A DNA stretch of 64,000 bases from a virus. A program made the position numbers and the translations under genes. The stretch spans positions 1-64,000 of the IMG/VR virus record IMGVR_UViG_3300027870_000001. One strand, given 5' to 3'. The notes under the pieces were generated by a model. It did no database searches. It was given only the letters and a program-made list of their open reading frames with translations, and was not told where the DNA came from. Within the stretch, counting starts at the first letter, position 1. Each line of letters starts with the position of its first letter. Below, piece after piece: positions 1 through 64,000 of this stretch.

Positions 1-74
1 GCCCGGCCCACCGCTGGGTGTCCACCACGGTCGTCTCGATCGAGGCGACCCTCAACCCAACGGGAGCAGCATGA
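1..74 (+). CDS. 3' end of upstream phage gene (partial)
   Basis: The frame entering from the left edge is open and ends at TGA 72-74, encoding a tail that reads WVSTTVVSIEATLNP and a few further residues. Its stop overlaps the next gene's ATG (ATGA), the usual junction in this genome, which supports a translated gene. The function cannot be judged from 24 residues. Confidence 0.55.
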   Translation, partial: PAHRWVSTTVVSIEATLNPTGAA

Positions 75-418
75 CCAAGCACGACGACGAGGACGGGGGG
101 CGGACCTTCGATCAGGTCCTCCTCGACTACCGGCGCGGTGGCCTCAACATGGAGATCACCGCTGCCGTCAACGAGACGACCCAGGCGGTCCTGGCCACCG
201 GCAAGACCGGCAAGGTCACCATCGAGCTGGAGATCACCCCGAACGGGCTCCGCATGGTCAACATGCGCGGCTTGGTCAAGACCAAGGCTCCCGAGGCCGA
301 CGTCGAGGTCGGGTCGTACTTCGTGGGCCGCGGCGGTGGCCTCTACCGCGACGACCCGACCGCCTCCAAGGGCGCCGCGGTCGTGTCCGGTGCGGCCGAC
401 CGGGGGGAGGTCGGCTGA
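71..418 (+). CDS. Small phage protein paired with DUF2303 gene
   Basis: 115 aa, ATG preceded by GGGAG. The middle (NETTQAVLATGKTGKVTIELEI, about residues 34-55) has the pattern of small actinophage proteins that sit directly before DUF2303 genes: a helix and then a beta strand pair that repeats the KGKVTIELEI type. It overlaps the partial gene before it and the DUF2303 gene after it (TGATG). Function unknown; the conserved neighbourhood suggests the two products act together. The C-terminal tail is rich in Gly and Ala and is probably disordered. Confidence 0.7.
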   Translation: MTKHDDEDGGRTFDQVLLDYRRGGLNMEITAAVNETTQAVLATGKTGKVTIELEITPNGLRMVNMRGLVKTKAPEADVEVGSYFVGRGGGLYRDDPTASKGAAVVSGAADRGEVG

Positions 419-1359
419 TGGACACCGAAGCCGAAGCTGTAGCCGAGCTGGTCGTCGACGCCGCTGGCGTCTCCCAGGTCGAGATCGACCCCACGGACCC
501 GGCCACCGTCGCCGTGGTCCGCACCAACGAGTTGGAGAGGTGGGTGGAGATCGACGGTGAAGCGCACGGCTACGAGCCGCGCCGCTCCGCTGGCAAGATC
601 ACCGTCACCGACGCCGACTCGTTCGCCAAGGCGATCGAGCAGCGTCGCCTCGGCCCCTACACCCCGGTGATCTACTCCGACGAGCGCAACCTCAAGCTGG
701 TCGCCGTCCTCAACGACGACCAGCAGGACGGTGACGACAACACCGTCACCGGGTGGCGGGACTACCGGATCGAGCTGGACCTGGCCCAGACGCCCGAGTG
801 GGAGTCCTGGAAGGGCCTCGACCGCAAGATGGTGGCCCAGCTCCAGTTCGCTGAGCACATCGAGCTGAACACCGACGACGTCGTCGAGCCGTCCTCCGCT
901 GAGATGCTGGAGATCGCCCAGAACTTCCAGGCCCGCCGTGGCGGCGAGTTCCGGTCCGGGCTCCGCCTCGCCACCGGCAACGTCCAGTTCCTCGACGTGG
1001 TCGACAACGAGGCCACCACCACGACCGCCGCGGGCACGTCGGTCCAGGTGCCCGAGCTGTTCACCATCGCGCTGGCCCCGTTCTACGGGGCAGGCCGGTA
1101 CGCCACCGTCGAGGGATCCGACGAGCCAGGCGAGTGGGGGCCGGCCCGGTTCTCGCTCCAGGCCCGTCTCCGGTGGCGGATCACCAGCGGCAAGCTGGAG
1201 CTCGGCTACCACCTCGTGCGACCCGACGACATGGTCCGCACCGCGTACCTGGCGTTCGTCGAGCGGGTCAAGGAGCTGACCGAGCTGGACGTGCTCGCTG
1301 CACCGGCCCCGCCGATCAGCGACGTGCCCAACACGGTGAAGGTGCACGCCGGCCGGTAA
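418..1359 (+). CDS. DUF2303 family protein (YfdQ-like)
   Basis: 313 aa. The N-terminal part carries a run resembling DUF2303/YfdQ proteins: a WVEIDGEAHGYEPRR stretch, then TDADSFAKAIEQ near residues 64-75, then alternating strands. Family members occur in many phages, and their role is not established. It starts one base before the preceding stop, so translation is probably coupled. A strong hairpin follows the stop, so this is the last gene of its operon. The assignment rests on remembered family pattern, not on a search. Confidence 0.6.
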   Translation: MDTEAEAVAELVVDAAGVSQVEIDPTDPATVAVVRTNELERWVEIDGEAHGYEPRRSAGKITVTDADSFAKAIEQRRLGPYTPVIYSDERNLKLVAVLNDDQQDGDDNTVTGWRDYRIELDLAQTPEWESWKGLDRKMVAQLQFAEHIELNTDDVVEPSSAEMLEIAQNFQARRGGEFRSGLRLATGNVQFLDVVDNEATTTTAAGTSVQVPELFTIALAPFYGAGRYATVEGSDEPGEWGPARFSLQARLRWRITSGKLELGYHLVRPDDMVRTAYLAFVERVKELTELDVLAAPAPPISDVPNTVKVHAGR

Positions 1360-1382
1360 CGTCTCCGGGCGGAGACGGTGGG

Positions 1383-1414
1383 ATGGTGCCCTCGGTTCGC
1401 GCCGGGGGCACCAT
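1383..1414 (+). terminator. Hairpin terminator after DUF2303 gene
   Basis: A 13-bp stem (1383-1395 with 1402-1414, one T.G pair) closes a 6-base loop TTCGCG and is followed by CGCGTTTGGGGG. It lies between the DUF2303 stop and the endolysin promoter. Strong GC-rich stems with no long T run are normal for high-GC hosts. Confidence 0.75.
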
Positions 1415-1452
1415 CGCGTTTGGGGGTCCACCTGGGCGCGGAGGGCCGGTCG

Positions 1453-1468
1453 TAGCGTTCCGGGGGTG
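1453..1468 (+). promoter_or_regulatory. Leaderless promoter, TAGCGT class, for endolysin
   Basis: TAGCGT at 1453-1458 is followed by 7 bases and then GTG at 1466, which places the expected transcription start at or next to the start codon. There is no Shine-Dalgarno sequence and no ACTGT dyad here. The portal gene (3971) and the gene at 63646 share this TAGNNT arrangement. Confidence 0.55.
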
Positions 1469-2662
1469 ACGACCGCGAAGAAGACCCCCGCCAAGAAGTC
1501 CCCGGCTGCCAAGAAGACGGCAGCGAAGAAGGCCCCGGCCAAGAAGGCGGCGCCCGCCAAGAAGGCCGCAGCGAAGAAGGCGGCGCCCAAGAAGGCCGCG
1601 GCGGCACGCAAGCCGCCCGCCCCGAAGCCCGACGAGAGCACCCCCAATCCTTCTGAGCCGGTCGTCGAGACTCCTGAGGGGGAACTCACCCCCGAGCAGG
1701 TCGTCGCCGCACGGGACGTGATCCTGAGCCGGCTCGCGCTGGACCCGGCGGTCACGTTCACCACGGTGGGCGACGAGATCCCCGATCACGGCGAGAACGA
1801 CGAGGGTGACGAGCTCCACCACGAGCTGGTCGAGAGCGAGATGGCGCACGCCTTCGCCACCCTGGCCAAGGCCGGCGCCCCGGCGGAGCGGTCCACGGCG
1901 CAGCTCCGGGCGCTCTACGCCCCGTCGTGCACGCCGCCGTTCGTGACGGTCACCCTGTTCGGCGGGGCCCGGGTCACGATCGACCCGATCATCGTCGCCG
2001 CGGCGGACGCCCTCAACCACGCGCTCATCGCCTTCGACTACGCCGCGACGCCCCCGGACTGCGGTGCCTACAACTGCCGGCACATCACCGGCGGGCTGCT
2101 CGACTCGCTCCACGCCTTCGGCATCGCGATCGACATCAACTGGTTGCTGAACCGGTACGGGCCCACCCTCGTGAGCGACATGCCGATCGGGATGATCATC
2201 GCGATCGAGGGGATCCGCACCGTCGGCGGCGTGAAGGTCTGGCGTTGGGGCGGGCGGTACCGCGGCAACAAGGACGGGATGCACTTCGAGGTCATCGCCT
2301 CCCCGGCGGAGCTGGCCCGAGGCATCGACCCGACGACCGTGCCCGGTGCGAAGGCGTCGGACATGCCGCGCCTGGTGCACTCGATGCGCCGCGGTGGAGC
2401 CACGAACCGCAAGGCCGACGTCGAGGCCGTGCAGCGCCACGTGAACGTGATCCTCCAGCGGTCGGGGTGGTCCGCTCCGCTGCTCCGCATCGACGGCGAC
2501 TTCGGGACCGCGACCGAGATGGCCGTGACGTGGATCCAGCAGAACGTCATCGAGATCAACACGTCGCTCCCGGCCGACAAGAAGATCCTCCCGGCCGGCG
2601 CGAAGGCCAACGGGGTGATCGGCCCGAAGTGGCTGAACCTGATCTGGTGGTTCTCCGCCTGA
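1466..2662 (+). CDS. Endolysin: M15 peptidase with lysine-rich N-terminal tail
   Basis: 398 aa; GTG start chosen from the leaderless promoter and the immediate Ala/Lys tail. Residues 1-50 are about half Lys, with repeated AKKAP/AKKAA units like bacterial histone H1-like proteins. The catalytic domain spans about 190-285: SLHAFGIAIDIN at 214-225 (zinc ligands H216 and D223) and MHFE at 272-275 (H273), the signature of LD/DD-peptidases of the VanY/L-Ala-D-Glu type. The C-terminus (about 305-398) has a peptidoglycan-binding-like repeat with DGDFGTATEMAV. It should cut peptide cross-links in the host wall at lysis. A second cell-wall enzyme is encoded antisense at 42358. The positively charged tail is unusual for an endolysin and could help it bind anionic wall polymers (inference). 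Confidence 0.85.
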   Translation: MTTAKKTPAKKSPAAKKTAAKKAPAKKAAPAKKAAAKKAAPKKAAAARKPPAPKPDESTPNPSEPVVETPEGELTPEQVVAARDVILSRLALDPAVTFTTVGDEIPDHGENDEGDELHHELVESEMAHAFATLAKAGAPAERSTAQLRALYAPSCTPPFVTVTLFGGARVTIDPIIVAAADALNHALIAFDYAATPPDCGAYNCRHITGGLLDSLHAFGIAIDINWLLNRYGPTLVSDMPIGMIIAIEGIRTVGGVKVWRWGGRYRGNKDGMHFEVIASPAELARGIDPTTVPGAKASDMPRLVHSMRRGGATNRKADVEAVQRHVNVILQRSGWSAPLLRIDGDFGTATEMAVTWIQQNVIEINTSLPADKKILPAGAKANGVIGPKWLNLIWWFSA

Positions 2663-2673
2663 CCACGGCGCCC

Positions 2674-2710
2674 TTGCGCTAACTGTCTCGGATCGGTTAC
2701 AGTCACGGGC
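2674..2710 (+). promoter_or_regulatory. Class A dyad promoter (leaderless)
   Basis: -35 TTGCGC 2674-2679, 18-base spacer, -10 TACAGT 2698-2703, then 7 bases to ATG 2711. The dyad ACTGT-N12-ACAGT occupies 2682-2703 with a central GATC; here GGTTACAGT replaces the usual GGCTACAGT. Confidence 0.8.
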
Positions 2711-2992
2711 ATGGAAGCCCCGACCTTTCCCCTCACCGCCGGTCAGGTGATCCCCGGCCTCGCCGTCACCTACCGCGACGCCGACAACGCACGCCGGCAC
2801 GGCAGCGTCACCGAACTGACCGGCACCCCGTCGTTCCAGTTCGCCAAGATCACCTGGGCCGACGGCACCACCTCCTCGGTGTCCGTCGCCATGCTGGTCC
2901 GCCAGCACGGCATCAACCGTGGTCTGGGCGCCACCGGAGGGTGGATGGCCACCGCGCTCGCCCCCACCCCTGACCGGGTCGGTGGACCATGA
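2711..2992 (+). CDS. Unknown small protein (leaderless mRNA)
   Basis: 93 aa, begins MEAPTFPLTAGQ. No family recognised. The core TYRDADNARRHGSVTELTG and FAKITWADGTTSSV suggests a small beta-barrel. The start is fixed by the leaderless promoter, and the first four codons belong to the ATG-GA(C/A)-GCA/GCC-CCC set seen at many operon starts here. The stop lies just before the next dyad promoter, so this is a single-gene transcript or reads through into the HTH gene. Confidence 0.7.
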   Translation: MEAPTFPLTAGQVIPGLAVTYRDADNARRHGSVTELTGTPSFQFAKITWADGTTSSVSVAMLVRQHGINRGLGATGGWMATALAPTPDRVGGP

Positions 2993-3006
2993 CCGCGGTC
3001 CCCGAT

Positions 3007-3036
3007 GCTGTCGCCGCTGGTGCTACAGTGACCGGC
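3007..3036 (+). promoter_or_regulatory. Class B dyad promoter (leaderless)
   Basis: GCTGT...ACAGT dyad at 3007-3029 with TACAGT at 3024-3029 and 7 bases to ATG 3037. No clear -35 hexamer. It decides the start of the HTH gene against an upstream in-frame ATG at 2989, which overlaps the preceding stop. Confidence 0.75.
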
Positions 3037-3450
3037 ATGACAGCCGCCAAGAACCCGGTCACCCAGCCGATCCTCGGCGTGCTGGAGATCGCCCACATGC
3101 TCGACGTGAAGGACCGCACGGTCCACCAGTGGCTCCGCCGTGAGCTGCTCCCCCACGCCGACTACGGCGTGATCAACGGCTCCCGATGCTGGTCCCGGCC
3201 GGTCATCCTCAAGTGGGCCGGTGAGACGGGGCGGTTGACCTCCAAGGCCCTGCGCGACGAGTACGAGCAGACCTACAAGGTGAAGGCGCTCCCCGTCCGT
3301 CGTGGTGGCCGGCTCCCCGTCGACGACCCGCCCCTCTCGGCCGTGAAGGGCAAGGGCCCGGCCAAGCGGAAGCCCGCAGCGAAGAAGGCCCCCGCCAAGA
3401 AGGTGTCGGCCCGCAAGAAGGCGAACGCCAAAGTGAAGGCCACCGCGTGA
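3037..3450 (+). CDS. HTH DNA-binding protein with lysine-rich tail
   Basis: 137 aa. Residues about 10-60 (LGVLEIAHMLDVKDRTVHQW, then LPHADYGVINGSRCW) look like the MerR/excisionase-type winged helix common in actinophages: a helix-turn-helix followed by a wing and a WSRPVILKWA helix. Residues about 105-137 are Lys/Ala repeats (PAAKKAPAKK), like the endolysin's N-terminus. It probably binds DNA as a regulator or excisionase; the tail would add non-specific DNA affinity (inference). An upstream ATG at 2989 would add 16 residues, but the TACAGT box favours 3037. Confidence 0.7.
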   Translation: MTAAKNPVTQPILGVLEIAHMLDVKDRTVHQWLRRELLPHADYGVINGSRCWSRPVILKWAGETGRLTSKALRDEYEQTYKVKALPVRRGGRLPVDDPPLSAVKGKGPAKRKPAAKKAPAKKVSARKKANAKVKATA

Positions 3451-3809
3451 GGGCTCTCCGCCGCGGCACCAGGCTCGCGGTCGAGTCGTCGGCGCTCGGT
3501 GTCGCATCGTGGCGGCTGACCCGCCTCGTGGTCGAGGACGGCATCTGGGCACCGACCCGCGAACGGCTCCTCTCCGCTCTGTGGGCCACCGCCACCCAGG
3601 ACGGTCCACGGTGGCGGGTGTTCCTCGCCGGGAAGCTGTACGAGCTGCTCACCTGCCCCTGGTGCGTCGGGGTGTGGGCCGCGCTGGTCATCGTGTGCGT
3701 GTGGCGCCGGAAGTGGCCGTGGCAGCTCCGCCACGACACCTGGGTCCTGGTCGCCGCGACCGCCGGGGCGAACGGCCTCATCGTCGCTGGGGTCGCCGCC
3801 TCCGAGTAA
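3447..3809 (+). CDS. DUF1360 membrane protein
   Basis: 120 aa, GTG overlapping the preceding stop. Carries the DUF1360 hallmark TCPWCVGVW at residues 69-77, then a hydrophobic segment (about 76-87) and a second one (about 99-116). Members are small inner-membrane proteins frequent in Bacillus and actinophages; function unknown. Its place downstream of the endolysin, before a terminator, fits a lysis-associated role such as a holin, but that is inference and the predicted topology is not that of a proven holin. Confidence 0.7.
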   Translation: MRALRRGTRLAVESSALGVASWRLTRLVVEDGIWAPTRERLLSALWATATQDGPRWRVFLAGKLYELLTCPWCVGVWAALVIVCVWRRKWPWQLRHDTWVLVAATAGANGLIVAGVAASE

Positions 3810-3898
3810 GGTGACCTCCTCGCCTGCGATGACCCCGGCTTCAACCACCGGGTAGCGGTCGAGTGGTGGACGACGGTGCCCCAGGCGCCGGCCCCGCA

Positions 3899-3930
3899 AG
3901 ATGGCCCACCGGTCCGCCGGTGGGCCATCT
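3899..3930 (+). terminator. Perfect 14-bp hairpin terminator
   Basis: Arms 3899-3912 and 3917-3930 pair perfectly around a TCCG tetraloop, followed by GCGTTCCT. It separates the lysis genes from the portal operon. The rest of 3810-3983 shows no convincing gene. Confidence 0.8.
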
Positions 3931-3970
3931 GCGTTCCTGACCATGCCCAGGTCGGCACACCGGTCCCCCA

Positions 3971-3986
3971 TAGAATCCGGGCGATG
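3971..3986 (+). promoter_or_regulatory. Leaderless promoter, TAGAAT class, for portal
   Basis: TAGAAT at 3971-3976 followed by 7 bases and ATG 3984. No recognisable -35 and no ACTGT dyad. It moves the portal start 36 codons inward from the first ATG of the frame (3876), which lies upstream of the terminator. Confidence 0.6.
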
Positions 3987-6032
3987 GCTGACGGACAGAA
4001 GCGACGCAACCTGTTCGGCCTCACCCGGAAGCGAGTCGCTGGCTCCACGTCGATGGCGATGGTCCAGCCCCAGAAGGGCATCGCCAAGACGTCCGCCGCC
4101 TCCCAGATCAAGGAAGGTGCGCACCGCCGCGACCGGCAGTCGCCCGACCGGGCATGGCAGCGCGAGGCGTACGAGTTGGCCGTCGACGTCGGTGAAGCCG
4201 GGTACGTGCTGTCGCTCACCGCGAACACCGTCGCTGGCGGTGAGCTGGTCCCGATGATCAAGACCGGGCCCGGCGAGTTCAAGGAGCACAACGACCCGCG
4301 GATCACCCGGGTCGACGAGGCGTTCGTCGGTCCCCGAGGTGGACGCCGCGAGCTCAAGCGGCGGCTCGCGACGCACGTGATGATCGGCGGCGAGTGGTGG
4401 CTCAAGGCCACCGCCGCCGAGGTCGACGACGGGCTCCTCTGGGAAGCCCTGTCGGTGCTGGAGCTGTCCGTCGACCCGCAAGGCAAGGTGTGGCGCCAAG
4501 AGGACGGGGTGGTCCGCACCGAGGAGGATCCCGAGTCGTACCTGGCCCGCGGGTGGGTGTCGGCCCCGGAGTATTCGGGGCGCGCCGACTCGCAGATGCG
4601 CCGGGCTCTGCCGGCGTGCCGTGAGATCGCCGTCCACACCCAGGCCATCGACGCCGTGTCGAAGTCGAAGCTCCCCGCCGGGGTGTTCTACGTCCCGATC
4701 GAGATCGAGATCGACGGCGACGGCGACGTCGGCATCGAAGGCAACGACGACACCGCGGACCTGGACGAGGTCGAGGAAGGCGAGGTCGTCGACGAGGAAG
4801 ATGAGGAAGGGCCGCTCGGGCTCGACGAGAAGATCCTCCTCCACTTCACCGCCGCCGTGGAGGACCGCACTGACCAGGCCCGGTACTCGCCGTTCTTGCT
4901 GCGCGGCCCCGGCGAGCAGGCCGGGAACATCAAGTGGATCGACGTCTCCCGGGAGCTGTCGAAGGAAGCTCTGGAGCTGCGGCAGGCGGCGATCGCCCGG
5001 CTCGCGAAGATCCTCGACGTCCCCCCGGAGGTGCTCGAAGGCAAGGGCGGTCTGAACCACTGGACCGGGTACAACATCGACGCCGATTTCATCGCGAAGT
5101 TCGTCGCGGCGATCGGTGAGATCATCGCTGAGTTCCTCACCGTCGCGTACCTGCGCCCGATGCTGGTCGCCTACGAGGGCATGTCCGAGCAGGACGTGGC
5201 GTCGATCGAGTACCAGTACAAGACCGACGCTCTGGAAGGTCAGCCTGACGGAGCCGGCACGGCCCGCGCGATGTGGGATCGTGGCCCCCTGTCGACCGAC
5301 GCCATGATGAAGGCCAACGGGTACGACCCCGTCGCTGACGCCGCACCGCCCGAGGAGCGGATCGAGCGGATCGCGCTCGACCTCCTGGTCAAGCGCCCTG
5401 ATCTCGCGGCCCAGTTGCTCCCGAAGATCCGCGGGTTCGAGGACATCGTGGTCCCCGCCGCCGTGGCCGGTGCGCCGGGGATGCCAAGCCCAGCGCCTGG
5501 TACCCCCGGGCCGGCCCCAGAAGACCCCGAAGCGGTCGGGCCTCCCGTTCCGCCTGCCACCCCGCCCGGTGGCGCAGCACGCCTCGTGGACCGTCTCGTC
5601 GCCGCCGCGGACGGCGCGGTCGAGCGGGCCATGGAACGAGCCGGGTCCCGGCTGTGCGACACGGTCCGCGACCCCGGGCTCAAGGCGTCGCTCCGCCAGG
5701 TCGACAAGCTCGCCGTGTTCACCGTCGCCGGCCCCGCTGACCTCGCCCAGATCGGCCTCGACCCCAACCAGATGTTCACCGCAGAACTGGCCCGGTTCGG
5801 GCCGAAGGTGCGCGGCTGGGTCCGCGACCACCTCACCTCGAACGGCATGACCCCCGCGATGGCCGACAACGAGGCGTCGCTCGCCGCCGACGCGCTGATC
5901 GTGTCGCTCACCGGGCTGCTGATCGAGACGCTCCACTCGGGGTGCCCGGTCGGGGCCAACGGCTGCCGGGTCCCGGACGAACTCGTCAACGAGGCGATCA
6001 GGGACTACGTCCGAGTCCCCGCCGGGGTCTGA
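3984..6032 (+). CDS. Portal protein
   Basis: 682 aa. Typical actinophage portal landmarks: AYELAVDVGEAGYVLSLTANTV near residues 56-77; KEALELRQAAIARLAKILDVPPEVL followed by NHWTGYNIDADFIAKF near 335-375 (compare VNHWSAWQIDED in mycobacteriophage portals); then an AEFLTVAYLRPML helix. A Pro/Ala-rich linker (about 495-530) leads to a C-terminal helical domain. Twelve copies would form the DNA gate at the capsid vertex. It is followed after 3 bases by the MuF/protease gene, the standard order. The terminase genes lie about 22 kb downstream, which is unusual. Confidence 0.88.
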   Translation: MADGQKRRNLFGLTRKRVAGSTSMAMVQPQKGIAKTSAASQIKEGAHRRDRQSPDRAWQREAYELAVDVGEAGYVLSLTANTVAGGELVPMIKTGPGEFKEHNDPRITRVDEAFVGPRGGRRELKRRLATHVMIGGEWWLKATAAEVDDGLLWEALSVLELSVDPQGKVWRQEDGVVRTEEDPESYLARGWVSAPEYSGRADSQMRRALPACREIAVHTQAIDAVSKSKLPAGVFYVPIEIEIDGDGDVGIEGNDDTADLDEVEEGEVVDEEDEEGPLGLDEKILLHFTAAVEDRTDQARYSPFLLRGPGEQAGNIKWIDVSRELSKEALELRQAAIARLAKILDVPPEVLEGKGGLNHWTGYNIDADFIAKFVAAIGEIIAEFLTVAYLRPMLVAYEGMSEQDVASIEYQYKTDALEGQPDGAGTARAMWDRGPLSTDAMMKANGYDPVADAAPPEERIERIALDLLVKRPDLAAQLLPKIRGFEDIVVPAAVAGAPGMPSPAPGTPGPAPEDPEAVGPPVPPATPPGGAARLVDRLVAAADGAVERAMERAGSRLCDTVRDPGLKASLRQVDKLAVFTVAGPADLAQIGLDPNQMFTAELARFGPKVRGWVRDHLTSNGMTPAMADNEASLAADALIVSLTGLLIETLHSGCPVGANGCRVPDELVNEAIRDYVRVPAGV

Positions 6033-6035
6033 CCG

Positions 6036-9000
6036 ATGTCGTTGTCCAAGCAGGAGCGGGCCACCCTGCGGATGGAACGCGCCTTCGCTGGGCTGGTCGC
6101 GAAGATGCGGCACGAGGTCGTCCGGGAGCTGCGCCGCGCTGCGATCCCAGCCGGTGGCCTGGTCGCCGCGGGCCCGGACCCGAAGGCCGTCGTGCCCGGG
6201 GTCCAGGGGCTGTTCGACGACCTCGCCTGGGAAGCCGACGTGTACGACGACATCGGCCCGATCGTCGAGGAGCTCATCGCCTCCGCCGGCGCGAAGGCCG
6301 TGGCCGGCTACGCGTTCGACGTGACGAACCCCGCTGCCGCCGCGACGGTCCGGGCGCATGTCGCCGCGATCGCCGGGTGGGGCGAAGGGATCTCCGAAAC
6401 GGTCGCCTCCACCGTCGAGCGCGGGGTCGCCGCGGGCTGGTCGATCGACGAGCTGGTCAACGGGCTCATGGACTCGGGGGTGTTCTCCGACGCGGTGGCC
6501 CGCAACATCGCCCGCACCGAGGCCGTGTCCGCAACGAACGCCGGTGAAGTTGCCGCCTGGCGAGACTCGGGGCTGGTGGCCACCAAGACGTGGATGGCCA
6601 CCGACGACGACCGCACCCGCGAGGACCACTCCGAGGCCGACGGCCAGGAGGTCCCGATCGACGGGTACTTCGACGTCGGCGGCGAGGAAGCCGACTACCC
6701 CGGTGACCCGTCCCTGTCGGCCGAGCAGCGATGCAACTGCCGCTGCACCTCCTACGCGACAGCGGTCGACGACACCGGCAACGAGACGCAGACCGCCCTC
6801 GAAGGCGACGACGCAGAGTTCGGGACCGGCCCCGGGCCGTCGCTCCCATGGATGGCCACCCGCACCGACGACGAGTGGCAGGGCACCGGCCGGTGGGTCG
6901 CCTATCCCAGTCGCCTCCCAGAAGCGACCGTAGCCTTGACCGCGACCGAACCCGAGGGGAACACCGTGACTGCAACCGTGACCGATCTGGCTGACGCCGC
7001 TGCTCCGCCCGCCGCCCCGCCGGCTGCACCGGCCGCGGATCCCAACACGCCCGACGACGGCGCCGGTGGCCACCCGGACTTCTCCAAGTCCGGGATGATC
7101 GCCCTCACCCCCGCCGACCCGACTGCGCTCGTGGTCGAGGGCGGCGACCCCCCGGAGGAGCTGCACGTCACGCTGGCGTTCCTCGGAGACGACGTCACCA
7201 CCCTGGAACAGGGTGCGCTCGACGCCGTGAACATGGCGCTCGCTGACGTCGCCGCAGCGTTCACCGGGCCGATCGACGTGTTCGTGTCGGGCGCTGGTGT
7301 GCTGGGCCCGAACGGGGCCGTGGTGCTGTTCCTGGAGGGCGAGGAGCTGGGCACCGCGTACGAGGCGGCGTGGGCCGAGCTCTACGACTACGGGGCCGAG
7401 TCGTTCCCGGAGCGGCACGAGTCGTTCATCCCGCACCTGACCCTCGGCTGGAACATCGACCTGGCGGCGGGGGTGGCGTTCGTCGGGCAGACGATCACCC
7501 TCGACCGGGCCACCCTCGTGATGGCCGACGTCACCACCGACACGGTGCTCGGCACCCCCGACCCCGACGCCGCGACGGATCCCGACCCCGAGGTGCCGCC
7601 CAACACCGACGCCGTCCCCCCGCCCGCGGCGACGGTCCAGTCGCTCATCGCGAAGCTCGCCACCCGGGTGCCGCGCCCCGACGGTGTGGCCGACCCGAAG
7701 ACGATCGACCGGTCCCGGCGGATGGCCAGCACCGACCTCGCGCCGCTCGGCCCCGACGCCGTCGAGGTCGTCCCCGACGAGGCCACGATCCCGATGACCT
7801 GGACGGGTCGGCTGCTCGTCGAGGGCATCGAGACGGGCGACTGGCGGTTCATCCAGGAAGGCGCGATCACCTGGCGCGACCTGCCCCTCACCTTGATGGC
7901 GATGTTCGCGAACCCCGACGGCGGGCAGGGCCACGCCGCGGCGAAGATCGTCGGCCGGATCGACGCCATCTGGCGCAACGAGGAGAACCCCGCCGAGGTG
8001 TGGGGCTCCGGGGTGTTCGACGAGTCCGACGACGGCCGGCTCGCGGCCCGTCTCGCGTTCGAGAAGACCATGAAGGGCGTCTCGGTCGACATGGACCGGA
8101 TGATCGCGGCGATCGCCCCGATCCCCGGCGACGACGGCACCACGATGACCCCGTGGGGCGAAGGGGTCCGCCTGGAAGTGACCGCCGCCCGGCTCATGGG
8201 CGCGACGCTCTGCCCGTTCCCGGCGTTCGCGGAGGCGTGGATCGAGCCGGCCGACCCGGAGGCTGCGCTCATCGCCTCTGGCCCGGAGACGGTGTGGCGG
8301 GTGTGGACCCCGTTCGACACCCCGGTCGTCACCCTCGTCGCTTCTGGTGGCGCCGGGAACGGCCCGCGGTACCCGGAGTTCCCGCCGGCCGAGTGGTTCA
8401 CCCGGATCGCGGAGCCCGAGCGCACCCCCGTTCGGGTCACCTCCGAAGGGCGGATCTCGGGCTACGTCGGCTCCTGGGACGACCTCCACATCAGCTTCCC
8501 GTACTCGCGGGTCAACCCGCCGCGGTCGCGCTGCAACTACGCGAAGTTCCGGCTCGGGGAGACGGAGTGCGCCGACGGCACCGTGGTGGCCACCGGGCCG
8601 CTGGTGTGCGACACGGTCCACCCGGACCTGCGCCTCGCCGCCTCGGATGCCCAAGCGTTCTACGCCCACACCGGGTGCGCGTTCGCTGACATCGTGGCGT
8701 GGGACGACAGCTACGGCATCTACATCGCCGGTGCGATCCGACCGACGGCGACCAACGCCCAGGTCCGTGCCCTGCGCGGCGGTGACGTGTCCCCCGACTG
8801 GCGTCCGATGAGCGGCCACCACGAGGCGGTGGCGTTCGTCGCCGTGAACAACTCCGGGTTCAAGGTGCCGCTCGCCCTCGCCGCCTCGGGTGGCGTGTCG
8901 CCGCTCGACGGTCCCCGAGTCCAGTTCGATGCCGATGGCCAGGCCCTCGGCATGGTCGCTGGTGGCGGGATGCGCGCCCGGATGGGTGCCCGCGATGACA

Positions 9001-9098
9001 TCGCTGCCCTGCGCGCCGAGCTCGACGAGTTGGCGGGTCACGTGATGAACTACCGTCGGGAGCGTGCAGCCCGAATCGCCGCCAACCTCACGGCGTGA
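6036..9098 (+). CDS. MuF-like / 2H phosphoesterase / capsid maturation protease fusion
   Basis: 1020 aa, three parts. (1) MuF (SPP1 gp7-like) domain about 110-245: helices, ARNIARTEAVSATNAGEVAAW, an HSEADGQEVP turn and the terminal QRCNCRC motif. (2) After a Pro/Ala linker (about 320-345), a 2H phosphoesterase about 350-505 with both signature motifs, HVTLAFLGD (H377, T379) and PHLTLGW (H467, T469). (3) Prohead protease region about 555-760 followed by the actinophage C-terminal pattern (WDDLHISFPYSR, ADGTVVATGPL, FADIVAWDDSYGIYIAGAI, DWRP). MuF proteins bind portal and enter the capsid; the protease matures the head. A 2H domain between them is not a usual partner. It could hydrolyse cyclic or 2'-5' nucleotide bonds, acting in the virion or on infection (inference). 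Confidence 0.85.
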   Translation: MSLSKQERATLRMERAFAGLVAKMRHEVVRELRRAAIPAGGLVAAGPDPKAVVPGVQGLFDDLAWEADVYDDIGPIVEELIASAGAKAVAGYAFDVTNPAAAATVRAHVAAIAGWGEGISETVASTVERGVAAGWSIDELVNGLMDSGVFSDAVARNIARTEAVSATNAGEVAAWRDSGLVATKTWMATDDDRTREDHSEADGQEVPIDGYFDVGGEEADYPGDPSLSAEQRCNCRCTSYATAVDDTGNETQTALEGDDAEFGTGPGPSLPWMATRTDDEWQGTGRWVAYPSRLPEATVALTATEPEGNTVTATVTDLADAAAPPAAPPAAPAADPNTPDDGAGGHPDFSKSGMIALTPADPTALVVEGGDPPEELHVTLAFLGDDVTTLEQGALDAVNMALADVAAAFTGPIDVFVSGAGVLGPNGAVVLFLEGEELGTAYEAAWAELYDYGAESFPERHESFIPHLTLGWNIDLAAGVAFVGQTITLDRATLVMADVTTDTVLGTPDPDAATDPDPEVPPNTDAVPPPAATVQSLIAKLATRVPRPDGVADPKTIDRSRRMASTDLAPLGPDAVEVVPDEATIPMTWTGRLLVEGIETGDWRFIQEGAITWRDLPLTLMAMFANPDGGQGHAAAKIVGRIDAIWRNEENPAEVWGSGVFDESDDGRLAARLAFEKTMKGVSVDMDRMIAAIAPIPGDDGTTMTPWGEGVRLEVTAARLMGATLCPFPAFAEAWIEPADPEAALIASGPETVWRVWTPFDTPVVTLVASGGAGNGPRYPEFPPAEWFTRIAEPERTPVRVTSEGRISGYVGSWDDLHISFPYSRVNPPRSRCNYAKFRLGETECADGTVVATGPLVCDTVHPDLRLAASDAQAFYAHTGCAFADIVAWDDSYGIYIAGAIRPTATNAQVRALRGGDVSPDWRPMSGHHEAVAFVAVNNSGFKVPLALAASGGVSPLDGPRVQFDADGQALGMVAGGGMRARMGARDDIAALRAELDELAGHVMNYRRERAARIAANLTA

Positions 9099-9297
9099 AG
9101 GGACCGACGGGTCCCGGCTGGTGATCCTGGCCGGTGGCCCGTCGGACGGGACTCGGATGAGGGTCGTTTGGCCGGCTGTGGAGTTCATGCGCCTGGCGAT
9201 CCCGGAGTGGGCGACGTACCGGTGGACGGGTGCCCGTTACGACTACGTGGGTCCCGAAAGGGTGGCCGTGTATCAGGCCCAGGATCGGGTAGAGTGA
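9064..9297 (+). CDS. Small protein with GGPxDG motif
   Basis: 77 aa from GTG 9064 (GGGAG just upstream, overlapping the MuF gene by 35 bases) or 58 aa from GTG 9121. Contains VILAGGPSDGTRMRV and later WTGARYDYVGPERVAVY, a pattern of short beta-rich proteins found in actinobacteria and their phages. Function unknown. It is the last gene of the portal operon, since a terminator follows. Confidence 0.55.
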   Translation: MQPESPPTSRREGTDGSRLVILAGGPSDGTRMRVVWPAVEFMRLAIPEWATYRWTGARYDYVGPERVAVYQAQDRVE

Positions 9298-9336
9298 CAG
9301 CGTCCCGTCGTCGTCGCCCGTAGACGGATAGAGGAT

Positions 9337-9362
9337 GGCCCCTGGTCCCCGGACCGGGGGCC
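9337..9362 (+). terminator. Hairpin terminator of portal operon
   Basis: A 12-bp stem (9337-9348 with 9351-9362, one T.G pair) followed by TTTCTCGTT, the most T-rich tail of the terminators in this window. Confidence 0.8.
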
Positions 9363-9379
9363 TTTCTCGTTCTCTGGTG

Positions 9380-9409
9380 ACTGTCACCGCCCGTGCTACA
9401 GTCGGGTTC
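9380..9409 (+). promoter_or_regulatory. Class B dyad promoter (leaderless)
   Basis: Dyad ACTGT-N13-ACAGT 9380-9402, TACAGT 9397-9402, 7 bases to ATG 9410. No good -35. First dyad promoter after the portal operon. Confidence 0.75.
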
Positions 9410-9652
9410 ATGAACGAATCCTCAACCCTCACCCCGACGAGCCCCTTCACCGTGATCGCGGAGGTGGACGTCGATGCCGTCACCAAGCTGGCTGATGCCG
9501 AGAGGGCCTACGCCGCCGAGGTGTGCCCCAATCCGCTGCCGCTGCTCGCCCCTCACGTCGGCCACTGGCACAAGGGGCACGACATGGCCCACCCGGGCAA
9601 GGTGTGCACCGGCTGCGGGGCGATGGCGCCCACGATCGAGGGTCTCCAGTGA
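9410..9652 (+). CDS. Unknown protein with His/Cys cluster
   Basis: 80 aa, starting at the leaderless ATG. The second half has HVGHWHKGHDMAHPGKVCTGCG, a His/Cys cluster that could bind one zinc ion. No family recognised. It overlaps the kinase-like gene by 4 bases (GTGA), so the two are probably co-translated. Confidence 0.65.
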   Translation: MNESSTLTPTSPFTVIAEVDVDAVTKLADAERAYAAEVCPNPLPLLAPHVGHWHKGHDMAHPGKVCTGCGAMAPTIEGLQ

Positions 9653-10206
9653 GCGCCTCAGCTCCCGTGACAGGCCCTCCCGGTCCATCAGGGCACCCGC
9701 ACCCGCCCCGGGCCGTCTCGGAACACCTGGGACGCCAATCCCGTCACGGTGTGCTGTGGCTGCCCGTCGGTCCGCCGGCCTCGGGGAAGTCCGAGCTGGC
9801 AGCCCGTCTCCTCGCCACCGGGCAGATCGACGAGGACGCGATCGTCGGGATCACCCGGCTCCGCCAGATGTTCACCGGCTCGCTCCGCAACCGGGGCTCC
9901 GACGCCGCCGTGTTCGAGTTCGCGGACCGCCTCACCCGAGAACGGCTCCGCCACGGCTGCGCGGTGTACCGCGACGGCACCAACCTCGACGCCAAACGCC
10001 GGGACGCCCTCGTCGCCTCCCTGCCACCCGACACCAAGATCGTGACCGTGGTCCTCAACCCGCCGCTCGCCCAACTCCGGGCCACCAACGCAGCGTCCCC
10101 TGAGCCGCTCCCCGACGACGTCCTCGTCCGTCTCCACCACGTCGTGAACGACCTCGCCTGGGCGGACCTGCCCGGCACCGTCGTCCCCGCCTTCGAGGTG
10201 CCATGA
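9649..10206 (+). CDS. Polynucleotide-kinase-like P-loop protein
   Basis: 185 aa from GTG 9649. Walker A GPPASGKS at 41-48; then a helical lid, YRDGTNLDAKRRDAL at 107-121 (compare the DnTN...R element of T4 Pnkp-type kinases), and a VVLNPPL strand at 134-140. This is the arrangement of the AAA_33/polynucleotide kinase group of small P-loop kinases. Likely activity: ATP-dependent phosphorylation of a nucleic acid 5' end, unproven. An RNA ligase is encoded about 4.3 kb downstream, which would make an end-healing and sealing pair. Zeta-toxin-like kinases are an alternative. The first 33 residues are Pro-rich and may not be structured. Confidence 0.7.
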   Translation: MSASAPVTGPPGPSGHPHPPRAVSEHLGRQSRHGVLWLPVGPPASGKSELAARLLATGQIDEDAIVGITRLRQMFTGSLRNRGSDAAVFEFADRLTRERLRHGCAVYRDGTNLDAKRRDALVASLPPDTKIVTVVLNPPLAQLRATNAASPEPLPDDVLVRLHHVVNDLAWADLPGTVVPAFEVP

Positions 10207-10496
10207 GCGGCACCCCGGCAGGGTACGGCAAGGATCCGTCGCCGTGCCCGATGATGGAGGCTGCGGCGATCGCGCTGGCTGGACTGCACCGTGACCGGTC
10301 GATCGGGTCCATGGCGTTCCCTCCTCCGCCCGGGTCGGTGGGCCCGTGGCTGGGCGCGTTCTTCGCCCAGGTGACGATCACCCAAGCGTGGACCGCGGCG
10401 CGGGCCCACGGCTGGCGGACGGCGAGGGTGATCGACCTCCCGGATCTGGAGGCTGTGGTGGCGTGCGAGCGCCGGTTCCATGGCGTCTCGACCTGA
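10203..10496 (+). CDS. Unknown 97-aa protein
   Basis: ATG overlaps the kinase-like gene stop. Helical second half (FFAQVTITQAWTAARAHGW, VIDLPDLEAVVACERRFH). No motif or family recognised. It ends shortly before a class A promoter, so it is the third and last gene of its operon. Confidence 0.6.
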   Translation: MSGTPAGYGKDPSPCPMMEAAAIALAGLHRDRSIGSMAFPPPPGSVGPWLGAFFAQVTITQAWTAARAHGWRTARVIDLPDLEAVVACERRFHGVST

Positions 10497-10502
10497 CCCC
10501 GC

Positions 10503-10539
10503 TTGCGCCTACTGTCTCGGATCGGCTACAGTGGCAGGC
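10503..10539 (+). promoter_or_regulatory. Class A dyad promoter (leaderless)
   Basis: -35 TTGCGC 10503-10508, 18-base spacer, TACAGT 10527-10532, 7 bases to ATG 10540. Dyad 10511-10532 has the exact class A sequence with central GATC. Confidence 0.85.
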
Positions 10540-10932
10540 ATGGACGCACCCGACCCCAAGGAACCCACCATGCCCACCGAACCCGTGATCTTCTACACCG
10601 TGCGAGACGGCTTCACCGTCAAGCTCAACCCCGCCCGCAGCTTCACCGCCCGGGACCTGGAGCTGAACCAGTGGGTCGACCGGCACAACGCCGCCGTCGC
10701 CGCCCCCACCGTGGTCGAGGGCGTCACCCTCCAGGCGATCCGGCACGTGGCCGACATCGTGCACAACGCCCAGACCATCGGGCTCGACGACCCGCTGTGG
10801 CGCGAGCAGGTCGGGATCCCCCTCGTCGGAGCCATCCGCAACACCCTCAACTGGGATCTCGGGCGCCTCGACGGCGGCACCCTCGACGCCGTGGTCTGCG
10901 ACCTCCTCGTCGAGCTCGGAGCCGACCTGTGA
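10540..10932 (+). CDS. Unknown protein with two possible starts
   Basis: 130 aa from the leaderless ATG (MDAPDPKEPT...) or 120 aa from ATG 10570, which has AAGGA upstream. Both are in frame, so one gene may be read both as a leaderless message and by a Shine-Dalgarno start. The body is mixed alpha/beta (IFYTVRDGFTVKLNP, ARDLELNQWVDRHN, LQAIRHVADIVHNAQ). No family recognised. Confidence 0.65.
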   Translation: MDAPDPKEPTMPTEPVIFYTVRDGFTVKLNPARSFTARDLELNQWVDRHNAAVAAPTVVEGVTLQAIRHVADIVHNAQTIGLDDPLWREQVGIPLVGAIRNTLNWDLGRLDGGTLDAVVCDLLVELGADL

Positions 10933-11144
10933 AGCGGGCCATCGTCTCCTACGGCCGCAAGGTCGCCACCATGGACGTGGCCACCGGCAATGCCGCCTTC
11001 GGGGACACCCCCGAGGAGCGTGAGGCCGAGCTGGAGGCCATCGCCATGCGGATCCGCCACCGGGTCGTCCAGGGTCACACCGAGGGCAACGCCATGGACA
11101 CCAACGGGAACACCGTCGGCACCTGGAAGGCCACCAGCCGATGA
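10929..11144 (+). CDS. Unknown 71-aa protein
   Basis: GTG overlaps the preceding stop. Acidic central helix (TPEEREAELEAIAMRIRHR) flanked by short basic ends. No family recognised; it lies in the operon 10540-11814. Confidence 0.55.
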   Translation: MKRAIVSYGRKVATMDVATGNAAFGDTPEEREAELEAIAMRIRHRVVQGHTEGNAMDTNGNTVGTWKATSR

Positions 11145-11581
11145 CCGACACCGAGGAACTGACCGCCCGGCTGTGGACCTACAAGCACCGGTACCTCCGC
11201 CGCGACGGCGGCATCGGCCACGCCTGGATCGCCCACAACGACGAGGAGGTCAGCTACGACGCTGCCCCCTCCGGGGCGGTCATCGGCGGGCTCTACAAGG
11301 TCGAGTGCACCCTGTCCGGTGACCGGGCGCGCCCCAAGAGCGCCGAGTTCACCGGCGACCGCGCGGACGTCGACGAGGGCGTCCTGGTCGAGTGGCGCAC
11401 CGAAGATCGTGCCGCCGCCGTCGCCGCCGAGATTGAGAAGGCCCGCAAGCGACTCGCCAAGGAGGACGCAGACATCGGTGACCTCACCCTCCACCAGGCC
11501 CGACGGCTGCTCGCGAAGGGGCTCCCCCACCAGAAGGCCGCGACCGCCGCGGTCATCCTCCGCTACCTGTACCTGGCGTGA
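11141..11581 (+). CDS. Unknown 146-aa protein
   Basis: Overlaps its neighbours by 4 bases on both sides. N-terminal beta-rich part (LWTYKHRYLRRDGGIGHAWI) and a C-terminal basic helix pair (AAEIEKARKRLAKE, LHQARRLLAKG). The latter could contact nucleic acid, but no family is recognised. Confidence 0.6.
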   Translation: MTDTEELTARLWTYKHRYLRRDGGIGHAWIAHNDEEVSYDAAPSGAVIGGLYKVECTLSGDRARPKSAEFTGDRADVDEGVLVEWRTEDRAAAVAAEIEKARKRLAKEDADIGDLTLHQARRLLAKGLPHQKAATAAVILRYLYLA

Positions 11582-11814
11582 GCGACTACGCCCGCAACGA
11601 CTTCACGTGGTTCGAGGAGGTGTGGGAGTGGCCGGTCGGGTGGATGGCGTGCGAACACCCCGAACGGCCACCCGACAAGGACATGATCTGGCACCCCCGC
11701 TGCCGGCCCTGCCACCTCAAGGCCCTCGCGGAGCTGGCACTCCACCCCGACGAACCCGAGCGGATCATGCTCGTCTACGCCACCGACCCCAACGGCAACG
11801 GCACCTGGGATTGA
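11578..11814 (+). CDS. Small protein, possible zinc knuckle
   Basis: 78 aa, GTG start. Cys/His spacing CEHPERPP then HPRCRPCHLKAL could bind a metal. Acidic, tryptophan-rich N-terminus (FTWFEEVWEWPVGW). Unknown family; last gene of its operon. Confidence 0.55.
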   Translation: MSDYARNDFTWFEEVWEWPVGWMACEHPERPPDKDMIWHPRCRPCHLKALAELALHPDEPERIMLVYATDPNGNGTWD

Positions 11815-11821
11815 CCCGGTG

Positions 11822-11871
11822 CCTGTCGCCCATCGTGTTACAGTCGGCCCCAGCCGGAAGGAGGAACCACC
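11822..11871 (+). promoter_or_regulatory. Class B dyad promoter with Shine-Dalgarno leader
   Basis: CCTGT...ACAGT dyad 11822-11844 with TACAGT 11839-11844. Unlike most copies, the start codon is 28 bases further on and is preceded by a strong AAGGAGG (about 11858-11864), so this message has a short leader. Confidence 0.7.
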
Positions 11872-12045
11872 ATGGAGCAGACCAGCCAGGCCGTGATCGA
11901 CGCCCTCGTGGCGCTCGTCACCGACACCATCGCAGACACCCAGCTCACCGCGGGAGGCAACACCTCCCTCGATGACACGGTCGACGTGATCCTCGACGGC
12001 TACCCCCACGACGTGCGCGAGCGCGTCCTCCAGGCGGTCGCCTGA
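11872..12045 (+). CDS. Unknown 57-aa protein
   Basis: ATG with the clearest Shine-Dalgarno sequence in the area (GGAAGGAGG). Mostly helical (SQAVIDALVALVTDTIAD, VRERVLQAVA). Stop TGA overlaps the next ATG (TGATG). No family recognised; reported because RBS, promoter and overlap all agree despite the short length. Confidence 0.6.
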   Translation: MEQTSQAVIDALVALVTDTIADTQLTAGGNTSLDDTVDVILDGYPHDVRERVLQAVA

Positions 12046-12272
12046 TGGCAGAAGCCCAGTGGAAGGCCTCCCGAGGTGTGCGGATGCAACTGACCGCAGA
12101 CCTCGCGGAGGTCGCCGCCGGCCTCTCGGGCATCCGGTCGAAACGGAACCGGGAATCGAACCCGGTGGTGCTCGGCGCGCTCGCCCGCGTCGACACCGCG
12201 ATCGTGGAGCTGGCCAAGGCGTGCGCCGAGCTGTCCGCCGACGCAGCCGAACCTCCCGACCCAACAGACTGA
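12045..12272 (+). CDS. Unknown 75-aa helical protein
   Basis: Two amphipathic helices (QLTADLAEVAAGLSGIRSK and VDTAIVELAKACAELSADA) with a basic loop between. Possibly a small oligomerising protein. No family recognised. Twelve bases separate it from the glycosyltransferase gene. Confidence 0.6.
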   Translation: MAEAQWKASRGVRMQLTADLAEVAAGLSGIRSKRNRESNPVVLGALARVDTAIVELAKACAELSADAAEPPDPTD

Positions 12273-12284
12273 CCGGAGCCCCCC

Positions 12285-13322
12285 GTGTCCCAGATCCTCG
12301 CCGTCCGCGGCAACAACCCCCTGCGCGCCCTCGAACGAATCGAGTGGCCCGCCGAGCTGGCCGTAGCCGGCGAAGCGACCGTCGACGTGGTCGACGAGAT
12401 CCCGGTCCGGGCCACCGTCGGCGCCACCGGATCGCACGTCACCGGCGTCGACTCCGATGCTGACGTGATCGTGGTCCAGAACCCCCTCGACCGGTTCCTC
12501 GCTGAGTCGGTTGTCGCGGCCAAGCGCGAAGGCCGACGGATCGTGGTTGACGTCGACGTCGACTGGTGGACGATCCCCCCTCACGCCGCCGGCCACCGGT
12601 CCACCACGAGCCTGCACTCCTCCAAGAAGTGGCTGGACCTCGCCGTGAGCGCCGCCGACCTGATCACCGTCCCCTCGGCCCGTCTCCTCGACCGGTTCGC
12701 TGGGACCGACGTCGAAGCCACGGTGCTCCGCCCGAAGATCCCCGAGCAGCTCATCGTCGACCCCGAGACGATCACCGGCACCGGGCCGTCCCAGATCGTG
12801 TGGTACGGGTCGACCGCCGACCAGCCCGACGACCTGGGCCCGGTGTCCAGGCCGGTGCGCGAGCTGCTCCGCACCGGCCGCGCCCGGCTCACGATCATCG
12901 GCCCCGAGGCAGGGATCGCCCGAGCGTTCGGTGCCCCGTTCGACGCCAACTCGTTCTGGATCTCCGGTGAGCTCGAACCGATGGCAGCGTTCGAGCTGCT
13001 CGCCGCACGGGCCGGGCAGATCGGGATCGCCCCGTTCAAGGACGTGGTCTTCAACAAGGCCCGCGGGTGGTCGTGGCCGCTGCTCTACGCGGCGTGCGGT
13101 CTGGTCCCGGTGATGTCGCCGCTCCCCGAGCACGAGCTGCTCAAGGAGGAGCACGGGATCGGGGTCCTGGTCGACCAGGGGTCGGACTGGCGGTCGACGC
13201 TCACCCGCCTCTCGGTCCGGTCCGACGAGCGCCTGGACCTGGCGCGCGCCGCCGCGACCGGGGTCGGGGCGTTGACGTTCGAGGCAGCGGCTGCCGAGTG
13301 GGCGTTGGCGTGGCTGGGGTGA
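12285..13322 (+). CDS. Glycosyltransferase (GT4-like)
   Basis: 345 aa, GTG preceded by GGAGCC. Two Rossmann-type halves: N-terminal VIVVQNPLDRFLAESVVAAK with RIVVDVDVDWWTIPP; C-terminal QIVWYGSTAD, LTIIGPEAG, then IGIAPFKDVVFNKARGWSWP and a PVMSPLPEH loop that matches the donor-binding region of GT-B glycosyltransferases seen in phages. It could decorate virion protein, DNA or a cell-surface sugar. No sugar-nucleotide synthesis gene is nearby, so the donor would be from the host. Confidence 0.7.
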   Translation: MSQILAVRGNNPLRALERIEWPAELAVAGEATVDVVDEIPVRATVGATGSHVTGVDSDADVIVVQNPLDRFLAESVVAAKREGRRIVVDVDVDWWTIPPHAAGHRSTTSLHSSKKWLDLAVSAADLITVPSARLLDRFAGTDVEATVLRPKIPEQLIVDPETITGTGPSQIVWYGSTADQPDDLGPVSRPVRELLRTGRARLTIIGPEAGIARAFGAPFDANSFWISGELEPMAAFELLAARAGQIGIAPFKDVVFNKARGWSWPLLYAACGLVPVMSPLPEHELLKEEHGIGVLVDQGSDWRSTLTRLSVRSDERLDLARAAATGVGALTFEAAAAEWALAWLG

Positions 13323-13582
13323 ACGAGCAGACCCACCGGGCGGAGGGCCGGCTGGTCCGGTACCGGTCGGCAGCGAAGGTCCAGACCGAGGCTGGGGTCC
13401 CGAAGTCGATGTCGTCGGACGTGGTGATCGAGGTCGAGGCCAACGACCCGGGCCGTCACCTCGTGAAGGTGGCGGGGGCGTGGGTCGATGCCGAGACGCT
13501 CCCGGTCGGGGTTGACATCGCGGACGTGACGGTCGAGGTGACGGTGGTCCTCCGCTGGCCTGACCAACCATCCTTGCGCTAA
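13319..13582 (+). CDS. Unknown 87-aa protein
   Basis: GTG overlaps the glycosyltransferase stop (GTGA). Predicted beta-rich (GRLVRYRSAAKVQT, VVIEVEANDPGRHLVKVAG, DVTVEVTVVLRW). No family. Its last codons overlap the -35 box of the next promoter, so that promoter fires from within this gene's end. Confidence 0.6.
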   Translation: MNEQTHRAEGRLVRYRSAAKVQTEAGVPKSMSSDVVIEVEANDPGRHLVKVAGAWVDAETLPVGVDIADVTVEVTVVLRWPDQPSLR

Positions 13583-13610
13583 CTGTCTCGGATCGGCTAC
13601 AGTCGGGGCT
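13574..13610 (+). promoter_or_regulatory. Class A dyad promoter (leaderless)
   Basis: -35 TTGCGC 13574-13579, 18-base spacer, TACAGT 13598-13603, 7 bases to ATG 13611. Dyad 13582-13603 is identical to that at 10511. Confidence 0.85.
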
Positions 13611-13646
13611 ATGGAAGCACCCGCCGCCACGAACAGGAGCCGATGA
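13611..13646 (+). CDS. Leaderless leader peptide MEAPAATNRSR
   Basis: An 11-codon frame begins exactly where the leaderless promoter predicts and carries the conserved ATG-GAA-GCA-CCC start. Its TGA (13644-13646) overlaps the ATG of the next gene (13643), and a CAGGAG sits inside it as that gene's RBS. This looks like a translated upstream frame that couples ribosomes into the DUF6011-like gene. Confidence 0.5.
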   Translation: MEAPAATNRSR

Positions 13647-14203
13647 TGGCGTTCACCATGCCCAACCGTTACCCCGGAGACTGCAAGGGATGCGGCCGAG
13701 CCGTGCCCCCCGGCGCCGGCCTCGCCGTCAAGACCAACGGGTCCTGGCACACCGAGCACCTCGACTGCGAGGAATGGGCCCACGAGCACCCCGCTCCCGC
13801 TGCCCTCGTGAAGGCCGTCGCCGCCGCGCCCACCGGGCCGACCCCTGACGTCGCCGCTGGCCGCTACGCCGTCCTCGACCCGGTCGACGGGGTCCTCAAG
13901 TTCTACAAGGTCGACCGGCCCACCGAAGGCCGCTGGAAGGGCTACACGTTCCTCAAGGTCTACGCCTCCGACGAGACGTGGCCCATCCGCGACCACACCC
14001 ACCGGGACCTGATCCTCACCGCGATCGCTGCCGATGCCCGCGGGGCGATGGAACGCTACGGGGCCGAGATCGGCAAGTGCGGTCGCTGTGGCCGCACCCT
14101 CACCGACGAGGCGTCCCGCGCCCGAGGCATCGGCCCCGACTGCTGGTCGATGCTCAACGAAGGCCGGGGCACCCACGGCCGCAACCAGGCCGCTGTCGCC
14201 TGA
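13643..14203 (+). CDS. DUF6011-like protein with zinc motif
   Basis: 186 aa; ATG 13643 or 13646. N-terminal Cys pair (CKGCGRAVPPG) and C-terminal GKCGRCGRTLTDEASRARGIGPDC, the pattern of DUF6011-type zinc modules in actinophages. The middle has a KFYKVDRPTEGRWKGYTFLKV beta sheet. Function unknown; nucleic-acid binding is plausible. Translation is probably coupled to the upstream leader peptide. TGATG overlap with the next gene. Confidence 0.65.
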   Translation: MMAFTMPNRYPGDCKGCGRAVPPGAGLAVKTNGSWHTEHLDCEEWAHEHPAPAALVKAVAAAPTGPTPDVAAGRYAVLDPVDGVLKFYKVDRPTEGRWKGYTFLKVYASDETWPIRDHTHRDLILTAIAADARGAMERYGAEIGKCGRCGRTLTDEASRARGIGPDCWSMLNEGRGTHGRNQAAVA

Positions 14204-14535
14204 TGGCCAAGCTCCTCCGGGCCAAGCTGCGGATCACGGCCAGCCACTTCCGCGAGATCGACTTCGCCCCCGAGTCGATGGACGAGCACGCCCGGCTCCG
14301 TCACGGCACCGAGCTGGTCGTGGTCGCCCTCGACCGCAACGAGACAGCCGCGGTGACCTACGGGCTCCGCCTCAACTGCGTCGCCCACGGCTGCGACCCG
14401 CACCACGCCGACGACGGCCAGGTGTCCCCCAGGCCGAACTGGACGCTCGAAGAACTCCAGGCTGACCCGACGGTCAACGGCCACGCCGCCGACGTCGTCG
14501 AGCAGCTCACCACCCCCTGGACGGAGGTCCAATGA
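14203..14535 (+). CDS. Unknown 110-aa protein
   Basis: Basic N-terminus (MAKLLRAKLRITASHFREI) and a central THELVVVALDRN-type strand region (read GTELVVVALDRNETAAV), then NWTLEELQADPTVNGHA. No family recognised. It sits between the DUF6011-like and RNA ligase genes with overlaps on both sides. Confidence 0.6.
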   Translation: MAKLLRAKLRITASHFREIDFAPESMDEHARLRHGTELVVVALDRNETAAVTYGLRLNCVAHGCDPHHADDGQVSPRPNWTLEELQADPTVNGHAADVVEQLTTPWTEVQ

Positions 14536-15128
14536 AGAAGATCCCCACCCTGCTCCGCCGCGACCCAGACAACCGAGCGAAGGTGCTCGACGAGGTCACC
14601 CCGGGATGCGAGTGGGTGATGGCCGGCGACGGCCGACCGACCCGCAAGTACGACGGCGTCTGCGTCCTCATCGTGATCGGCCGGCTGATCCACCTCAGCG
14701 CCGGGGAACGGATCATCACGGGGTACGTCCGCCGCAACGTCAAGCCCGGCAAGCCGACCCCCGACGGGTTCATCCACGTCGAGACGGACCCGGTGACCGG
14801 GATCACCTTCGGGTGGGAACCGGTCCACGGGACGGGGTTCCACCGGTTCTTCGAGGAGGCCGTCACCAACCACAACGGAGCGGAGATGGGTCCGCTGGTC
14901 GACGGGACCTACGAGCTGTGCGGCCCGAGGATCAACGGCAACCCGGAGGGGCTCGACCAGCACCTGCTGTTCTCCCACGACCGGGCCGAGACGGTCGGGT
15001 TCGCCCTCGACCACCCACTCGGGTTCCAGGAGCTACGCGAAGGCGTCGCGCTGCTCGCCCCGTGGGAGGGCGTGGTCTGGCACCACGACGACGGGCGCAT
15101 GGCCAAGCTCAAGCGCCGCGACCTCTGA
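14532..15128 (+). CDS. RNA ligase (DUF5565-like nucleotidyltransferase)
   Basis: 198 aa. Contains the ligase motifs in order: motif I KYDG at 39-42 (K39 the expected AMP-lysine), TYELCGPRINGNPEG near 126-140, motif IV EGVVW at 179-183, and motif V KLK at 192-194. The opening MKKIPTLLRRD...WVMAGDGRPTRKYDG closely matches phage RNA ligases of this small family. It should seal RNA 3'-OH/5'-P ends with ATP, for example host tRNAs cut by defence nucleases. A PNK-like gene lies at 9649. It is the last rightward gene before the antisense protease, with only 2 bases between the two stops. Confidence 0.82.
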   Translation: MKKIPTLLRRDPDNRAKVLDEVTPGCEWVMAGDGRPTRKYDGVCVLIVIGRLIHLSAGERIITGYVRRNVKPGKPTPDGFIHVETDPVTGITFGWEPVHGTGFHRFFEEAVTNHNGAEMGPLVDGTYELCGPRINGNPEGLDQHLLFSHDRAETVGFALDHPLGFQELREGVALLAPWEGVVWHHDDGRMAKLKRRDL

Positions 15129-15130
15129 CC

Positions 15131-15796
15131 TCAGACGAGGGACGGCACCGTGACGTCGCCGTCCTGGCGGAGCAACTGGTCGAACGTCGCGGTGTCCATG
15201 TAGAACGCGCCGCTCATCCCCCACGAGGCGCCCCAACTGTTGAGGAACCGCCACCGACCGGCCCCGCGCTGGTCGTACCCCGTGCACACGTACTCGTGGC
15301 CACCGACGACCCTGCCACCGAGGTGGACGTGGTGGCCGGCGTCCGGGGTGAACATCTCGTCATACCAGTCGGTGCCGACGAGGAACGGGCCCTTGGCGAT
15401 CGCCCCGATGGCGTGCTCCAGACCGAAGGCGTGGGTGAACGACTTGATGAGCCCCGCCTGTCGAGCGGCCTTGCAGACCGCGAGCCCGGACCCTCCCGGA
15501 TCACCCGGCGGGTACACCGGCCCGCCCTGGAGGATCGTCTCGGCGTGGTAGAGCGCGAGAGCATCGGCCTCGGTGACCCGCAGGCCCTTGGCGAACCCGG
15601 GAGCGGTCATCCTCCACTGCTCCAGAGCGTTCGCAGTGCACGACCCGACGTCGCCCTGGTCGAGGACCCCGCCGTAGTGCCGCCACGACACGACCTTCGC
15701 GGTCGCGGTCGGGGCCGGGAACGCCCGGGACCTCTCGTCGTGATCAACGCGCCGGCCGAGGAGATGGTCACCGAGAACGAGAGGCATGACGCCCAT
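15131..15796 (-). CDS. Papain-like (C1) cysteine protease
   Basis: 221 aa from ATG 15796 (or 218 from 15787). Catalytic elements of clan CA family C1: LDQGDVGSCTA (Q47, C53), GGHEYVCTGYD (H167) and FLNSWGASWG (N186), the last being the classic papain NSWGxxWG motif. No pro-region or signal peptide is evident. It is one of only two leftward genes, between an operon end and a divergent gene, which suggests an independently expressed accessory gene. Possible roles are processing of a phage or host protein. The frame stays open upstream to 16345, but those codons are antisense to real genes. Confidence 0.82.
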   Translation of the reverse strand: MGVMPLVLGDHLLGRRVDHDERSRAFPAPTATAKVVSWRHYGGVLDQGDVGSCTANALEQWRMTAPGFAKGLRVTEADALALYHAETILQGGPVYPPGDPGGSGLAVCKAARQAGLIKSFTHAFGLEHAIGAIAKGPFLVGTDWYDEMFTPDAGHHVHLGGRVVGGHEYVCTGYDQRGAGRWRFLNSWGASWGMSGAFYMDTATFDQLLRQDGDVTVPSLV

Positions 15797-15893
15797 GATC
15801 GCAGACGCCCCCCACCGCGACCGCGACCATCCGCGCTTCGCGTCCGGGCCGCAACTACCTTCCCGACTGCGACGACGACCAGGGAGAGGGTTC
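15797..15893. promoter_or_regulatory. Divergent intergenic region
   Basis: 97 bases separate the leftward protease start from the rightward gene at 15894. No ACTGT dyad and no convincing TANNNT box at the right distance on either strand; GGGAGAGGG before ATG 15894 is a Shine-Dalgarno. This gap must hold both promoters unless the rightward operon is transcribed from afar. Confidence 0.35.
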
Positions 15894-16193
15894 ATGGGCC
15901 AATCGGCCGGATCACCCGCCACCGACGACCAGCAACCCGCTGGGCCGAGGCGATGCACGGACGGGACGATGCACCACACGTGGTGTGTCCACGGGGACCC
16001 TGAGCGCCCTCGTGGGTTCCGTGGAGCGTTCTGCGGGCGCTGCCCGCTCGTCGTGCTCACCCTCGCCGTGTGGGCGCAGGTGGACCCGGAGGCGTTCGCG
16101 ATCACCGTCGACCCGAACGGGATCCAACGGGCGTGGATCACGGCGAAGGTGCTGCCCGAGCTGGCCAACGACCGGATGCGAGCCGAAGGGTGA
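15894..16193 (+). CDS. Unknown protein with Cys/His cluster
   Basis: 99 aa. CTDGTMHHTWCVHGD followed by FCGRCPL gives Cys and His spacings suitable for a zinc site; the C-terminal half is helical (ITAKVLPELANDRMRAEG). No family recognised. First gene of the replication operon and overlapping the nuclease gene by 4 bases. Confidence 0.6.
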   Translation: MGQSAGSPATDDQQPAGPRRCTDGTMHHTWCVHGDPERPRGFRGAFCGRCPLVVLTLAVWAQVDPEAFAITVDPNGIQRAWITAKVLPELANDRMRAEG

Positions 16194-16576
16194 CCCCGAG
16201 GCGTCGCACGGCCAAGCGGCCGAGCAAGGCGATCGTCGCACCCGAGGCCATGCCGAAGGGCCAGCTCAACAAGCTCGTCTCCGAGGCCCGGTTCCAATCG
16301 GATCTGATCAAGGTGCTCGACGACCTCGGCTGGTGGTGGTGGCACGACCAGGACTCGCGCCGCAACAAGGCCGGGCTCCCCGACCTGATCCTCATCCGGC
16401 CCCCGCGGCTGGTGTTCGTCGAGCTCAAGCGTCAGCAGGGCCGGCGCAGGAAGGCCCAGATCACGGTCCTCGCGCTCCTGGCCCGCTGCCCGGGGGTCGA
16501 GGTGTACCTGTGGCGCCCAGCGGAGTGGAACGCCATCAAGGCGAACCTGGCCTCTCGTGAACGGCCCGCGGCATGA
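16190..16576 (+). CDS. VRR-NUC nuclease (PD-(D/E)XK)
   Basis: 128 aa, GTG start. E33 in the first helix, then NKAGLPDLILIR (D65) and LVFVELKRQQGRR (E78, K80) make the VRR-NUC catalytic core. Stand-alone phage VRR-NUC proteins are thought to cut branched DNA such as Holliday junctions or flaps. Placed directly before the replication initiator, so a role in resolving replication or recombination intermediates is likely. Basic N-terminal tail. Confidence 0.82.
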   Translation: MTPRRRTAKRPSKAIVAPEAMPKGQLNKLVSEARFQSDLIKVLDDLGWWWWHDQDSRRNKAGLPDLILIRPPRLVFVELKRQQGRRRKAQITVLALLARCPGVEVYLWRPAEWNAIKANLASRERPAA

Positions 16577-17454
16577 GCGCCGAGGCCACCGGGTGGGTGT
16601 TCCGTCACTCGCCGTACAAGGGCGCGGCGTTCGCGATCCACCTGTCGATCGCGGACTCGGTCAACGACCAGAACAACAACGAGTTCTGGATGAAGCAAGC
16701 CACCCTCGCGGACAAGGCCCGCACCGGTCGGCAGACGGTCAACACGACCATCGCCGCGATGATCGAGGACGGCTACCTGGAGGCCCTCGACGGCGACAAG
16801 GTCGGGTCCCGGCAGTCGCTCCACCAGGGTCGGTTGCTCCGGTTCCTGATGCCCGATCCGCTGTCGTCTCACACGACAGCGCCCCCCGGACCGCTGTCGC
16901 CTCACACGACAGCCGGGTGTCCTGAGATCGGACAGCCCGCTGTCGTCTCAGACGACAGCCAAGGAACCCAAGCTCTATCAACCCAAGAAGAACCCAAAAC
17001 CCCCCAGCCCCCGTCGGCTGCGCCGACCGCGTTCGGTGACCAAGTAGCCGCGGTGTTCACCCTGTGGCAACAGGTCGCCGGGCACCCCGCCGCGGTGCTC
17101 GACAACCCCCGGAAGCGCAAGATCGCCGCTGCGCTCCGCTCGCACGGCTTCGACGTCACCTGCGCCGCTGTGAACGGTCTGGTGCACTCGCCGTTCCACC
17201 TCGGAGAGAACGAACGCTCGACCCGCTACGACGGGCTCGGCGTGATCCTCAAGAACGCTGATGCGATCGAACGGTTCGCGGGTCTGCACCTCGACCCGGC
17301 GTCGCGGCCCCAGGTGAAAGATCCGCTCGCCGGCCTCGGTGGGCCACCGCCGGCCAGGTACGGGCCGCAGCCCGGGTCGGTCCCGGCGGGCGAGTCGGTC
17401 CACCCGGTCCTGGCCCGGCAACGACGCCGTGAGGCCGAGGCAGCTCACGCCTGA
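16573..17454 (+). CDS. Replication initiator-like protein with internal iterons
   Basis: 293 aa. N-terminal winged-helix type segment about 15-95 (AIHLSIADSVNDQNNNEFW, KARTGRQTVNTTIAAMIEDGYL), as in phage replication organisers; a Ser/Thr/Pro/Gln-rich linker about 95-155; then a helical C-terminal domain (VFTLWQQVAGHPAAVL, KIAAALRSHGFDV). The linker is encoded by DNA containing three 21-base palindromes and an A-rich stretch, the layout of lambda O and its origin. Followed by a probable helicase loader and a helicase. Predicted to bind the iterons and open the origin. Confidence 0.68.
   Translation: MSAEATGWVFRHSPYKGAAFAIHLSIADSVNDQNNNEFWMKQATLADKARTGRQTVNTTIAAMIEDGYLEALDGDKVGSRQSLHQGRLLRFLMPDPLSSHTTAPPGPLSPHTTAGCPEIGQPAVVSDDSQGTQALSTQEEPKTPQPPSAAPTAFGDQVAAVFTLWQQVAGHPAAVLDNPRKRKIAAALRSHGFDVTCAAVNGLVHSPFHLGENERSTRYDGLGVILKNADAIERFAGLHLDPASRPQVKDPLAGLGGPPPARYGPQPGSVPAGESVHPVLARQRRREAEAAHA
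16860..16880. repeat. Iteron 1 (palindrome in initiator gene)
   Basis: Arms GCTGTCGT and ACGACAGC around CTCAC. First of three near-identical 21-base palindromes inside the initiator linker. Confidence 0.75.
16893..16913. repeat. Iteron 2
   Basis: Arms GCTGTCG and CGACAGC around CCTCACA; differs from iteron 1 by one base. Starts 33 bases after iteron 1. Confidence 0.75.
16939..16959. repeat. Iteron 3 (perfect palindrome)
   Basis: Arms GCTGTCGTCT and AGACGACAGC around a central C. It starts 46 bases after iteron 2, and a GGACAGC half-site lies between. Confidence 0.75.
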
Positions 17455-17469
17455 CCCCCGCCTCGGTCG

Positions 17470-17499
17470 ACCGTCGCCGCTCGTGCTACAGTTGCGCCC
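17470..17499 (+). promoter_or_regulatory. Class B dyad promoter (leaderless GTG)
   Basis: ACCGT...ACAGT dyad 17470-17492, TACAGT 17487-17492, 7 bases to GTG 17500. Confidence 0.75.
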
Positions 17500-17910
17500 G
17501 TGGATAAGCCGTCGCTGATCAAGGTCATGGAGCGCCTCGCTGCCCCGTGCGGGGTCGTTGTCCACGACCAGCTCGTGACGGTGTGGATGGTCAAGCTCCA
17601 GGTGTTCGCTGACGACGTCGTCGACCGGGCCACCGACGCCTGGCTCACCGACCACCCCGGCGAGTTCCCGTCGGCCGACATCATGGTCACCGAGGTGAAG
17701 GCGGCAGTCGCTCGCAAGGCAGCGGACCTCACCGCCCGCAAGGCCCAGACCGCCCCCCACCGGGCCGGGCGCCTGTGGCCGGCCGCGATCCGCGAGGCCC
17801 AGTCGTGGGCCGAGACGCAGGACTTCGACGGCGACACCGACGCCAAGGCAGCAGCGATCCACGCCTACGCCACCCGCCGCCATGCCGAGCTGACCAAAGG
17901 ACTCAAGTGA
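17500..17910 (+). CDS. Probable helicase loader-like protein
   Basis: 136 aa, leaderless GTG. All-helical, with ATDAWLTDHPGEFPSADIMVTEVKAAV (about 44-70); the WxxxHPxxFP segment before a helix recalls G39P/P-type loader and replication-accessory proteins. It lies between initiator and helicase and overlaps the helicase start, which supports a helicase-loading role. The sequence alone is too weak to prove it. Confidence 0.5.
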   Translation: MDKPSLIKVMERLAAPCGVVVHDQLVTVWMVKLQVFADDVVDRATDAWLTDHPGEFPSADIMVTEVKAAVARKAADLTARKAQTAPHRAGRLWPAAIREAQSWAETQDFDGDTDAKAAAIHAYATRRHAELTKGLK

Positions 17911-19370
17911 GCGACCCCACCCCCGAGCAGGAAGTCGCGATCGACCTGTTCCGTGCCGAGCTGCCCCTCGTGGTCCAGGCCGGTGCCGGTACCGGCAAGA
18001 CGACCACCCTCCGCTCGATGGCCGCGACCGAGCCCACGTGGCGCGGCCAGTACATCGCCTTCAACCGGGCGATCGTCGAGGAGGCCAAGGCGAAGATGCC
18101 CCGCTGGGTCGCCGCCTCCACCGCGCACGGCCTCGCGTTCAAGGCCGTCGGCGCCCGCTACGCGCACCGTCTCCAGTCGCACCGGATGCGGTCGATGGAG
18201 ATCGCGAGGATGCTCAAGATCGACCCGATCTACATCAGCTACGGCGCCCAAACGAAGGTGCTCCAGCCGTCGACGCTCGCCGGCTACGTGATGAAGGCCG
18301 TCGGCCAGTTCTGCCAGACCGCCGACCCTCACCCGACCGGCCGGCACGTCCCGTACATCGACGGCATCGACCTCCCGACCCAGGACGGGCGCCGCACCTA
18401 CGGCAACAACGACGTGGTGCGGGCCACGCTCGAACCGAAGATCGCTCACGCCTGGGCCGACCTCCAGTCGACGACCGGGCAGCTCCCCTACAAGCACGAC
18501 CACTACCTCAAGTTGTGGCAGCTCAACAGCCCGCGGATCGCCGCCGACTACGTCCTGTTCGACGAGGGCCAGGACGCGAACCCGGTGATGCTCGACATCG
18601 TCCTCCAGCAGGCCGAGCACGGCGTCCAACTGGTGTGGGTGGGCGACTCCCAGCAGGCGATCTACGGGTTCACCGGCGCGGTCGACGCCCTCGACCGGGC
18701 GGCTGCCGCCGGGTCGATGACGTCGTTCCTCACCCAGTCGTTTCGGTTCGGGCCGGCGATCGCTGACCTGGCCAACGTGGTGCTCGACGACCTCGACGCC
18801 GAGCTGCGCCTCACGGGGCTCTCGTCGATCCCGTCGCAGGTCTGCCGGCTGGACCAGTCGGACGTGGTGCTGTGCCGCACGAACGCCGAGGCCGTCACCA
18901 CCGTCCTGAACACCCAGAAGGACGGGCGCACCGCGGCCCTGGTGGGCGGGGCCCGGGAGGTGATCACCTTCGCTGAGGCAGCCACCGAGTTGAAGGACAC
19001 GGGCCGCACCTGGCACCCGGATCTGATCTGTTTCGAGTCGTGGCTGGAGGTCCAGGAGTACGTCGAGCACGACGCGCAAGGCGGAGAGCTCAAGGCCCTC
19101 GTGGGCCTCGTGGACGACTTCGGTGCGGACGTCATCAAGCAGGCCCTGTCGAACAACCCGAACGAGGACGCGGCCGACGTCGTGGTGTCGACGGCGCACA
19201 AGGCGAAGGGCCGCGAGTGGGACACGGTCCGCTTGGCCGGCGACTTCCCGGACCTCGACGAACGCGACGGCGACACCGACGAGGAGAAGCGCCTCCTCTA
19301 CGTCGGAGTGACCCGGGCGAGGTTGAAGGTCGACGTGTCGTCGGTGCCGTTCTTCCAGACCCCCACCTGA
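17907..19370 (+). CDS. UvrD/Rep-like SF1 helicase
   Basis: 487 aa, GTG overlapping the loader gene. Motifs in order: Q-motif-like TPEQEVAI, Walker A AGAGTGKT (25-32), Walker B DEGQD (219-223), motif III GDSQQAIYGFTGA (246-258), motif V STAHKAKGREWDTVRLAGD, motif VI LLYVGVTRAR near the end. It is short for UvrD because the 1B/2B insertions are reduced. Expected 3'-5' DNA unwinding with ATP in replication or recombination. Last gene of the replication operon. Confidence 0.88.
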   Translation: MSDPTPEQEVAIDLFRAELPLVVQAGAGTGKTTTLRSMAATEPTWRGQYIAFNRAIVEEAKAKMPRWVAASTAHGLAFKAVGARYAHRLQSHRMRSMEIARMLKIDPIYISYGAQTKVLQPSTLAGYVMKAVGQFCQTADPHPTGRHVPYIDGIDLPTQDGRRTYGNNDVVRATLEPKIAHAWADLQSTTGQLPYKHDHYLKLWQLNSPRIAADYVLFDEGQDANPVMLDIVLQQAEHGVQLVWVGDSQQAIYGFTGAVDALDRAAAAGSMTSFLTQSFRFGPAIADLANVVLDDLDAELRLTGLSSIPSQVCRLDQSDVVLCRTNAEAVTTVLNTQKDGRTAALVGGAREVITFAEAATELKDTGRTWHPDLICFESWLEVQEYVEHDAQGGELKALVGLVDDFGADVIKQALSNNPNEDAADVVVSTAHKAKGREWDTVRLAGDFPDLDERDGDTDEEKRLLYVGVTRARLKVDVSSVPFFQTPT

Positions 19371-19379
19371 CCAGCGCGG

Positions 19380-19416
19380 TTCGCATACTGTCACCCGACG
19401 TGCTACAGTGACGGGC
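19380..19416 (+). promoter_or_regulatory. Class B dyad promoter of parB (leaderless)
   Basis: -35-like TTCGCA 19380-19385, 18-base spacer, TACAGT 19404-19409, 7 bases to ATG 19417. Dyad 19387-19409; the right half GTGCTACA resembles a parS half-site. Confidence 0.8.
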
Positions 19417-21399
<1,983 letters not shown>

Positions 21400-21403
<4 letters not shown>

Positions 21404-22692
21404 TCCACGACTTGATCCAGCACCTCGCCCGCCCGATCGGTGACCTCCGCCCCCACCCGGAGAACCCCCGACGTGGTGACGTCGACGCCATCAAGGAGTC
21501 GCTGGAGGTGAACGGCCAGTACAAGCCGATCCTCGTGCAAGCGTCGACGATGTTCATCCTCGGCGGCAACCACACCTGGCTGGCAGCGAAGCGCCTCGGC
21601 TGGGACGAGATCGCCGCCGTGCTCCTCGACGTCGACGACGCAGAAGCGACCCGGATCCTCCTCGCTGACAACCGGCACGCCGACCTCGCGACCGACGACA
21701 CGAACGCTCTGACCGAGCTGCTCCAGACGCTCCCGTCGCTCGACGGCACCGGCTGGGGCCAGGACGACATGGACCGGATGCTCCGCGACCTCGCCCGGCC
21801 GCTCACCTACGACGACCCGCCCCCCGCCCCCGAAGGCATGGGGACCGGCACTCCACCCGACGGCGAGGGTGAGGAGCCCGGCGACCCGACCCCACCGGTC
21901 GCGATGATCGACGCCCCGGACTTCAAGGTCGAGCTCCAGCCCGGATCGCTCGCGGAGTGGGCCAAGGAGTTCAAGGGCAAGAAGGGCCAAGCGAAGCTCG
22001 CGGAGCTGCTCACCTGGCCCGACGGATCCGGTCCGCCGCGCCTGTCCCGCCCCGGTGACATCACCCGAGTCGGGACCGGGACCGGCGAAGGCGGCGTCGG
22101 GGAACAGGTCCCGCTCGACGAACTGAACCCGTACCCCCTCAACCCCCGCCAAGGCGACGTCGGCGCGATCTCCGAGTCGCTCGCAGCGAACGGCCAGTTC
22201 CGGCCGATCGTCGTGAACAAGGGCACCATCACCGGCGCCCCGAACGAGATCCTGGCCGGCAACCACACGTTCTTCGGGGCCCGCGCGATCGGCTGGCAGA
22301 CCATCGGGGTCACCTGGGTCGACGTCGACGCCACCGAAGCCGCCCGGATCCTCCTCGCTGACAACCGGACCGCCGAGCTGGGCTCCTACAACACGGACCT
22401 CCTGGTCCAGTCGCTCCAGTCGCTCGACTCGCTGGCCGGCACCGGGTTCGACTACGACGACCTCGACGACTTCCTCGCCGCCTCCTCCGACGTGGCCGGC
22501 GCCACGAGGAAGGGCAAGGCCCGGCTGCGGATCATCGACGAGGACTCCGCTACCGCCTACACCCTGTCGACCTTGTGGCCGCTCTACGACGGCTGGTATG
22601 CCGACCTCGAAGCTCGTGCGTCGCAGACGGGCACGAACCCGGCGGGGCTGGTGGCCGACCTGCTGTCGCTCACCTCGGCCCGAGCCCAGTGA
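21400..22692 (+). CDS. Tandem ParB/Srx-like domain protein
   Basis: 430 aa, leaderless GTG. Two copies of a ParB/sulfiredoxin-like fold: about 11-135 (LRPHPENPRRGDVDAIKESL, ILGGNHTWLAAKRLGW, ILLADNR) and about 237-365 (LNPYPLNPRQGDVGAISESL, ILAGNHTFFGARAIGW, ILLADNR), joined by an acidic/Pro linker and a KGKKGQAKLAELLTWPDGSG helix. The matching spacing shows internal duplication. No HTH is seen, so it is not a partition ParB. ParB/Srx proteins of this kind commonly accompany nucleotide- or DNA-modifying enzymes in phages. Confidence 0.72.
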
Positions 22693-23309
22693 CCGAGCCG
22701 TCCACCGGTGAACTGATCCGTCGGGCGACGCGGATCTGGGCCGACGACCCGGGCACGGTCCAGGCCCGACGGGTGCTCCTCGCCCGCGCCATGGCCCCGT
22801 TCGGGCTCGCCCCGAGGATCCTTGACCTGATGGGGGTCGACGGCACCCCGTTCCTGCGTCGCCGTGGTGTCGAGGGGCTGGCCACCGGCCGCGGGATCCT
22901 CATCCACTGGATCCTGGCCCCGGACCCTGGCCTCGACCTCCACGACCACCCGTTCGAGTTCTGGACGTGGATCGTCAGGGGCGGGTACACCGAGGAGTGG
23001 ATGGACGGCCGGAATGCGTCGCTGATCGCTGGTGCGGTCGAGCACGTCACCGCGCTCGGTCACCCGCAGCCCCGTGGTCTGGTTCGCTCCTGGGCGAAGG
23101 GCTCCGTGCACCGGATGCCCCTGAACGTCACCCACCGGATCAGTCACGTCGAGCCGGGCACGATCACGGTCGTGTTCCGAGCCCGGAAGACCCGCGAGTG
23201 GGGGTTCTACCTCCCGACCGGCTGGGTCCACTGGCGCCGTTACGACTACCAGGCCCGCCGGCCGGGCATGGCATCGTCGTCGAAGCCTGAGGAGAACCAC
23301 CTCGCATGA
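22689..23309 (+). CDS. Cupin-fold protein
   Basis: 206 aa, GTG start. Metal-site pattern LHDHPFEFWTWIVRGGYTEEW (about 86-106), then HRMPLNVTHRISHVEPGTITVVF and a RKTREWGFYLPTGWVHW ending. Same layout as single-domain cupins of about 150-200 aa found in actinobacteria and phages. Activity unknown; an Fe-dependent oxygenase or sugar-binding role is possible. Within the ParB/IbrA operon. Confidence 0.6.
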   Translation: MTEPSTGELIRRATRIWADDPGTVQARRVLLARAMAPFGLAPRILDLMGVDGTPFLRRRGVEGLATGRGILIHWILAPDPGLDLHDHPFEFWTWIVRGGYTEEWMDGRNASLIAGAVEHVTALGHPQPRGLVRSWAKGSVHRMPLNVTHRISHVEPGTITVVFRARKTREWGFYLPTGWVHWRRYDYQARRPGMASSSKPEENHLA

Positions 23310-23662
23310 CCGAGGCCGCGAAGGAGATGCTCCGCTGCGAGGACGAGCACCTGATGATCGTCGAACGGGCCCAGCTCAGGGTCCGTCTCGGTGAGACAGG
23401 CTGGTGGTTCGTCGACGGTGCCCCGTCGCTTGCGGAGTCGGCGGTGTCCCGGTGCCACCGGCTCCTCAAAGGTGACCGGTGGGAACGGTCGGTCAGAGTC
23501 GAGGTCGGGCTCGACGGTGAGGTGAAGCTGCGCCGCTACGTCGACGGTGACCGGGTGCGCGAGACGATCTGGACGGGGCACCTCCCGATCGACGAGATCA
23601 TCACCGCCACCGACGCCGCCCTGACGTGGGAACGCCCACCTGGGCTCCCATCCTCACCCTGA
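23306..23662 (+). CDS. Unknown 118-aa protein
   Basis: Overlaps the cupin gene by 4 bases. Mixed alpha/beta with VRVEVGLDGEVKLRRYVDG strands. No family recognised. The 64-base gap after it holds only a CTGGAGG Shine-Dalgarno for the next gene. Confidence 0.6.
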   Translation: MTEAAKEMLRCEDEHLMIVERAQLRVRLGETGWWFVDGAPSLAESAVSRCHRLLKGDRWERSVRVEVGLDGEVKLRRYVDGDRVRETIWTGHLPIDEIITATDAALTWERPPGLPSSP

Positions 23663-23726
23663 CCCCTGCCAAGCTGTCCTGGACCATCTGAGCGTCCGAT
23701 CCCGCCACCCTGGAGGCCATCCCGTC

Positions 23727-24848
23727 ATGCCGAAGTTCGTGCGCTACTACCCGGACGGGGTCAACGTCCTCGACGAAGCCAAGGCCCGGCTCCGTCACGC
23801 CTACAAGAACTTCGACCATGTCGTGATCTCGTTCTCCGGGGGCAAGGACAGCTTGGCGCTCCTCGAACTGGCCCGTGAGATCGCCATCGACGAGCTCCAG
23901 GTCACCGACAAGGTCGAGGCGTGGTTCCGGGACGAGGAGGTGATCCCGAACATCGTCGCTGACTTCGTCGAGTCGATGAAGGATCTGCCATGGCTGGACC
24001 TCCACTGGTGGGCGGTGCCGCTCCGCTCGGTGAAGGCCGCGTTCGGGGTGACCGAGCGGTATATCCAATGGGACCCGGCCCGCGACCCAGCGAACGGTGG
24101 GGTCGGGTTCGTGCGTGACCTGCCACCGTGGGCGGTCACCCTCGACACCCTCGGTCTGCCGGCGGACACGGTCCTCTCCCAGTACACCGCCGACGCCGCG
24201 TTCGCTGACTCGCTCCTGGGCCGCGGGTCGATCGTCCAAGCGATCGGGATCCGCTGCACCGAGTCGCTCCTCCGCTACGCAGCGATCGTGAACGGCGGCT
24301 CCCGAGGCCGGCGCACCTGGCTGACCACCCCCGAACGGATGGGCAACCGGAAGCGCCTGGTGGCGATGGGCCGACCGATCTACGACTGGGCCGAGAACGA
24401 CGTGTTCCGCCTGTTCTACGAGCGCGGCGTCCGGTACTGCTCGATCTACGACACCCAGATGTGGCTGCGCCGCGAGATGCGCGTCGCCACCTCCCTGACG
24501 ACCCAGAACGCCAGGATGCTCGACCGGCTCCGCGTGACGGATCCTGCCCACTTCGAGCGTCTGGCCAAGGTGTTCCCCGAGGTCGAGTCGCTGGCCCGGT
24601 ACAACGCCGACTTCGACCACGACGCGCTGATCGACAGGATCGGCGTCGATTGGGAGACGCTCACCGCCTGGGTCGAGGAGCACCAGACCGGCGACCTGTA
24701 CGACAAGGCGATGGAGTTCATCCGCTATCACCGCAAGTGGGGCGAGGAAGGCAAGCCGGCGTTCCCGGTCCACGAGGCCGCGGCCCGCCTGGTCCGAGGC
24801 GATCACCAGCGTGGCGCCGGCACAGCGTCCGTCGGGGCCGGGGTCTGA
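23727..24848 (+). CDS. IbrA-like PAPS-reductase family protein (DUF3440-like)
   Basis: 373 aa. PP-loop SGGKDS at 37-42; GIRCTESLLRYAA at 174-186, RTWLTT, and PIYDWAENDVFRLF at 217-230 match IbrA-type proteins, relatives of PAPS reductase and DndC. These use ATP pyrophosphate chemistry to activate a sulfur or other group. The partner gene (IbrB, 24891) follows, as in many phages and in the ibrAB locus of E. coli; the biochemical product is not established. In this operon it joins the double-ParB and cupin genes. Confidence 0.8.
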   Translation: MPKFVRYYPDGVNVLDEAKARLRHAYKNFDHVVISFSGGKDSLALLELAREIAIDELQVTDKVEAWFRDEEVIPNIVADFVESMKDLPWLDLHWWAVPLRSVKAAFGVTERYIQWDPARDPANGGVGFVRDLPPWAVTLDTLGLPADTVLSQYTADAAFADSLLGRGSIVQAIGIRCTESLLRYAAIVNGGSRGRRTWLTTPERMGNRKRLVAMGRPIYDWAENDVFRLFYERGVRYCSIYDTQMWLRREMRVATSLTTQNARMLDRLRVTDPAHFERLAKVFPEVESLARYNADFDHDALIDRIGVDWETLTAWVEEHQTGDLYDKAMEFIRYHRKWGEEGKPAFPVHEAAARLVRGDHQRGAGTASVGAGV

Positions 24849-24860
24849 CCCACCCCGGCC

Positions 24861-24890
24861 GCTGTAGCACCATCGGCTACAGTCACGGGC
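24861..24890 (+). promoter_or_regulatory. Dyad promoter (leaderless) before ibrB
   Basis: GCTGTAGC...GCTACAGT forms perfect CTGTAGC/GCTACAG arms at 24861-24883; TACAGT 24878-24883, 7 bases to ATG 24891. The most symmetrical arms of all copies. Confidence 0.75.
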
Positions 24891-25493
24891 ATGGCCCGTA
24901 CCGCTCAAGCTGACCCCATCGACTCGATCACCTGGGTGGAAGCCACCTCGCTGCGCTCGAACGTCTACAACCCCAACCGGGTCCTGACCCCCGAGCTGCT
25001 CCTCCTCGAACGGTCGCTCCTCTCGACCGGCTGGATCCAACCGGTCCTCGCGAACCCTGACGGGGTGATCATCGACGGGTTCCACCGATGGCGTCTCACC
25101 CAGGACTCCCCAGCGATCGCGCAACGCTGGGCCGGCAAGCTGCCCGTCGCCACCCTCGACGTCGACGAACCGACAGCGATGGCGATCACGGTGCGGATCA
25201 ACCGGGCGAAGGGCCAGCACTCCGCCGCGCTCATGGCCGCGCTGGTCCAGGCCATCATCAACGACCACGGCTGGACCCCCGAACGGCTCGGCACCGAGAT
25301 CGGCGCCAACCCCACCGAGATCGACTTGCTCCTCACCGAAGGGGTGTTCGACCACAAGAACATCGACTCGTGGGCGTACTCCGCCGCCTGGTACCCGGTG
25401 CCGTCCGACTCGCCGGCTGCGGCGGACGGCCTGACGTCGTCGGCTCCGCTGCCGGTCGAACGCCCCGAAGACCCCGAGGAGGTCCCGGCATGA
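24891..25493 (+). CDS. IbrB-like ParB/Srx protein
   Basis: 200 aa. Follows the IbrB pattern: NVYNPNRV (24-31), GWIQPVLANPDGVIIDGFHR (47-66), TVRINRAKGQHSAALM, then an HTH-like GWTPERLGTEIGANPTEI. Adjacent to the IbrA-like gene but with its own dyad promoter, so the pair can be expressed unequally. Likely acts with IbrA as a substrate-binding or ATP-using partner; exact role unknown. Confidence 0.78.
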   Translation: MARTAQADPIDSITWVEATSLRSNVYNPNRVLTPELLLLERSLLSTGWIQPVLANPDGVIIDGFHRWRLTQDSPAIAQRWAGKLPVATLDVDEPTAMAITVRINRAKGQHSAALMAALVQAIINDHGWTPERLGTEIGANPTEIDLLLTEGVFDHKNIDSWAYSAAWYPVPSDSPAAADGLTSSAPLPVERPEDPEEVPA

Positions 25494-26056
25494 CCACCGA
25501 AGATCCGCCGCTCGACGCAGCCCGCCGGGCCTACGAGTTCGCCACCGCCCACTCGAACGGTCCGATCGGTGAACTCCAGCTCCCGTGGGATGCCCTGACA
25601 GACGAGGAGACAGCGGCGTGGGTGTGCCACGTCCGTGACCTCCGAGAGGACGCGATCGTGATCAACGGGCAGCGGTTCACGAACGCCGATGCCGAGGGCA
25701 TCCTGCGCGACATGGGGTTCACCCACCTGACCAACGGATCCTGGGTCACGCCACCGGCCCTCGGCTACCCCGCACCCGGGGCCAAGTCCGTCGTGCTCAC
25801 CGAGGCGAAAGCGGCAGAGCGGGCGGTCCGCGGCGGGCGTGGAGTCGAGCCGTGGGAGCACAGCTTGATCCGGGCGTGGGCGATCGTGATGACGGTCAGC
25901 GTCGTGTTCGCCATCGGCGCGGCGTGGGGGACTCGACGCACCCACGACCGGGCCGACACCCGCACGAGGACGGCGGTGTGCCAGGTGCTCGACGAGCTCG
26001 GCGCCGACCCTGCCACCCCCGCAGCGGTAGAGCCGTGCAAGGGCCTCCCCCGGTGA
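25490..26056 (+). CDS. Unknown membrane-anchored protein
   Basis: 188 aa. Cytoplasmic-type first 120 residues (TDEETAAWVCHVRDLREDA, FTNADAEGILRDMGFTHL), then one hydrophobic segment IRAWAIVMTVSVVFAIGAAW (about 129-148) and a short C-terminal region with two Cys. No family recognised. Confidence 0.6.
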   Translation: MTTEDPPLDAARRAYEFATAHSNGPIGELQLPWDALTDEETAAWVCHVRDLREDAIVINGQRFTNADAEGILRDMGFTHLTNGSWVTPPALGYPAPGAKSVVLTEAKAAERAVRGGRGVEPWEHSLIRAWAIVMTVSVVFAIGAAWGTRRTHDRADTRTRTAVCQVLDELGADPATPAAVEPCKGLPR

Positions 26057-26421
26057 GGCCCCACCCCCCGGCCCCGCAGACCACCGAGCCGCCGGTCCCT
26101 GGCGATGTCCGGTGGATCGCCGGCTTGGATCTGCGCTGCACGGTCGTCGCCACCGGTCTGACAGCACCGACGTACCCGGTCGGTGTGCCGGGCTGTGACG
26201 TGGTCGTCCACCACGACGACCGACCCGACGAGCACCGGGTCGTCCCGACCGACAGGCTGCTCACCACGGCGGAGATGGCGGCGTGGCTGCTGGTGATCGC
26301 CTCGTGGTGGGAGGAGATGCACGAGCGCCGCTCGATCGAGGCCCGCGAGGCCCTGGTGGCGATGCACTCGTGCCGTGCGAAGTCCGAAGTCCTGCAACCT
26401 GATGGAGCCACCCCAACATGA
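26053..26421 (+). CDS. Unknown 122-aa protein
   Basis: GTG overlap with the preceding gene. Helical centre (LLTTAEMAAWLLVIASWWEEMHERR). No family recognised. The start of the next gene, ATG 26418, follows a CACCCCAAC context also seen at other starts in this phage. Confidence 0.58.
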   Translation: MRPHPPAPQTTEPPVPGDVRWIAGLDLRCTVVATGLTAPTYPVGVPGCDVVVHHDDRPDEHRVVPTDRLLTTAEMAAWLLVIASWWEEMHERRSIEAREALVAMHSCRAKSEVLQPDGATPT

Positions 26422-27254
26422 CCCCCGAACGCCTTGACCAACTCGCCGCGTACCTCACCCGCTGCACCGACGCGATCTTCGGGGTGCCCCTGCGCCGCCA
26501 GGTCCGTGAGGGCAACGACCTGATCGACTCGCTGATCCACGACCTCGGTGCCCGCGACGTCGAGATCAAGCGGCTCCACCGTGCCCTCGGGGAACAGACG
26601 AGGGCGGTGAAGTCCTGGAGGAACCGGTGCCTGCGCGCCAAGAAGAACCTCGCCCTGGCCCGCGAGCACCGTGACCGGGTCCGGGCCGAAGGCCGAGCTG
26701 ACCGTGAGGCCCTGGCTGTGGCCAACCGCAAGGTCGCAGTGTTCGACATGCTGCTCGACGCCGGCCTGCTCGACCCTCGACGTCGTGACGTCGTCCTCCG
26801 AAGCGCCGTCGAGGCCCTCCGCCCGCTCCCTGGCCCGACCCAGCAATCAACGATCGCTGACGAGCTGACCGTCGGCGTCTATAGCGCGAGGCCGGTGACG
26901 GCGGTCCCGGTCGAGGAGATCATGGAGTCGCCTGGCCCAGCGACGGGTACCCCGATCACGCCCGACCCCGACAACGACGAGACGATCAAGGCGGAGCAGA
27001 CCGTCGGGTTGGGGCCGCTGGCCGGCTTGGGTCCGCTCCGCCCGATGGGAACAGCCGGTCACCTGGCCCAGGCTCTCGACGCCTACCGGTCGGGCCCAGC
27101 TCTCGACGTGTGCGCCAAGCCCGGGTGCGGACACCAGCGTCGCCTGCACCCGACGTCGTCCTCGGATCACGCCGCCGGGTTCTGCACCGGTCAAGGCCCG
27201 TGGTGGCGCCTCGGTGCCTGCGCCTGCCACGGGTTCGTGGAGCCGACGCCGTGA
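26418..27254 (+). CDS. Coiled-coil protein with C-terminal zinc-like cluster
   Basis: 278 aa. Residues about 35-110 are charged and helical (ARDVEIKRLHRALGEQ, NRCLRAKKNLALAREHRDR), likely coiled coil. The end has CAKPGCGHQRRLH, FCTGQG and CACHGF, Cys/His spacings suited to zinc. Function unknown. Confidence 0.6.
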   Translation: MTPERLDQLAAYLTRCTDAIFGVPLRRQVREGNDLIDSLIHDLGARDVEIKRLHRALGEQTRAVKSWRNRCLRAKKNLALAREHRDRVRAEGRADREALAVANRKVAVFDMLLDAGLLDPRRRDVVLRSAVEALRPLPGPTQQSTIADELTVGVYSARPVTAVPVEEIMESPGPATGTPITPDPDNDETIKAEQTVGLGPLAGLGPLRPMGTAGHLAQALDAYRSGPALDVCAKPGCGHQRRLHPTSSSDHAAGFCTGQGPWWRLGACACHGFVEPTP

Positions 27255-27394
27255 CGACCGACGAGGCGGTGGGTGAGATCGCCACGGTGACCAACGCCTG
27301 GGCGGACGAGGTGGTCACGGTCCCTGATGACCCGTCTGGGCGGTCGATGGCCAAGATCGCTGCGATCCTCCTCGCTGTCGAGGCCGACCGGTGA
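27251..27394 (+). CDS. Unknown 47-aa protein
   Basis: GTG start, overlaps both neighbours by 4 bases. Acidic helix (EAVGEIATVTNAWADEVV). Supported only by the overlap pattern and codon bias. Confidence 0.45.
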   Translation: MTTDEAVGEIATVTNAWADEVVTVPDDPSGRSMAKIAAILLAVEADR

Positions 27395-27918
27395 GCACCG
27401 AGTACGGGTACGCCACCACCGACGACGGCCGACTGGTGTGGCTGTCCCCGTCCCCGGACCTCGACCTGACGGTGTCCGAGGTGTCACCAGGGGAAGGGTG
27501 GATGCCAGCGACCCCGGAGCTGCTCACCGAGGCCGGGTTCGTCCAGACCGGCCCAGACACGTGGGCCCGGTACCCCGGGTTCATCCCACCACCGACACCC
27601 GAGCCGGGCCTTCCTGACGCCACACGGGCCGGCTGGGACGACATCTACGCCGCTGCCATGGCCGTCATCGCCCCCCACGGTGACCCGGCAACGATCGAGG
27701 CCCTCCCGAGGTGGTTGCTGATCCCAGCGATCAACGCCGCCGTCGACGCAGCAACCGCGCACCTCAGCTCGACCGTCGAGCACGGCGTCGACCTGGAGGA
27801 CGGCACCGGAGTCCGCGTCACCCCCGAGTCGTGGGTCGATAGCCACCTCAAGGCTGGCGGGGTTCCCCTGCCCCTCTACAAGCGCACCGTCACCCGCACC
27901 CCATGGGAACCAACGTGA
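27391..27918 (+). CDS. Unknown 175-aa protein
   Basis: GTG start. N-terminal beta region (YGYATTDDGRLVWLSPSP), Pro-rich middle, C-terminal helix (LIPAINAAVDAATAHLSST). No family recognised. Confidence 0.58.
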   Translation: MSTEYGYATTDDGRLVWLSPSPDLDLTVSEVSPGEGWMPATPELLTEAGFVQTGPDTWARYPGFIPPPTPEPGLPDATRAGWDDIYAAAMAVIAPHGDPATIEALPRWLLIPAINAAVDAATAHLSSTVEHGVDLEDGTGVRVTPESWVDSHLKAGGVPLPLYKRTVTRTPWEPT

Positions 27919-27989
27919 CCCTCGTGGCCCGTACCATCCAAGGCGCCATCCTCGCCCTGGCCGTCCTCCTCCTGGACTGGATCCAATGA
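27903..27989 (+). CDS. Tiny single-pass membrane peptide
   Basis: 28 aa (MGTNVTLVARTIQGAILALA, then VLLLDWIQ), almost all hydrophobic. It overlaps the end of 27391-27918 in another frame, and its TGA overlaps the ATG of the terminase small subunit gene (ATGA). That overlap is the evidence for translation. Could be a lysis or membrane-stress peptide, or only a coupling frame. Confidence 0.4.
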   Translation: MGTNVTLVARTIQGAILALAVLLLDWIQ

Positions 27990-28717
27990 CCACCGAAACC
28001 CGAACCCCGAACGCCAACGAGTCGAACGTCGGCCGACAGTGGAAGCTCACCCGCCGCCGCCTCGACCGGATCCTCACCGCCGTCGCCGCCGGTGCCCCCA
28101 TGTCGAGCGCCGCGAAAGCAGCAGGCATCGGCACCTCCACGTTCTGGAAGTACCACGCCCTCGGCCTCACCCTCCTCGACAAGGCCATCGCAGACGGCGT
28201 CATCGACCCCGACCTCCTCGAACTCGCAGAGGAGAACGCCCAAGGGCTCGCAGACGCAGCCGCCAACGCCCAAGGCGAGAAGGCCGCACCGGTCAACCCG
28301 ACGAAGGTCCTCGGCCGCTACCTGTCCGACGCCGGCTGGCCCGAAATCGACTGTCTGTTCGTGGAATTGGTGGACGGAGTGGCCCGTGCCGAAGCGGAGG
28401 GCGAGCTGCGCCTCGTGACTCTCGTGTCCCGTCATGCGGAGAAGTCCTGGCAGGCCGGGATCGCGCTGCTGTCGCGGCGGTGGCCTGAGCGGTACCGGGA
28501 AGGTGTGGAGATCACGGGGGAGGGCGGCGGTCCGATCCACGTCGCGACGGATGCGGAGCTGGCCCGACAGTTGCGTGATGACCCGGAGGCGCGTCGGCTG
28601 TCGTCGGAGCTGTTGGCTCGGGTGACGCCGTCGGCCCCGGTCGGGACCCCGGCTATCGTCGACGACGACGACCCGGACGGCGAGGACGACGGTGACGCTG
28701 CTCCTCCCGGAGAGTGA
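27986..28717 (+). CDS. terS: Terminase small subunit
   Basis: 243 aa. N-terminal HTH (RRLDRILTAVAAGAPMSSAA, KAAGIGTSTFWKYHALG, about 22-60) binds the packaging site; central helical oligomerisation region; AGIALLSRRWPERYRE (about 154-169) is a frequent signature of actinophage small terminases; acidic tail. Overlaps the large subunit gene by 26 bases, as usual for this pair. Confidence 0.75.
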   Translation: MTTETRTPNANESNVGRQWKLTRRRLDRILTAVAAGAPMSSAAKAAGIGTSTFWKYHALGLTLLDKAIADGVIDPDLLELAEENAQGLADAAANAQGEKAAPVNPTKVLGRYLSDAGWPEIDCLFVELVDGVARAEAEGELRLVTLVSRHAEKSWQAGIALLSRRWPERYREGVEITGEGGGPIHVATDAELARQLRDDPEARRLSSELLARVTPSAPVGTPAIVDDDDPDGEDDGDAAPPGE

Positions 28718-31499
28718 TGGGCTCCAGAACGCTGACCGGCTGATCCGGCTGCCGGTCACCCCGGCGCATCTGGGGGTGCGGGCGTCGCGCGGGCATTGGG
28801 TGTACCCGCGGCATATCCAATATCTGAACGAGTACATGGTCGACTTCCTCCTCGACCCTGATGAGCGGTTCGTGATCATCGAGCTCCCAGTTCGCCACGG
28901 GAAGGAGACGCGGGTCGATGAGCCGGTGCTCACGCCGTCGGGCTGGTCGACGATGGGCGCGCTCCAACCCGGAGACGAGGTGTTCGGCCCCGACGGGCGT
29001 CCGACCGAGGTGCTGTGGCGGTCGCCGGTCAACCGGTCGGCTCCGAAGCTGCGGGTGGCGTTCACGGACGGCACCTCGATCGACGTGCACCCGGCGCATG
29101 AGTGGACGGTGTGGTGCCGAGCGAACCGGAAGTGGCGGACCTACGAGACGCAGCACCTGGCCCGGTTGAAGCTCACCTCGGGGCAGGGCCCGACGGGCAG
29201 GTACCTGTACCAGCTCCCGCAGCGGTCCCCGGTCGAGTTCCCCGACGCCGAACTCCCGGTCGACCCGTGGCTGATTGGCTACTGGATCGGAGACGGCGGC
29301 GCAGAGAACGCCTACCTCACCGCGGGCGGCGACGCCGACGAGATCATCGAGATCCTCACCGCGGTGGGTGAAGCACCGCACATCAGGTTCGCTCACAAGG
29401 CGACGGGCTGCGAGTACCTCCGGGTGCCGACGTTGCGTCGCCGGCTGTGGGAGATCGGCATCCGCGGCGTCAAGAAGATCCCCGAGGTGTGCTGGACGTC
29501 GAGCGTCGCGCAACGCCGGGCGCTGCTCCAGGGGATCGTTGACTCCGACGGGCACGTCGAGCGCGGGTCGGGCCGGGTGCGGGTCGTGGGCCACGACGAG
29601 GCCCTCGTCCGCTCGGTCGCCACCTTGGCCCGCACCCTCGGCCACCGGGCCACGATCTACACCGAGACGGACACCAGGCCCCCGCACCTGATCGTCAACC
29701 GTGACGGCTCGACCCAGATGATCGCCACCGCCGGCACCCGCTGGGTCTGCTCATGGACCCCGACCGATGGCCTCCCCCCGGGCCGGTTGGCCCGCAAGAC
29801 CACCGCCCGACCGGCGCGCCGCCAGGAACGGATCGCCATCGCCTCGATCACCGAGGCCCCCCCGGCGGACGGGGTGTGCATCCAGGTCGATCGGTCCGAC
29901 GGGCTGTTCCTCGTCGGACGGGAGCTGATCCCGACCCACAACTCTTGGTTCATCTCGAAGTACCTGACGGCGTGGCACGTCGGGTGTTGGCCGAACAAGA
30001 ACGTGCTCCTCACCTCGTACAGCGACACCTTGGCCAAGGGGTTCTCCCGCGATGCCCGGATGATCTTGGAGGAGTACGGCCCGGACCTGTTCGGGGTGAA
30101 GGTGCGTGGGGACTCCAGGTCGGTGAACCGGTGGGAGATCGCGGATCACTTCGGTGGGTTCAAGGCCAGCACCCTGTACGGGTCGATCACTGGTGTCGGC
30201 GGCGATCTGATCGTGATCGACGACCCGGTGAAGGACGCGAAGGCGGCGCACTCGGTCAACGCCCGTGAGGCCCTGTGGGAGTGGTACCAGGAAACGCTGC
30301 GTGGCCGTCTGGAGCCGGGCGGGAAGATCATCGTGGTCATGTCCCGCTGGCATGAGGACGACCTCGTCGGTCGGCTTCTGGCCCACTCTGAGTCGGACCC
30401 GGAGGCGGACCAGTGGGAGAGGATCCGGTTGCCGGCGATCGCGGAACCCGGGCCGGATGAGCCCGAGTTCAAGATGCCGATCGAGGTGCTGCGCGAGGTC
30501 GGCTGGACCGACGAGATGGGCCGTCAGGCGGGGGAGGCGTTGTGGCCTGAGCGGTGGCCGGTGAAGCGGCTGCGTCGGATCAAGGCGTCGGTGTCGGCGG
30601 TGTCGTGGGAGTCGAACTATCAGCAGCGTCCGACGGCCCGCGAGGGCGACGTGTTCAAGACGCACAACTGGAAGTACGTGGGGGCTCTGCCGGCGGCGGT
30701 TGGGCCGAAGCGGATGATCCGCCGCTATGACCTCGCTGACGACGGATCCGACTACGCCGCGACGTCGCTGCTCGGCTGGCATGAGGGACGGACCTACATC
30801 ATCGACGTGCGCCGCACGAAAGGCGGGTCGGCGCACGTCCGCCGGTTCTTCCGGGCCGCGGCGGTGGAGGACCGCCAGAAGTATGGGCGTGGCATCGAGC
30901 AGATCATCGAGCAGGAGCCGGGGTCGGCCGGCAAGACGATCGCTGACCAGTACGTGGCGACGGTGTTCGCCGGGTTCCGGGCCAAGAAGCTCACCACCTC
31001 CGGGTCGAAGGAGCTCAACGCGGAGGGCCTCGCCGCCCAGCAGGAAGCCGGCAACGTGTACCTCGTCGGGGTCGGCACCGAAACCGACGGCAGCGTGCGA
31101 CCGGCTCACTGGTGGGACGACTACAAGGAGGAGGCCCGCACCTTCCCCCGTGGCGCGAACGACGACATGATCGACACGTCGTCCCAGGCGTACAACGACC
31201 TCGCCGCACGGCTGACCCAACGGGTGAAGGGCCGCGCGGTGACGAAGGCTGGCGCGTCAGGTCGTGGCGGTGCGGTCACGAAGGCGAAGACGGTCCAGCG
31301 GGGCGCGACCTCCTCGTCGAAGGGCAAGCCGGTGGTGCCGCAGATCGAGGCCGAGGTCGAGGACATGCCGGGCCCGGAGGAGGATGCCCCGGAGGAGTCG
31401 ACGGTGATGCCGTCGGCGCCGGCTGCGCCTCGTCGGACCCCGTTGAAGGGCGGCACCGGGCCGGGTCAGCGGCGGAAGCCACCGAAGAAACGCCGGTAG
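28692..31499 (+). CDS. terL: Terminase large subunit containing a class 3 intein
   Basis: 935 aa precursor; about 589 aa after splicing. Extein ATPase: Walker A PVRHGK (66-71) is completed by S418 after intein removal; Walker B LIVIDDP (506-512), DPVKDAKAAHS, a motor motif VVMSRWHEDDLVGRLL. Nuclease domain about 675-840: RRYDLADDGSDYAA, DVRRTKGG, GANDDMIDTSS. It powers DNA packaging through the portal and cuts concatemers. A Lys/Arg/Gly-rich tail follows. GTG start inside terS. Splicing is essential because the P-loop Lys and Ser lie on opposite sides of the intein. Confidence 0.9.
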   Translation: MTLLLPESDGLQNADRLIRLPVTPAHLGVRASRGHWVYPRHIQYLNEYMVDFLLDPDERFVIIELPVRHGKETRVDEPVLTPSGWSTMGALQPGDEVFGPDGRPTEVLWRSPVNRSAPKLRVAFTDGTSIDVHPAHEWTVWCRANRKWRTYETQHLARLKLTSGQGPTGRYLYQLPQRSPVEFPDAELPVDPWLIGYWIGDGGAENAYLTAGGDADEIIEILTAVGEAPHIRFAHKATGCEYLRVPTLRRRLWEIGIRGVKKIPEVCWTSSVAQRRALLQGIVDSDGHVERGSGRVRVVGHDEALVRSVATLARTLGHRATIYTETDTRPPHLIVNRDGSTQMIATAGTRWVCSWTPTDGLPPGRLARKTTARPARRQERIAIASITEAPPADGVCIQVDRSDGLFLVGRELIPTHNSWFISKYLTAWHVGCWPNKNVLLTSYSDTLAKGFSRDARMILEEYGPDLFGVKVRGDSRSVNRWEIADHFGGFKASTLYGSITGVGGDLIVIDDPVKDAKAAHSVNAREALWEWYQETLRGRLEPGGKIIVVMSRWHEDDLVGRLLAHSESDPEADQWERIRLPAIAEPGPDEPEFKMPIEVLREVGWTDEMGRQAGEALWPERWPVKRLRRIKASVSAVSWESNYQQRPTAREGDVFKTHNWKYVGALPAAVGPKRMIRRYDLADDGSDYAATSLLGWHEGRTYIIDVRRTKGGSAHVRRFFRAAAVEDRQKYGRGIEQIIEQEPGSAGKTIADQYVATVFAGFRAKKLTTSGSKELNAEGLAAQQEAGNVYLVGVGTETDGSVRPAHWWDDYKEEARTFPRGANDDMIDTSSQAYNDLAARLTQRVKGRAVTKAGASGRGGAVTKAKTVQRGATSSSKGKPVVPQIEAEVEDMPGPEEDAPEESTVMPSAPAAPRRTPLKGGTGPGQRRKPPKKRR
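28905..29942 (+). mobile_element. Class 3 intein with LAGLIDADG homing endonuclease
   Basis: 346 residues (72-417 of the precursor). Position 1 is Glu, not Cys/Ser, so class 1 chemistry is impossible. The class 3 triad is present: W138 in HEW of block B, C396 in VCIQVD of block F, T415 in PTHN of block G, with H416-N417 and Ser+1. Endonuclease motifs LIGYWIGDGG (194-203) and LLQGIVDSDG (278-287) look intact, so it may still home. Inserted between Lys and Ser of the TerL P-loop. Confidence 0.85.
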
Positions 31500-31512
31500 A
31501 CCCCCTCGCCCG

Positions 31513-31541
31513 ACTGTCTCGGATCTGCTACGGTTACGGGT
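31513..31541 (+). promoter_or_regulatory. Class A dyad promoter (TACGGT variant)
   Basis: Dyad 31513-31534 with right arm ACGGT; TACGGT 31529-31534, 7 bases to ATG 31542. Confidence 0.72.
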
Positions 31542-32057
31542 ATGGACGAACCCACAGCAACCATCACAGCCCCACCCGACGACCCCCGGACGGTCATCGC
31601 CCTCGCCATCAACGATGACGACAGCGCCGGCCTCTCCGGGTTCGAGCTCACCCCCGACGAGGTAGCCGACGAGATCCTCGACCGGCTCACCAACGCCGGG
31701 TACACGATCCACCCGACCCCCCGGCTCCACACGGCCCGCGAGCTGCTCGCCAACATGGGGATCACCAACCCCGAGGTGCTCACCGACACCGACGGCGCCG
31801 GCTGGGACTTCGACCGGCCCGCTGCCATCGCCCCCGCCTGGTCGGCCGACGACGGCGGGCTCCGGGTCTGGTGCGGCGGGCAGGCCCTGTTCACCCTCAC
31901 CTGGCTCCAGGCCGACGGCCACCGAGCCAACCGTTCCCACGCCTACATCGTGATCGACACCCGCGACCTCGACGCCTGGCAGGCAGCCCGCCGAGCCGGT
32001 TCCACCCCGACCGGGGCGTGCCCGTCGCCCCGCATCCGCCTCGCCCAGGCCGGGTGA
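31542..32057 (+). CDS. Unknown 171-aa protein
   Basis: Leaderless, begins MDEPTATITAPP. N-terminal segment includes FELTPDEVADEILDRLTNAGY, a helix pair of the kind seen in several short proteins here; second half beta-rich (GGLRVWCGGQALFTLTW). No family recognised. First of four genes before the next promoter. Confidence 0.62.
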   Translation: MDEPTATITAPPDDPRTVIALAINDDDSAGLSGFELTPDEVADEILDRLTNAGYTIHPTPRLHTARELLANMGITNPEVLTDTDGAGWDFDRPAAIAPAWSADDGGLRVWCGGQALFTLTWLQADGHRANRSHAYIVIDTRDLDAWQAARRAGSTPTGACPSPRIRLAQAG

Positions 32058-32061
32058 CCCG

Positions 32062-32310
32062 ATGGCCAAGCTCACTCGCACCCAGGTGGCCGAGCTGCGC
32101 GCCATCCTCGCCGGGGCCGAAGCCGCCGACGACGACATCAACCGGCCCGATGTGGTCCTCATGGCCGTGAAGCCGACGGCGACCACCACCCTCGACGTGA
32201 CCCTGCCCGACGGTCGGGTCGTCACCGAGGTGGCCAAGCATTCCCGCCCGTTCGTTCGCCTCGACGCCGCCACCACGGCCCTGGCCCGATTCATCGTGGA
32301 GCACTCATGA
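32062..32310 (+). CDS. Unknown 82-aa protein
   Basis: Basic N-terminus (MAKLTRTQVAELRAILAGAE) then a beta hairpin (TTTLDVTLPDGRVVTEV). No family recognised. Confidence 0.58.
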   Translation: MAKLTRTQVAELRAILAGAEAADDDINRPDVVLMAVKPTATTTLDVTLPDGRVVTEVAKHSRPFVRLDAATTALARFIVEHS

Positions 32311-32756
32311 CCCTGATCCTTGACCGCAAGAACCGTGACCCCGAACAGGTCCGGGAGTTCATGCCCGGCTACCTCGCTGCCCGCAACGAGCTCGGCGCGG
32401 CGCCCGGTGCTCTGGTGTACGACGCTGACCTCAAGGGCCGGATCCCCGGGATCGAAGGCCCCGACGAGGAAACAGCGATCTACTACCTCCAGACCCTCCA
32501 CAAGCTCGACGCGCTCCAGGTCCAGATCGACGAGTACCTGGCCGAAGGCGGGGAGGTGATCACCCACCTCGACGAGCCGACGAAGTTCCGGTCGATCGTC
32601 CGCTACGGCTGGTACGTGGGCGGCACCGGCTGGCAGGAGTGGTCCGGTGCCCGGCTGTGCCCGAACAGCAAGGGTGTCCCGTCGTTCGTGCTCCCCAAGG
32701 GGAGCCGCACCCGCGGCCACTCCATCGACGGATCCAAGGTCATGGTGAAGCGATGA
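32307..32756 (+). CDS. Unknown 149-aa protein
   Basis: Helical first half (YYLQTLHKLDALQVQIDEYL), then FRSIVRYGWYVGGTGWQEW and a basic SKGVPSFVLPKGSRTRGHS loop that could contact nucleic acid. No family recognised. Confidence 0.6.
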   Translation: MTLILDRKNRDPEQVREFMPGYLAARNELGAAPGALVYDADLKGRIPGIEGPDEETAIYYLQTLHKLDALQVQIDEYLAEGGEVITHLDEPTKFRSIVRYGWYVGGTGWQEWSGARLCPNSKGVPSFVLPKGSRTRGHSIDGSKVMVKR

Positions 32757-33091
32757 CTCGTCGGCACGTCGACCACGACAGGGTCGGGACCACGACGCAC
32801 CGGGCCACCGCGTACCGGTGGGACCCGGACCAGGACGACAACGAGGAGATCGCCGAGGCCGAACACTCCGATCTCGACAGCACCAAGGCCCTGGTCCTGG
32901 CCAACGCCCCGGCTGCCGAGTCGGTGCTCATCTACCGGGGCACCTACGAGTGGGACCCGGATCTTGACCACCACGAGGAAGGCGGCGCGGTCCGCTGGGT
33001 TACCTGGGTCCAGGACACCCACTGGTTCTGCAACGGGTATCCGACCGACGATCCGCTGGCGCCGTGGACGTGGGAGGAGGACCGGTGGTGA
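32753..33091 (+). CDS. Unknown acidic 112-aa protein
   Basis: AYRWDPDQDDNEEIAEAEHS and later TYEWDPDLDHHEEGG, two related acidic blocks, suggest an internal repeat. Ends WEEDRW just before a promoter. No family recognised. Confidence 0.57.
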   Translation: MTRRHVDHDRVGTTTHRATAYRWDPDQDDNEEIAEAEHSDLDSTKALVLANAPAAESVLIYRGTYEWDPDLDHHEEGGAVRWVTWVQDTHWFCNGYPTDDPLAPWTWEEDRW

Positions 33092-33102
33092 CCACCTCGC
33101 AC

Positions 33103-33132
33103 ACTGTCACCCCTCGTGCTACAGTCACGGGC
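33103..33132 (+). promoter_or_regulatory. Class B dyad promoter (leaderless)
   Basis: ACTGT-N13-ACAGT dyad 33103-33125, TACAGT 33120-33125, 7 bases to ATG 33133. Confidence 0.78.
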
Positions 33133-33654
33133 ATGGACGAACCTGAGACACCCACCACCCACCCGGCCCGCATGTACGCCCGGCTCACCGACGGATCAGA
33201 CGGCTGCTCCGCCGGCACCGCCATGGCCGAGACTGCCCTGTGCAGCGAGTGCATCACCCTCAACGAACACAACGGGGCGCTCGACACCGAAGGGCTGGTC
33301 GACTGCACCGGCAACGAGGCCCTGGAGTGCCAGAACTGCGGCCGGCACGACGCTGACGTCGCCGCCGAACCCGACGCCTCGACCTGGGCGGTGCCGCCCG
33401 AAGGCTGGCACCTCAAGCCCGGCCCCGAAGGCGGCGCGAACATCTACCACGACGGGGCCCTCGTCGCGGTCGTCACCGAAGCCCCAGCGGGTCGGGTCCT
33501 CGTGACCCAGACCATCATCGGCGGCGAGGAGCGGCCCCCCTGCGAGTACCGGGAGTACCGGGCCTCGGGGGTCGTGGTCACCCGCGACGCCTGGACCGTG
33601 TTCGCCGCCGAGCTGACGGTCCGCCCCGCAACGACAGCGACGGTCAGGCTGTGA
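33133..33654 (+). CDS. Unknown protein with Cys pairs
   Basis: 173 aa, leaderless MDEPETP start. LCSECITLNEHNG and LECQNCGRHDADV hold two CxxC pairs that could share a zinc ion. The C-terminal half is beta-rich. First gene of a nine-gene operon (33133-36741). Confidence 0.62.
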   Translation: MDEPETPTTHPARMYARLTDGSDGCSAGTAMAETALCSECITLNEHNGALDTEGLVDCTGNEALECQNCGRHDADVAAEPDASTWAVPPEGWHLKPGPEGGANIYHDGALVAVVTEAPAGRVLVTQTIIGGEERPPCEYREYRASGVVVTRDAWTVFAAELTVRPATTATVRL

Positions 33655-33908
33655 ACGCCGTCAACGCCGCCCTGCCGTCCCCGCGAGGGCGGGGCGAGTT
33701 CCGCACCCGCACCTGGACCGCGAACGGTCCTGGAGCATCTGGGCGCACCTACGTGACGCTCCAGTACATGGCCGCACCCGACCACCCGGGCTACGGGGTC
33801 TGGGAGGACGTGACCACGTTCATCTCGCTCGACGCTGCCCACGAGTTCATCGAGAACCCACCGTCGTGGTGGACCAACCCCAACAGCGACGAGGTGCCCG
33901 ATGCCTGA
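33651..33908 (+). CDS. Unknown 85-aa protein
   Basis: GTG overlap. Beta strands (EFRTRTWTANGPG, TYVTLQYMAAPDHPGYGVW) then a DAAHEFIENPPSWW helix. No family recognised. Confidence 0.55.
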   Translation: MNAVNAALPSPRGRGEFRTRTWTANGPGASGRTYVTLQYMAAPDHPGYGVWEDVTTFISLDAAHEFIENPPSWWTNPNSDEVPDA

Positions 33909-34326
33909 GTTCCAGGTCACCCTCAACGAGCGGATCACCGCCGACACCTACGAGGAGGCCCGAGCTCAGATGGCCGGGCTGCTCTCCTCCGGTGGCCTGA
34001 TCGACTGCACCCTCGCCCCCGTCGATGCCCTCCCCGTCTGGCCCGCCGAACGCCGCCTCGCCTACAGGCTGTGGCAGGTCCGGTACAACGAGGTCGGCCA
34101 CCAGACCTTCGACATGCTGGCCCAGTTCGTGATCAGTGTCCTGGAGCTGGAGTTCACCGGGTACACGGTCATGGACCTCCGTGACGAGCTCGACTGGGCC
34201 ATCCGCGACGCCGGCCCTCGGCCTCTCGCGGACGACTTCGCGTTCCGTGCCTGGTGCGAAGGGATCACCGACACCGTGGTCCGCGCCCTGCGGGTCGCCC
34301 AAGCCGAACACACCGGAGGGACGTGA
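33901..34326 (+). CDS. Unknown protein, paralogue of 34607 gene at N-terminus
   Basis: 141 aa. Begins MPEFQVTLNERITADTYEEA, which aligns with MPDYHVILSERVTADDEAEA of the gene at 34607: both have a strand, ER(I/V)TAD and an acidic helix. The remainder is helical (FDMLAQFVISVLELEF, MDLRDELDWAIRDAG). Function unknown. Confidence 0.6.
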   Translation: MPEFQVTLNERITADTYEEARAQMAGLLSSGGLIDCTLAPVDALPVWPAERRLAYRLWQVRYNEVGHQTFDMLAQFVISVLELEFTGYTVMDLRDELDWAIRDAGPRPLADDFAFRAWCEGITDTVVRALRVAQAEHTGGT

Positions 34327-34607
34327 TGGTCGACGAGAGTGAACGCATCTGGTGGGCCACGTGCACTCCACCACCACCCGACGACGACCCGGTCCCCGGT
34401 GGGGTGGCGTGGACGAAGTGGCGCCAAGACCTCATGGCCGCGGTCGTCGACCAGCTCGACCGCGACGCCGAAACCCGCCCCGACCCGACGACCAGGATCT
34501 GGCAGTTCGGGTCGTTCCTCCCGTCGCCCGGCTGCGACCCCGACGACAACACGATCCTCGCCCTCACCACGATCAGAGCCAACCCCAACAACGAAACGAG
34601 CACCTGA
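34326..34607 (+). CDS. Unknown 93-aa protein
   Basis: ATG 34326 (GTG 34323 is adjacent). Trp-rich with PPPPDDDPVPGG linker and QDLMAAVVDQLDRDAE helix. Lies between the two N-terminal paralogues. No family recognised. Confidence 0.55.
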   Translation: MVDESERIWWATCTPPPPDDDPVPGGVAWTKWRQDLMAAVVDQLDRDAETRPDPTTRIWQFGSFLPSPGCDPDDNTILALTTIRANPNNETST

Positions 34608-35170
34608 TGCCCGACTACCACGTGATCCTGTCCGAACGGGTCACCGCCGACGACGAGGCCGAGGCCATCGACGAGATGCGCGCCATCATCGACCGCGGTG
34701 TCCCCGACAGCGACTTCACCGTCGACGTCGACCCCGCCGACCCGGCGTCCCCGACGTCGCTCGCCATCCTGGTCGCGACCCTCGCCGCCTGGCCGACGAG
34801 CGGCGACCAGACCGCCCGGGTCCAGTGGCTCACCGAAGCCAACCGGGCCATCGAACGGCAGCTTTGCCTCGCCGCCTTGGAAGCGATCGCGGCGCTCACC
34901 CCGGCCCGGTTCCTCCAGGTCGAGGACTCGGACCAGACCCTCGGGGAGCTGGCCTGGTACGGGTTCACCGACGGGGCCGAGCTCGACCGGGACGACGGCG
35001 ACGAACGCGACGCCGACGACGAGGTCGTCGACGAGGTCCGGGAGCTGATCGTGTGGTGCAATGACGGCACCCGCGACACGTGGCTCCCGTTCTTCCAAGG
35101 CCGGTCGTCGCGGCGTGAAGGGAACCGGGGGCTCATCGACCTCGGCAAGATCAGGGAGCGCACAGCATGA
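34607..35170 (+). CDS. Unknown protein, paralogue of 33901 gene at N-terminus
   Basis: 187 aa; the first 30 residues match the 33901 product, the rest differs and is helical with an acidic stretch (RDDGDERDADDEVVDEVREL). TGATG overlap with its predecessor. Tandem duplication followed by divergence is the simplest origin. Confidence 0.6.
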   Translation: MPDYHVILSERVTADDEAEAIDEMRAIIDRGVPDSDFTVDVDPADPASPTSLAILVATLAAWPTSGDQTARVQWLTEANRAIERQLCLAALEAIAALTPARFLQVEDSDQTLGELAWYGFTDGAELDRDDGDERDADDEVVDEVRELIVWCNDGTRDTWLPFFQGRSSRREGNRGLIDLGKIRERTA

Positions 35171-35529
35171 AGGAGTACCGAGACGTGAAGACCCGGTGCC
35201 CGCACGGCTGCCGAGGTGACCTCGACAACGCGACGGGCCAAGCGGACTTCGTGACCTGCACCGTGTGCGGTGACGAGTGGACCCCGGAGCTGGTCGACTG
35301 GCTCCTCAGCCCGTCCCAGGCCGAGGCCCTCGCGATCCTCGTTCACCAGACCGAACGGCGCGGCAGGTACGCCTGCTGGCCGACGAACAAGAACGACGCG
35401 GAGGTCGGGGCGGTGGCCACCGGGTCGGTCGGGGTGCTCGCCGCGTCCGAGCTGGCCAAGCCCGGCAACGCCGGCTACTGGATGGCCACCGACCTCGGGA
35501 TCGCGGTCCACCAAGCGAGGGCAGCATGA
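35167..35529 (+). CDS. Zinc-ribbon-like protein
   Basis: 120 aa. CPHGCRGDL...VTCTVCGDEW (about 11-38) gives two Cys pairs of a zinc ribbon, followed by PELVDWLLSPSQAEALAIL helices. May bind nucleic acid; function unknown. Confidence 0.6.
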   Translation: MKEYRDVKTRCPHGCRGDLDNATGQADFVTCTVCGDEWTPELVDWLLSPSQAEALAILVHQTERRGRYACWPTNKNDAEVGAVATGSVGVLAASELAKPGNAGYWMATDLGIAVHQARAA

Positions 35530-36146
35530 ACGACGTGCCGGCTGTGGCGGTGACCCGAACCTTCGACCAGACCATGGCCGCGGTGTCGGGGCTCGCCGGG
35601 CCACTCATCGACCCGACCCGGTTCGGGCACCCCAACGACCTGACCGCCCCCACCACCTACCCGCAGCCCGACACCTGGCGCGACCCGATCGAGTTCGACA
35701 GCGAGGTCCGAGCGATGCGCGCCTGGGCCAAGCCCCTCGTCGCCGCCATCCAGTACCGGACCATGGACTACAGCCGCCAGACCGGCCCACCCCCAGCCAC
35801 CGGCGCCTGGTCGTTCCACCTCGACCCGTGGGCGATGACCGTCGTCTCGGTCGAGGCGATGTTCCTGTCGACCAGCCAAGCCTCCGTCGCTGACCATCCG
35901 AACCCCGACGCCTTCGCCACGGTGACGGTGTCGCAGCACGCCTCGCTCCTCCGGGCATGGGCCTACCGCACCGGCCCACCCGACGCCCCTGGCCCCGAGG
36001 CGGAACGGGCCCTGTACCTGGAGATTTGGGAGGCGATCAACCGCATCGAGTCCCATGAGCGCATGGAGCACTTCAAGGTGTACGGGGTCCCGGTGTTCGA
36101 CCCTCACCCGTCCGGTTCGTCGTCGCCGGCCCCGTGGCACCCATGA
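35526..36146 (+). CDS. Unknown 206-aa protein
   Basis: Helical throughout (VRAMRAWAKPLVAAIQ, FATVTVSQHASLLRAWAY, EIWEAINRIESHERMEHFK). No family recognised. Overlaps the next gene by 4 bases. Confidence 0.58.
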   Translation: MNDVPAVAVTRTFDQTMAAVSGLAGPLIDPTRFGHPNDLTAPTTYPQPDTWRDPIEFDSEVRAMRAWAKPLVAAIQYRTMDYSRQTGPPPATGAWSFHLDPWAMTVVSVEAMFLSTSQASVADHPNPDAFATVTVSQHASLLRAWAYRTGPPDAPGPEAERALYLEIWEAINRIESHERMEHFKVYGVPVFDPHPSGSSSPAPWHP

Positions 36147-36466
36147 CCGGCTGGCAGCTCCCCGGGCTCCCCCAGCTCCGCACCTGGGTCGACGACGAGT
36201 TGGAGCGCCTCTCGGACGAGCTGTACGTGCCGCTGGCCGAAGGTGTCGAGGGCCGGCTCGACGACCAGGGCCGGTACCTCGTGCTGATCGGGATCCGGGC
36301 CACGACCCCTCGGGTGCCGGGCGCGGTCGGCCGCTACCTCGACGGTCTGCCACGGGACTGGCCGGTCATGGTGCCGTACGTCATCAACCCGCGGCTCGCG
36401 GGGATGCTGGAGCGCCGCGGGTTCTTCGAGCTCGACCGGGGCGACGGCGTCTGGGTTCGGCCGTGA
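36143..36466 (+). CDS. Unknown 107-aa protein with GNAT-like C-terminus
   Basis: Starts MTGWQLPGLP. The end, VPYVINPRLAGMLERRGFFE, resembles the last strand-helix of GNAT acetyltransferases (N..L..(Y/M)L(E/R)R.GF), but the acetyl-CoA loop is not visible, so this may be a degenerate or converged fragment. Confidence 0.5.
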   Translation: MTGWQLPGLPQLRTWVDDELERLSDELYVPLAEGVEGRLDDQGRYLVLIGIRATTPRVPGAVGRYLDGLPRDWPVMVPYVINPRLAGMLERRGFFELDRGDGVWVRP

Positions 36467-36741
36467 AGATGACCTCGGACGACGTCGCCTACCGGGAGAA
36501 GATCCGCGACCGGATCCGTCGCCGCCGGCCGGGGATCAGCTCGCAGCAGATGGCGGTCACCGCCCGTGCGTTGCAGCTCCTCCTCCAAGACGCGGACGAG
36601 GCGACGGCGTTGCGGGCCGAGGTCGCCTGGTATCGGGCCAGGTTGGAGCGGGGTGCGTGGATGCCCGATGGGATGCCGCTCCCCACGGACCCGCCTGAGC
36701 CGCCGCCGTCGGGGGACACCCGACCCCGGATGGTCCTCTGA
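36463..36741 (+). CDS. Unknown basic 92-aa protein
   Basis: GTG 36463 (ATG 36469 possible). Arg-rich helix KIRDRIRRRRPGISSQQM followed by a Leu-rich helix. Could bind DNA or RNA. Last gene before a promoter. Confidence 0.52.
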   Translation: MKMTSDDVAYREKIRDRIRRRRPGISSQQMAVTARALQLLLQDADEATALRAEVAWYRARLERGAWMPDGMPLPTDPPEPPPSGDTRPRMVL

Positions 36742-36748
36742 CCCCGCC

Positions 36749-36784
36749 TTGCCTCACTGTCTCGGATCAGCTACAGTTCCAGCC
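36749..36784 (+). promoter_or_regulatory. Class A dyad promoter (leaderless)
   Basis: -35 TTGCCT 36749-36754, 17-base spacer, TACAGT 36772-36777, 7 bases to ATG 36785. Dyad 36756-36777. Confidence 0.82.
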
Positions 36785-37015
36785 ATGTACGCATCGCACC
36801 TGAACTTCGGAACCGACACCCTGATCGACGTCCCCCAAGACGCCCGCACCGGCCCAGCCGAACACGTCATGATCGTCCAGATCATCGACGGCCCCTACCG
36901 AGGCGAGATCGTCGCCACCGTCGGCATCAACGACGAGGCCCTCTACTGCGTCGACCCCACCAAGACCGACGACCAGCTCGACATCGCCTGCTCCGCCCTG
37001 ATCCAAGGGTTCTGA
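36785..37015 (+). CDS. Unknown 76-aa protein
   Basis: Leaderless start MYASHLNFGT. Beta-rich (HVMIVQIIDGPYRGEIVATV); the IDGPYRGE turn recalls the GGPxDG type seen at 9121. No family. Confidence 0.58.
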   Translation: MYASHLNFGTDTLIDVPQDARTGPAEHVMIVQIIDGPYRGEIVATVGINDEALYCVDPTKTDDQLDIACSALIQGF

Positions 37016-37019
37016 CCCC

Positions 37020-37535
37020 ATGGACGAGGTGCGGGCCATCACCCTCAAGCAGCCGTGGGGATGGGCCATCACCCACGCCGGGAAGCGGATCGAGAACCGA
37101 CCGACCCTGTGGAAGTACCGGGGCATCCTTCTCATCCACGTCGGGGCCGGCTGGGACACCGACGGCCAACGCGACCAGCGAGTCCTGGAGGCGTTCCAGG
37201 CCCAACGGCCCGGCGAACGATGCTGGCCATCGAGCTTCACGTCGTCCGCGATCGTGGCCCGCAGCCGCCTGGTCGACGTCCACCACGCGACCGCCCGCTG
37301 CTACATGGGCGGCTGCGCCCCGTGGGGAGCGATGTACCCGAAGGCCACCCACCTCGTGCTGGCCGACCTGGAGGTGCTGCCCGTGCCGATCAGGTGGCGG
37401 CAGGGAGCCCTCGGACTCTGGCGTCCACCCCCACACCTGATCGCCGCGGTCGACCGCGACCTCGCCGGCTCGCTGGAGGAGTACGCCGACGAGGTCGCGG
37501 CCCGGCGCGCCGAACTCCAGGAGCCGGGATCGTGA
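37020..37535 (+). CDS. ASCH-domain protein
   Basis: 171 aa. AITLKQPWGWAITHAGKRIE (6-25) followed by NRPTLWKYRGILLIHVGA is the classic opening of ASCH domains (Leu-x-x-Pro-Trp then strand H(V/A)GA). ASCH proteins fold like PUA and are thought to bind RNA or modified nucleotides. Common in phages; substrate unknown. Neighbouring zinc-ribbon gene overlaps it. Confidence 0.78.
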   Translation: MDEVRAITLKQPWGWAITHAGKRIENRPTLWKYRGILLIHVGAGWDTDGQRDQRVLEAFQAQRPGERCWPSSFTSSAIVARSRLVDVHHATARCYMGGCAPWGAMYPKATHLVLADLEVLPVPIRWRQGALGLWRPPPHLIAAVDRDLAGSLEEYADEVAARRAELQEPGS

Positions 37536-37714
37536 GCGGTGACGGGTGGCGGTGCCGGCGTTGTGGCTCGGCCCGCTGGGTCCAGGTGTCGCTCACCGGC
37601 CCCGTCTCGATGGGCGGCAAGCCGATCGCCCAGTGCGTGCCGTGCGGCGCCTACGGCGACCTCCCCAAGGCCGAGCCCGAGCCGACGACCGTCTGGACGG
37701 AGCCGACATCGTGA
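37532..37714 (+). CDS. Small zinc-ribbon protein
   Basis: 60 aa, GTG start. CRRCGSARW and AQCVPCGAYGDL form a two-CxxC zinc ribbon. Follows the ASCH gene with a 4-base overlap. Confidence 0.6.
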   Translation: MSGDGWRCRRCGSARWVQVSLTGPVSMGGKPIAQCVPCGAYGDLPKAEPEPTTVWTEPTS

Positions 37715-38115
37715 TGCACCTCGTCGCCCTCGACGGCTACCCGACCACCGACCGGCGCACCCTCCACGTGGCACGGGTCGACGGCTACGAGGTGCCGGTC
37801 CTCCGAGCCCCTGGACCCGACACGCCCCGCGGCCACCAGGGCGCGGAGCGGATCGGGCGCGCCACGATCACCCGGCACGACCGGAAGACCGGGCTCCACT
37901 GGTCCCGGGCGGAGCTGTGGGCGGAGACGTTCGTCGCCGTGCCCCCGGGCTGGTGGCTGTCCCCGTCGATCGCCGGCACGTTCCAAGGCGTCGAGGTCGA
38001 GGATGCCCCCCTGGCGATCTGCGTCCTGGGTGCGAAAGTCCAGGGGCTCACCCTCGCCCCCGTGTCGTCGTGGCCGTGGCCATGCGAACCGCCACCCGTG
38101 ACCCCTCCGTCCTGA
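37714..38115 (+). CDS. Unknown 133-aa protein
   Basis: ATG 37714 (GTG 37711 adjacent). Beta-rich N-terminus (HVARVDGYEVPVLRAPG) and GWWLSPSIAGTFQGVEVED; possibly a small barrel. No family recognised. Confidence 0.55.
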   Translation: MHLVALDGYPTTDRRTLHVARVDGYEVPVLRAPGPDTPRGHQGAERIGRATITRHDRKTGLHWSRAELWAETFVAVPPGWWLSPSIAGTFQGVEVEDAPLAICVLGAKVQGLTLAPVSSWPWPCEPPPVTPPS

Positions 38116-38172
38116 CCGTCTCGGATCGGCTACAGTAAGCCGTTCCTCCCAGTCCCAACCTGGAGCCCCAAC
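38115..38172 (+). promoter_or_regulatory. Class A dyad promoter with leader
   Basis: ACCGT...ACAGT dyad 38115-38136, TACAGT 38131-38136. No start codon at +7; ATG 38173 is preceded by TGGAGCCCCAAC, so this transcript has a leader of about 30 bases. Confidence 0.72.
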
Positions 38173-38916
38173 ATGACCGACCTGCCCCACCCGTTCGACG
38201 CCATCGCCCTCGGTGCCGCCGAGTACGGATCGCTCACCGGCCGCGACCTCGCCGCCGCCTACGGCTCGGAGACGGTGAACAACGCCCGAGCCGTGCTGCC
38301 CTTCGGCAGCGTCCGGTCCTACGTCGCGGCGTACTCGATGCTCAGCGAGGTGATCGCCGCCCTGCTCGCCGCTGACCCCGAGGAGGACACCGACGAGGAC
38401 GTGCGCGACATGGTGCTGCGCCGCACCCTCGCGGAAGCGGTCGTGTCGGCTCTGCCCCGCGACGTCCACGCCGACATGGGCGCGGCCCCCGGCCCGTGGG
38501 AATCGTGGCTCCTCGTCGACCGGGACGGCGAGGTGACCGGCGACGAGTTCCTCAACGAGTGGACGGGTGACCGGTCCTGGGAGTCGACCCTGGCCATGTA
38601 CTCGATGCTCGGCTACCAAGGGTTCCGGCACCGGCACGAGGTGCCGGTCACGTCGACGCGGCTCAAGGTGATGATCGCGGACGGCACCGTGCCCCTCGTG
38701 CCGCTCCCCACGATGGTGCAGGACCGCCAGGATCGCTCCGAGACGCCCTCCGAGCCTGTCCCGCCCCATCCGCCCCACGACGGGGCCGGCGCCCCTGAGG
38801 TCGAGTCGCTCGACGACGTCCTCACCAACGGCCGGATCCCCGACATCGAGATCCTCGGCCCCCACCACGATCAGGCCATCATCGACGACCCGCTCCTCGG
38901 AGAAGCCCGGCCGTGA
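38173..38916 (+). CDS. Unknown 247-aa protein
   Basis: Start context GGAGCCCCAAC-ATG-ACC is shared with genes at 49133 and 52390. Helical N-terminal domain (SVRSYVAAYSMLSEVIAALL, VRDMVLRRTLAEAVVSAL), then an acidic/Pro-rich tail. No family recognised. Confidence 0.6.
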   Translation: MTDLPHPFDAIALGAAEYGSLTGRDLAAAYGSETVNNARAVLPFGSVRSYVAAYSMLSEVIAALLAADPEEDTDEDVRDMVLRRTLAEAVVSALPRDVHADMGAAPGPWESWLLVDRDGEVTGDEFLNEWTGDRSWESTLAMYSMLGYQGFRHRHEVPVTSTRLKVMIADGTVPLVPLPTMVQDRQDRSETPSEPVPPHPPHDGAGAPEVESLDDVLTNGRIPDIEILGPHHDQAIIDDPLLGEARP

Positions 38917-39272
38917 CCTACAGCCACGCCCCCGGCCTCGGGATCCGTCTCGCCCAGATGGCGGAGCGTGCCTCGGTCCCTGGCCACCAGCTCACCCTCG
39001 TCCCCGAAGACCCACCCGAGCTGCACAACGCGACCACCTACGGGACCGTCGTCCACACCGCCGAGCTCGAAGACGGCGTCGGCAACCCAGTGGTCGTCGA
39101 AGCCCTCACCGAGATCCGAGGCGAGTGGCCGAACCCGTGGATCCGGGCCACGTGCTCATGCGGCTGGTCCGCCACCCGCCGCGACCGGTTCACGATCGAG
39201 GAGAACGCGATCCACCACTGGCGCACCCACCACCTCAACCCCACCCTCGCTACGGAGGCCACCCCAACATGA
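38913..39272 (+). CDS. Unknown 119-aa protein with CxC...HxxxH
   Basis: TCSCGWSATRRDRFTIEENA followed by IHHWRTHH gives a CxC plus two-His pattern of a zinc finger-like unit near the C-terminus. Overlaps neighbours by 4 bases. Confidence 0.57.
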   Translation: MTYSHAPGLGIRLAQMAERASVPGHQLTLVPEDPPELHNATTYGTVVHTAELEDGVGNPVVVEALTEIRGEWPNPWIRATCSCGWSATRRDRFTIEENAIHHWRTHHLNPTLATEATPT

Positions 39273-39655
39273 CCGACCTGCACCTCGTCGAAGCCCCACC
39301 CGGGCTCCCCGAAGTCGACCGCCTGGTCGACCTGCCCCACCCCGACCCCGAGATCCCGGCGTCGCTGCTGTTCCGGTTCTGGCCCGCCGGCCAAGCCTGG
39401 GCCCGCCGCCTCCCCGGCGACGACGACCGGTACGTCGCCGTGGTCCCGAAGCTCTACACGTGGGCGCTCATCGTCGGCACCGTCAACGACGAGTCCGGGT
39501 TCCGTGACCGCTGGTGCTACGAGGGGCTCCTCTCCGCGGTGCTCGCCGCCTCAGTGTGGGACGGGCGGGGCGAACCTGACGGCTGGCACCGCCACCCCGC
39601 CACCGGCCGACGCCGCACCCACGGCGACCCGACCACGGAGTACATCGCACCATGA
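39269..39655 (+). CDS. Unknown 128-aa protein
   Basis: Start reads CACCCCAAC-ATG-ACC-GAC-CTG, like other copies of the repeated start context. Body: LLFRFWPAGQAWARRLPG, LYTWALIVGTVNDESGF. No family. Confidence 0.57.
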   Translation: MTDLHLVEAPPGLPEVDRLVDLPHPDPEIPASLLFRFWPAGQAWARRLPGDDDRYVAVVPKLYTWALIVGTVNDESGFRDRWCYEGLLSAVLAASVWDGRGEPDGWHRHPATGRRRTHGDPTTEYIAP

Positions 39656-39942
39656 CCGACCCCCAGACCCAAGTCGAACTGTGGTCCCTCGACCCCACCT
39701 ACGGGCAGCCCGTGTGGAACGGCGGCGGCGAGGCCCCGTACTCATTCCGCGAAGCCAACTCGCCCTGCTCCGACGGCGACGAGGAGGTCCCGGCCAACGA
39801 GTGGATCGTCGAACGTGACGAGGACGGGCACCTCATGGCCGTCTGCTACTCCGAGGACGACGCAGCCCAGATCACCGCCATGCTGTGCCGGGCGCTCGGA
39901 CCTCAACCAGGCCACGACCTGCTCGACGAGGGCCCGACGTGA
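39652..39942 (+). CDS. Unknown acidic 96-aa protein
   Basis: Acidic, with EWIVERDEDGHLMAVCYSED strands and a C-terminal DAAQITAMLCRALG helix. No family. Confidence 0.55.
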   Translation: MTDPQTQVELWSLDPTYGQPVWNGGGEAPYSFREANSPCSDGDEEVPANEWIVERDEDGHLMAVCYSEDDAAQITAMLCRALGPQPGHDLLDEGPT

Positions 39943-40316
39943 CCGCGCTGCTCATCGTCAGAGACGACCTGCACACCGTCAGGATCTTCAACGCCCCCGA
40001 GGACATCAACCTCGCCTACGCGTTCTGCACCCAGACCGACGACCCGGACGGTCCGCTCACCCGCCGCGACGACTGGGATCACGAGATCCGGTACCGCGAG
40101 ACGTGGGATCTGGCGCTCCGCCTCACCGACCCCACCGCCGAGATCGACCTCGTGTTCACCGAAGGACCCGAGCGATGGCACGTGGACCGGTTCCGCATCG
40201 TCCCGGTGTTCGGCGTGTGGTCCCACCCGATCAACGTCGCTCGCACCCCCGGCGACGAGTTGGCCATCACGATCAGCGGCCCCGACATCTCGTGGAGAAA
40301 CCTCCACGATGGATGA
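39939..40316 (+). CDS. Unknown 125-aa protein
   Basis: GTG start; beta-rich (ALLIVRDDLHTVRIFN, IDLVFTEGPERWHVDRFRIV). No family. Overlaps the next gene by 8 bases. Confidence 0.55.
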   Translation: MTALLIVRDDLHTVRIFNAPEDINLAYAFCTQTDDPDGPLTRRDDWDHEIRYRETWDLALRLTDPTAEIDLVFTEGPERWHVDRFRIVPVFGVWSHPINVARTPGDELAITISGPDISWRNLHDG

Positions 40317-40923
40317 CGACGACGACTACGACGACGTGGACCCGGAGGTGTACGTCTGCCACACCTCCTCGAAGGAGACGGTCCTCGACTTCCTCGGGTT
40401 CCTCGTCGACGACGGCACCCAGCTCGACCTGCTCCCCCTGGAGATCACCCCCGGCTGGGCCCGCACCCCGATGGGCCTCCCCCGCCCCCGGTCGGTGCCC
40501 GACGGTCGGCTCCCTGTCCCGTACGTGGCGTCCGACGTCGACAACCTGGGGCAGACCTCCGCCGAGCGCCTGTACCTGTGCGTGATCGACGGCCGCTGCC
40601 AGGTGTGCGGCCGGAAGTTCGACGAGGGCGAGGACGCGCTGGTCGCCGCAGCGTTCGGGCACCGGATCGTGATCGACGGTGCGGCGATCCATCCGGTCGG
40701 GTGCTGGCCGTTGGCGCTCAAGCATTGCCCGCACCTCCAAGGGATCCACGAGAGCGGCGCGTTGCTGGTGTGGATCCAGCCGATCTCCGACTACAAGATC
40801 GACGTGGTCGAGGTCGACGGTCGCCGCCTGGAGGGCTACGCGTGTCCGCCGTTCGAGAAGGGCAACATGTACCTGAACGACAGGATCCGTGAGCTGCTCG
40901 CAGCGGAGGGAGAACCGGGATGA
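40309..40923 (+). CDS. Unknown 204-aa protein with CxxC
   Basis: Begins with an Asp run. YLCVIDGRCQVCGRKFDEGE (about 89-108) and later HPVGC and KHCPH Cys/His residues could form a zinc site. No family. Confidence 0.58.
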   Translation: MDDDDDYDDVDPEVYVCHTSSKETVLDFLGFLVDDGTQLDLLPLEITPGWARTPMGLPRPRSVPDGRLPVPYVASDVDNLGQTSAERLYLCVIDGRCQVCGRKFDEGEDALVAAAFGHRIVIDGAAIHPVGCWPLALKHCPHLQGIHESGALLVWIQPISDYKIDVVEVDGRRLEGYACPPFEKGNMYLNDRIRELLAAEGEPG

Positions 40924-41426
40924 CGATCTGGGGTGGCCTGTACGTCGCCGGGTTCATCGGCTTGGCGATCGCCCGGTGGGGCCGGCACCGGTGGCAGCAC
41001 CGGGTCGGTGTGGCCATGGTGACGGTGATGCTCGCCGCTGACGTGGCCGGCACGGTGGCCACCCCGACGTGTCTCGGGTCGATCTTCCTGTTCGCCATGG
41101 GCACCTCGCTGGCCTCGTACATCGTGTGGGTCCAAGGCCACTGGACCTGGGGCGACGAGCCCGAGCTTGAGGCGGACGTCGACCCCACCGACGCCGAGGC
41201 CGACCGGCTCCTCACCGAGTTCCCGGCCGACATGATCCGCCGGATCCAGCAGATCAACAGCGGCGCCGACCGGTCCGTCGAGAACCTCGCGGAGGTGTGG
41301 CAGATGCTCTACAAGGGCCGCACGTTCGACTGGACGAGGCCCACCGCGGACCTGATCCACGAGGTCGAGGTCGCGCTCTCGTTCTACCAAGACCCAGCCG
41401 AAGACCCCCAGGACCCCACCCCATGA
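40920..41426 (+). CDS. Unknown membrane protein
   Basis: 168 aa. Three hydrophobic segments at the N-terminus (LYVAGFIGLAIARW, VGVAMVTVMLAADVAG, LGSIFLFAMGTSLASYIVWV) and a cytoplasmic helical tail of about 95 residues. Next gene is another small membrane protein; the pair might act at the envelope. Confidence 0.65.
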   Translation: MTIWGGLYVAGFIGLAIARWGRHRWQHRVGVAMVTVMLAADVAGTVATPTCLGSIFLFAMGTSLASYIVWVQGHWTWGDEPELEADVDPTDAEADRLLTEFPADMIRRIQQINSGADRSVENLAEVWQMLYKGRTFDWTRPTADLIHEVEVALSFYQDPAEDPQDPTP

Positions 41427-41638
41427 CCGACATGAAGCCCGACGCTCGCCAGCTCGGCGTGTTCCTCATCACGACGACGGCAATCGTCGCGATCGTGATC
41501 TGTTTGACCGGTGTGACCCACCGCGTCCGCGCCGACGGCGACCGCGAGGAACGTGAGCGCACCGAGGCGATCCACGCCTGCAACCAGTTCGAGTCCCCGG
41601 AGGCTCGGCTCGGGTGCCTAGCGATCCTCACCAAGTGA
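41423..41638 (+). CDS. Small single-TM protein
   Basis: 71 aa. Hydrophobic segment LGVFLITTTAIVAIVICLTG (12-31) followed by a charged helix and two Cys (CNQFESPEARLGC). Could be an envelope protein with an external disulfide. Unknown family. Confidence 0.6.
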   Translation: MTDMKPDARQLGVFLITTTAIVAIVICLTGVTHRVRADGDREERERTEAIHACNQFESPEARLGCLAILTK

Positions 41639-42150
41639 GCGCCGTGCTGTCGGCCGATGGCCGCTACCGGTACCGGCTCACCCGCCACCTGGAGCCCACG
41701 CTCGACACGATCCCCGGCAAGACCGTCGTGTTCGTCATGCTCAACCCGTCCACCGCAGACGCCGAGCTCAACGACCCGACCACCACGAGGTGCATCGGGT
41801 ACGCGGCACGGGAGCACGCCGAGTGGCTCCACCTCGTGAACCTGTACGCCTACCGGACCCCTCACCCGAAGGTGCTCGCCGCCGCTCACCGCGACGGCGT
41901 GAACATCGTCGGCAACCCTGATGCTGACCGGCACCTCGGAGACGTGCTGTCGGAGGCTGGCAGCGGGCTGACGGTGATCGCCGGCTGGGGCAACCGGCCC
42001 GCCGGGATCCCTGAGCCGTTCCACCGGGCGGTCGAGTTCGCGATGCTCGACCGGGTCGGTCCGACGGTCGCGCTCAAGGTCACCGGTCAGGGTGCCCCGT
42101 GGCATCCGCTGTACCTGGCCGCTGACCTGCCGCTCCTCCCGTACACCTGA
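41635..42150 (+). CDS. DUF1643 family protein
   Basis: 171 aa, GTG start. FVMLNPSTADAELNDPTTTR (39-58), a CIGYAAREHAEWLHLVNLYA run and VIAGWGNRPAG match DUF1643, a family of about 160 aa common in phages and bacteria with no established role. Last gene before the 42.2-kb RNA cassette. Confidence 0.8.
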   Translation: MSAVLSADGRYRYRLTRHLEPTLDTIPGKTVVFVMLNPSTADAELNDPTTTRCIGYAAREHAEWLHLVNLYAYRTPHPKVLAAAHRDGVNIVGNPDADRHLGDVLSEAGSGLTVIAGWGNRPAGIPEPFHRAVEFAMLDRVGPTVALKVTGQGAPWHPLYLAADLPLLPYT

Positions 42151-42153
42151 CCG

Positions 42154-42182
42154 ACTGTCGCCGGAACAGGTAGCATCGGAGA
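42154..42182 (+). promoter_or_regulatory. Degenerate dyad promoter (TAGCAT)
   Basis: ACTGTCGCCGG 42154-42164 keeps the left arm; the -10 is TAGCAT 42171-42176. The predicted start is about 42183. No gene starts there; a structured transcript ending at the 42291 hairpin is implied. Confidence 0.6.
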
Positions 42183-42326
42183 GCTGGTGGGAGTGAGTGA
42201 ACAACTGCCCGCCCGTGGAGACACTGGCATCCCAGCCCGCAAGGGGTTGGAGTGGACAGCACTACTCCCGCCAGCTCACCCCAGGAACGACGAAGGCCCC
42301 GGGGGTCGCACGGTCCGGGGCCTTCG
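42183..42326 (+). ncRNA. Candidate structured small RNA (about 144 nt)
   Basis: Bounded by the TAGCAT promoter and a terminator. 5' GCTGGTGGGAGT (42183-42194) pairs with ACTCCCGCCAGC (42264-42275), one G.U, closing an 80-base domain. Inside, 42232-42238 pairs with 42244-42250 around a GCAAG loop. No open frame with a plausible start fills it. The convergent gene on the other strand ends at 42358. Confidence 0.55.
42291..42326. terminator. Bidirectional hairpin terminator
   Basis: 12-bp stem, arms 42291-42302 and 42315-42326 (CGAAGGCCCCGG / CCGGGGCCTTCG). It lies between the rightward RNA and the end of the leftward lipoprotein gene, so it can serve both. Confidence 0.75.
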
Positions 42327-42357
42327 GTCGATGTCCGCTGTGGACGGTAGCTGGCGG

Positions 42358-42927
42358 CTACCTCCAGTTGTGGGGACCTTGCCCGGTCCGGTAGTTGTCG
42401 ACGCCGCGGTTCCACAGCCACGCCCCGCACGAAACTTGGGCAGCGGGCCCGACATGGTCGAGGGTCGTGTTGTACCCGCACTTCCGGGCCCAGCCGAGGA
42501 GCATCCCGTAGTACCCGGCGGCGGTCGACGCCGAGTTGCGGACCCACCACCGGAACCGGGACTCACGCCACGCGATGTAGCAGGTCGGGCGGTCGCGGCC
42601 GTTGCACACCTCCAGGCCGTCGATCCAGCACGACGACGAGTACCGGGTGCATGGCTGGTTGCGGATCTCCGCAGCGTGCGCGACGGCGGCGGCGAAGGCG
42701 ACGAGCCGGGCGTAGTCGGCCTGACGGTTGAGCTCGGTGTACCACGTCCAGACGTCGATCTCGTGTTGGGTCGGGGCCTTCGCCACTGGTCGGCTGGCGG
42801 GGGCGGTGGCCGCGACGTGGACGGTCTGGGCGGCGCCCGGTGGGGGTTGGCACCCGACGAGCGCGGTGAGGGTGATGGCTGCCGTGAGTGCCACGACAGC
42901 GAGGTGTCTGATGGTTGGTTTCAGCAT
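42358..42927 (-). CDS. Lipoprotein with lytic-transglycosylase-like domain
   Basis: 189 aa. Signal peptide with lipobox LVGC (C26), a Pro/Ala spacer, then a lysozyme-like domain about 85-185: CYIAWRESRFRW with catalytic-type E122, NSASTAAGYYGMLLGW and AAQVSCGAWLWNRG, the layout of SLT/Rpf-like muralytic enzymes, with several Cys likely in disulfides. Expected on the outer face of the membrane, anchored by lipid. As an isolated antisense gene with its own promoter it could be a lysogenic-conversion or superinfection-exclusion factor, or a wall-remodelling aid. It is not the main endolysin (see 1466). Confidence 0.72.
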   Translation of the reverse strand: MLKPTIRHLAVVALTAAITLTALVGCQPPPGAAQTVHVAATAPASRPVAKAPTQHEIDVWTWYTELNRQADYARLVAFAAAVAHAAEIRNQPCTRYSSSCWIDGLEVCNGRDRPTCYIAWRESRFRWWVRNSASTAAGYYGMLLGWARKCGYNTTLDHVGPAAQVSCGAWLWNRGVDNYRTGQGPHNWR

Positions 42928-42942
42928 CCCGAAAGGTTACGG
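42928..42942 (-). promoter_or_regulatory. Leaderless promoter for lipoprotein gene
   Basis: On the minus strand TAACCT is followed by 6 bases and ATG (start at 42927). Upstream, on the same strand, GACTGTAACGG and CGTAAC repeat a motif. Confidence 0.5.
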
Positions 42943-42962
42943 GACCGTTACAGTCGGGATCA

Positions 42963-42985
42963 ACTGTCGGCCGTGAAGCGACAGT
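42963..42985. promoter_or_regulatory. Stand-alone operator dyad
   Basis: ACTGTCGG...GCGACAGT, 23 bases with the same 13-base spacing as class B, but lacking a TACAGT -10. It sits between the leftward lipoprotein promoter and the rightward promoter at 42996, as an operator in a divergent control region would. Confidence 0.65.
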
Positions 42986-42995
42986 CCCGGCGTCC

Positions 42996-43032
42996 TTGCC
43001 CAACTGTCTCGGATCGGCTACAGTCGCACGGC
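42996..43032 (+). promoter_or_regulatory. Class A dyad promoter (leaderless)
   Basis: -35 TTGCCC 42996-43001, 17-base spacer, TACAGT 43019-43024, 8 bases to ATG 43033. Dyad 43003-43024. Confidence 0.8.
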
Positions 43033-43260
43033 ATGGAAGCACCCACAGCACCCCCGACGTCACCCCTCGACGTCACCACCATGATCCCAGCACAACGCGA
43101 CGCCGAGATCGTCCGCCTCCAAGCCGAGACGTTCGACCACAGCGGCCACGTCTACGCCGGGCTCCCCACCTCCAGGCGACGTGCCCTCGTCAACCGGATC
43201 AACGCGCTCCGCAAGGCGAACGGCTGGTCCCCGATCAACATGAAGGGCCGCATCCGATGA
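43033..43260 (+). CDS. Unknown 75-aa protein
   Basis: Leaderless MEAPTAPPTS start; helical body with basic C-terminus (SRRRALVNRINALRKANGW). Possibly nucleic-acid binding; no family recognised. Confidence 0.58.
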   Translation: MEAPTAPPTSPLDVTTMIPAQRDAEIVRLQAETFDHSGHVYAGLPTSRRRALVNRINALRKANGWSPINMKGRIR

Positions 43261-43769
43261 CCACCTACCAGATCATCGACGGCGGCAGCGTCGTCCAGTC
43301 GGTCGACGTGCTCTCCCTCACTGACCAGGAAGTGGCCGACGGCGTCGAGCTGGTCCTGGTCGAAGGGCTCCCCGCCAACGTGGCCGCGGCCTACCACCGG
43401 CGCCGCCTCCACTACAACCCCGAGGACCGGAACCGGGTCACCGTCGCCGCTACCGAGACGACCAACGTCACTCCACCGAACCTCGACCCGAACCCCGACG
43501 CCAGGTACTTCGCCGTGCTCGTCGAGGTGTCGAAGGAAGGCCACTGGCAGGAGCCGTACGGTCTGTCCCGACGCCGCAACGACGGCACCGCCCGCCCGTT
43601 CGGAGGCGAGTGGGGGCTGCTCTCCAAGTGGGAAGCGGAACGGCTCCGCGACGCCTTCAACGCCGACGCCGTCACGGCCGGCCCTGACGCTGACCTCGTG
43701 TGCACCGCCCGGGTGGTCGAGTTCTGCCGCTGGGACCAAGACCCCGAGTGGCCTGAGGAGTGGGCATGA
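43257..43769 (+). CDS. Unknown 170-aa protein
   Basis: N-terminal alpha/beta (TYQIIDGGSVVQSVDVLS) and a C-terminal half with RYFAVLVEVSKEGHWQEPY and WGLLSKWEAERLRDAFN. No family recognised; overlaps neighbours. Confidence 0.58.
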   Translation: MTTYQIIDGGSVVQSVDVLSLTDQEVADGVELVLVEGLPANVAAAYHRRRLHYNPEDRNRVTVAATETTNVTPPNLDPNPDARYFAVLVEVSKEGHWQEPYGLSRRRNDGTARPFGGEWGLLSKWEAERLRDAFNADAVTAGPDADLVCTARVVEFCRWDQDPEWPEEWA

Positions 43770-44332
43770 CCTCCACCGGTGGCCCCAACGACGGGGCCGA
43801 ACACGACCGTCAGCTCCCGACTCTGCACCCGGTCCGCGACGGCCAACCGGTCGCCCCCGCCTACCGGTGCTCGGTGTGCCTGGTCGACGCCGAGGACCAC
43901 CGGTTCGCGGCGTGCCGCGGTGGCCACTGGGCTGAGGTCCGACCCGACGGATCCAGGATCCCTCGCAACCCCGGCGACCGGCACGACGCGATGGAACGCC
44001 ACCCGTGGTGGCCGCTCCTGGAGCTGCTCACCTTCCACCCCGAGCTGCCCGTCCCGCAGCACTTCGACCTCGTGCTCCGCGGCCCCGACCAGCACCTCGC
44101 CTGGCTCGTCGGCTGCACCGAGATCGACCTGGCCCATGGCAACGGCCGCAACCCGGGCCCGGGCTACGCCTGGGTGACCCGCCAGTTCGGGGACACCACG
44201 GTGATGGCCATGTTCGACACCGTGTACCTCGGGGAGTGGGACTACGACCGAAGCGTGCTGCTCCTCGGGTCGGTCGATCAGGTCCGCGATAGGCTCCGCA
44301 CGGCCATGGCCAAGACCGGGGAGGGATCGTGA
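43766..44332 (+). CDS. Unknown 188-aa protein
   Basis: ATG 43766. CSVCLVDAEDHRFAACRGGHW (about 35-55) holds possible zinc ligands; the rest is mixed (WPLLELLTFHPELPVPQHF, MAMFDTVYLGEWDY). No family. Confidence 0.58.
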   Translation: MTSTGGPNDGAEHDRQLPTLHPVRDGQPVAPAYRCSVCLVDAEDHRFAACRGGHWAEVRPDGSRIPRNPGDRHDAMERHPWWPLLELLTFHPELPVPQHFDLVLRGPDQHLAWLVGCTEIDLAHGNGRNPGPGYAWVTRQFGDTTVMAMFDTVYLGEWDYDRSVLLLGSVDQVRDRLRTAMAKTGEGS

Positions 44333-44607
44333 CCGACCTCACCCAAGACCGGCCGGCGTCCCCGGTCGCCCAAGCCGTCGACCTGCTGATTGCCGCGGGG
44401 ATCCCCCCGGAGCGGCTGCGCGACCGGTACCACACCGACCCCGAGTTCCACCTCGTGGTGTTCCTCCTCGCCCGGCTGCTCCAGCGGGCCAACGATGCCG
44501 GGATCGACCTCCTCACCGAGGACGAGGAGGCAGCGGCCGCGGTGGTCGCGCGAATGCGCCGGGTCGCCGCGCTCACCACGGCCACCCCGACCAGGGCCGT
44601 CCTGTGA
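44329..44607 (+). CDS. Unknown 92-aa helical protein
   Basis: GTG start; helices AVDLLIAAGIPPERLRD, LVVFLLARLLQRANDAG, EEAAAAVVARMRRVAAL. No family recognised. Confidence 0.56.
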   Translation: MTDLTQDRPASPVAQAVDLLIAAGIPPERLRDRYHTDPEFHLVVFLLARLLQRANDAGIDLLTEDEEAAAAVVARMRRVAALTTATPTRAVL

Positions 44608-45110
44608 GCGCCTCCGAGGTGCCCGCCGGCACCGTGCACCCGGCCGGCATGACGGCCTGTCAGGCGTGCCCGTGGCGCACCGCGAACCACGGCCAACGCA
44701 ACGCGGGAGGCTGGTACACGAAGGCCAACCTGCGTCGCCTGTGGGCGAAGCTCCGCCAGGGCGACTCGATGTCGTGCCATCCGACGGACCCGCGCATGAA
44801 CGACGACCCGGGGATGCCCCGCCCGGTCCCCGAAGGGACGGTGCTGCGCGAGTGCGCCGGGTCGCTGGTGCTCATCGAGCGTGAGGCCAACCGGTTCGAG
44901 GAGATCGTCAAGGCGGGCGGGTCGCTCGCTGACTACCGGCGTGCTCACCCGATGGGCCTCACCCGTGACGGGATCCTGTCGATCGTGGGCCGGTCGTTCT
45001 CTGCGGTGCCGATCATCGGTGACGGGCGTCCGAAGATGACGGCGGTGGACGTCGATGATCCGGCGGTCGGGTACGAGCGCCTGGTGCCGTGGGAGCCCAA
45101 GACCGACTGA
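44604..45110 (+). CDS. CPWR-motif protein (DUF6283-like)
   Basis: 168 aa, GTG start. CQACPWRTANHGQRN (about 19-33) and SMSCHP (about 55-60) match the CxxCPWR...C pattern of DUF6283-type actinophage proteins, probably a metal site. Later helical segment EANRFEEIVKAGGSLADYRR. Function unknown. Confidence 0.6.
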   Translation: MSASEVPAGTVHPAGMTACQACPWRTANHGQRNAGGWYTKANLRRLWAKLRQGDSMSCHPTDPRMNDDPGMPRPVPEGTVLRECAGSLVLIEREANRFEEIVKAGGSLADYRRAHPMGLTRDGILSIVGRSFSAVPIIGDGRPKMTAVDVDDPAVGYERLVPWEPKTD

Positions 45111-45112
45111 CG

Positions 45113-45149
45113 TTGCGTCACTGTCTCACGTCGTGCTACAGTGACAGGC
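45113..45149 (+). promoter_or_regulatory. Class B dyad promoter (leaderless)
   Basis: -35 TTGCGT 45113-45118, 18-base spacer, TACAGT 45137-45142, 7 bases to ATG 45150. Dyad 45120-45142 has CACG-T-CGTG at its centre, nearly a full palindrome. Confidence 0.85.
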
Positions 45150-45431
45150 ATGACGAACCCTCCCTCGACCGCCTCCCTCGCCCAACTCCGCGACGGCACC
45201 GCAACCGACCGCAGCTACGGCGCCCCCTGGGTCACCCTCAACGCGCTCGCCGCCGACCTCGACGCCGTCCTCATGGAGATCGACTTCGACCACGTCACCT
45301 GGCGCAACCCCGACGGCGACAACTTCGGCCCCGAAGCCGGCGTCATCGCCCTCGGCAAAGGCAAGCGCACCGTCGCCCGAGCCCGCATGACCGACGGCCA
45401 CGCCGACGCCCGCCTCCGCCTCACCGACTGA
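45150..45431 (+). CDS. Unknown 93-aa protein
   Basis: Leaderless ATG. VTLNALAADLDAVLMEIDFD helix and GKGKRTVARARM basic strand. No family. A 30-base gap with AACGAAAGG precedes the next gene. Confidence 0.57.
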   Translation: MTNPPSTASLAQLRDGTATDRSYGAPWVTLNALAADLDAVLMEIDFDHVTWRNPDGDNFGPEAGVIALGKGKRTVARARMTDGHADARLRLTD

Positions 45432-45461
45432 CCCACCAACCCCAACGAAAGGCCCTGCCCC

Positions 45462-46175
45462 ATGACCACCACCACCGACCCCGAGACGATCGACGTAGCT
45501 GGCCTCTCCGCCGCCATCGTCGGCAACACCCCCACCGACTTCGAGTACGACGACGAGAAGTGGCCCGAGAGCTGGGACTACGTCCCCGTGGTCCGCTGCG
45601 AACACTGCCGGGCGGTGATCATCGACACCGACGACCACCTGTCCACCATCGTCGACGAGAACGGCACCCCGGTCCTCCGAGACGGCGCCGAGGTCCACGC
45701 CACCGAGGCCGACAAGGACGACTGGGACCTGGCCGACGGCGAGGAGTGGGACGACTGCGACGCCGCCGACCAGGATGCCAGCGACCTCGATGCCGGCGGG
45801 CCGTGGATGAACTACTGGTACCCGGCGTGGCTCCGCTTCGGGGAGACGGCCGAGGATCTGGCGCGAGCCACGGTCGACTCGGTCCTCGTGGTCGTCACCC
45901 GGAACGATGGCGATGAGGTCGGGTTCGCGCTCGGCGGTGGCGGCATGGACCTCTCGTGGGAAATCTGCGAGGGCTACATGTCGGCCGGGCTCCTGCCGCC
46001 GTTCACCTTCTGCGACCTGCCCGCCATGGGCGGTCTGTCCGCGACCCCGAAGACCCTGGCGGTCATCGCCGCTTGCAAGCGCACGGCCGAGTGCATCGCT
46101 GACCGGGCCCGGTACACGACGGACCGCCTCGACCGGTTGCAGGCCGACCTGCGGCCGGTCACCGAGGAGGGCTGA
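45462..46175 (+). CDS. Unknown acidic 237-aa protein
   Basis: VVRCEHCRAVIIDTDDH (CxxC, about 43-59), a long acidic stretch (DKDDWDLADGEEWDDCDAAD), then a hydrophobic alpha/beta part (LVVVTRNDGDEVGFALGGGG). Could be a DNA-mimic-like or metal-binding protein; no family recognised. Confidence 0.57.
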   Translation: MTTTTDPETIDVAGLSAAIVGNTPTDFEYDDEKWPESWDYVPVVRCEHCRAVIIDTDDHLSTIVDENGTPVLRDGAEVHATEADKDDWDLADGEEWDDCDAADQDASDLDAGGPWMNYWYPAWLRFGETAEDLARATVDSVLVVVTRNDGDEVGFALGGGGMDLSWEICEGYMSAGLLPPFTFCDLPAMGGLSATPKTLAVIAACKRTAECIADRARYTTDRLDRLQADLRPVTEEG

Positions 46176-46462
46176 TGGGCTTCGCCTCGGACGACACGCT
46201 CGCTGCGATCGACATGAAGGTCGAGGAGCTGATCGACGCCGCCCAGACCGCGGCCCGTCGCTACAGCATCCCGGCCCGCTGGCCTCGCCTCGCCGCGGTG
46301 GTCGACGGGTTCCAGGTCACCGCCGAGATCGACCCGGACGGCGAGGTCGAGAACGACCGCTGGGTCGACCTCACCTCCTACTGGGCCGAGGCGGTCGGGC
46401 CCGACGGGATCGTGCACCGCGGCCGGTTCAGCGGCGGCGAAGTCACCTGGGGTGCCGAGTGA
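46175..46462 (+). CDS. Unknown 95-aa protein
   Basis: TGATG overlap with its predecessor. Helix DMKVEELIDAAQTAARRYS, then strands FQVTAEIDPDGEV and WAEAVGPDGIVHRGRF. No family. Confidence 0.56.
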   Translation: MGFASDDTLAAIDMKVEELIDAAQTAARRYSIPARWPRLAAVVDGFQVTAEIDPDGEVENDRWVDLTSYWAEAVGPDGIVHRGRFSGGEVTWGAE

Positions 46463-46836
46463 AGCCGTCGGTGTGCCCGCTCTGTGGACGCAAGTTCGGG
46501 TCCGAGATCATCTGCCTCGGCCACGCCACCTCCGAGCACGGTCCGCGCGAGATCCTCGCCAAGCTCCGTGAGGTGCTCGACCCGGTGCCCCACCAGCTCG
46601 CCGGCCGCTGGACGACCGAAGGCGGCGCCGAGGCGTGGGTCGACGGGGTCCTCATGCTCACGGCCCCCGAGCCCGGCGTGTCGTACATGGTCGCGATCGA
46701 CCGGTCGGTCCACGTGTGGCTGATCTGGCACCCGGACACGGGCGGGCTCATGGCCACCACTCACGGGTCGGTGCTCGCCCGCACCACCTACGAGCTGCCC
46801 GAGCCCGACCGGATCTACCGGTTCACTGAGGCGTGA
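46459..46836 (+). CDS. C2H2-like zinc protein
   Basis: 125 aa, GTG start. CPLCGRKFGSEIICLGHATS then EH (about 5-26) is a CxxC...H...H finger. The remainder is beta-rich (AWVDGVLMLTAPE, VHVWLIWHPDTGG). Ends 1 base before the next dyad (46836). Confidence 0.6.
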   Translation: MKPSVCPLCGRKFGSEIICLGHATSEHGPREILAKLREVLDPVPHQLAGRWTTEGGAEAWVDGVLMLTAPEPGVSYMVAIDRSVHVWLIWHPDTGGLMATTHGSVLARTTYELPEPDRIYRFTEA

Positions 46837-46864
46837 CTGTCGCCGGATCGGCTACAGTCTGACC
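46836..46864 (+). promoter_or_regulatory. Dyad promoter (leaderless)
   Basis: ACTGTCGCCGG...ACAGT dyad 46836-46858, TACAGT 46853-46858, 6 bases to ATG 46865. Confidence 0.78.
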
Positions 46865-48232
46865 ATGGCACGAACCCCAACATCAACGCCGGCCCAGTTC
46901 GGTCCCGTCGACTTCGACGACGACGACTTCCCCGACCGGCCGGTCCATCACCTCCACCACGTCGCGATCACCAACATCAAAGGGATCCGCGGCGCGTCGG
47001 TCACGATCGAGGACGGCACCCTCACGATCGTCTCCGGCGCGAACGGCCAGGGCAAGTCGTCGTTCGTCGACGCGATCTTCTACGCCCTGCTCGGCGGCAA
47101 AGCCCTCAAGGGCACCGCCCACCCGGTCACCAAGGGCGAGGAGAAAGGCCGGGTCGAGCTGACGTTCACCGTCGGAGACGGCCCCGAGCAGATCCTCGTC
47201 ACCAAGTCGTGGACGAAGGGCGGCGCCGACTCCACCCTGGAGATCCGCAACAGCGACGGGTACACGACGAAGTCGCCGCAGAAGGTGCTCGACTCGATGC
47301 TCGGCGCCCGCGCTCTGGACCCGTTGGCGTTCATGAACCTCACCGACTCGCAGCAGGTCGAGGACTTCCTGTCGATGATCGAGGTCGACGTCGACCTCGA
47401 CGACCTCGACGCCGACGAGGAGAGGGCCCGCCAGTTGCGTGGCGACGTCGGCCGCGACCTGCGCGCGATGCGGGCCCGGTGCGACGCCATGCCAGAACCG
47501 TTCGACGGGCTCCCCCCAGAACCGATCGCGATCACCGACCTGATCGCTGAGGAGGAGAAAGCACGGGCCCACAACGACAAGATCGACCACACCCTGGAGG
47601 TCGCCGCCCAGACCGACGGCCTGGCCCTCGCTGCCCGTTCCCTCGTCGAACGGCTCACGGCCGAGCTGGAAGCCGCTGAGGAGGCTCTCGTGCGGGCTGA
47701 CGCCACCGCCGCCCGCGCCGCCGAAGACGCGCAACTGGTCCCGGCCCGGATCGACATCGACGAGATCCGTGGCCGCATGGCCGACGTCGACGTCATCAAC
47801 GAACAGGTCCGTGCCGCGAAGTCCCGGCAGGACGCCCTGAACGAGCTGGCCCAGTTGGAGCGCCGGCACCGTGACCTGGAGGAGACGATCGCTGGGATCC
47901 TCGCCACGAAGGAGGAGGCGATCGCCGCGGCGGACATGCCGATCGACGGGCTCACCTTCGCATCCAAGAAGGAGGGCCTCGTCTACCAGGGGACCGCGTT
48001 GAAGGACTGCTCCGCTGCCGAGCAGCGCCTCGTCGCCTGCTCCCTCGCCATGGCCGGTGACCCGCAGATCCGGTTGATCTCCGTCGAGGATGGGTCGCTC
48101 CTCGACTCCGCCGCGCTCGCCCAGTTGGAGGAGATCGCCGCGGCCCGCGACTTCCACGTCCTGATCGAGATCGTCGACGAGTCCGGCGAAGCCGGGATCG
48201 TGTTCCGCAACGGAGAGGTCGTCCCGTCGTGA
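46865..48232 (+). CDS. RecF/SbcC-like recombination ATPase
   Basis: 455 aa. HHVAITNIKGIRGASVTIED then Walker A GANGQGKSS (58-66); a coiled-coil section about 190-360 (RSLVERLTAELEAAEEALVR); ABC signature-like CSAAEQRLVACSLA; Walker B IRLISVEDGSLLD. Same layout as phage SbcC/RecF-like or Rad50-like ATPases of about 450 aa with a shortened coiled coil and no zinc hook seen. Likely acts in recombination or repair of phage DNA; no SbcD-type nuclease is adjacent. Confidence 0.8.
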   Translation: MARTPTSTPAQFGPVDFDDDDFPDRPVHHLHHVAITNIKGIRGASVTIEDGTLTIVSGANGQGKSSFVDAIFYALLGGKALKGTAHPVTKGEEKGRVELTFTVGDGPEQILVTKSWTKGGADSTLEIRNSDGYTTKSPQKVLDSMLGARALDPLAFMNLTDSQQVEDFLSMIEVDVDLDDLDADEERARQLRGDVGRDLRAMRARCDAMPEPFDGLPPEPIAITDLIAEEEKARAHNDKIDHTLEVAAQTDGLALAARSLVERLTAELEAAEEALVRADATAARAAEDAQLVPARIDIDEIRGRMADVDVINEQVRAAKSRQDALNELAQLERRHRDLEETIAGILATKEEAIAAADMPIDGLTFASKKEGLVYQGTALKDCSAAEQRLVACSLAMAGDPQIRLISVEDGSLLDSAALAQLEEIAAARDFHVLIEIVDESGEAGIVFRNGEVVPS

Positions 48233-48948
48233 GCGGCCAGAGCCCATGGGACGGGCCGCTCCCTCCGGTCGTCGACGAGCACCGGCCCGAGGTCCCGGCC
48301 GAACCCAACCACGCACGGCAGAGCGTCGCCACGGCCGTGATCCGCCAGTACGCCGAAGGCAACGTCGACCTCGTACGGGTCCTGCGCCGGCTCCTGGACG
48401 ACGGCTACGAGATCCCGACCCTGACCTCACCAGCGGACGCGCCGCCGTTGGAGGTCGCCAACGAGCTGCTCGACTACGTGCTCCCGGCCAACGGGTTCCC
48501 GGCCGGGTCGACCCGGATCCTCGGCCCCGCACGACACGCCCCCGACCTGATCGTCCCGGGCGCGAACGGCCCTATCCCCGGCGACCGGCCCGTCGCGGCT
48601 GCGGGTGGCGCGTGCCCTCCGGCCCCCGACATGTTCGACTTCTTCAAGCTCCCCGAGCCGCCGGTCATCCCCGCTGACCCGGTCGAGCTGATCGCCTACT
48701 GGAGGAACGAGGCGGCGAACTGGCGCCAGGCTGCCCGGCGCCTCAAGGGCTCCAAACACAAGAGCGACCGGAACCGCCGCCGCCGGTACAAGGCCATGGC
48801 CTCCCAACTCGACGCGTGCGCCCGCGAACTGGAGAAGTGCCTCGCTGGCGGCGGGCCGATGACCCTCCTCGACTACTGGACGCCCCTCTCCCCGACGTGG
48901 GGCGGGATCAAGTTCATCCAGCCCCCGCCCCTGGACCCGGAGCCGTGA
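48229..48948 (+). CDS. Unknown 239-aa protein
   Basis: N-terminal helices (TAVIRQYAEGNVDLVRVLRR), Pro/Gly linker, then ELIAYWRNEAANWRQAARRLKG and RNRRRRYKAMASQLDACARE, a basic coiled-coil-like section. Overlaps the ATPase gene by 4 bases and may act with it. No family recognised. Confidence 0.58.
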   Translation: MSGQSPWDGPLPPVVDEHRPEVPAEPNHARQSVATAVIRQYAEGNVDLVRVLRRLLDDGYEIPTLTSPADAPPLEVANELLDYVLPANGFPAGSTRILGPARHAPDLIVPGANGPIPGDRPVAAAGGACPPAPDMFDFFKLPEPPVIPADPVELIAYWRNEAANWRQAARRLKGSKHKSDRNRRRRYKAMASQLDACARELEKCLAGGGPMTLLDYWTPLSPTWGGIKFIQPPPLDPEP

Positions 48949-49136
48949 ACGCCCTCTGGCCATGGCTGACCGTCGGCTTGCTCCTCTTTCTCGCCGGGTC
49001 AATCATGGACGAAGCGTTCAACGCCCCGATCGGATCGTGGCTGTTCAGCATGGCCTCGATCGGATGCTGGTGGCAGGCCGGGCGCATCCTCTGGCGGATC
49101 CACAACGACCCACCCCAACCAGGAGCCCCAACATGA
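48945..49136 (+). CDS. Small membrane protein
   Basis: 63 aa, GTG start. Two hydrophobic stretches (WLTVGLLLFLAGSIM and SWLFSMASIGCWWQAGRIL). Unknown function; overlaps neighbours by 4 bases. Confidence 0.57.
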   Translation: MNALWPWLTVGLLLFLAGSIMDEAFNAPIGSWLFSMASIGCWWQAGRILWRIHNDPPQPGAPT

Positions 49137-49537
49137 CCGACCTGCCCCGCAACGCCCGGATCGTGATCGGAGGCCACCCCCGCACCGGGAAGACCACCCA
49201 CGGCAACCAGCTCGCCGCCGCCCTCGGCGTGACCTGCCAGCACACCGACGACCTGATCGACCTCGGCTGGTCCGAAGCGTCCGCCGCCGCAGCCGAGTGG
49301 ATGACCAAGCCCGGCCCGTGGGTGATCGAAGGCATGGCCGCGGCCCGCGCGCTACGCAAGGTCCCCGAGTCGGAGCACGGCCCATGCGACCTGCTCATCT
49401 GGTTGACCGACCCGTTCGAGCCGCTCACCAAAGGGCAGCTCGCGATGGGCAAGGGCGCGGACACGGTCCTCGCGGGGATCGTCGACGCCCTCGACGACGC
49501 GCAGGTCCAGGTACGGTCCAGGCCGCTCGACCTGTGA
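49133..49537 (+). CDS. P-loop kinase-like protein
   Basis: 134 aa. Walker A GGHPRTGKTT (about 12-21), then HTDDLIDLGW, PGPWVIEGMAAARALRK and LLIWLTDPF, the order seen in small adenylate-kinase/topology-modulating-type P-loop proteins. No clear LID domain, so substrate unknown. Starts in the repeated GGAGCCCCAAC-ATG context. Confidence 0.7.
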   Translation: MTDLPRNARIVIGGHPRTGKTTHGNQLAAALGVTCQHTDDLIDLGWSEASAAAAEWMTKPGPWVIEGMAAARALRKVPESEHGPCDLLIWLTDPFEPLTKGQLAMGKGADTVLAGIVDALDDAQVQVRSRPLDL

Positions 49538-49758
49538 AGGCGTTGGCCGTGATCGACGACGACGGCATGGTCGTCGCCTGGTCCGAGTCGTCCCTCGGCT
49601 GCTACCGCAAGATCGCTGACGCCGACGACAACGGGGTCACCTGGCAACAGATCCGCACTCTCCACGAGGCCGGCGACCCGTTGACGGTCACCGTGCTCGA
49701 CCACCCAACCACCTACCGGATCGTTCCCCGATCCGAGATCGAGGACCACCAACCATGA
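49534..49758 (+). CDS. Unknown 74-aa protein
   Basis: GTG start. LAVIDDDGMVVAWSESSLGC strands and ADDNGVTWQQIRTLHEAG. No family recognised. Confidence 0.55.
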   Translation: MKALAVIDDDGMVVAWSESSLGCYRKIADADDNGVTWQQIRTLHEAGDPLTVTVLDHPTTYRIVPRSEIEDHQP

Positions 49759-51881
49759 CCACCGACCCCCAGCCCGTGCTCACCCCGTACGTGGGGCGCG
49801 CCACCTCCGACAGCCCGAGTGGCGTCCACGTGCTCTACCTGTCCCCGCAGGGGTGGGCGCTCCAGCACCCGAAGCCCGGCCCCGGCGGGGTGTGCTCCGA
49901 GTTCTGCCCCACCCAGCAGGCCCTGGAGGAGGTGCTCGACCGGACAGCCTGGTTCGCGTTGAGTGATGACGACTTCCGTCGTCTCGTCCAGCTCGCCCCC
50001 GAGGTCGACATCACGATGATGACCCGCCCCCCGTACTGGGTCGACCAGATCGGCCAACTCCTCGCCTACCACGGCGCGGTGGCCCCCGATGGCAGCCACA
50101 ACTGGTGGGACCGGTCCGCGCTCGTCACCGCGTTCCGCCGGCTGGTCGAGTCCTGGACCCAGCCCGGCGCAGCAGCCGGCACCTTCAACCCCGCGGACTT
50201 CGGGCCGGTCGACGCCGACCCGATGGTCCCCGTGCCCCGAGCGGGGATCGTCGCCTACGCCAAGGCGGCGCGCGAGCACGGCCTGTACGGCATGGCCGAC
50301 GACTTCGACAAGATCCTCGGCCACCCGGCCCGTGAAGAACCGGAGCACCCGGAGGTGGTCGGGCTCCGCTACGACGTGGCCGTGTCGCTCATGGGCGCGA
50401 TGCGCCGGTGCAACATGTGGGAGGAAGCCGACCGGCTCCGCAACCTCCTCCGCCTCGACGAGATCCCGGTCCTCCACGACGGCCAGCAGGTCGGTGTCGT
50501 CGAGGAGGTCACCCGCGAGCCCGACGTGATCATCCGCAACACCTCCGGGTTCCCGATGCCCGACAGCGACCAGGCACGGCTCGACTTCGCGGAGGGGTTC
50601 GCCCCCGCGATCGACGCGGTGCAGGAGGCCCTCAACTCGGCGTTTCCCGACGACGGCGCTGGCCCCTGGACCGGGCTCGCTGCGTCCAAGGTGGTGCGTG
50701 GCCTCAAGCTCCTCGGCTGGGCGGTCGTCGAACGGCAGGAGGTGCACGACCAGTGGACAGGCGTGCTCAAGATCGAGGGCGTCCCCGCCGGTGACCAGCG
50801 GCTCGCGCGCTCTGACCGGCCCGAGGTCAACGAGGTGCTCGACCGGCTCAGGATCATCCAGACCGCCGACTGGTGGCAGCACGTCCACGAGGACGGCGAG
50901 GCCCACTACTACCTCGACGCGATGCTCCGCGCGGCCGGTGCCCTGGCCCCTGACCCACGCCCGACGGAGCTCGACAGCGTGAACGATCTGCTCCACACGG
51001 CGTGGGGCATCATCGCCAACGCCCAGCACGCCCTGGGCAACGGCATGTCGCTCGACGAACTCGCCACCGCCGAACCCGAGCTGACGACTGCAACCGAGGA
51101 GGTGGAGTGGGCCAGGGCCGCGGTCCGGTTCCGTGACGCCTACCACCTCCACCTCGGCATCCCGACGGACTACGAGGTCGTGGAGGCGGTGCCCGTGCCG
51201 TGGGTCCCGAGCCCCGACGAAGCCGACCACACCCTGGCCCGTGCGATCCTCGGCCAGTCGAGCACCCTCGCCGGCTACGAACGGGACTGGGTGAAGGACC
51301 ACTACCGGCACGGCGTCTCCGACTTCGCCCCGACGTCGCTGCTCACCCGGTGCACCTTGGAGATGGTCCCCGCGGGTGCGGTGTGGGCATGGGCCGACGA
51401 GGTCGACGGGGCCGGGCTGATCCGCTGGCTCCAGGCTTACGAGGTCGGTCGGGTGGCGGATCTGCTCGGCACGATCGGTGGCCAGGCCGACGCGATCCGC
51501 ACGTTCGGCCGTCTCGGGTCGGATCCGGTGGAGGTGCAGCGCCGGCTCCAGCAGGAGGTGGCGTTCCTCGATCCCAACGTGTTCACCGGTCACGTGGTCC
51601 CGGAGCCCGCGCCGTGGGCAGCGGAGGTGTGGGAGAACATGGAGTCGGGCCCTGAGATCCCGCTTGACATGACCGCGGTCGACAAGGGCGACCCCGATCG
51701 TCCGACCGAGGTCACCTCCCGGCCGACGCCCGACGAGCGCGACCTCCGCAACCAGGCGCTGACCCTGGCCATCGGCTACGTCACCAACGCCAGCATGGGC
51801 GGCAACGCCCTGGAGGTGGCCGAGCAGTACCTGGCGTTCCTCCGCACCGGTCAGGCCCCGCCCCTGGCCACGTTGGGGTGA
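49755..51881 (+). CDS. Large unknown protein (708 aa)
   Basis: The largest unassigned product in the window. Mostly helical, rich in Trp and Asp. Stretches such as FRRLVQLAPEVDITMMTRPP, GIVAYAKAAREHGLYGMADD, LLHTAWGIIANAQHALGNG and LIRWLQAYEVGRVADLLGTI stand out, with no Walker, zinc, signal or membrane motif. Possibly several helical repeats. Soluble and cytoplasmic by composition. Last gene of its operon; a terminator follows after 5 bases. Confidence 0.65.
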   Translation: MTTDPQPVLTPYVGRATSDSPSGVHVLYLSPQGWALQHPKPGPGGVCSEFCPTQQALEEVLDRTAWFALSDDDFRRLVQLAPEVDITMMTRPPYWVDQIGQLLAYHGAVAPDGSHNWWDRSALVTAFRRLVESWTQPGAAAGTFNPADFGPVDADPMVPVPRAGIVAYAKAAREHGLYGMADDFDKILGHPAREEPEHPEVVGLRYDVAVSLMGAMRRCNMWEEADRLRNLLRLDEIPVLHDGQQVGVVEEVTREPDVIIRNTSGFPMPDSDQARLDFAEGFAPAIDAVQEALNSAFPDDGAGPWTGLAASKVVRGLKLLGWAVVERQEVHDQWTGVLKIEGVPAGDQRLARSDRPEVNEVLDRLRIIQTADWWQHVHEDGEAHYYLDAMLRAAGALAPDPRPTELDSVNDLLHTAWGIIANAQHALGNGMSLDELATAEPELTTATEEVEWARAAVRFRDAYHLHLGIPTDYEVVEAVPVPWVPSPDEADHTLARAILGQSSTLAGYERDWVKDHYRHGVSDFAPTSLLTRCTLEMVPAGAVWAWADEVDGAGLIRWLQAYEVGRVADLLGTIGGQADAIRTFGRLGSDPVEVQRRLQQEVAFLDPNVFTGHVVPEPAPWAAEVWENMESGPEIPLDMTAVDKGDPDRPTEVTSRPTPDERDLRNQALTLAIGYVTNASMGGNALEVAEQYLAFLRTGQAPPLATLG

Positions 51882-51886
51882 ACCAG

Positions 51887-51918
51887 GAAGGGGACCGGCT
51901 CCAGGGCCGGTCCCCTTC
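51887..51918 (+). terminator. 13-bp hairpin terminator
   Basis: Arms 51887-51899 and 51906-51918 pair perfectly around TCCAGG, just after the 708-aa gene. Confidence 0.8.
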
Positions 51919-51931
51919 GCTGTCCCGGCCC

Positions 51932-51961
51932 ACTGTCGCCGTAGATGCTACGGTCGGCCCC
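51932..51961 (+). promoter_or_regulatory. Dyad promoter (TACGGT variant, leaderless GTG)
   Basis: ACTGT...ACGGT dyad 51932-51954, TACGGT 51949-51954, 7 bases to GTG 51962. Confidence 0.75.
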
Positions 51962-52393
51962 GTGATCCTGTACCACGGCACCACGCTCGAAGCGTGGCTC
52001 CTGATCCACCGTGACGGCCTCGTCCCGCACCGTGCACCCGGCCGCGACATGACTGTGGTGTGGGCCTCGGATGACCCGAACGTCGCCCGGTTCTACGCCC
52101 GAGGCGGCGTGTGGACGTCGCCGTCGACCGCCGGGGTCGTGCTGGCCTTCCCTGCCCCCGAGGACGCTCAGATCGTACGTGACGCCGCTCACCCGCGACT
52201 GTGGACCTGCCCCACCCTGATCCCGGCCGAGTCGATCAGCGTGCACGAGACGATCCCCGCCGCCGAGTGCGGATCGGCGTTCGGTGACCTCGGCGCCCAG
52301 GTGAAGGCGTTGGCCAGCGCGTTCCACGCAGCGACCGCGCTCGTCGCAGCGACCAAGACCAAGATCCCATCCAACACTGGAGCCCCAACATGA
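51962..52393 (+). CDS. ADP-ribosyltransferase-fold protein
   Basis: 143 aa, leaderless GTG. Opens ILYHGTTLEAWLLIHRDGLV (the YHGT NAD-binding strand of the H-Y-x ART clade), then VVWASDDPNVARFYARGG, the second ART element, and a VVLAFPAP strand. The third catalytic residue is not obvious. Phage ARTs modify host proteins, RNA or DNA; small ones can also be NAD-dependent RNA phosphotransferases. Confidence 0.6.
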   Translation: MILYHGTTLEAWLLIHRDGLVPHRAPGRDMTVVWASDDPNVARFYARGGVWTSPSTAGVVLAFPAPEDAQIVRDAAHPRLWTCPTLIPAESISVHETIPAAECGSAFGDLGAQVKALASAFHAATALVAATKTKIPSNTGAPT

Positions 52394-52929
52394 CCGACCT
52401 GCCCCGCGCCCCCGGCTACAACGACCTCACCGACGCGGAGAAGCTCCTCGCCCAAGCGATCGCCGTCGAGGTGGTCAACGCCAAGGACGCCCTCGGCATC
52501 CTTGGGTCGGAGCCGATCATCTACGACGCTTCGATCCCGACGTTCGTCAAGGCGTGGGCGCTCGCCATCGAAGCCGGCGGCAACGACACCGCCGACCTGG
52601 CCGAGGACATCAAGCCCGCCCCCCGTCAGGTGTCGCGGGCGGACGTGTGGCATTGGCTGGGCCGGCACGGCATCGACGGCGGCACCGACCGACCGATGGG
52701 CGGGGCGATCCGCCTCCACGCCGATCTGGTCGAGCTCCCCCCGGCCGACGCCCAGAACCCGGGCGCCCGGCCCGGCCGCACCGACCTCCACGACGCATCC
52801 GCGGTGGCATCGGTCGAGCTGCTCCCCATGATCAACGGCCGCTACGTCCAGACCACCTCCGCCGGGGAGATCACCCCGGTCGCGCTCATCCCGTACGACC
52901 TCGTGCCCGGCGAAGGCGCCGATGCCTGA
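52390..52929 (+). CDS. Unknown 179-aa protein
   Basis: Starts in the GGAGCCCCAAC-ATG context. DAEKLLAQAIAVEVVNAKDA helix, SRADVWHWLGRHGIDGG and a beta tail. No family recognised. Confidence 0.57.
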   Translation: MTDLPRAPGYNDLTDAEKLLAQAIAVEVVNAKDALGILGSEPIIYDASIPTFVKAWALAIEAGGNDTADLAEDIKPAPRQVSRADVWHWLGRHGIDGGTDRPMGGAIRLHADLVELPPADAQNPGARPGRTDLHDASAVASVELLPMINGRYVQTTSAGEITPVALIPYDLVPGEGADA

Positions 52930-53248
52930 CGACCGGGTCAACGCCTTGGCGGCGGAGATGCGCGCCGCTGGCGGCGAAGGCATGGAGGTCATCGAGCGGC
53001 GGGTGATGGGCGGGCAACGGCTCCGCCTGTGGATGCCCTCGGCCGCGGCGTCCGCGAAGCTGCGGGCGCTCGCGTCGTCGTTCGGGTGGCCGTCGAACGT
53101 GGTGCCCCACTACGCCCACCCGGGCGCGCGAGGGTCGACAGGGGTCCAGGTCGTGATCGACATGAAGGTCGGGCAGGGACAGGTTGAGGGCGGTCACCGT
53201 GAGGTGGGCGCCGGCCGTCGTAGCGTCGGCCCCGGAGGTGCACGATGA
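52922..53248 (+). CDS. Unknown 108-aa protein
   Basis: Overlaps its predecessor by 8 bases. MEVIERRVMGGQRLRLWMPS then SAKLRALASSFGWPSNVV; basic, Gly-rich end. No family. Confidence 0.53.
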   Translation: MPDDRVNALAAEMRAAGGEGMEVIERRVMGGQRLRLWMPSAAASAKLRALASSFGWPSNVVPHYAHPGARGSTGVQVVIDMKVGQGQVEGGHREVGAGRRSVGPGGAR

Positions 53249-53547
53249 CCAACGAGATCACGATCCAGGTCGGCCCCGAGGGCATGAACCCCAACGACCC
53301 GCGCTGGCAGGACGCGCTCCTGACGATGACCGGCCGGGTCCAGAACTTCCCGTTCTGGGACTACAAGCCCGAGCTGATCCGCGGTGGCCGTCGCCTCGAC
53401 CGGTTCGTCGACCCCCACCTGGAGGCGCTCCGCGAGTGGCGGCGGATGCTGTGGCACAACGTGGCCGGTCACCTGATCGGCTACTGCGTGGTGTTCCCGT
53501 TCTCCCGGCGGCTTGGCCACTGGATCCACGACAGGACCGAACCCTGA
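53245..53547 (+). CDS. Unknown 100-aa protein
   Basis: EITIQVGPEGMNPNDPRWQD start; C-terminal amphipathic to hydrophobic section (MLWHNVAGHLIGYCVVFPFS) might touch membrane. No family. Confidence 0.55.
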   Translation: MTNEITIQVGPEGMNPNDPRWQDALLTMTGRVQNFPFWDYKPELIRGGRRLDRFVDPHLEALREWRRMLWHNVAGHLIGYCVVFPFSRRLGHWIHDRTEP

Positions 53548-53810
53548 TGGGCATCCTCGACCCGGGCGAACTGCTCGCCGCCGCGACCATCGACGACGCA
53601 GCAGAGCTCGTCAACCGGCTCCTCACCGAACCCGACCCGGAGATCCTCGCGGATCTCCTCGAACACGTCGTCGACCAGTCCGACCGGGCTCACGCGGTGC
53701 TCGCCCTGTTGGTGCTCACCGCCCGCGGTGCCCCGGTGTCGGAGACGGGTGTCGAGCTGGTCAACCAGGCCGGCCAGGTCGTCGGCCAACTGATCCTCCC
53801 GCCATCATGA
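53547..53810 (+). CDS. Unknown 87-aa helical protein
   Basis: TGATG overlap. Acidic helices (DPGELLAAATIDDAAELVNR, EPDPEILADLLEHVVDQSDR). No family. Confidence 0.55.
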   Translation: MGILDPGELLAAATIDDAAELVNRLLTEPDPEILADLLEHVVDQSDRAHAVLALLVLTARGAPVSETGVELVNQAGQVVGQLILPPS

Positions 53811-53878
53811 TCATCATCGTCCTGGTGGTGGCCGGTGTGGTCGCAGCCCGGGTCCTCGGCCAGTGGCTGGTCGGGTGA
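53807..53878 (+). CDS. Tiny membrane peptide (23 aa)
   Basis: Reads MIIIVLVVAGVVAARVLG then QWLVG: a single hydrophobic helix. ATG overlaps the preceding stop, and its TGA overlaps the next GTG, so it sits in a perfect translational chain. This supports a real micro-protein. Confidence 0.45.
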   Translation: MIIIVLVVAGVVAARVLGQWLVG

Positions 53879-54045
53879 GCGACCTCGGGAAGCCGAAGGC
53901 CCGGTACCGGCGTCCGTGCCCGACGTGCGCCTCGACGGTCAGGACCAAGACCCGCGACGGCGAAGACATCGTGGTGTCCTGCACGGGGGGCGGCTACGTG
54001 ATGGGCCGGATCACTCTGACCCGGGATCTGCCCGGCCCGTGCTGA
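53875..54045 (+). CDS. Small zinc-binding-like protein
   Basis: 56 aa, GTG start. CPTCASTVRTKTRDGEDIVV then SC and a C-terminal Cys: CxxC...C pattern with a basic surface. Possibly a zinc ribbon. Confidence 0.55.
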   Translation: MSDLGKPKARYRRPCPTCASTVRTKTRDGEDIVVSCTGGGYVMGRITLTRDLPGPC

Positions 54046-54680
54046 ACCGCGACCCGGCGAAGAACCGGGCATGGCAGGACCGCAGCCGTGCTCGGGCCCG
54101 CGAGAAACGCAACGCTCGACCTGGGGTCGAGGGTCAACCTCACGTCGACATCGAACCACCGCCGACCCCGAAGCTGACCCGTCCGGTGCCGCCCCCTCCA
54201 CCACGGCCGACCGATGTCGAGCCGGTGGCCAAGCTGTTCACCGACGCCGACACCCAACCCCGCGACGTGGTCCGCGCCGAACGGATCTCCATCGACCGGG
54301 TGTGCCAGGCCCGCGGGTTCACGACGGTGCCGTGCGACCGTGGCCAGGAGGTCGACGAGATGCAAGGCCGAGGCCGGCGACCGGGGTCGGAGCTGGTCCT
54401 CGCTGAGACGCAGCTCCTGTGCCACACCTGCCACGCGCTCAAGACCCGTCACCCGCGGATGGCCGGGCTGCTCGGCCTGTACGGGCCGGTCGAGCAGGAA
54501 CGGCGGATCACGGTCGAGGGCCGCGACAAGGTGGAGGAGGCGCTCGTCGAGTGGGTGCGCCGGAAGTCGACGGCGAGGGGGATCGACGCGGGGTCCCCGG
54601 TGTGGTCGGGGGTGGTCGGGTTGGCGGTGCGACGGGACGCGACCGGGGTGTTGGCGTTGATCGCTCCGCAGGTTGCGTGA
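54039..54680 (+). CDS. HNH-like protein
   Basis: 213 aa from GTG 54039. Basic N-terminus, Pro-rich linker, then VCQARGFTTVPCDRGQEVDE, RGRRPGSE and LLCHTCHALKTRHPRM: the C..C, polar loop and LCxxCH...H elements of HNH nucleases, though the first catalytic His is replaced by Asp-Glu (VDEM). C-terminal helical extension. Confidence 0.6.
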   Translation: MLNRDPAKNRAWQDRSRARAREKRNARPGVEGQPHVDIEPPPTPKLTRPVPPPPPRPTDVEPVAKLFTDADTQPRDVVRAERISIDRVCQARGFTTVPCDRGQEVDEMQGRGRRPGSELVLAETQLLCHTCHALKTRHPRMAGLLGLYGPVEQERRITVEGRDKVEEALVEWVRRKSTARGIDAGSPVWSGVVGLAVRRDATGVLALIAPQVA

Positions 54681-54706
54681 CTGTCGCCCGTTGGCTACAG
54701 TCATTG
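54673..54706 (+). promoter_or_regulatory. Dyad promoter (TACAGT) upstream of RNA
   Basis: -35 TTGCGT 54673-54678, 17-base spacer, TACAGT 54696-54701. Dyad 54680-54701. Only 5 bases to GTG 54707, shorter than the usual 7. Confidence 0.72.
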
Positions 54707-54820
54707 GTGCCCCCCCACTTCCGCCGGTGGGGTGCGGGCGACGGCATCGGATCCACCTCACCCGCCGAGGTGGACGATGTCACTGAGGGTGCCCCCGGTT
54801 GATACGGCCGGGGGCACCCT
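54707..54820 (+). ncRNA. Candidate small RNA with three stem-loops
   Basis: From the promoter start to the hairpin end, about 114 bases. Stem 1 CCCCAC/GTGGGG (54713-54718, 54727-54732); stem 2 CCACCTC/GAGGTGG (54753-54759, 54767-54773); stem 3 is the terminator. Alternatively a 31-codon leaderless GTG peptide (54707-54802), but its stop lies inside the terminator loop, which argues for RNA. Confidence 0.42.
54786..54820 (+). terminator. 13-bp hairpin terminator
   Basis: Arms 54786-54798 and 54808-54820 (AGGGTGCCCCCGG / CCGGGGGCACCCT) around a 9-base loop, followed by CGCGAA. Confidence 0.78.
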
Positions 54821-54833
54821 CGCGAACCGGCAC

Positions 54834-54870
54834 TTGTGCAACTGTCTCACGCCGTGCTACAGTGACGGAC
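54834..54870 (+). promoter_or_regulatory. Class B dyad promoter (leaderless)
   Basis: -35 TTGTGC 54834-54839, 18-base spacer, TACAGT 54858-54863, 7 bases to ATG 54871. Dyad 54841-54863. Confidence 0.83.
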
Positions 54871-55140
54871 ATGGACGCAACCACCTTCACCTCCGAAGCC
54901 GCCTACCGGGAAGCCGTCGCAGACGAAGCCCCCAGCCCGATCCTCTGGGACGCCACCCCCGGCGTCTGCTGCGCCGCCTACCAGCTCGGCGCCTGCCCCC
55001 ACACCGAGGAACTGACCGACGACGACATCGCCCAGATGGAGGCCGAGTGGCGGCGGGACTTCCCCGAGGAGGCCGCAGCCGCCGACGCCTGGTTCGCCGC
55101 CCAGCCCGCCCCCCGCTACGACATCGAGGAGCCGTTCTGA
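54871..55140 (+). CDS. Unknown 89-aa protein
   Basis: Leaderless MDATTFT start. PGVCCAAYQLGACPHTEELT has three Cys and a His; acidic C-terminal helix. No family. TGATG overlap with the next gene. Confidence 0.57.
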   Translation: MDATTFTSEAAYREAVADEAPSPILWDATPGVCCAAYQLGACPHTEELTDDDIAQMEAEWRRDFPEEAAAADAWFAAQPAPRYDIEEPF

Positions 55141-55532
55141 TGGATGACATCACGATCCTCGACGCCGCCTGGGCCGAGGCGGAGCGCGACCTCGACGCCC
55201 TCAAGGCCGGTCGCACCGCAGCCCTCAAGGACTTCATGGCCCGCCGCCCGGTGAGCTTCACCCAGCTCGGCACCGATGCTGCGTCGTGCGCCTGGCGGCT
55301 CGGCTACTGGGAGCGCCTGGCCAAGCTGGTCGCCCGCAGCCTGGAGCCGAAGGCCACGACCCACGTTCTCCCCGAGGGGTTCGGTCTGCCGTACGCCCAA
55401 GCGGGGGTCCACGACGGCATGGCCAACGTGACCTGCCCGGTGTGCGGCGAGGTGTTCGTCGGCCACGACCACAAGGAAGCCGGTGCCGCCTACGGCGAGC
55501 ACTTCACCAAGGAAGCGAGCGAAGGACGATGA
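55140..55532 (+). CDS. Unknown protein with zinc-like C-terminus
   Basis: 130 aa. Helical N-terminus (ILDAAWAEAERDLDALKAGR) and CPVCGEVFVGHDHKEAGAAY then GEHF (about 103-126), a CxxC...H...H unit. No family recognised. Confidence 0.58.
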   Translation: MDDITILDAAWAEAERDLDALKAGRTAALKDFMARRPVSFTQLGTDAASCAWRLGYWERLAKLVARSLEPKATTHVLPEGFGLPYAQAGVHDGMANVTCPVCGEVFVGHDHKEAGAAYGEHFTKEASEGR

Positions 55533-55810
55533 CCGACCTCGTCACCTCCGCCCAGACCAAGGCGCTCCTCGACCGCCTCGTGGCCAAGGGCTACGAGATC
55601 CAGGCTCACGGCATCGTCCGCGGCGCCCGAGAGGTCAGCTTCGGCAGCCGCTCCGACTTCGGGTGCATCAAGGTGTCCCCCAAGTACGGGCGGATCCTCC
55701 GCTGCTACCTCGTCCTCGGTGGCGCCCCTGAGGTGAAGATCAGCGGCGTCGCGAACGTCCGCCGAGCACTCGACGCCCTCCCGACGGTCGACGTCCTGGA
55801 GCGCACGTGA
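55529..55810 (+). CDS. Unknown 93-aa protein
   Basis: TKALLDRLVAKGYEIQAHG then strands VSFGSRSDFGCIKVSP and RILRCYLVLGG. No family. Confidence 0.55.
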   Translation: MTDLVTSAQTKALLDRLVAKGYEIQAHGIVRGAREVSFGSRSDFGCIKVSPKYGRILRCYLVLGGAPEVKISGVANVRRALDALPTVDVLERT

Positions 55811-56067
55811 GCACCCCGTGCTCGGTCGTGGCCTCCACGTCGTGCATCGCCCCGGCGAACTCGACGATGTCCACGAGGGGCCGGTGCTTCGCCTGCGGTG
55901 AGCCGGTGTGCCTCGACCCGTGGTGCTCCCGGATCCGAACCTGGGGGCGATGCGGGCGACGTCGGGTCTGCCGCAACTGCGACGGGCACAACGGCCTTCA
56001 CGCCGACCCCGTCGCGCTCGACGCCTACGACCGCCGGCTCCTCCTCGCTGACCGGAGCCGACGATGA
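55807..56067 (+). CDS. Cys-rich zinc protein
   Basis: 86 aa, GTG start. CFACGEPVCLDPWCSR and CGRRRVCRNCDGHNGLH give eight Cys/His ligands, enough for two zinc ions. Basic; possibly RNA- or DNA-binding. Confidence 0.58.
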   Translation: MSTPCSVVASTSCIAPANSTMSTRGRCFACGEPVCLDPWCSRIRTWGRCGRRRVCRNCDGHNGLHADPVALDAYDRRLLLADRSRR

Positions 56068-56267
56068 ACGGCCCGCCTCCGGTCATGGAATGGACCCGAG
56101 CCAAGTCGCCGTGGTCGCCGGTCCCGGTCGCTGCGCCCCTCTGGTCCCGGTTCACCGGCGAGGAGCACCAGGCCCTCGCTGAGGGCGGTACCGTCCGTCG
56201 TGGTGGCACCTCGTGGCGGATCCCCGCCGCCGATCTGCCCTCCCGTCTTCAACTGGCCCTGTTCTGA
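56064..56267 (+). CDS. Unknown 67-aa protein
   Basis: Pro/Trp-rich N-terminus and FTGEEHQALAEGGTVRRGGT. No family. Overlaps the DpdA-like gene start (TGATG). Confidence 0.52.
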   Translation: MNGPPPVMEWTRAKSPWSPVPVAAPLWSRFTGEEHQALAEGGTVRRGGTSWRIPAADLPSRLQLALF

Positions 56268-56920
56268 TGCCGCTCCCCCTGTACCTCGCCACCCCATCGA
56301 GCGCCCCGGCCCGTGACCTCATGTCGGCCGGTGGCCTCGGCCAGATGGTCACCCCCTACGCCGGGAACGCCCGAGTCCCTGGCGCTCTGTGGGCGCTCGA
56401 CAACGGGTGCTTCTCCACCGCCGGCTGGACCCCGGACCGGTGGCTCGCCACCCTCGACAAGCTGTCCGAGGGCCCGATCCAGACCGAGGCCGACGCCCTG
56501 GCCAACGGATGGTGGCAGCCGTGCCTGTTCGCCGTCGTGCCCGACGTCGTCGGTGACGCTGCCGCCACCGACTCGATGTGGGTGCGCTGGTTCCGGGCCG
56601 TGATCCGCAACGGGTTCCGACCCGCCTACGTCGCCCAGGACGGGGCCGGGCCCGGCTGCCTGCCCCCGGCGGCGACCGCCCTGTTCATCGGCGGATCGAC
56701 GGAGTGGAAGCTCGGCGTCGAGGCCCGACGGATCGTGGCCGAAGCCCACCGCCGTGGCATGTGGGTCCATATGGGCCGGGTCAACAGCGAGCGCCGGCTC
56801 CGGTACGCCTCCGACATCGGCTGCCACTCGGTCGACGGCACGTTCCTTGCGTTCGGCCCGGACATCAACTTGCCCCGCCTCCAGTCCTGGCTGAACCCCG
56901 CGCAGCCCAGCCTGTGGTGA
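56267..56920 (+). CDS. DpdA/TGT-like TIM-barrel protein
   Basis: 217 aa. LWALDNGCFS (41-50) parallels the DSGGF motif of tRNA-guanine transglycosylases; FAVVPDVVGD (88-97), YVAQDGAG, FIGGSTEWKLG (140-150), WVHMGRVNS (166-174) and HSVDGT (187-192) match small phage DpdA-type proteins that exchange guanine for 7-deazaguanine in DNA. No queuosine-precursor genes are in the window, so precursor would come from the host or from genes outside. Assignment is from memory of the family pattern. Confidence 0.55.
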   Translation: MPLPLYLATPSSAPARDLMSAGGLGQMVTPYAGNARVPGALWALDNGCFSTAGWTPDRWLATLDKLSEGPIQTEADALANGWWQPCLFAVVPDVVGDAAATDSMWVRWFRAVIRNGFRPAYVAQDGAGPGCLPPAATALFIGGSTEWKLGVEARRIVAEAHRRGMWVHMGRVNSERRLRYASDIGCHSVDGTFLAFGPDINLPRLQSWLNPAQPSLW

Positions 56921-58830
56921 CGGCCTCCCGTCGCCGGGTCGGCCTGTCGAACCCGTCGTGGTGGATCCTCCAGTTCCCGTTCGACCGGGAACTGATCGCA
57001 GAGGTCCGGTCCATGGGCGCCGTCGCCGTCCCCCGCTCCGACAAGTGGACGCTCCCAGCGAACCCTGGCTACGCGGCCCAGCTTGTCGGGCTCGGGTTCA
57101 CCGGGCACGGCCACCCGACGGGCGCGACTCTCGACGAGGTTGCCGCCACAGCGGCCCGGCTGATCGCCCTGTCCTCCGCGTTGGAACCGCCGCCCGAGTT
57201 CGAGGTCCCCGGTCTGACCCGCACCCTCGCCCCCCATCAGGCGGCGGCGGTCGCGTACGTCCAAGAGCAACGCCGGGTGATCGTCGCTGACCCGATGGGC
57301 GCGGGCAAGACGTTCGAGGGATGGGCAGCGGTCCACGCCTGCGACGCCTACCCGGCGCTGTGGGTGTCCCCGGCGAAGCTCCGCACGAACGCCGCGGTCG
57401 AGGCCCTCGACGCGCTCCCCACCGGCACGAGAGTCGCGGTCGTGCTGCCCCGCTCCACCGAACCAGCGAAGGTCGAACGGGCTCGTGCCCGCGGCATCCT
57501 CCCGATGCTCGGCCGACCCCGGCCCGGCGCCGCCGACGTGTACGTCACCGGGTACCCGCTGTTCCACACCGAGCTGGCCTGGTGGAAGGGCGTCGGGCTC
57601 AAGGGCCTGATCCTCGACGAGTCGCAGCTCTGCAAGTCCAGGGACCGGATCAAGGGCTGCCCGATCTGCCGGGCCCCGATGCGACGAGGCGGGGTGTGCT
57701 CCGGGCCCGGCCGGCACCCGGTCCTCCCCGACCGGCGGATCGACCTGTACGCGGTGCTGTGGACCCGCGCCGCCGACGAGCTCATCGACTCGATGGGCCC
57801 GGACCCGATGATCCTGGAGCTGTCCGGGACCCCGAACAAGAACACGAACGCCGACTGGCCAACCCAGCTCGACCTCATCCGCCGGCTGCACCAGTTCGGC
57901 GGTGAGCGCAACGTGCTGTTCCGGTACTGCGACCCGATGCGCGTCGCCGGCCGATGGCAGTTCCGGGGCGGCTCGAACTACGCCGAGTTCGACCGGCTCA
58001 AGCGGGCGACGGGGTACGTGCACCGCACGAGGGAAGCGATCCACCCGAACCTGCCGCCCCTCGTCAGGTCGCCGCTGCTCCTCGACCTCGATGACGACCT
58101 CCTCGTCGACTACCGGGCAGCCGAACGGGACCTGATCCGGTTCGCCGGCCAACGCGCAGCGAAGCTCGCCGCCGCAGCCGGGGAAGACCCCGGGTCCGCC
58201 TCGTGGGAGGCAAGGTTGCGGGCCGAGGCCGGGTTCCATCTCGTGCGCCTCGGCACCCTCGCCCGCCTCGCCGCCCTGGCGAAGGTCCCAGCCGCGGTCG
58301 AGTGGGTGACCGACTTCCAGGCAGCGAACCCGGAGGCGAAGCTGATCGTGTTCGCCCACCACCGCGACGTCTGCGCCCAGCTCGCCGCAGCGTTCGACTG
58401 TCCGAGGATCGACGGCTCCACGACGGCCGACCCACAGGACATCAAGGACCGGTTCCAGTCGGACCCGTCGATGCTGGTCCTGGTCGTGGGGATCACCGCC
58501 GGTGGCGTCGGCCTCACCTTGACCGCGGCGCACGACGAGTTGTTCGTCGAGCAGGTCCACACGGCCGGCGATCACGACCAGGCCGAGTCGAGGGCCTACG
58601 CCCGGATGAACGATCCGCATGGGGTGACGGCGACGTACCTGTTGGCGGCGGACACGATGGACGAAGACCAGTGGCTGTCGCTCGCAGCGAAGCGGGTGAC
58701 GACCGAGGCGGGCCGCTCGGGCGACCCGGAGGCGATCAGGAAGGCCGAGGAGTTGAAGCGTCTGGGGCCGGCGGCGGTGGCGGGGGATCTCCTCGTGCAG
58801 CTCGCACGGCGGTCGGGGGTCGTGGGCTGA
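56917..58830 (+). CDS. SNF2-family (SF2) helicase/translocase
   Basis: 637 aa, GTG overlap with the DpdA-like gene. N-terminal HARP-like piece (WILQFPFDRELIAEVRSMGA), Walker A DPMGAGKT (125-132), DESQ box (234-237), a zinc insert with CPICRAP...CSGPGRH (248-267), ELSGTPNKN motif III, C-terminal VFAHHRDVC, ITAGGVGLTLTAAHDELF and QAESRAYAR (motif VI). Resembles SMARCAL1/HepA-like phage enzymes that anneal or remodel forked DNA. Coupled to a DpdA-like gene, so DNA modification or its protection may be linked. Confidence 0.85.
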   Translation: MTASRRRVGLSNPSWWILQFPFDRELIAEVRSMGAVAVPRSDKWTLPANPGYAAQLVGLGFTGHGHPTGATLDEVAATAARLIALSSALEPPPEFEVPGLTRTLAPHQAAAVAYVQEQRRVIVADPMGAGKTFEGWAAVHACDAYPALWVSPAKLRTNAAVEALDALPTGTRVAVVLPRSTEPAKVERARARGILPMLGRPRPGAADVYVTGYPLFHTELAWWKGVGLKGLILDESQLCKSRDRIKGCPICRAPMRRGGVCSGPGRHPVLPDRRIDLYAVLWTRAADELIDSMGPDPMILELSGTPNKNTNADWPTQLDLIRRLHQFGGERNVLFRYCDPMRVAGRWQFRGGSNYAEFDRLKRATGYVHRTREAIHPNLPPLVRSPLLLDLDDDLLVDYRAAERDLIRFAGQRAAKLAAAAGEDPGSASWEARLRAEAGFHLVRLGTLARLAALAKVPAAVEWVTDFQAANPEAKLIVFAHHRDVCAQLAAAFDCPRIDGSTTADPQDIKDRFQSDPSMLVLVVGITAGGVGLTLTAAHDELFVEQVHTAGDHDQAESRAYARMNDPHGVTATYLLAADTMDEDQWLSLAAKRVTTEAGRSGDPEAIRKAEELKRLGPAAVAGDLLVQLARRSGVVG

Positions 58831-58950
58831 GGTCCACGGATCGCCCCCCGGATCGTTCTGTGACGCTCTGGTGGCCGGGTCGGGGTCATCTCTGCCACCG
58901 CGAGGGGTGAGGGGCCAGGGGGACGCCGCGACGATCTCCCCGATTGGGGG
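58831..58950. other. Gene-free stretch upstream of large RNA
   Basis: About 120 bases after the helicase stop. No convincing gene, hairpin terminator or dyad seen; two short CGGATCG repeats only. Confidence 0.5.
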
Positions 58951-58986
58951 TTGTGCGACTGTCTCACGTCGTGCTACAGTCAGTTG
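58951..58986 (+). promoter_or_regulatory. Class B dyad promoter of large RNA
   Basis: -35 TTGTGC 58951-58956, 18-base spacer, TACAGT 58975-58980; dyad 58958-58980 with CACG-T-CGTG centre. Predicted start near 58987. No ATG at the usual distance. Confidence 0.82.
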
Positions 58987-59462
58987 TGAGGGCAAGCAAG
59001 CCACACCGCCCTCCAGCGCACCTTGAGAATCGAGAACCGGGCGAGGGTGAGACGCCCTCCCTGGGAGCCACGAGCTCCTCACCCGGGCGATGCGTCGCCT
59101 GGGGTAACCCAGCCAGGGATAGGCCAGGATGGAACAACAACACCGGCTCTCGATTCACAACTGCACAGATCGAGGACCCGGCCAACTGGCCGGCCCGTGG
59201 AGGCACCATCCACGTGACCCTGCGACCCTGCCCCTGACGGCTAACGACCACCAGCCACCTGCGAACGGTGGAGGAACCCTGAACGAAGGGCAGGCGAGGG
59301 CACACGGTACGGGTGAGTGAACACGGAGCACGGCCACGAGCCGAACCGAGGTAACCGGGGAGAGACGTCCGAACCGGGGAAGTAGGGGAAGCCACGAGCC
59401 AGCCGGCCAGTTCGCCGGGTCCTCGATCTACGACCTGCCACCGCTCCCGGGCGGTGGCAGCT
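58987..59462 (+). ncRNA. Candidate large structured non-coding RNA (about 475 nt)
   Basis: Promoter-to-terminator transcript with no credible gene. Domain 1: 59027-59040 pairs with 59143-59156 (13 of 14). Inside are GGGTGAG/CTCACCC (59045/59078), GGCGA-TGCG-TCGCC (59086-59099) and CTGGG-GTAA-CCCAG (59099-59112, a GNRA-type loop). Domain 2: 59168-59189 pairs with 59407-59428 (21 of 22), closing about 220 bases that include CCACC/GGTGG (59255-59271). It ends at the 59435 hairpin. It does not match tmRNA, RNase P or tRNA by eye. Confidence 0.7.
59435..59460 (+). terminator. Hairpin terminator of large RNA
   Basis: 10-bp stem CTGCCACCGC/GCGGTGGCAG (59435-59444, 59451-59460) with loop TCCCGG, followed by CTTCGCG. 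Confidence 0.78.
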
Positions 59463-59475
59463 TCGCGCCCCGGCG

Positions 59476-59506
59476 ACTGTCGCCCGTCATGCTACGGTCG
59501 ACACCC
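59476..59506 (+). promoter_or_regulatory. Dyad promoter (TACGGT variant)
   Basis: ACTGT...ACGGT dyad 59476-59498, TACGGT 59493-59498, 8 bases to ATG 59507. Confidence 0.75.
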
Positions 59507-59821
59507 ATGAGCAACCACCCTCGACGCCGAGGCCGGCCCTCCGCCGCAGCCAAGGCCAGCGCCTCCCAACGCACCCACCGCCGCGACCCCGCCCCCACCG
59601 AAACCGGCAGCCGAGGACAGGAAGGCCGACGAGTCGACGTCCTCTACGAAGGCCGCGTCGTCGGCTCCGCGATCCACGTCCCCGACCCGGCCGGGCTCAG
59701 CCCCGGCACCCTCCTCGACTCCAGGATCACCGACCCCGACCTCGCGATCCTCCTCGCCCGCGGCGAGAAGCTCTCCCTCACCGCCGACATCACCCCACCC
59801 AAGCCCAACGAGGGGAGCTGA
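59507..59821 (+). CDS. Unknown basic 104-aa protein
   Basis: Basic N-terminus (SNHPRRRGRPSAAAKASASQ; the RRRGRP run resembles an AT-hook core) then a beta domain (RVDVLYEGRVVGSAIHVPD). May bind DNA. No family recognised. Confidence 0.57.
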   Translation: MSNHPRRRGRPSAAAKASASQRTHRRDPAPTETGSRGQEGRRVDVLYEGRVVGSAIHVPDPAGLSPGTLLDSRITDPDLAILLARGEKLSLTADITPPKPNEGS

Positions 59822-59822
59822 C

Positions 59823-60029
59823 GTGCCCGACCCCAACCTCGACCCCGCCTACCACGAGGAACGCGCAGCGAGGCTCCTCACCGACATCGAGAACGCCTAC
59901 GACCGGGACGCCATGCTGCGCCCGGAGAAGCGCACCGTCACCTCGGCCTGGGTCAAGACCCGGTCAGCGCGTGCCCAGGCCCACGCCACCCTGGCCCTGG
60001 CGCTCCGTCTTGGCAGCAAGGAGGCGTGA
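59823..60029 (+). CDS. Unknown 68-aa helical protein
   Basis: GTG start one base after the previous stop. EERAARLLTDIENAYDRDAM and SARAQAHATLALALRLG helices. No family. Confidence 0.55.
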   Translation: MPDPNLDPAYHEERAARLLTDIENAYDRDAMLRPEKRTVTSAWVKTRSARAQAHATLALALRLGSKEA

Positions 60030-60033
60030 CCTC

Positions 60034-60189
60034 ATGCCCAGGACCGATACCGACACCGTGCACCTCGCCTGCCAGTTCTGCGACTACCGGATCCAGGCGA
60101 CGATCGAGTGCGGCAAGCCGCGCATGGCCAAGCACGTCCGACAGCACCACGTCGGCCAGAAGGTGCTCCGCCGGCCGAGGTGCCGGTGA
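60034..60189 (+). CDS. C2H2-like mini zinc finger
   Basis: 51 aa. CQFCDYRIQATIECGKPRMA then KHVRQHH: CxxC ... HxxxH finger occupying most of the protein, with a basic tail. Likely nucleic-acid binding. Confidence 0.58.
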   Translation: MPRTDTDTVHLACQFCDYRIQATIECGKPRMAKHVRQHHVGQKVLRRPRCR

Positions 60190-60629
60190 TGGGCATCCCG
60201 CAGCGGATCCGCCTGGAGCGGCGCGCCGGCTGGCGGATGCCTCCGGGCGCGGTGTCCTGCGCGAGGCCGCACCGGTTCGGCAACCCGTACCTCCTCGGAG
60301 ACGTGTCCCGCCGGTTCCCGTCGCTCACCGAGCGGCAGTGCGAAGGGTTCGTCGTCAACGAGTTCAAGGATCTGGTCCGAGCGGACGGCAAGCCGATCAC
60401 CGACTCGCTGCCCTCCCTCACCCGAGGCGGGCCCCGCGAACCGCGGACCTGCCAGTACCCGACGATCGACGAGATCCGCGCCGAGCTCGGTGGGCACGAC
60501 CTCGGATGCTTCTGCCACGAACGACCCGAGCACGCCTGCCACGTCGACGTGCTGCTCATCGTCGCGAACCCCGACATCTCGTTCCCGTGGGAGGCGCAGT
60601 ACGGCGCCCCGTTCCAGTGGGCGGCGTGA
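60189..60629 (+). CDS. DUF4326 family protein
   Basis: 146 aa. IRLERRAGWRMPPGAVSCAR then FGNPYLLGD and DLGCFCHERPEHACHVDVLL are the DUF4326 landmarks (R-GWR-P, GNP, LxCxC...CHxDVL). The family is frequent in actinophages; its function is unknown and the Cys/His residues suggest a metal site. Followed at once by a DUF2786 gene. Confidence 0.82.
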   Translation: MGIPQRIRLERRAGWRMPPGAVSCARPHRFGNPYLLGDVSRRFPSLTERQCEGFVVNEFKDLVRADGKPITDSLPSLTRGGPREPRTCQYPTIDEIRAELGGHDLGCFCHERPEHACHVDVLLIVANPDISFPWEAQYGAPFQWAA

Positions 60630-61312
60630 TGGCCGACGTCGACTGGCAGTCCAAGGTCGAGGCGCTCCTCACGAAGGCCCGCCGCACCGACAACCAGCAC
60701 GAGGCCGAGGCGTTCATGGCCAAGGCCCAGGAGCTGATGCGCCGGCACGCGATCGACGAGGAGATGCTCGACGCAGCGCGCGGTCACACCGCGGAGATCG
60801 GGTTCACGCACCTCCAGATCGAGCACCCGTACGCCGAAGCGAAGGCGACCCTGCTGACCGCGATCGCCTGGGCGAACTCGTGCCGGGCCGTCATGGTCGA
60901 GTCGCCCGACGGCCGGGGACTGCTCGCGGAGCTGGTCGGCTTCGACACCGACCGCGAGAACGTGATGATCCTGTTCGGGTCGCTGCTGTCGTACGCGATC
61001 GAGCGGCTGATCGCGACGCCGGTGCCGATCTTCGAGCATCCGATAGCGTTCCGGGCCGGGTTCATCCTCGGGTTCGCGAACCGGGTCGGTCAGCGGTTGG
61101 CGGAGGCGGCGCGTCTGGCTCAGGATGAGGCTGCGGCGGCGTCGGGTGTGGAGTTGGTCCTGGTCGACCGGAGCGGCAAGGTCGATGACCTGATGAAGGA
61201 TCGGTACCCGGAGGCGGGGACGCATGAGGTGGGGTCGACGTCGCAGGTTGGGGTGGCGTTCGGGCATGACGCGGCGAATGGGTCGCCGTTGGGGAAGGCC
61301 GAGCTGGAATAG
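60629..61312 (+). CDS. DUF2786 domain protein
   Basis: 227 aa. SKVEALLTKARRTDNQHEAE then AFMAKAQELMRRHAID (about 7-43) is the DUF2786 N-terminal domain. A helical C-terminal part follows (LLTAIAWANSCRAVMVES, FRAGFILGFANRVGQRLAEA). Found in phage and bacterial proteins sometimes linked to metal-dependent peptidase folds; role unknown. Confidence 0.75.
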   Translation: MADVDWQSKVEALLTKARRTDNQHEAEAFMAKAQELMRRHAIDEEMLDAARGHTAEIGFTHLQIEHPYAEAKATLLTAIAWANSCRAVMVESPDGRGLLAELVGFDTDRENVMILFGSLLSYAIERLIATPVPIFEHPIAFRAGFILGFANRVGQRLAEAARLAQDEAAAASGVELVLVDRSGKVDDLMKDRYPEAGTHEVGSTSQVGVAFGHDAANGSPLGKAELE

Positions 61313-61316
61313 GGGC

Positions 61317-61352
61317 TTGTGCCTACTGTCTCGGATCGGCTACAGTTGGGGT
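61317..61352 (+). promoter_or_regulatory. Class A dyad promoter
   Basis: -35 TTGTGC 61317-61322, 18-base spacer, TACAGT 61341-61346; dyad 61325-61346. The usual ATG position reads ATC (61353) followed by GAA-GCA-ACC, a degenerate copy of the conserved start; the gene uses ATG 61383 with AAGGAG. Confidence 0.8.
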
Positions 61353-61382
61353 ATCGAAGCAACCACCCACCAAGGAGCCCCC

Positions 61383-61721
61383 ATGGACACCGACACCGTC
61401 ACCCTCGAAACCGCCCAGTTCCTCACCGAAACCCTCGTGACCGACACCCTCTGCTGGGAGGTCATCGCCCGCACCCCCAAGACCATGACCATCCGCCGTA
61501 CCATGAACGACCCCAACAGCGGCCCGGTCCGCGACACCCGAGTCGACGGCGGCACCGACCCGCAGGCCATGCCCGTCATGTGGGAGGCCCAAGTCCCCAA
61601 CCCCAACGGAGCCGTCGTCACGGTCCGCCTCCGCAAGGACGGCACCTTCCGCACCGGGCGAAGCGCCAACCCGCTCCGCCCCACCGCCAACCCGCAGCGT
61701 CGCATCGACTACCGGTTCTAA
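61383..61721 (+). CDS. Unknown 112-aa protein
   Basis: ATG with AAGGAG upstream; the frame continues in phase to the degenerate ATC-GAA-GCA leader. Strands CWEVIARTPKTMTIRRTMND and GAVVTVRLRKDGTFRTG. A pattern of small phage proteins; function unknown. Confidence 0.6.
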   Translation: MDTDTVTLETAQFLTETLVTDTLCWEVIARTPKTMTIRRTMNDPNSGPVRDTRVDGGTDPQAMPVMWEAQVPNPNGAVVTVRLRKDGTFRTGRSANPLRPTANPQRRIDYRF

Positions 61722-61728
61722 GGGAAGG

Positions 61729-61947
61729 ATGATCACCATGGCCACCCAGACCAGCGACCGGCTCATCCCGGCGCAACCCACCCCGACCGAGCGACGCGCT
61801 CGGGCCACTGCCAACCGGGCAGCCCAAGGCACCCTCGTGGACTGCCCCCCAGCCAAGACCACGACCTGCCCGTTCTGCTCCCGCCCGAAGTGCCGGTGCG
61901 TGGAACGCGGCTGGGACACCCTGCCGCTGTTCGAGCTGGAGGACTGA
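61729..61947 (+). CDS. Small Cys-rich protein
   Basis: 72 aa (ATG 61729; 69 aa if ATG 61738). CPFCSRPKCRCVERG gives a CxxC...CxC site. Basic N-terminus (TERRARATANRAAQG). Confidence 0.56.
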   Translation: MITMATQTSDRLIPAQPTPTERRARATANRAAQGTLVDCPPAKTTTCPFCSRPKCRCVERGWDTLPLFELED

Positions 61948-61950
61948 CCG

Positions 61951-62298
61951 ATGACCCGCCGAATCGGTGGCCTGATCGCCGCCTCCACTCTCCCCCCACC
62001 CGAGGCCGAGGCCCCGGAGATCGCACCTGAGCCGCCCGCAGCGCCCGTCCTGCCGCCCCCTCCCCCACCGGCCCCGGTCGGTCCGCCGACCGTCGGGATG
62101 CTGATCATCTGGCCCGACGGCACCCTCGGGTCGGTCGCTCACGCCTCCTGGGTCGAGCCCGGCGAGGTGTACGCCCTGGTCGCCGCCGACCAGCACGGCG
62201 TCATCGGCGCCCATCACCGGCTGATCCAGACCGACGACGTCGAGCTGCTCCGCCTGGCCGACGGCACCGTCGCCGCCCGCTACCTCGGCCTCCGATGA
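61951..62298 (+). CDS. Unknown 115-aa protein, Pro-rich
   Basis: A proline-rich stretch (APVLPPPPPPAPVGPP, about 31-46) precedes a beta domain (MLIIWPDGTLGSVAHASWVE). No family. Confidence 0.55.
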   Translation: MTRRIGGLIAASTLPPPEAEAPEIAPEPPAAPVLPPPPPPAPVGPPTVGMLIIWPDGTLGSVAHASWVEPGEVYALVAADQHGVIGAHHRLIQTDDVELLRLADGTVAARYLGLR

Positions 62299-62633
62299 CG
62301 TCCATCCCAGTCCGCAAGAAGGGAGCCAAGGCGGAGCTGCTCATGCTGCTCGCCGTACGAGCGGAGGAGTGGGGCGACCAGCTCCACAAGGGCGTCCCCA
62401 CGGGAGAACCCGCTACGAGTTGGGGCACCCCCACGATCCACGCCCTCGACACCTGGCCGGTCGACGACCCGTTCCGCATCATCGCGGCCACCTACAACCT
62501 GTCACCTCGTCAGCTCCAGGCCATCCTCTCCGAGCTGGGCCAGGAACTGGAGAACCGGGCAGAGCGCCTCGGCTATGGCACCCGGCCCGAGCCCGTCACT
62601 CCCGGCCCGCCCCGGACGAGGTACGTCACGTGA
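62295..62633 (+). CDS. Unknown 112-aa protein
   Basis: Helical (GAKAELLMLLAVRAEEWGDQ, LSPRQLQAILSELGQELENR). No family. Overlaps neighbours by 4 bases. Confidence 0.56.
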   Translation: MTSIPVRKKGAKAELLMLLAVRAEEWGDQLHKGVPTGEPATSWGTPTIHALDTWPVDDPFRIIAATYNLSPRQLQAILSELGQELENRAERLGYGTRPEPVTPGPPRTRYVT

Positions 62634-62932
62634 CCGAGCGCCAGTGGGCGATGACGAAGATCGGGCCCGGGGACTGGGCGTGGCCATCGAACGATGGGCT
62701 CACCCTGTGGCGGGCGATCAAGGTCGAGGAGCGCGACGGCACCCTGTCGACCGCTGCCGGCAAGGTGATCAACGGTGACTTCTGGACGCTGCTCCGGTTC
62801 CGGCACCCGGCGGGGTCGGTCATGGCAGGCGACTTCGAGTCCCGCTGGGACAACGAGGTGTGGGAGGTGGTCGACTCGATGCTGCCCACGAGGCAGGCTG
62901 CGATCGACGAGTCGATGGGGATCTCGAACTGA
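62630..62932 (+). CDS. Unknown 100-aa protein
   Basis: GTG start. WAMTKIGPGDWAWPSNDGLT and FRHPAGSVMAGDFESRWDNE. No family; last gene before a promoter. Confidence 0.55.
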   Translation: MTERQWAMTKIGPGDWAWPSNDGLTLWRAIKVEERDGTLSTAAGKVINGDFWTLLRFRHPAGSVMAGDFESRWDNEVWEVVDSMLPTRQAAIDESMGISN

Positions 62933-62935
62933 CCC

Positions 62936-62973
62936 TTGTGCGAACCGTCTCACGTCGTGCTACAGTGACGGGC
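62936..62973 (+). promoter_or_regulatory. Class B dyad promoter (leaderless)
   Basis: -35 TTGTGC 62936-62941, 19-base spacer, TACAGT 62961-62966, 7 bases to ATG 62974. Dyad ACCGT...ACAGT 62944-62966. Confidence 0.8.
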
Positions 62974-63537
62974 ATGGACGCACCCGCCACCCACGGCCCC
63001 GAAAGGACCACCATGCGGATCAACCCCGTCACCCCCGAGAGCAAGGCCCAGTACCTCCGCTCCGACCAGAGCCTCGACGCGATCGCCGGCTACCTGACGG
63101 TCCAGACCATCGCCCCCGACGGCACCCGCCACACCGACAACGGCGAGGTCGTCGTCCTCGGCGTGTTCCCCCACCCGAACGAGTACGGCAAGGCCATGGA
63201 CCTGGCCCACCAGCACCGCCACTTCGAGCGCACCCACGACGTCGAGTACGCCATCGTCTACACGGTCAACCGCGACGGGTTCCACCCCGGCCACTGGGAT
63301 GGCATCACCCTCCGGTACACCGACGAGCGGCTCCTCACCACGGACCAGTGGGCGGAGATCGAGGACGCGGTCCGCTCCGGGTTCACCAGCCACAACGGCG
63401 GCGAGGCCGTCACCAGCTTCGGCACCTACCGGTTCGCCTACGAGCTCGACTCCCACGAGGAGACGTGGACCCTCTACAACGAGGACGGCTCCGTGTTCAC
63501 CATCGGCGGACACGAGGCCATGAGCTGCACCCAGTAG
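62974..63537 (+). CDS. Unknown 187-aa protein, dual starts
   Basis: Leaderless MDAPATHGPE start, with a second in-frame ATG 63013 preceded by GAAAGGA (174 aa). Beta-rich (VQTIAPDGTRHTDNGEVVVL, RFAYELDSHEETWTLYNEDG). No family. A terminator follows. Confidence 0.6.
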   Translation: MDAPATHGPERTTMRINPVTPESKAQYLRSDQSLDAIAGYLTVQTIAPDGTRHTDNGEVVVLGVFPHPNEYGKAMDLAHQHRHFERTHDVEYAIVYTVNRDGFHPGHWDGITLRYTDERLLTTDQWAEIEDAVRSGFTSHNGGEAVTSFGTYRFAYELDSHEETWTLYNEDGSVFTIGGHEAMSCTQ

Positions 63538-63560
63538 CCTCCGGTTGCTGCGAAGCCTTC

Positions 63561-63591
63561 GATGCCCACCCCCGGCCCAGGGGTGGGCATC
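63561..63591 (+). terminator. 12-bp hairpin terminator
   Basis: Arms GATGCCCACCCC (63561-63572) and GGGGTGGGCATC (63580-63591), loop CGGCCCA. Separates the dyad-controlled operons from the next, non-dyad promoter. Confidence 0.8.
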
Positions 63592-63632
63592 GTCGCGCCA
63601 AGGCATCCCCCGAGCCGACGCGCAACGACCGA

Positions 63633-63648
63633 TAGCCTCCCGGTCATG
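63633..63648 (+). promoter_or_regulatory. Leaderless promoter, TAGCCT class
   Basis: TAGCCT 63633-63638, 7 bases, ATG 63646. No dyad; same class as the portal and endolysin promoters. Confidence 0.55.
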
Positions 63649-64000
63649 GTCAGCATGGCTCTCCCGATCGACGCACCCACCCCCCGCAGCCGACCCGGTG
63701 GTCTGCTGATCGACGCTGTCGACACCCTCGACATCGCCGCCCTGGCCCACCCGGTCCCGAAGATCGACGGCACCTCCGTCCCCCCGGACCCGGAGAAGTG
63801 GCGGCAGGGAATCGAGTTCGTGCCGCTCGGATGCTCCGGTCTGAGCCGCCGCGACGTCGACCTCTGCTCCGACCCCGGAGTCGCGCTCACCGACGAGGAC
63901 CACCCGGTGCCGTTCGCACCGAACTCCGTCGAGTTCGGGCCGTTCGGGATCGTCGGCATGGAGAAGTGCGCCGCAGGTCGCCTCACCGAGAAGTGGCTCA
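63646..64000 (+). CDS. Start of a probable structural gene (partial)
   Basis: 118 codons, open at the right edge. GGLLIDAVDTLDIAA, KWRQGIEFVPLGCSGLSRRD and VDLCSDP, then FGPFGIVGMEKC: Cys-containing repeats like those in the N-termini of some actinophage virion proteins. The TAGNNT promoter is also what the portal uses, which supports a structural role; not certain. Confidence 0.5.
   Translation, partial: MVSMALPIDAPTPRSRPGGLLIDAVDTLDIAALAHPVPKIDGTSVPPDPEKWRQGIEFVPLGCSGLSRRDVDLCSDPGVALTDEDHPVPFAPNSVEFGPFGIVGMEKCAAGRLTEKWL

Follow-up and report, generated by a model that had tools for sequence, protein, structure and literature searches.

Region 58987-59462 of the window (the whole 64 kb stretch of DNA analysed) likely encodes a structured non-coding RNA, of a kind carried by actinobacterial phages, that acts in trans as a standalone molecule and is predicted to form homodimers. 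We assign this reading a probability of about 0.68, its separate transcription and dimerization being inferred. The RNA family and its fold, the single copy per phage record and the lack of a shared neighbour gene are shown by the comparisons below. The 86.8 kb record containing the window comes from a tailed phage, whose genes include those for a portal, a terminase, a helicase and a ParB-like protein. The region itself is non-coding and is flanked by a copy of the phage's repeated promoter on one side and by a hairpin on the other. The features of the locus are the following:

58958-58980, + strand: repeated dyad promoter/operator element ACTGTCTCACGTCGTGCTACAGT with the -10 hexamer TACAGT; seven copies in the record, the five others in the window abutting an apparently leaderless ATG.
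58988-59012, + strand: inferred RNA 5' end (about 58988, from sister-promoter spacing) and first hairpin, GAGGGC/GCCCTC, from the fold.
59023-59160, + strand: accessory 5' domain, a stem (59023-59040 with 59143-59160) enclosing local hairpins including CTGGG-GTAA-CCCAG, from the inverted repeat and the fold.
59167-59429, + strand: conserved core, closed by P1 (59167-59194 with 59402-59429); inverted repeat, arm swaps and covarying columns.
59195-59326, + strand: helix P1b, 59195-59199 with 59322-59326 (CCGUG/CACGG); top-ranked covariation with no prior structure.
59204-59319, + strand: helix P1c, 59204-59208 with 59314-59319; covariation.
59215-59304, + strand: helix P1d, 59215-59220 with 59298-59304; covariation.
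59227-59294, + strand: helix P2, 59227-59233 with 59288-59294, 7 bp; double-sided compensatory changes at every pair.
59233-59251, + strand: conserved motif 1, CCTGACGGCTAACGACCAC; conservation in relatives.
59251-59274, + strand: helix P3, 59251-59258 with 59268-59274; compensatory changes in 7 of 8 pairs.
59277-59289, + strand: conserved motif 2, CCCTGAACGAAGG; conservation in relatives.
59331-59401, + strand: helix P4, 59331-59334 with 59398-59401; weaker covariation.
59355-59377, + strand: helix P5, 59355-59358 with 59374-59377 (CCGG/CCGG), loop GGA...GAA; compensatory changes in all 4 pairs.
59364-59369, + strand: palindrome GACGUC in the P5 loop, a proposed symmetric kissing loop; the slot is self-complementary in the relatives examined, with differing letters.
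59435-59460, + strand: terminator-like hairpin CTGCCACCGC/GCGGTGGCAG (arms 59435-59444 and 59451-59460) without a U-run.
59476-59498, + strand: diverged copy of the promoter, serving the following gene (ATG at 59507) and setting it apart from the RNA; recognized in the sequence.

The longest close inverted repeat of the window lies inside this region. Its arms, those of P1, are 28 nt long and 96% complementary with one mismatch, and a scan of the whole 64 kb (at most one mismatch, arms within about 340 nt) returned only two inverted repeats of at least 18 nt, P1 and a runner-up of 18 nt. The pairing that closes the accessory domain has 18-nt arms with 89% complementarity. Folding of the whole region yielded -235.5 kcal/mol versus -193.5 +/- 5.9 kcal/mol for dinucleotide shuffles (z = -7.1), unlike the flanking genes (z = +1.0 and -1.1), and the accessory domain on its own reached z = -5.5. 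The minimum-energy fold of the core interior without P1 was no better than that of shuffles (z = +0.5); for the inner fold we thus rely on covariation rather than on energy minimization. The region does not form a conserved reading frame, ARAGORN detected no tRNA anywhere in the 64 kb window, and no tmRNA was found there with either ARAGORN or the Rfam model. The initial annotation had described a gene-free region between a promoter and a hairpin terminator, which held, but the hairpin lacks a U-run and strict consensus scans recovered no sigma-70 site and no terminator with a U-tail. The two long-range pairings it had proposed both held and proved longer than claimed (18-nt and 28-nt arms). 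Its reading needs one correction: P1 alone belongs to the conserved core, and the first pairing closes an accessory domain missing in many relatives.

A sensitive DNA search matched the region to a gap in the annotation of some 190 Mycobacterium phages. At the locus of phage Erdmann, the conserved blocks occur in the same order, and the end arms have changed in letters yet remain complementary. Two independent motif pattern scans returned 23 (motif 1) and 24 viral contigs, and all motif 2 contigs also carried motif 1; a handful of the motif 1 hits (L010, L018, L019 and L027) matched unrelated protein-coding DNA by chance. Further pattern scans enlarged the set of distinct alignable relatives of the core to 34, in addition to the remote L057. 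Altogether, some 30 environmental phage contigs carry the RNA, as do about 190 C1 records, Tonenili and the C2 phages Myrna, Phabba and ScoobyDoobyDoo. The 50,697 named phage records yielded credible carriers only in the mycobacteriophage subfamily Ceeclamvirinae (C1, Tonenili and the same three C2 phages). A model scan of 21 phage records found one full copy in each, with an extra 24-bit partial match adjoining the Erdmann copy. No true copy was found in a pattern search of 84,980 bacterial and archaeal species, and an exact 19-mer had 0 hits when prophage and bacterial copies were sought. With a looser gapped pattern there were 7 chance-like bacterial hits lacking P2 or P5, plasmids gave a single short weak match within a protein gene, and a Gordonia match (6% of the query, E = 0.5) was treated as chance. 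The neighbouring helicase and DUF4326 gene, used as protein queries, retrieved no relatives from the viral contigs.

The remote member, at 4433-4572 of L057 (- strand, 42.7 bits), has altered motifs 1 and 2 and an intact P5 loop; it sits immediately downstream of a tRNA-like gene, and the 12.6 kb of this phage gave 8 tRNA calls. In Erdmann, the annotated start of gene 67 (L004, 3253-3642) falls inside the RNA, and a likelier start is the Shine-Dalgarno-preceded ATG at about 3413, just past P1. Annotated ORFs overlap the RNA in other C1 records as well.

A conserved RNA fold is almost certainly present. We aligned 21 compact relatives with MAFFT, leaving out the window, and tested a hand-derived structure of P2, P3 and P5 on the alignment. 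Its covariation score was 0.744, whereas shuffles gave 0.185 +/- 0.024 and slid structures no more than 0.121; double-sided changes were present at 18 of 19 pairs, and 90.4% of cells were paired. The covariance model built from these relatives (R1) recovered the window, on which it had not been trained, at 59224-59392 with 120.4 bits (E = 4.9e-30), as well as untrained C1, C2 and other long-P3 relatives; the length of the P3 loop varies widely. A G-test supplied with no structure gave its highest ranks to P2, P1b, P3, P5, the P5-loop palindrome and P1 and also recovered P1c and P1d, with P4 weaker. Because P1 is too variable to be aligned well, we compared each member's own arms with arms swapped between members: own arms outperformed all 33 swapped partners in 22 of 34 members, including the window (-96.1 versus -81.6 kcal/mol for the best swap). 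The C-G/U-G alternation at P3 pair 36/66 favours the + strand, and the unpaired motifs of the core are very conserved. The initial annotation would have been refuted by homologues without compensatory changes or by translation of the region; this test was run and did not refute it, given the strong covariation and the lack of a conserved frame.

In the relatives, P5 is a 3-4 bp stem of covarying pairs around GGA-N8-GA(A/U). The N8 words are GUGCGCAC, GUGGCCAC, GUUGCAAC, GCUGCAGC, GGUGCACC or GGUGCAUC, with the variants GUGCAC and AUGCAU. The slot holds a self-complementary 6-8-mer, the letters of which vary while self-complementarity is retained, including at the two adjacent central bases. 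Treated as pairs, the palindrome is 95.2% standard (score 0.687 versus 0.162 +/- 0.047), falling to 17% when slid by +/-1; its central dinucleotide switches from GC (12) to CG (7) and the next pair from U-A to G-C. Since adjacent bases cannot pair within one chain, the retained self-complementarity points to pairing between two molecules, and the same central-base argument has been used for the kissing loops of OLE and GOLLD (PMC12286853). Homodimerization via P5 is therefore likely, though it is inferred without structure data or an observed multimer. The palindrome of the window is only 6 nt long, in a loop one base longer than usual, some relatives require G-U pairs in the loop (GGUGCAUC), and a strict palindrome scan missed the P5-loop position in L043, L020, L053, L062 and L054. 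Phabba, Myrna and ScoobyDoobyDoo (L037, L059 and L060) carry a second palindromic-loop hairpin, GGGG-A-GUCAUGAC-CCC, ahead of P5, possibly a second kissing loop.

Searches against Rfam 15 matched no family at the gathering threshold, and neither GOLLD nor ROOL reached that threshold in the window. With permissive filters, neither the window nor a C1 member matched GOLLD, ROOL or OLE at E up to 10, and seven further loci searched at E up to 1 gave nothing but an unrelated sub-threshold sX6 match. The matches to Proteo-phage-1 (E = 2.4), Clostridiales-2 (E = 2.8) and sX6 (E = 0.6) were far below the gathering scores and member-dependent, and were rejected. No earlier description was found in the open literature searched; an account in a subscription journal or preprint is not excluded. 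We therefore regard this as likely a new RNA family, outside all families tested, which apparently works like the ornate homo-oligomeric RNAs, a mode of action that is inferred. The suggestion in the initial annotation of a GOLLD- or ROOL-like RNA, perhaps of a new class, is thus supported: the homologues covary, our own covariance model recovers the window and no Rfam family does.

GOLLD is likewise a large ornate phage RNA of unknown function, with a symmetric kissing loop showing a central GC/CG switch (PMC12286853), but it exceeds 800 nt in many members, forms a 14-mer cage and shows no sequence or covariance match to the present RNA. ROOL is also phage- or prophage-borne, ornate and homo-oligomeric, with no known protein partner (PMC12286853), whereas its solved example is an octamer of about 660-nt chains and an Rfam match is absent. 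OLE dimerizes through a covarying palindromic kissing loop (PMC12286853) but is bacterial and protein-binding, again without a match. The phage RNA pRNA of phi29 oligomerizes via loop-loop pairing (phi29 is cited in PMC12286853). The pairing in pRNA joins two different loops, unlike the palindromic P5 loop, and the window phage, in contrast, has an ordinary large terminase (phrog_38).

The element ACTGTCTCACGTCGTGCTACAGT is a near-palindrome containing the -10 hexamer, and its seven copies in the 86.8 kb record (up to 3 mismatches; window positions 19387, 33103, 45120, 54841, 58958 and 62944, record position 73153) are all on the + strand, compared with 0 in the reversed control. We read the spacing to the ATG at the six window copies, leaving out the one at 73153. 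At five of the six, an ATG follows at a fixed distance of about 8 nt past the hexamer, the exception being 58958, and the genes behind these five are, judging from sequence alone, likely leaderless. The spacing of these starts at the sister promoters places the inferred start of the RNA near 58988. The occurrence of the element before apparently leaderless genes suggests one phage regulon that includes the RNA. In the window phage, the next gene's own promoter at 59476 and the hairpin imply that the RNA is a separate transcription unit, an inference made without expression data. Shortly past P1, many relatives have a gene start preceded by a Shine-Dalgarno sequence and show no obvious terminator; in these, co-transcription or processing remains possible. 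About ten relatives carry a -10-like hexamer 69-80 nt upstream of motif 1, that is, at the edge of P1, and in these the RNA would be inferred to begin at the closing stem. Other members, among them the window and L020, have a closed accessory domain ahead of the core; a comparable closing stem is present in L020 and missing where the promoter abuts P1.

Among the alternatives, a protein-dependent RNP, in which the core binds a phage or host protein in a Y-RNA-like or guide-RNA-like manner and the palindrome is secondary, is unlikely. In its favour are the strongly conserved unpaired motifs and the Ro60/TROVE protein encoded in two Ceeclamvirinae genomes. However, TROVE is missing from 23 of the 25 records searched, including that of the window, where present it lies about 108-128 kb from the RNA, and the neighbours share no protein; a host partner is still not excluded. 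A general Ro60/Y-RNA partnership was rejected on the same rarity and distance. YrlA and Y RNAs that act with Ro60 combine a 5'-3' closing stem with a folded module, as here, and Erdmann and Phabba encode Ro60-like proteins, whereas the other carriers searched do not. The TROVE-domain proteins map to about 129.3-130.4 kb in Erdmann and 131.0-131.9 kb in Phabba.

A cis-acting leader, namely a riboswitch or autoregulatory 5' untranslated region for the gene just downstream, is also improbable. A Shine-Dalgarno-preceded ATG within a few dozen bases past P1 in the C1 phages and several contigs would be consistent with it. Yet the first downstream genes of distant members share no family or homology, and no neighbour protein is common to them; with neighbours so different, the RNA is not the leader of one conserved gene. 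Furthermore, the window has the intervening hairpin and a separate promoter, and a leader would give the palindromic loop no role.

That the RNA is a diverged GOLLD, ROOL or member of another catalogued family is very unlikely. It is phage-borne, large and ornate with putative symmetric-loop dimerization, and tRNA genes, common near GOLLD and ROOL, adjoin the remote L057 and the closer L021, the only members with such adjacency; no Rfam match to such families was obtained, however, in the window or a C1 member even at permissive E values. A chance or DNA-level element (an origin, attachment site or protein-binding palindrome) could draw on the length of the P1 inverted repeat and on the P5 loop being palindromic as DNA too, but is all but excluded by covariation over at least 8 helices with internal loops and bulges retained, by palindrome letters that vary freely, unlike a protein site, and by a promoter position consistent with transcription.

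Under the preferred reading of a homodimer-forming trans-acting RNA, transcription would proceed from the phage's own repeated promoter, from about 58988 to the hairpin at 59435-59460. The long end-to-end stem P1 would close the core, from which two arms emerge, one formed by P1b-P1c-P1d-P2-P3 and the other with P5 at its end. The loop of P5 would present its 6-8-nt self-complementary word, and two RNAs would pair into a symmetric kissing loop, yielding a homodimer or the unit of a larger assembly. By analogy with suggestions made for GOLLD, ROOL and OLE, the assembled RNA may then serve in lytic growth as an abundant scaffold or as a particle that sequesters, for instance, a host factor; such a role is possible, resting on analogy, and our data do not decide it.

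In a bolder reading, to which we incline by a narrow margin, this is a new class of self-assembling phage RNA, forming a homodimer or a larger RNA-only particle during infection. On balance, and with no greater assurance, it would stand next to GOLLD and ROOL as one more phage-borne lineage, related to neither. If so, it would be much smaller than either (the core in the window is about 260 nt), carried without annotation by the genomes of nearly 200 mycobacteriophages that were isolated on M. smegmatis. The large ornate phage RNAs, with shapes solved and jobs unsolved, are a well-known riddle of RNA biology, and a small family in phages growing on M. smegmatis mc2 155 makes deletion, expression and structure experiments practical. 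It would also be an independent case of evolution keeping a self-pairing loop, supporting the importance of RNA homo-oligomers in cells.

Two minor observations concern other genes. In two contigs (L014, 10221-10616; L023, 284-609), ARAGORN called a putative tmRNA that shares the strand of the RNA and lies no more than about 1 kb 3' of it, and the large terminase of the window (28692-31499) contains LAGLIDADG/homing-endonuclease domains, probably representing an intein.
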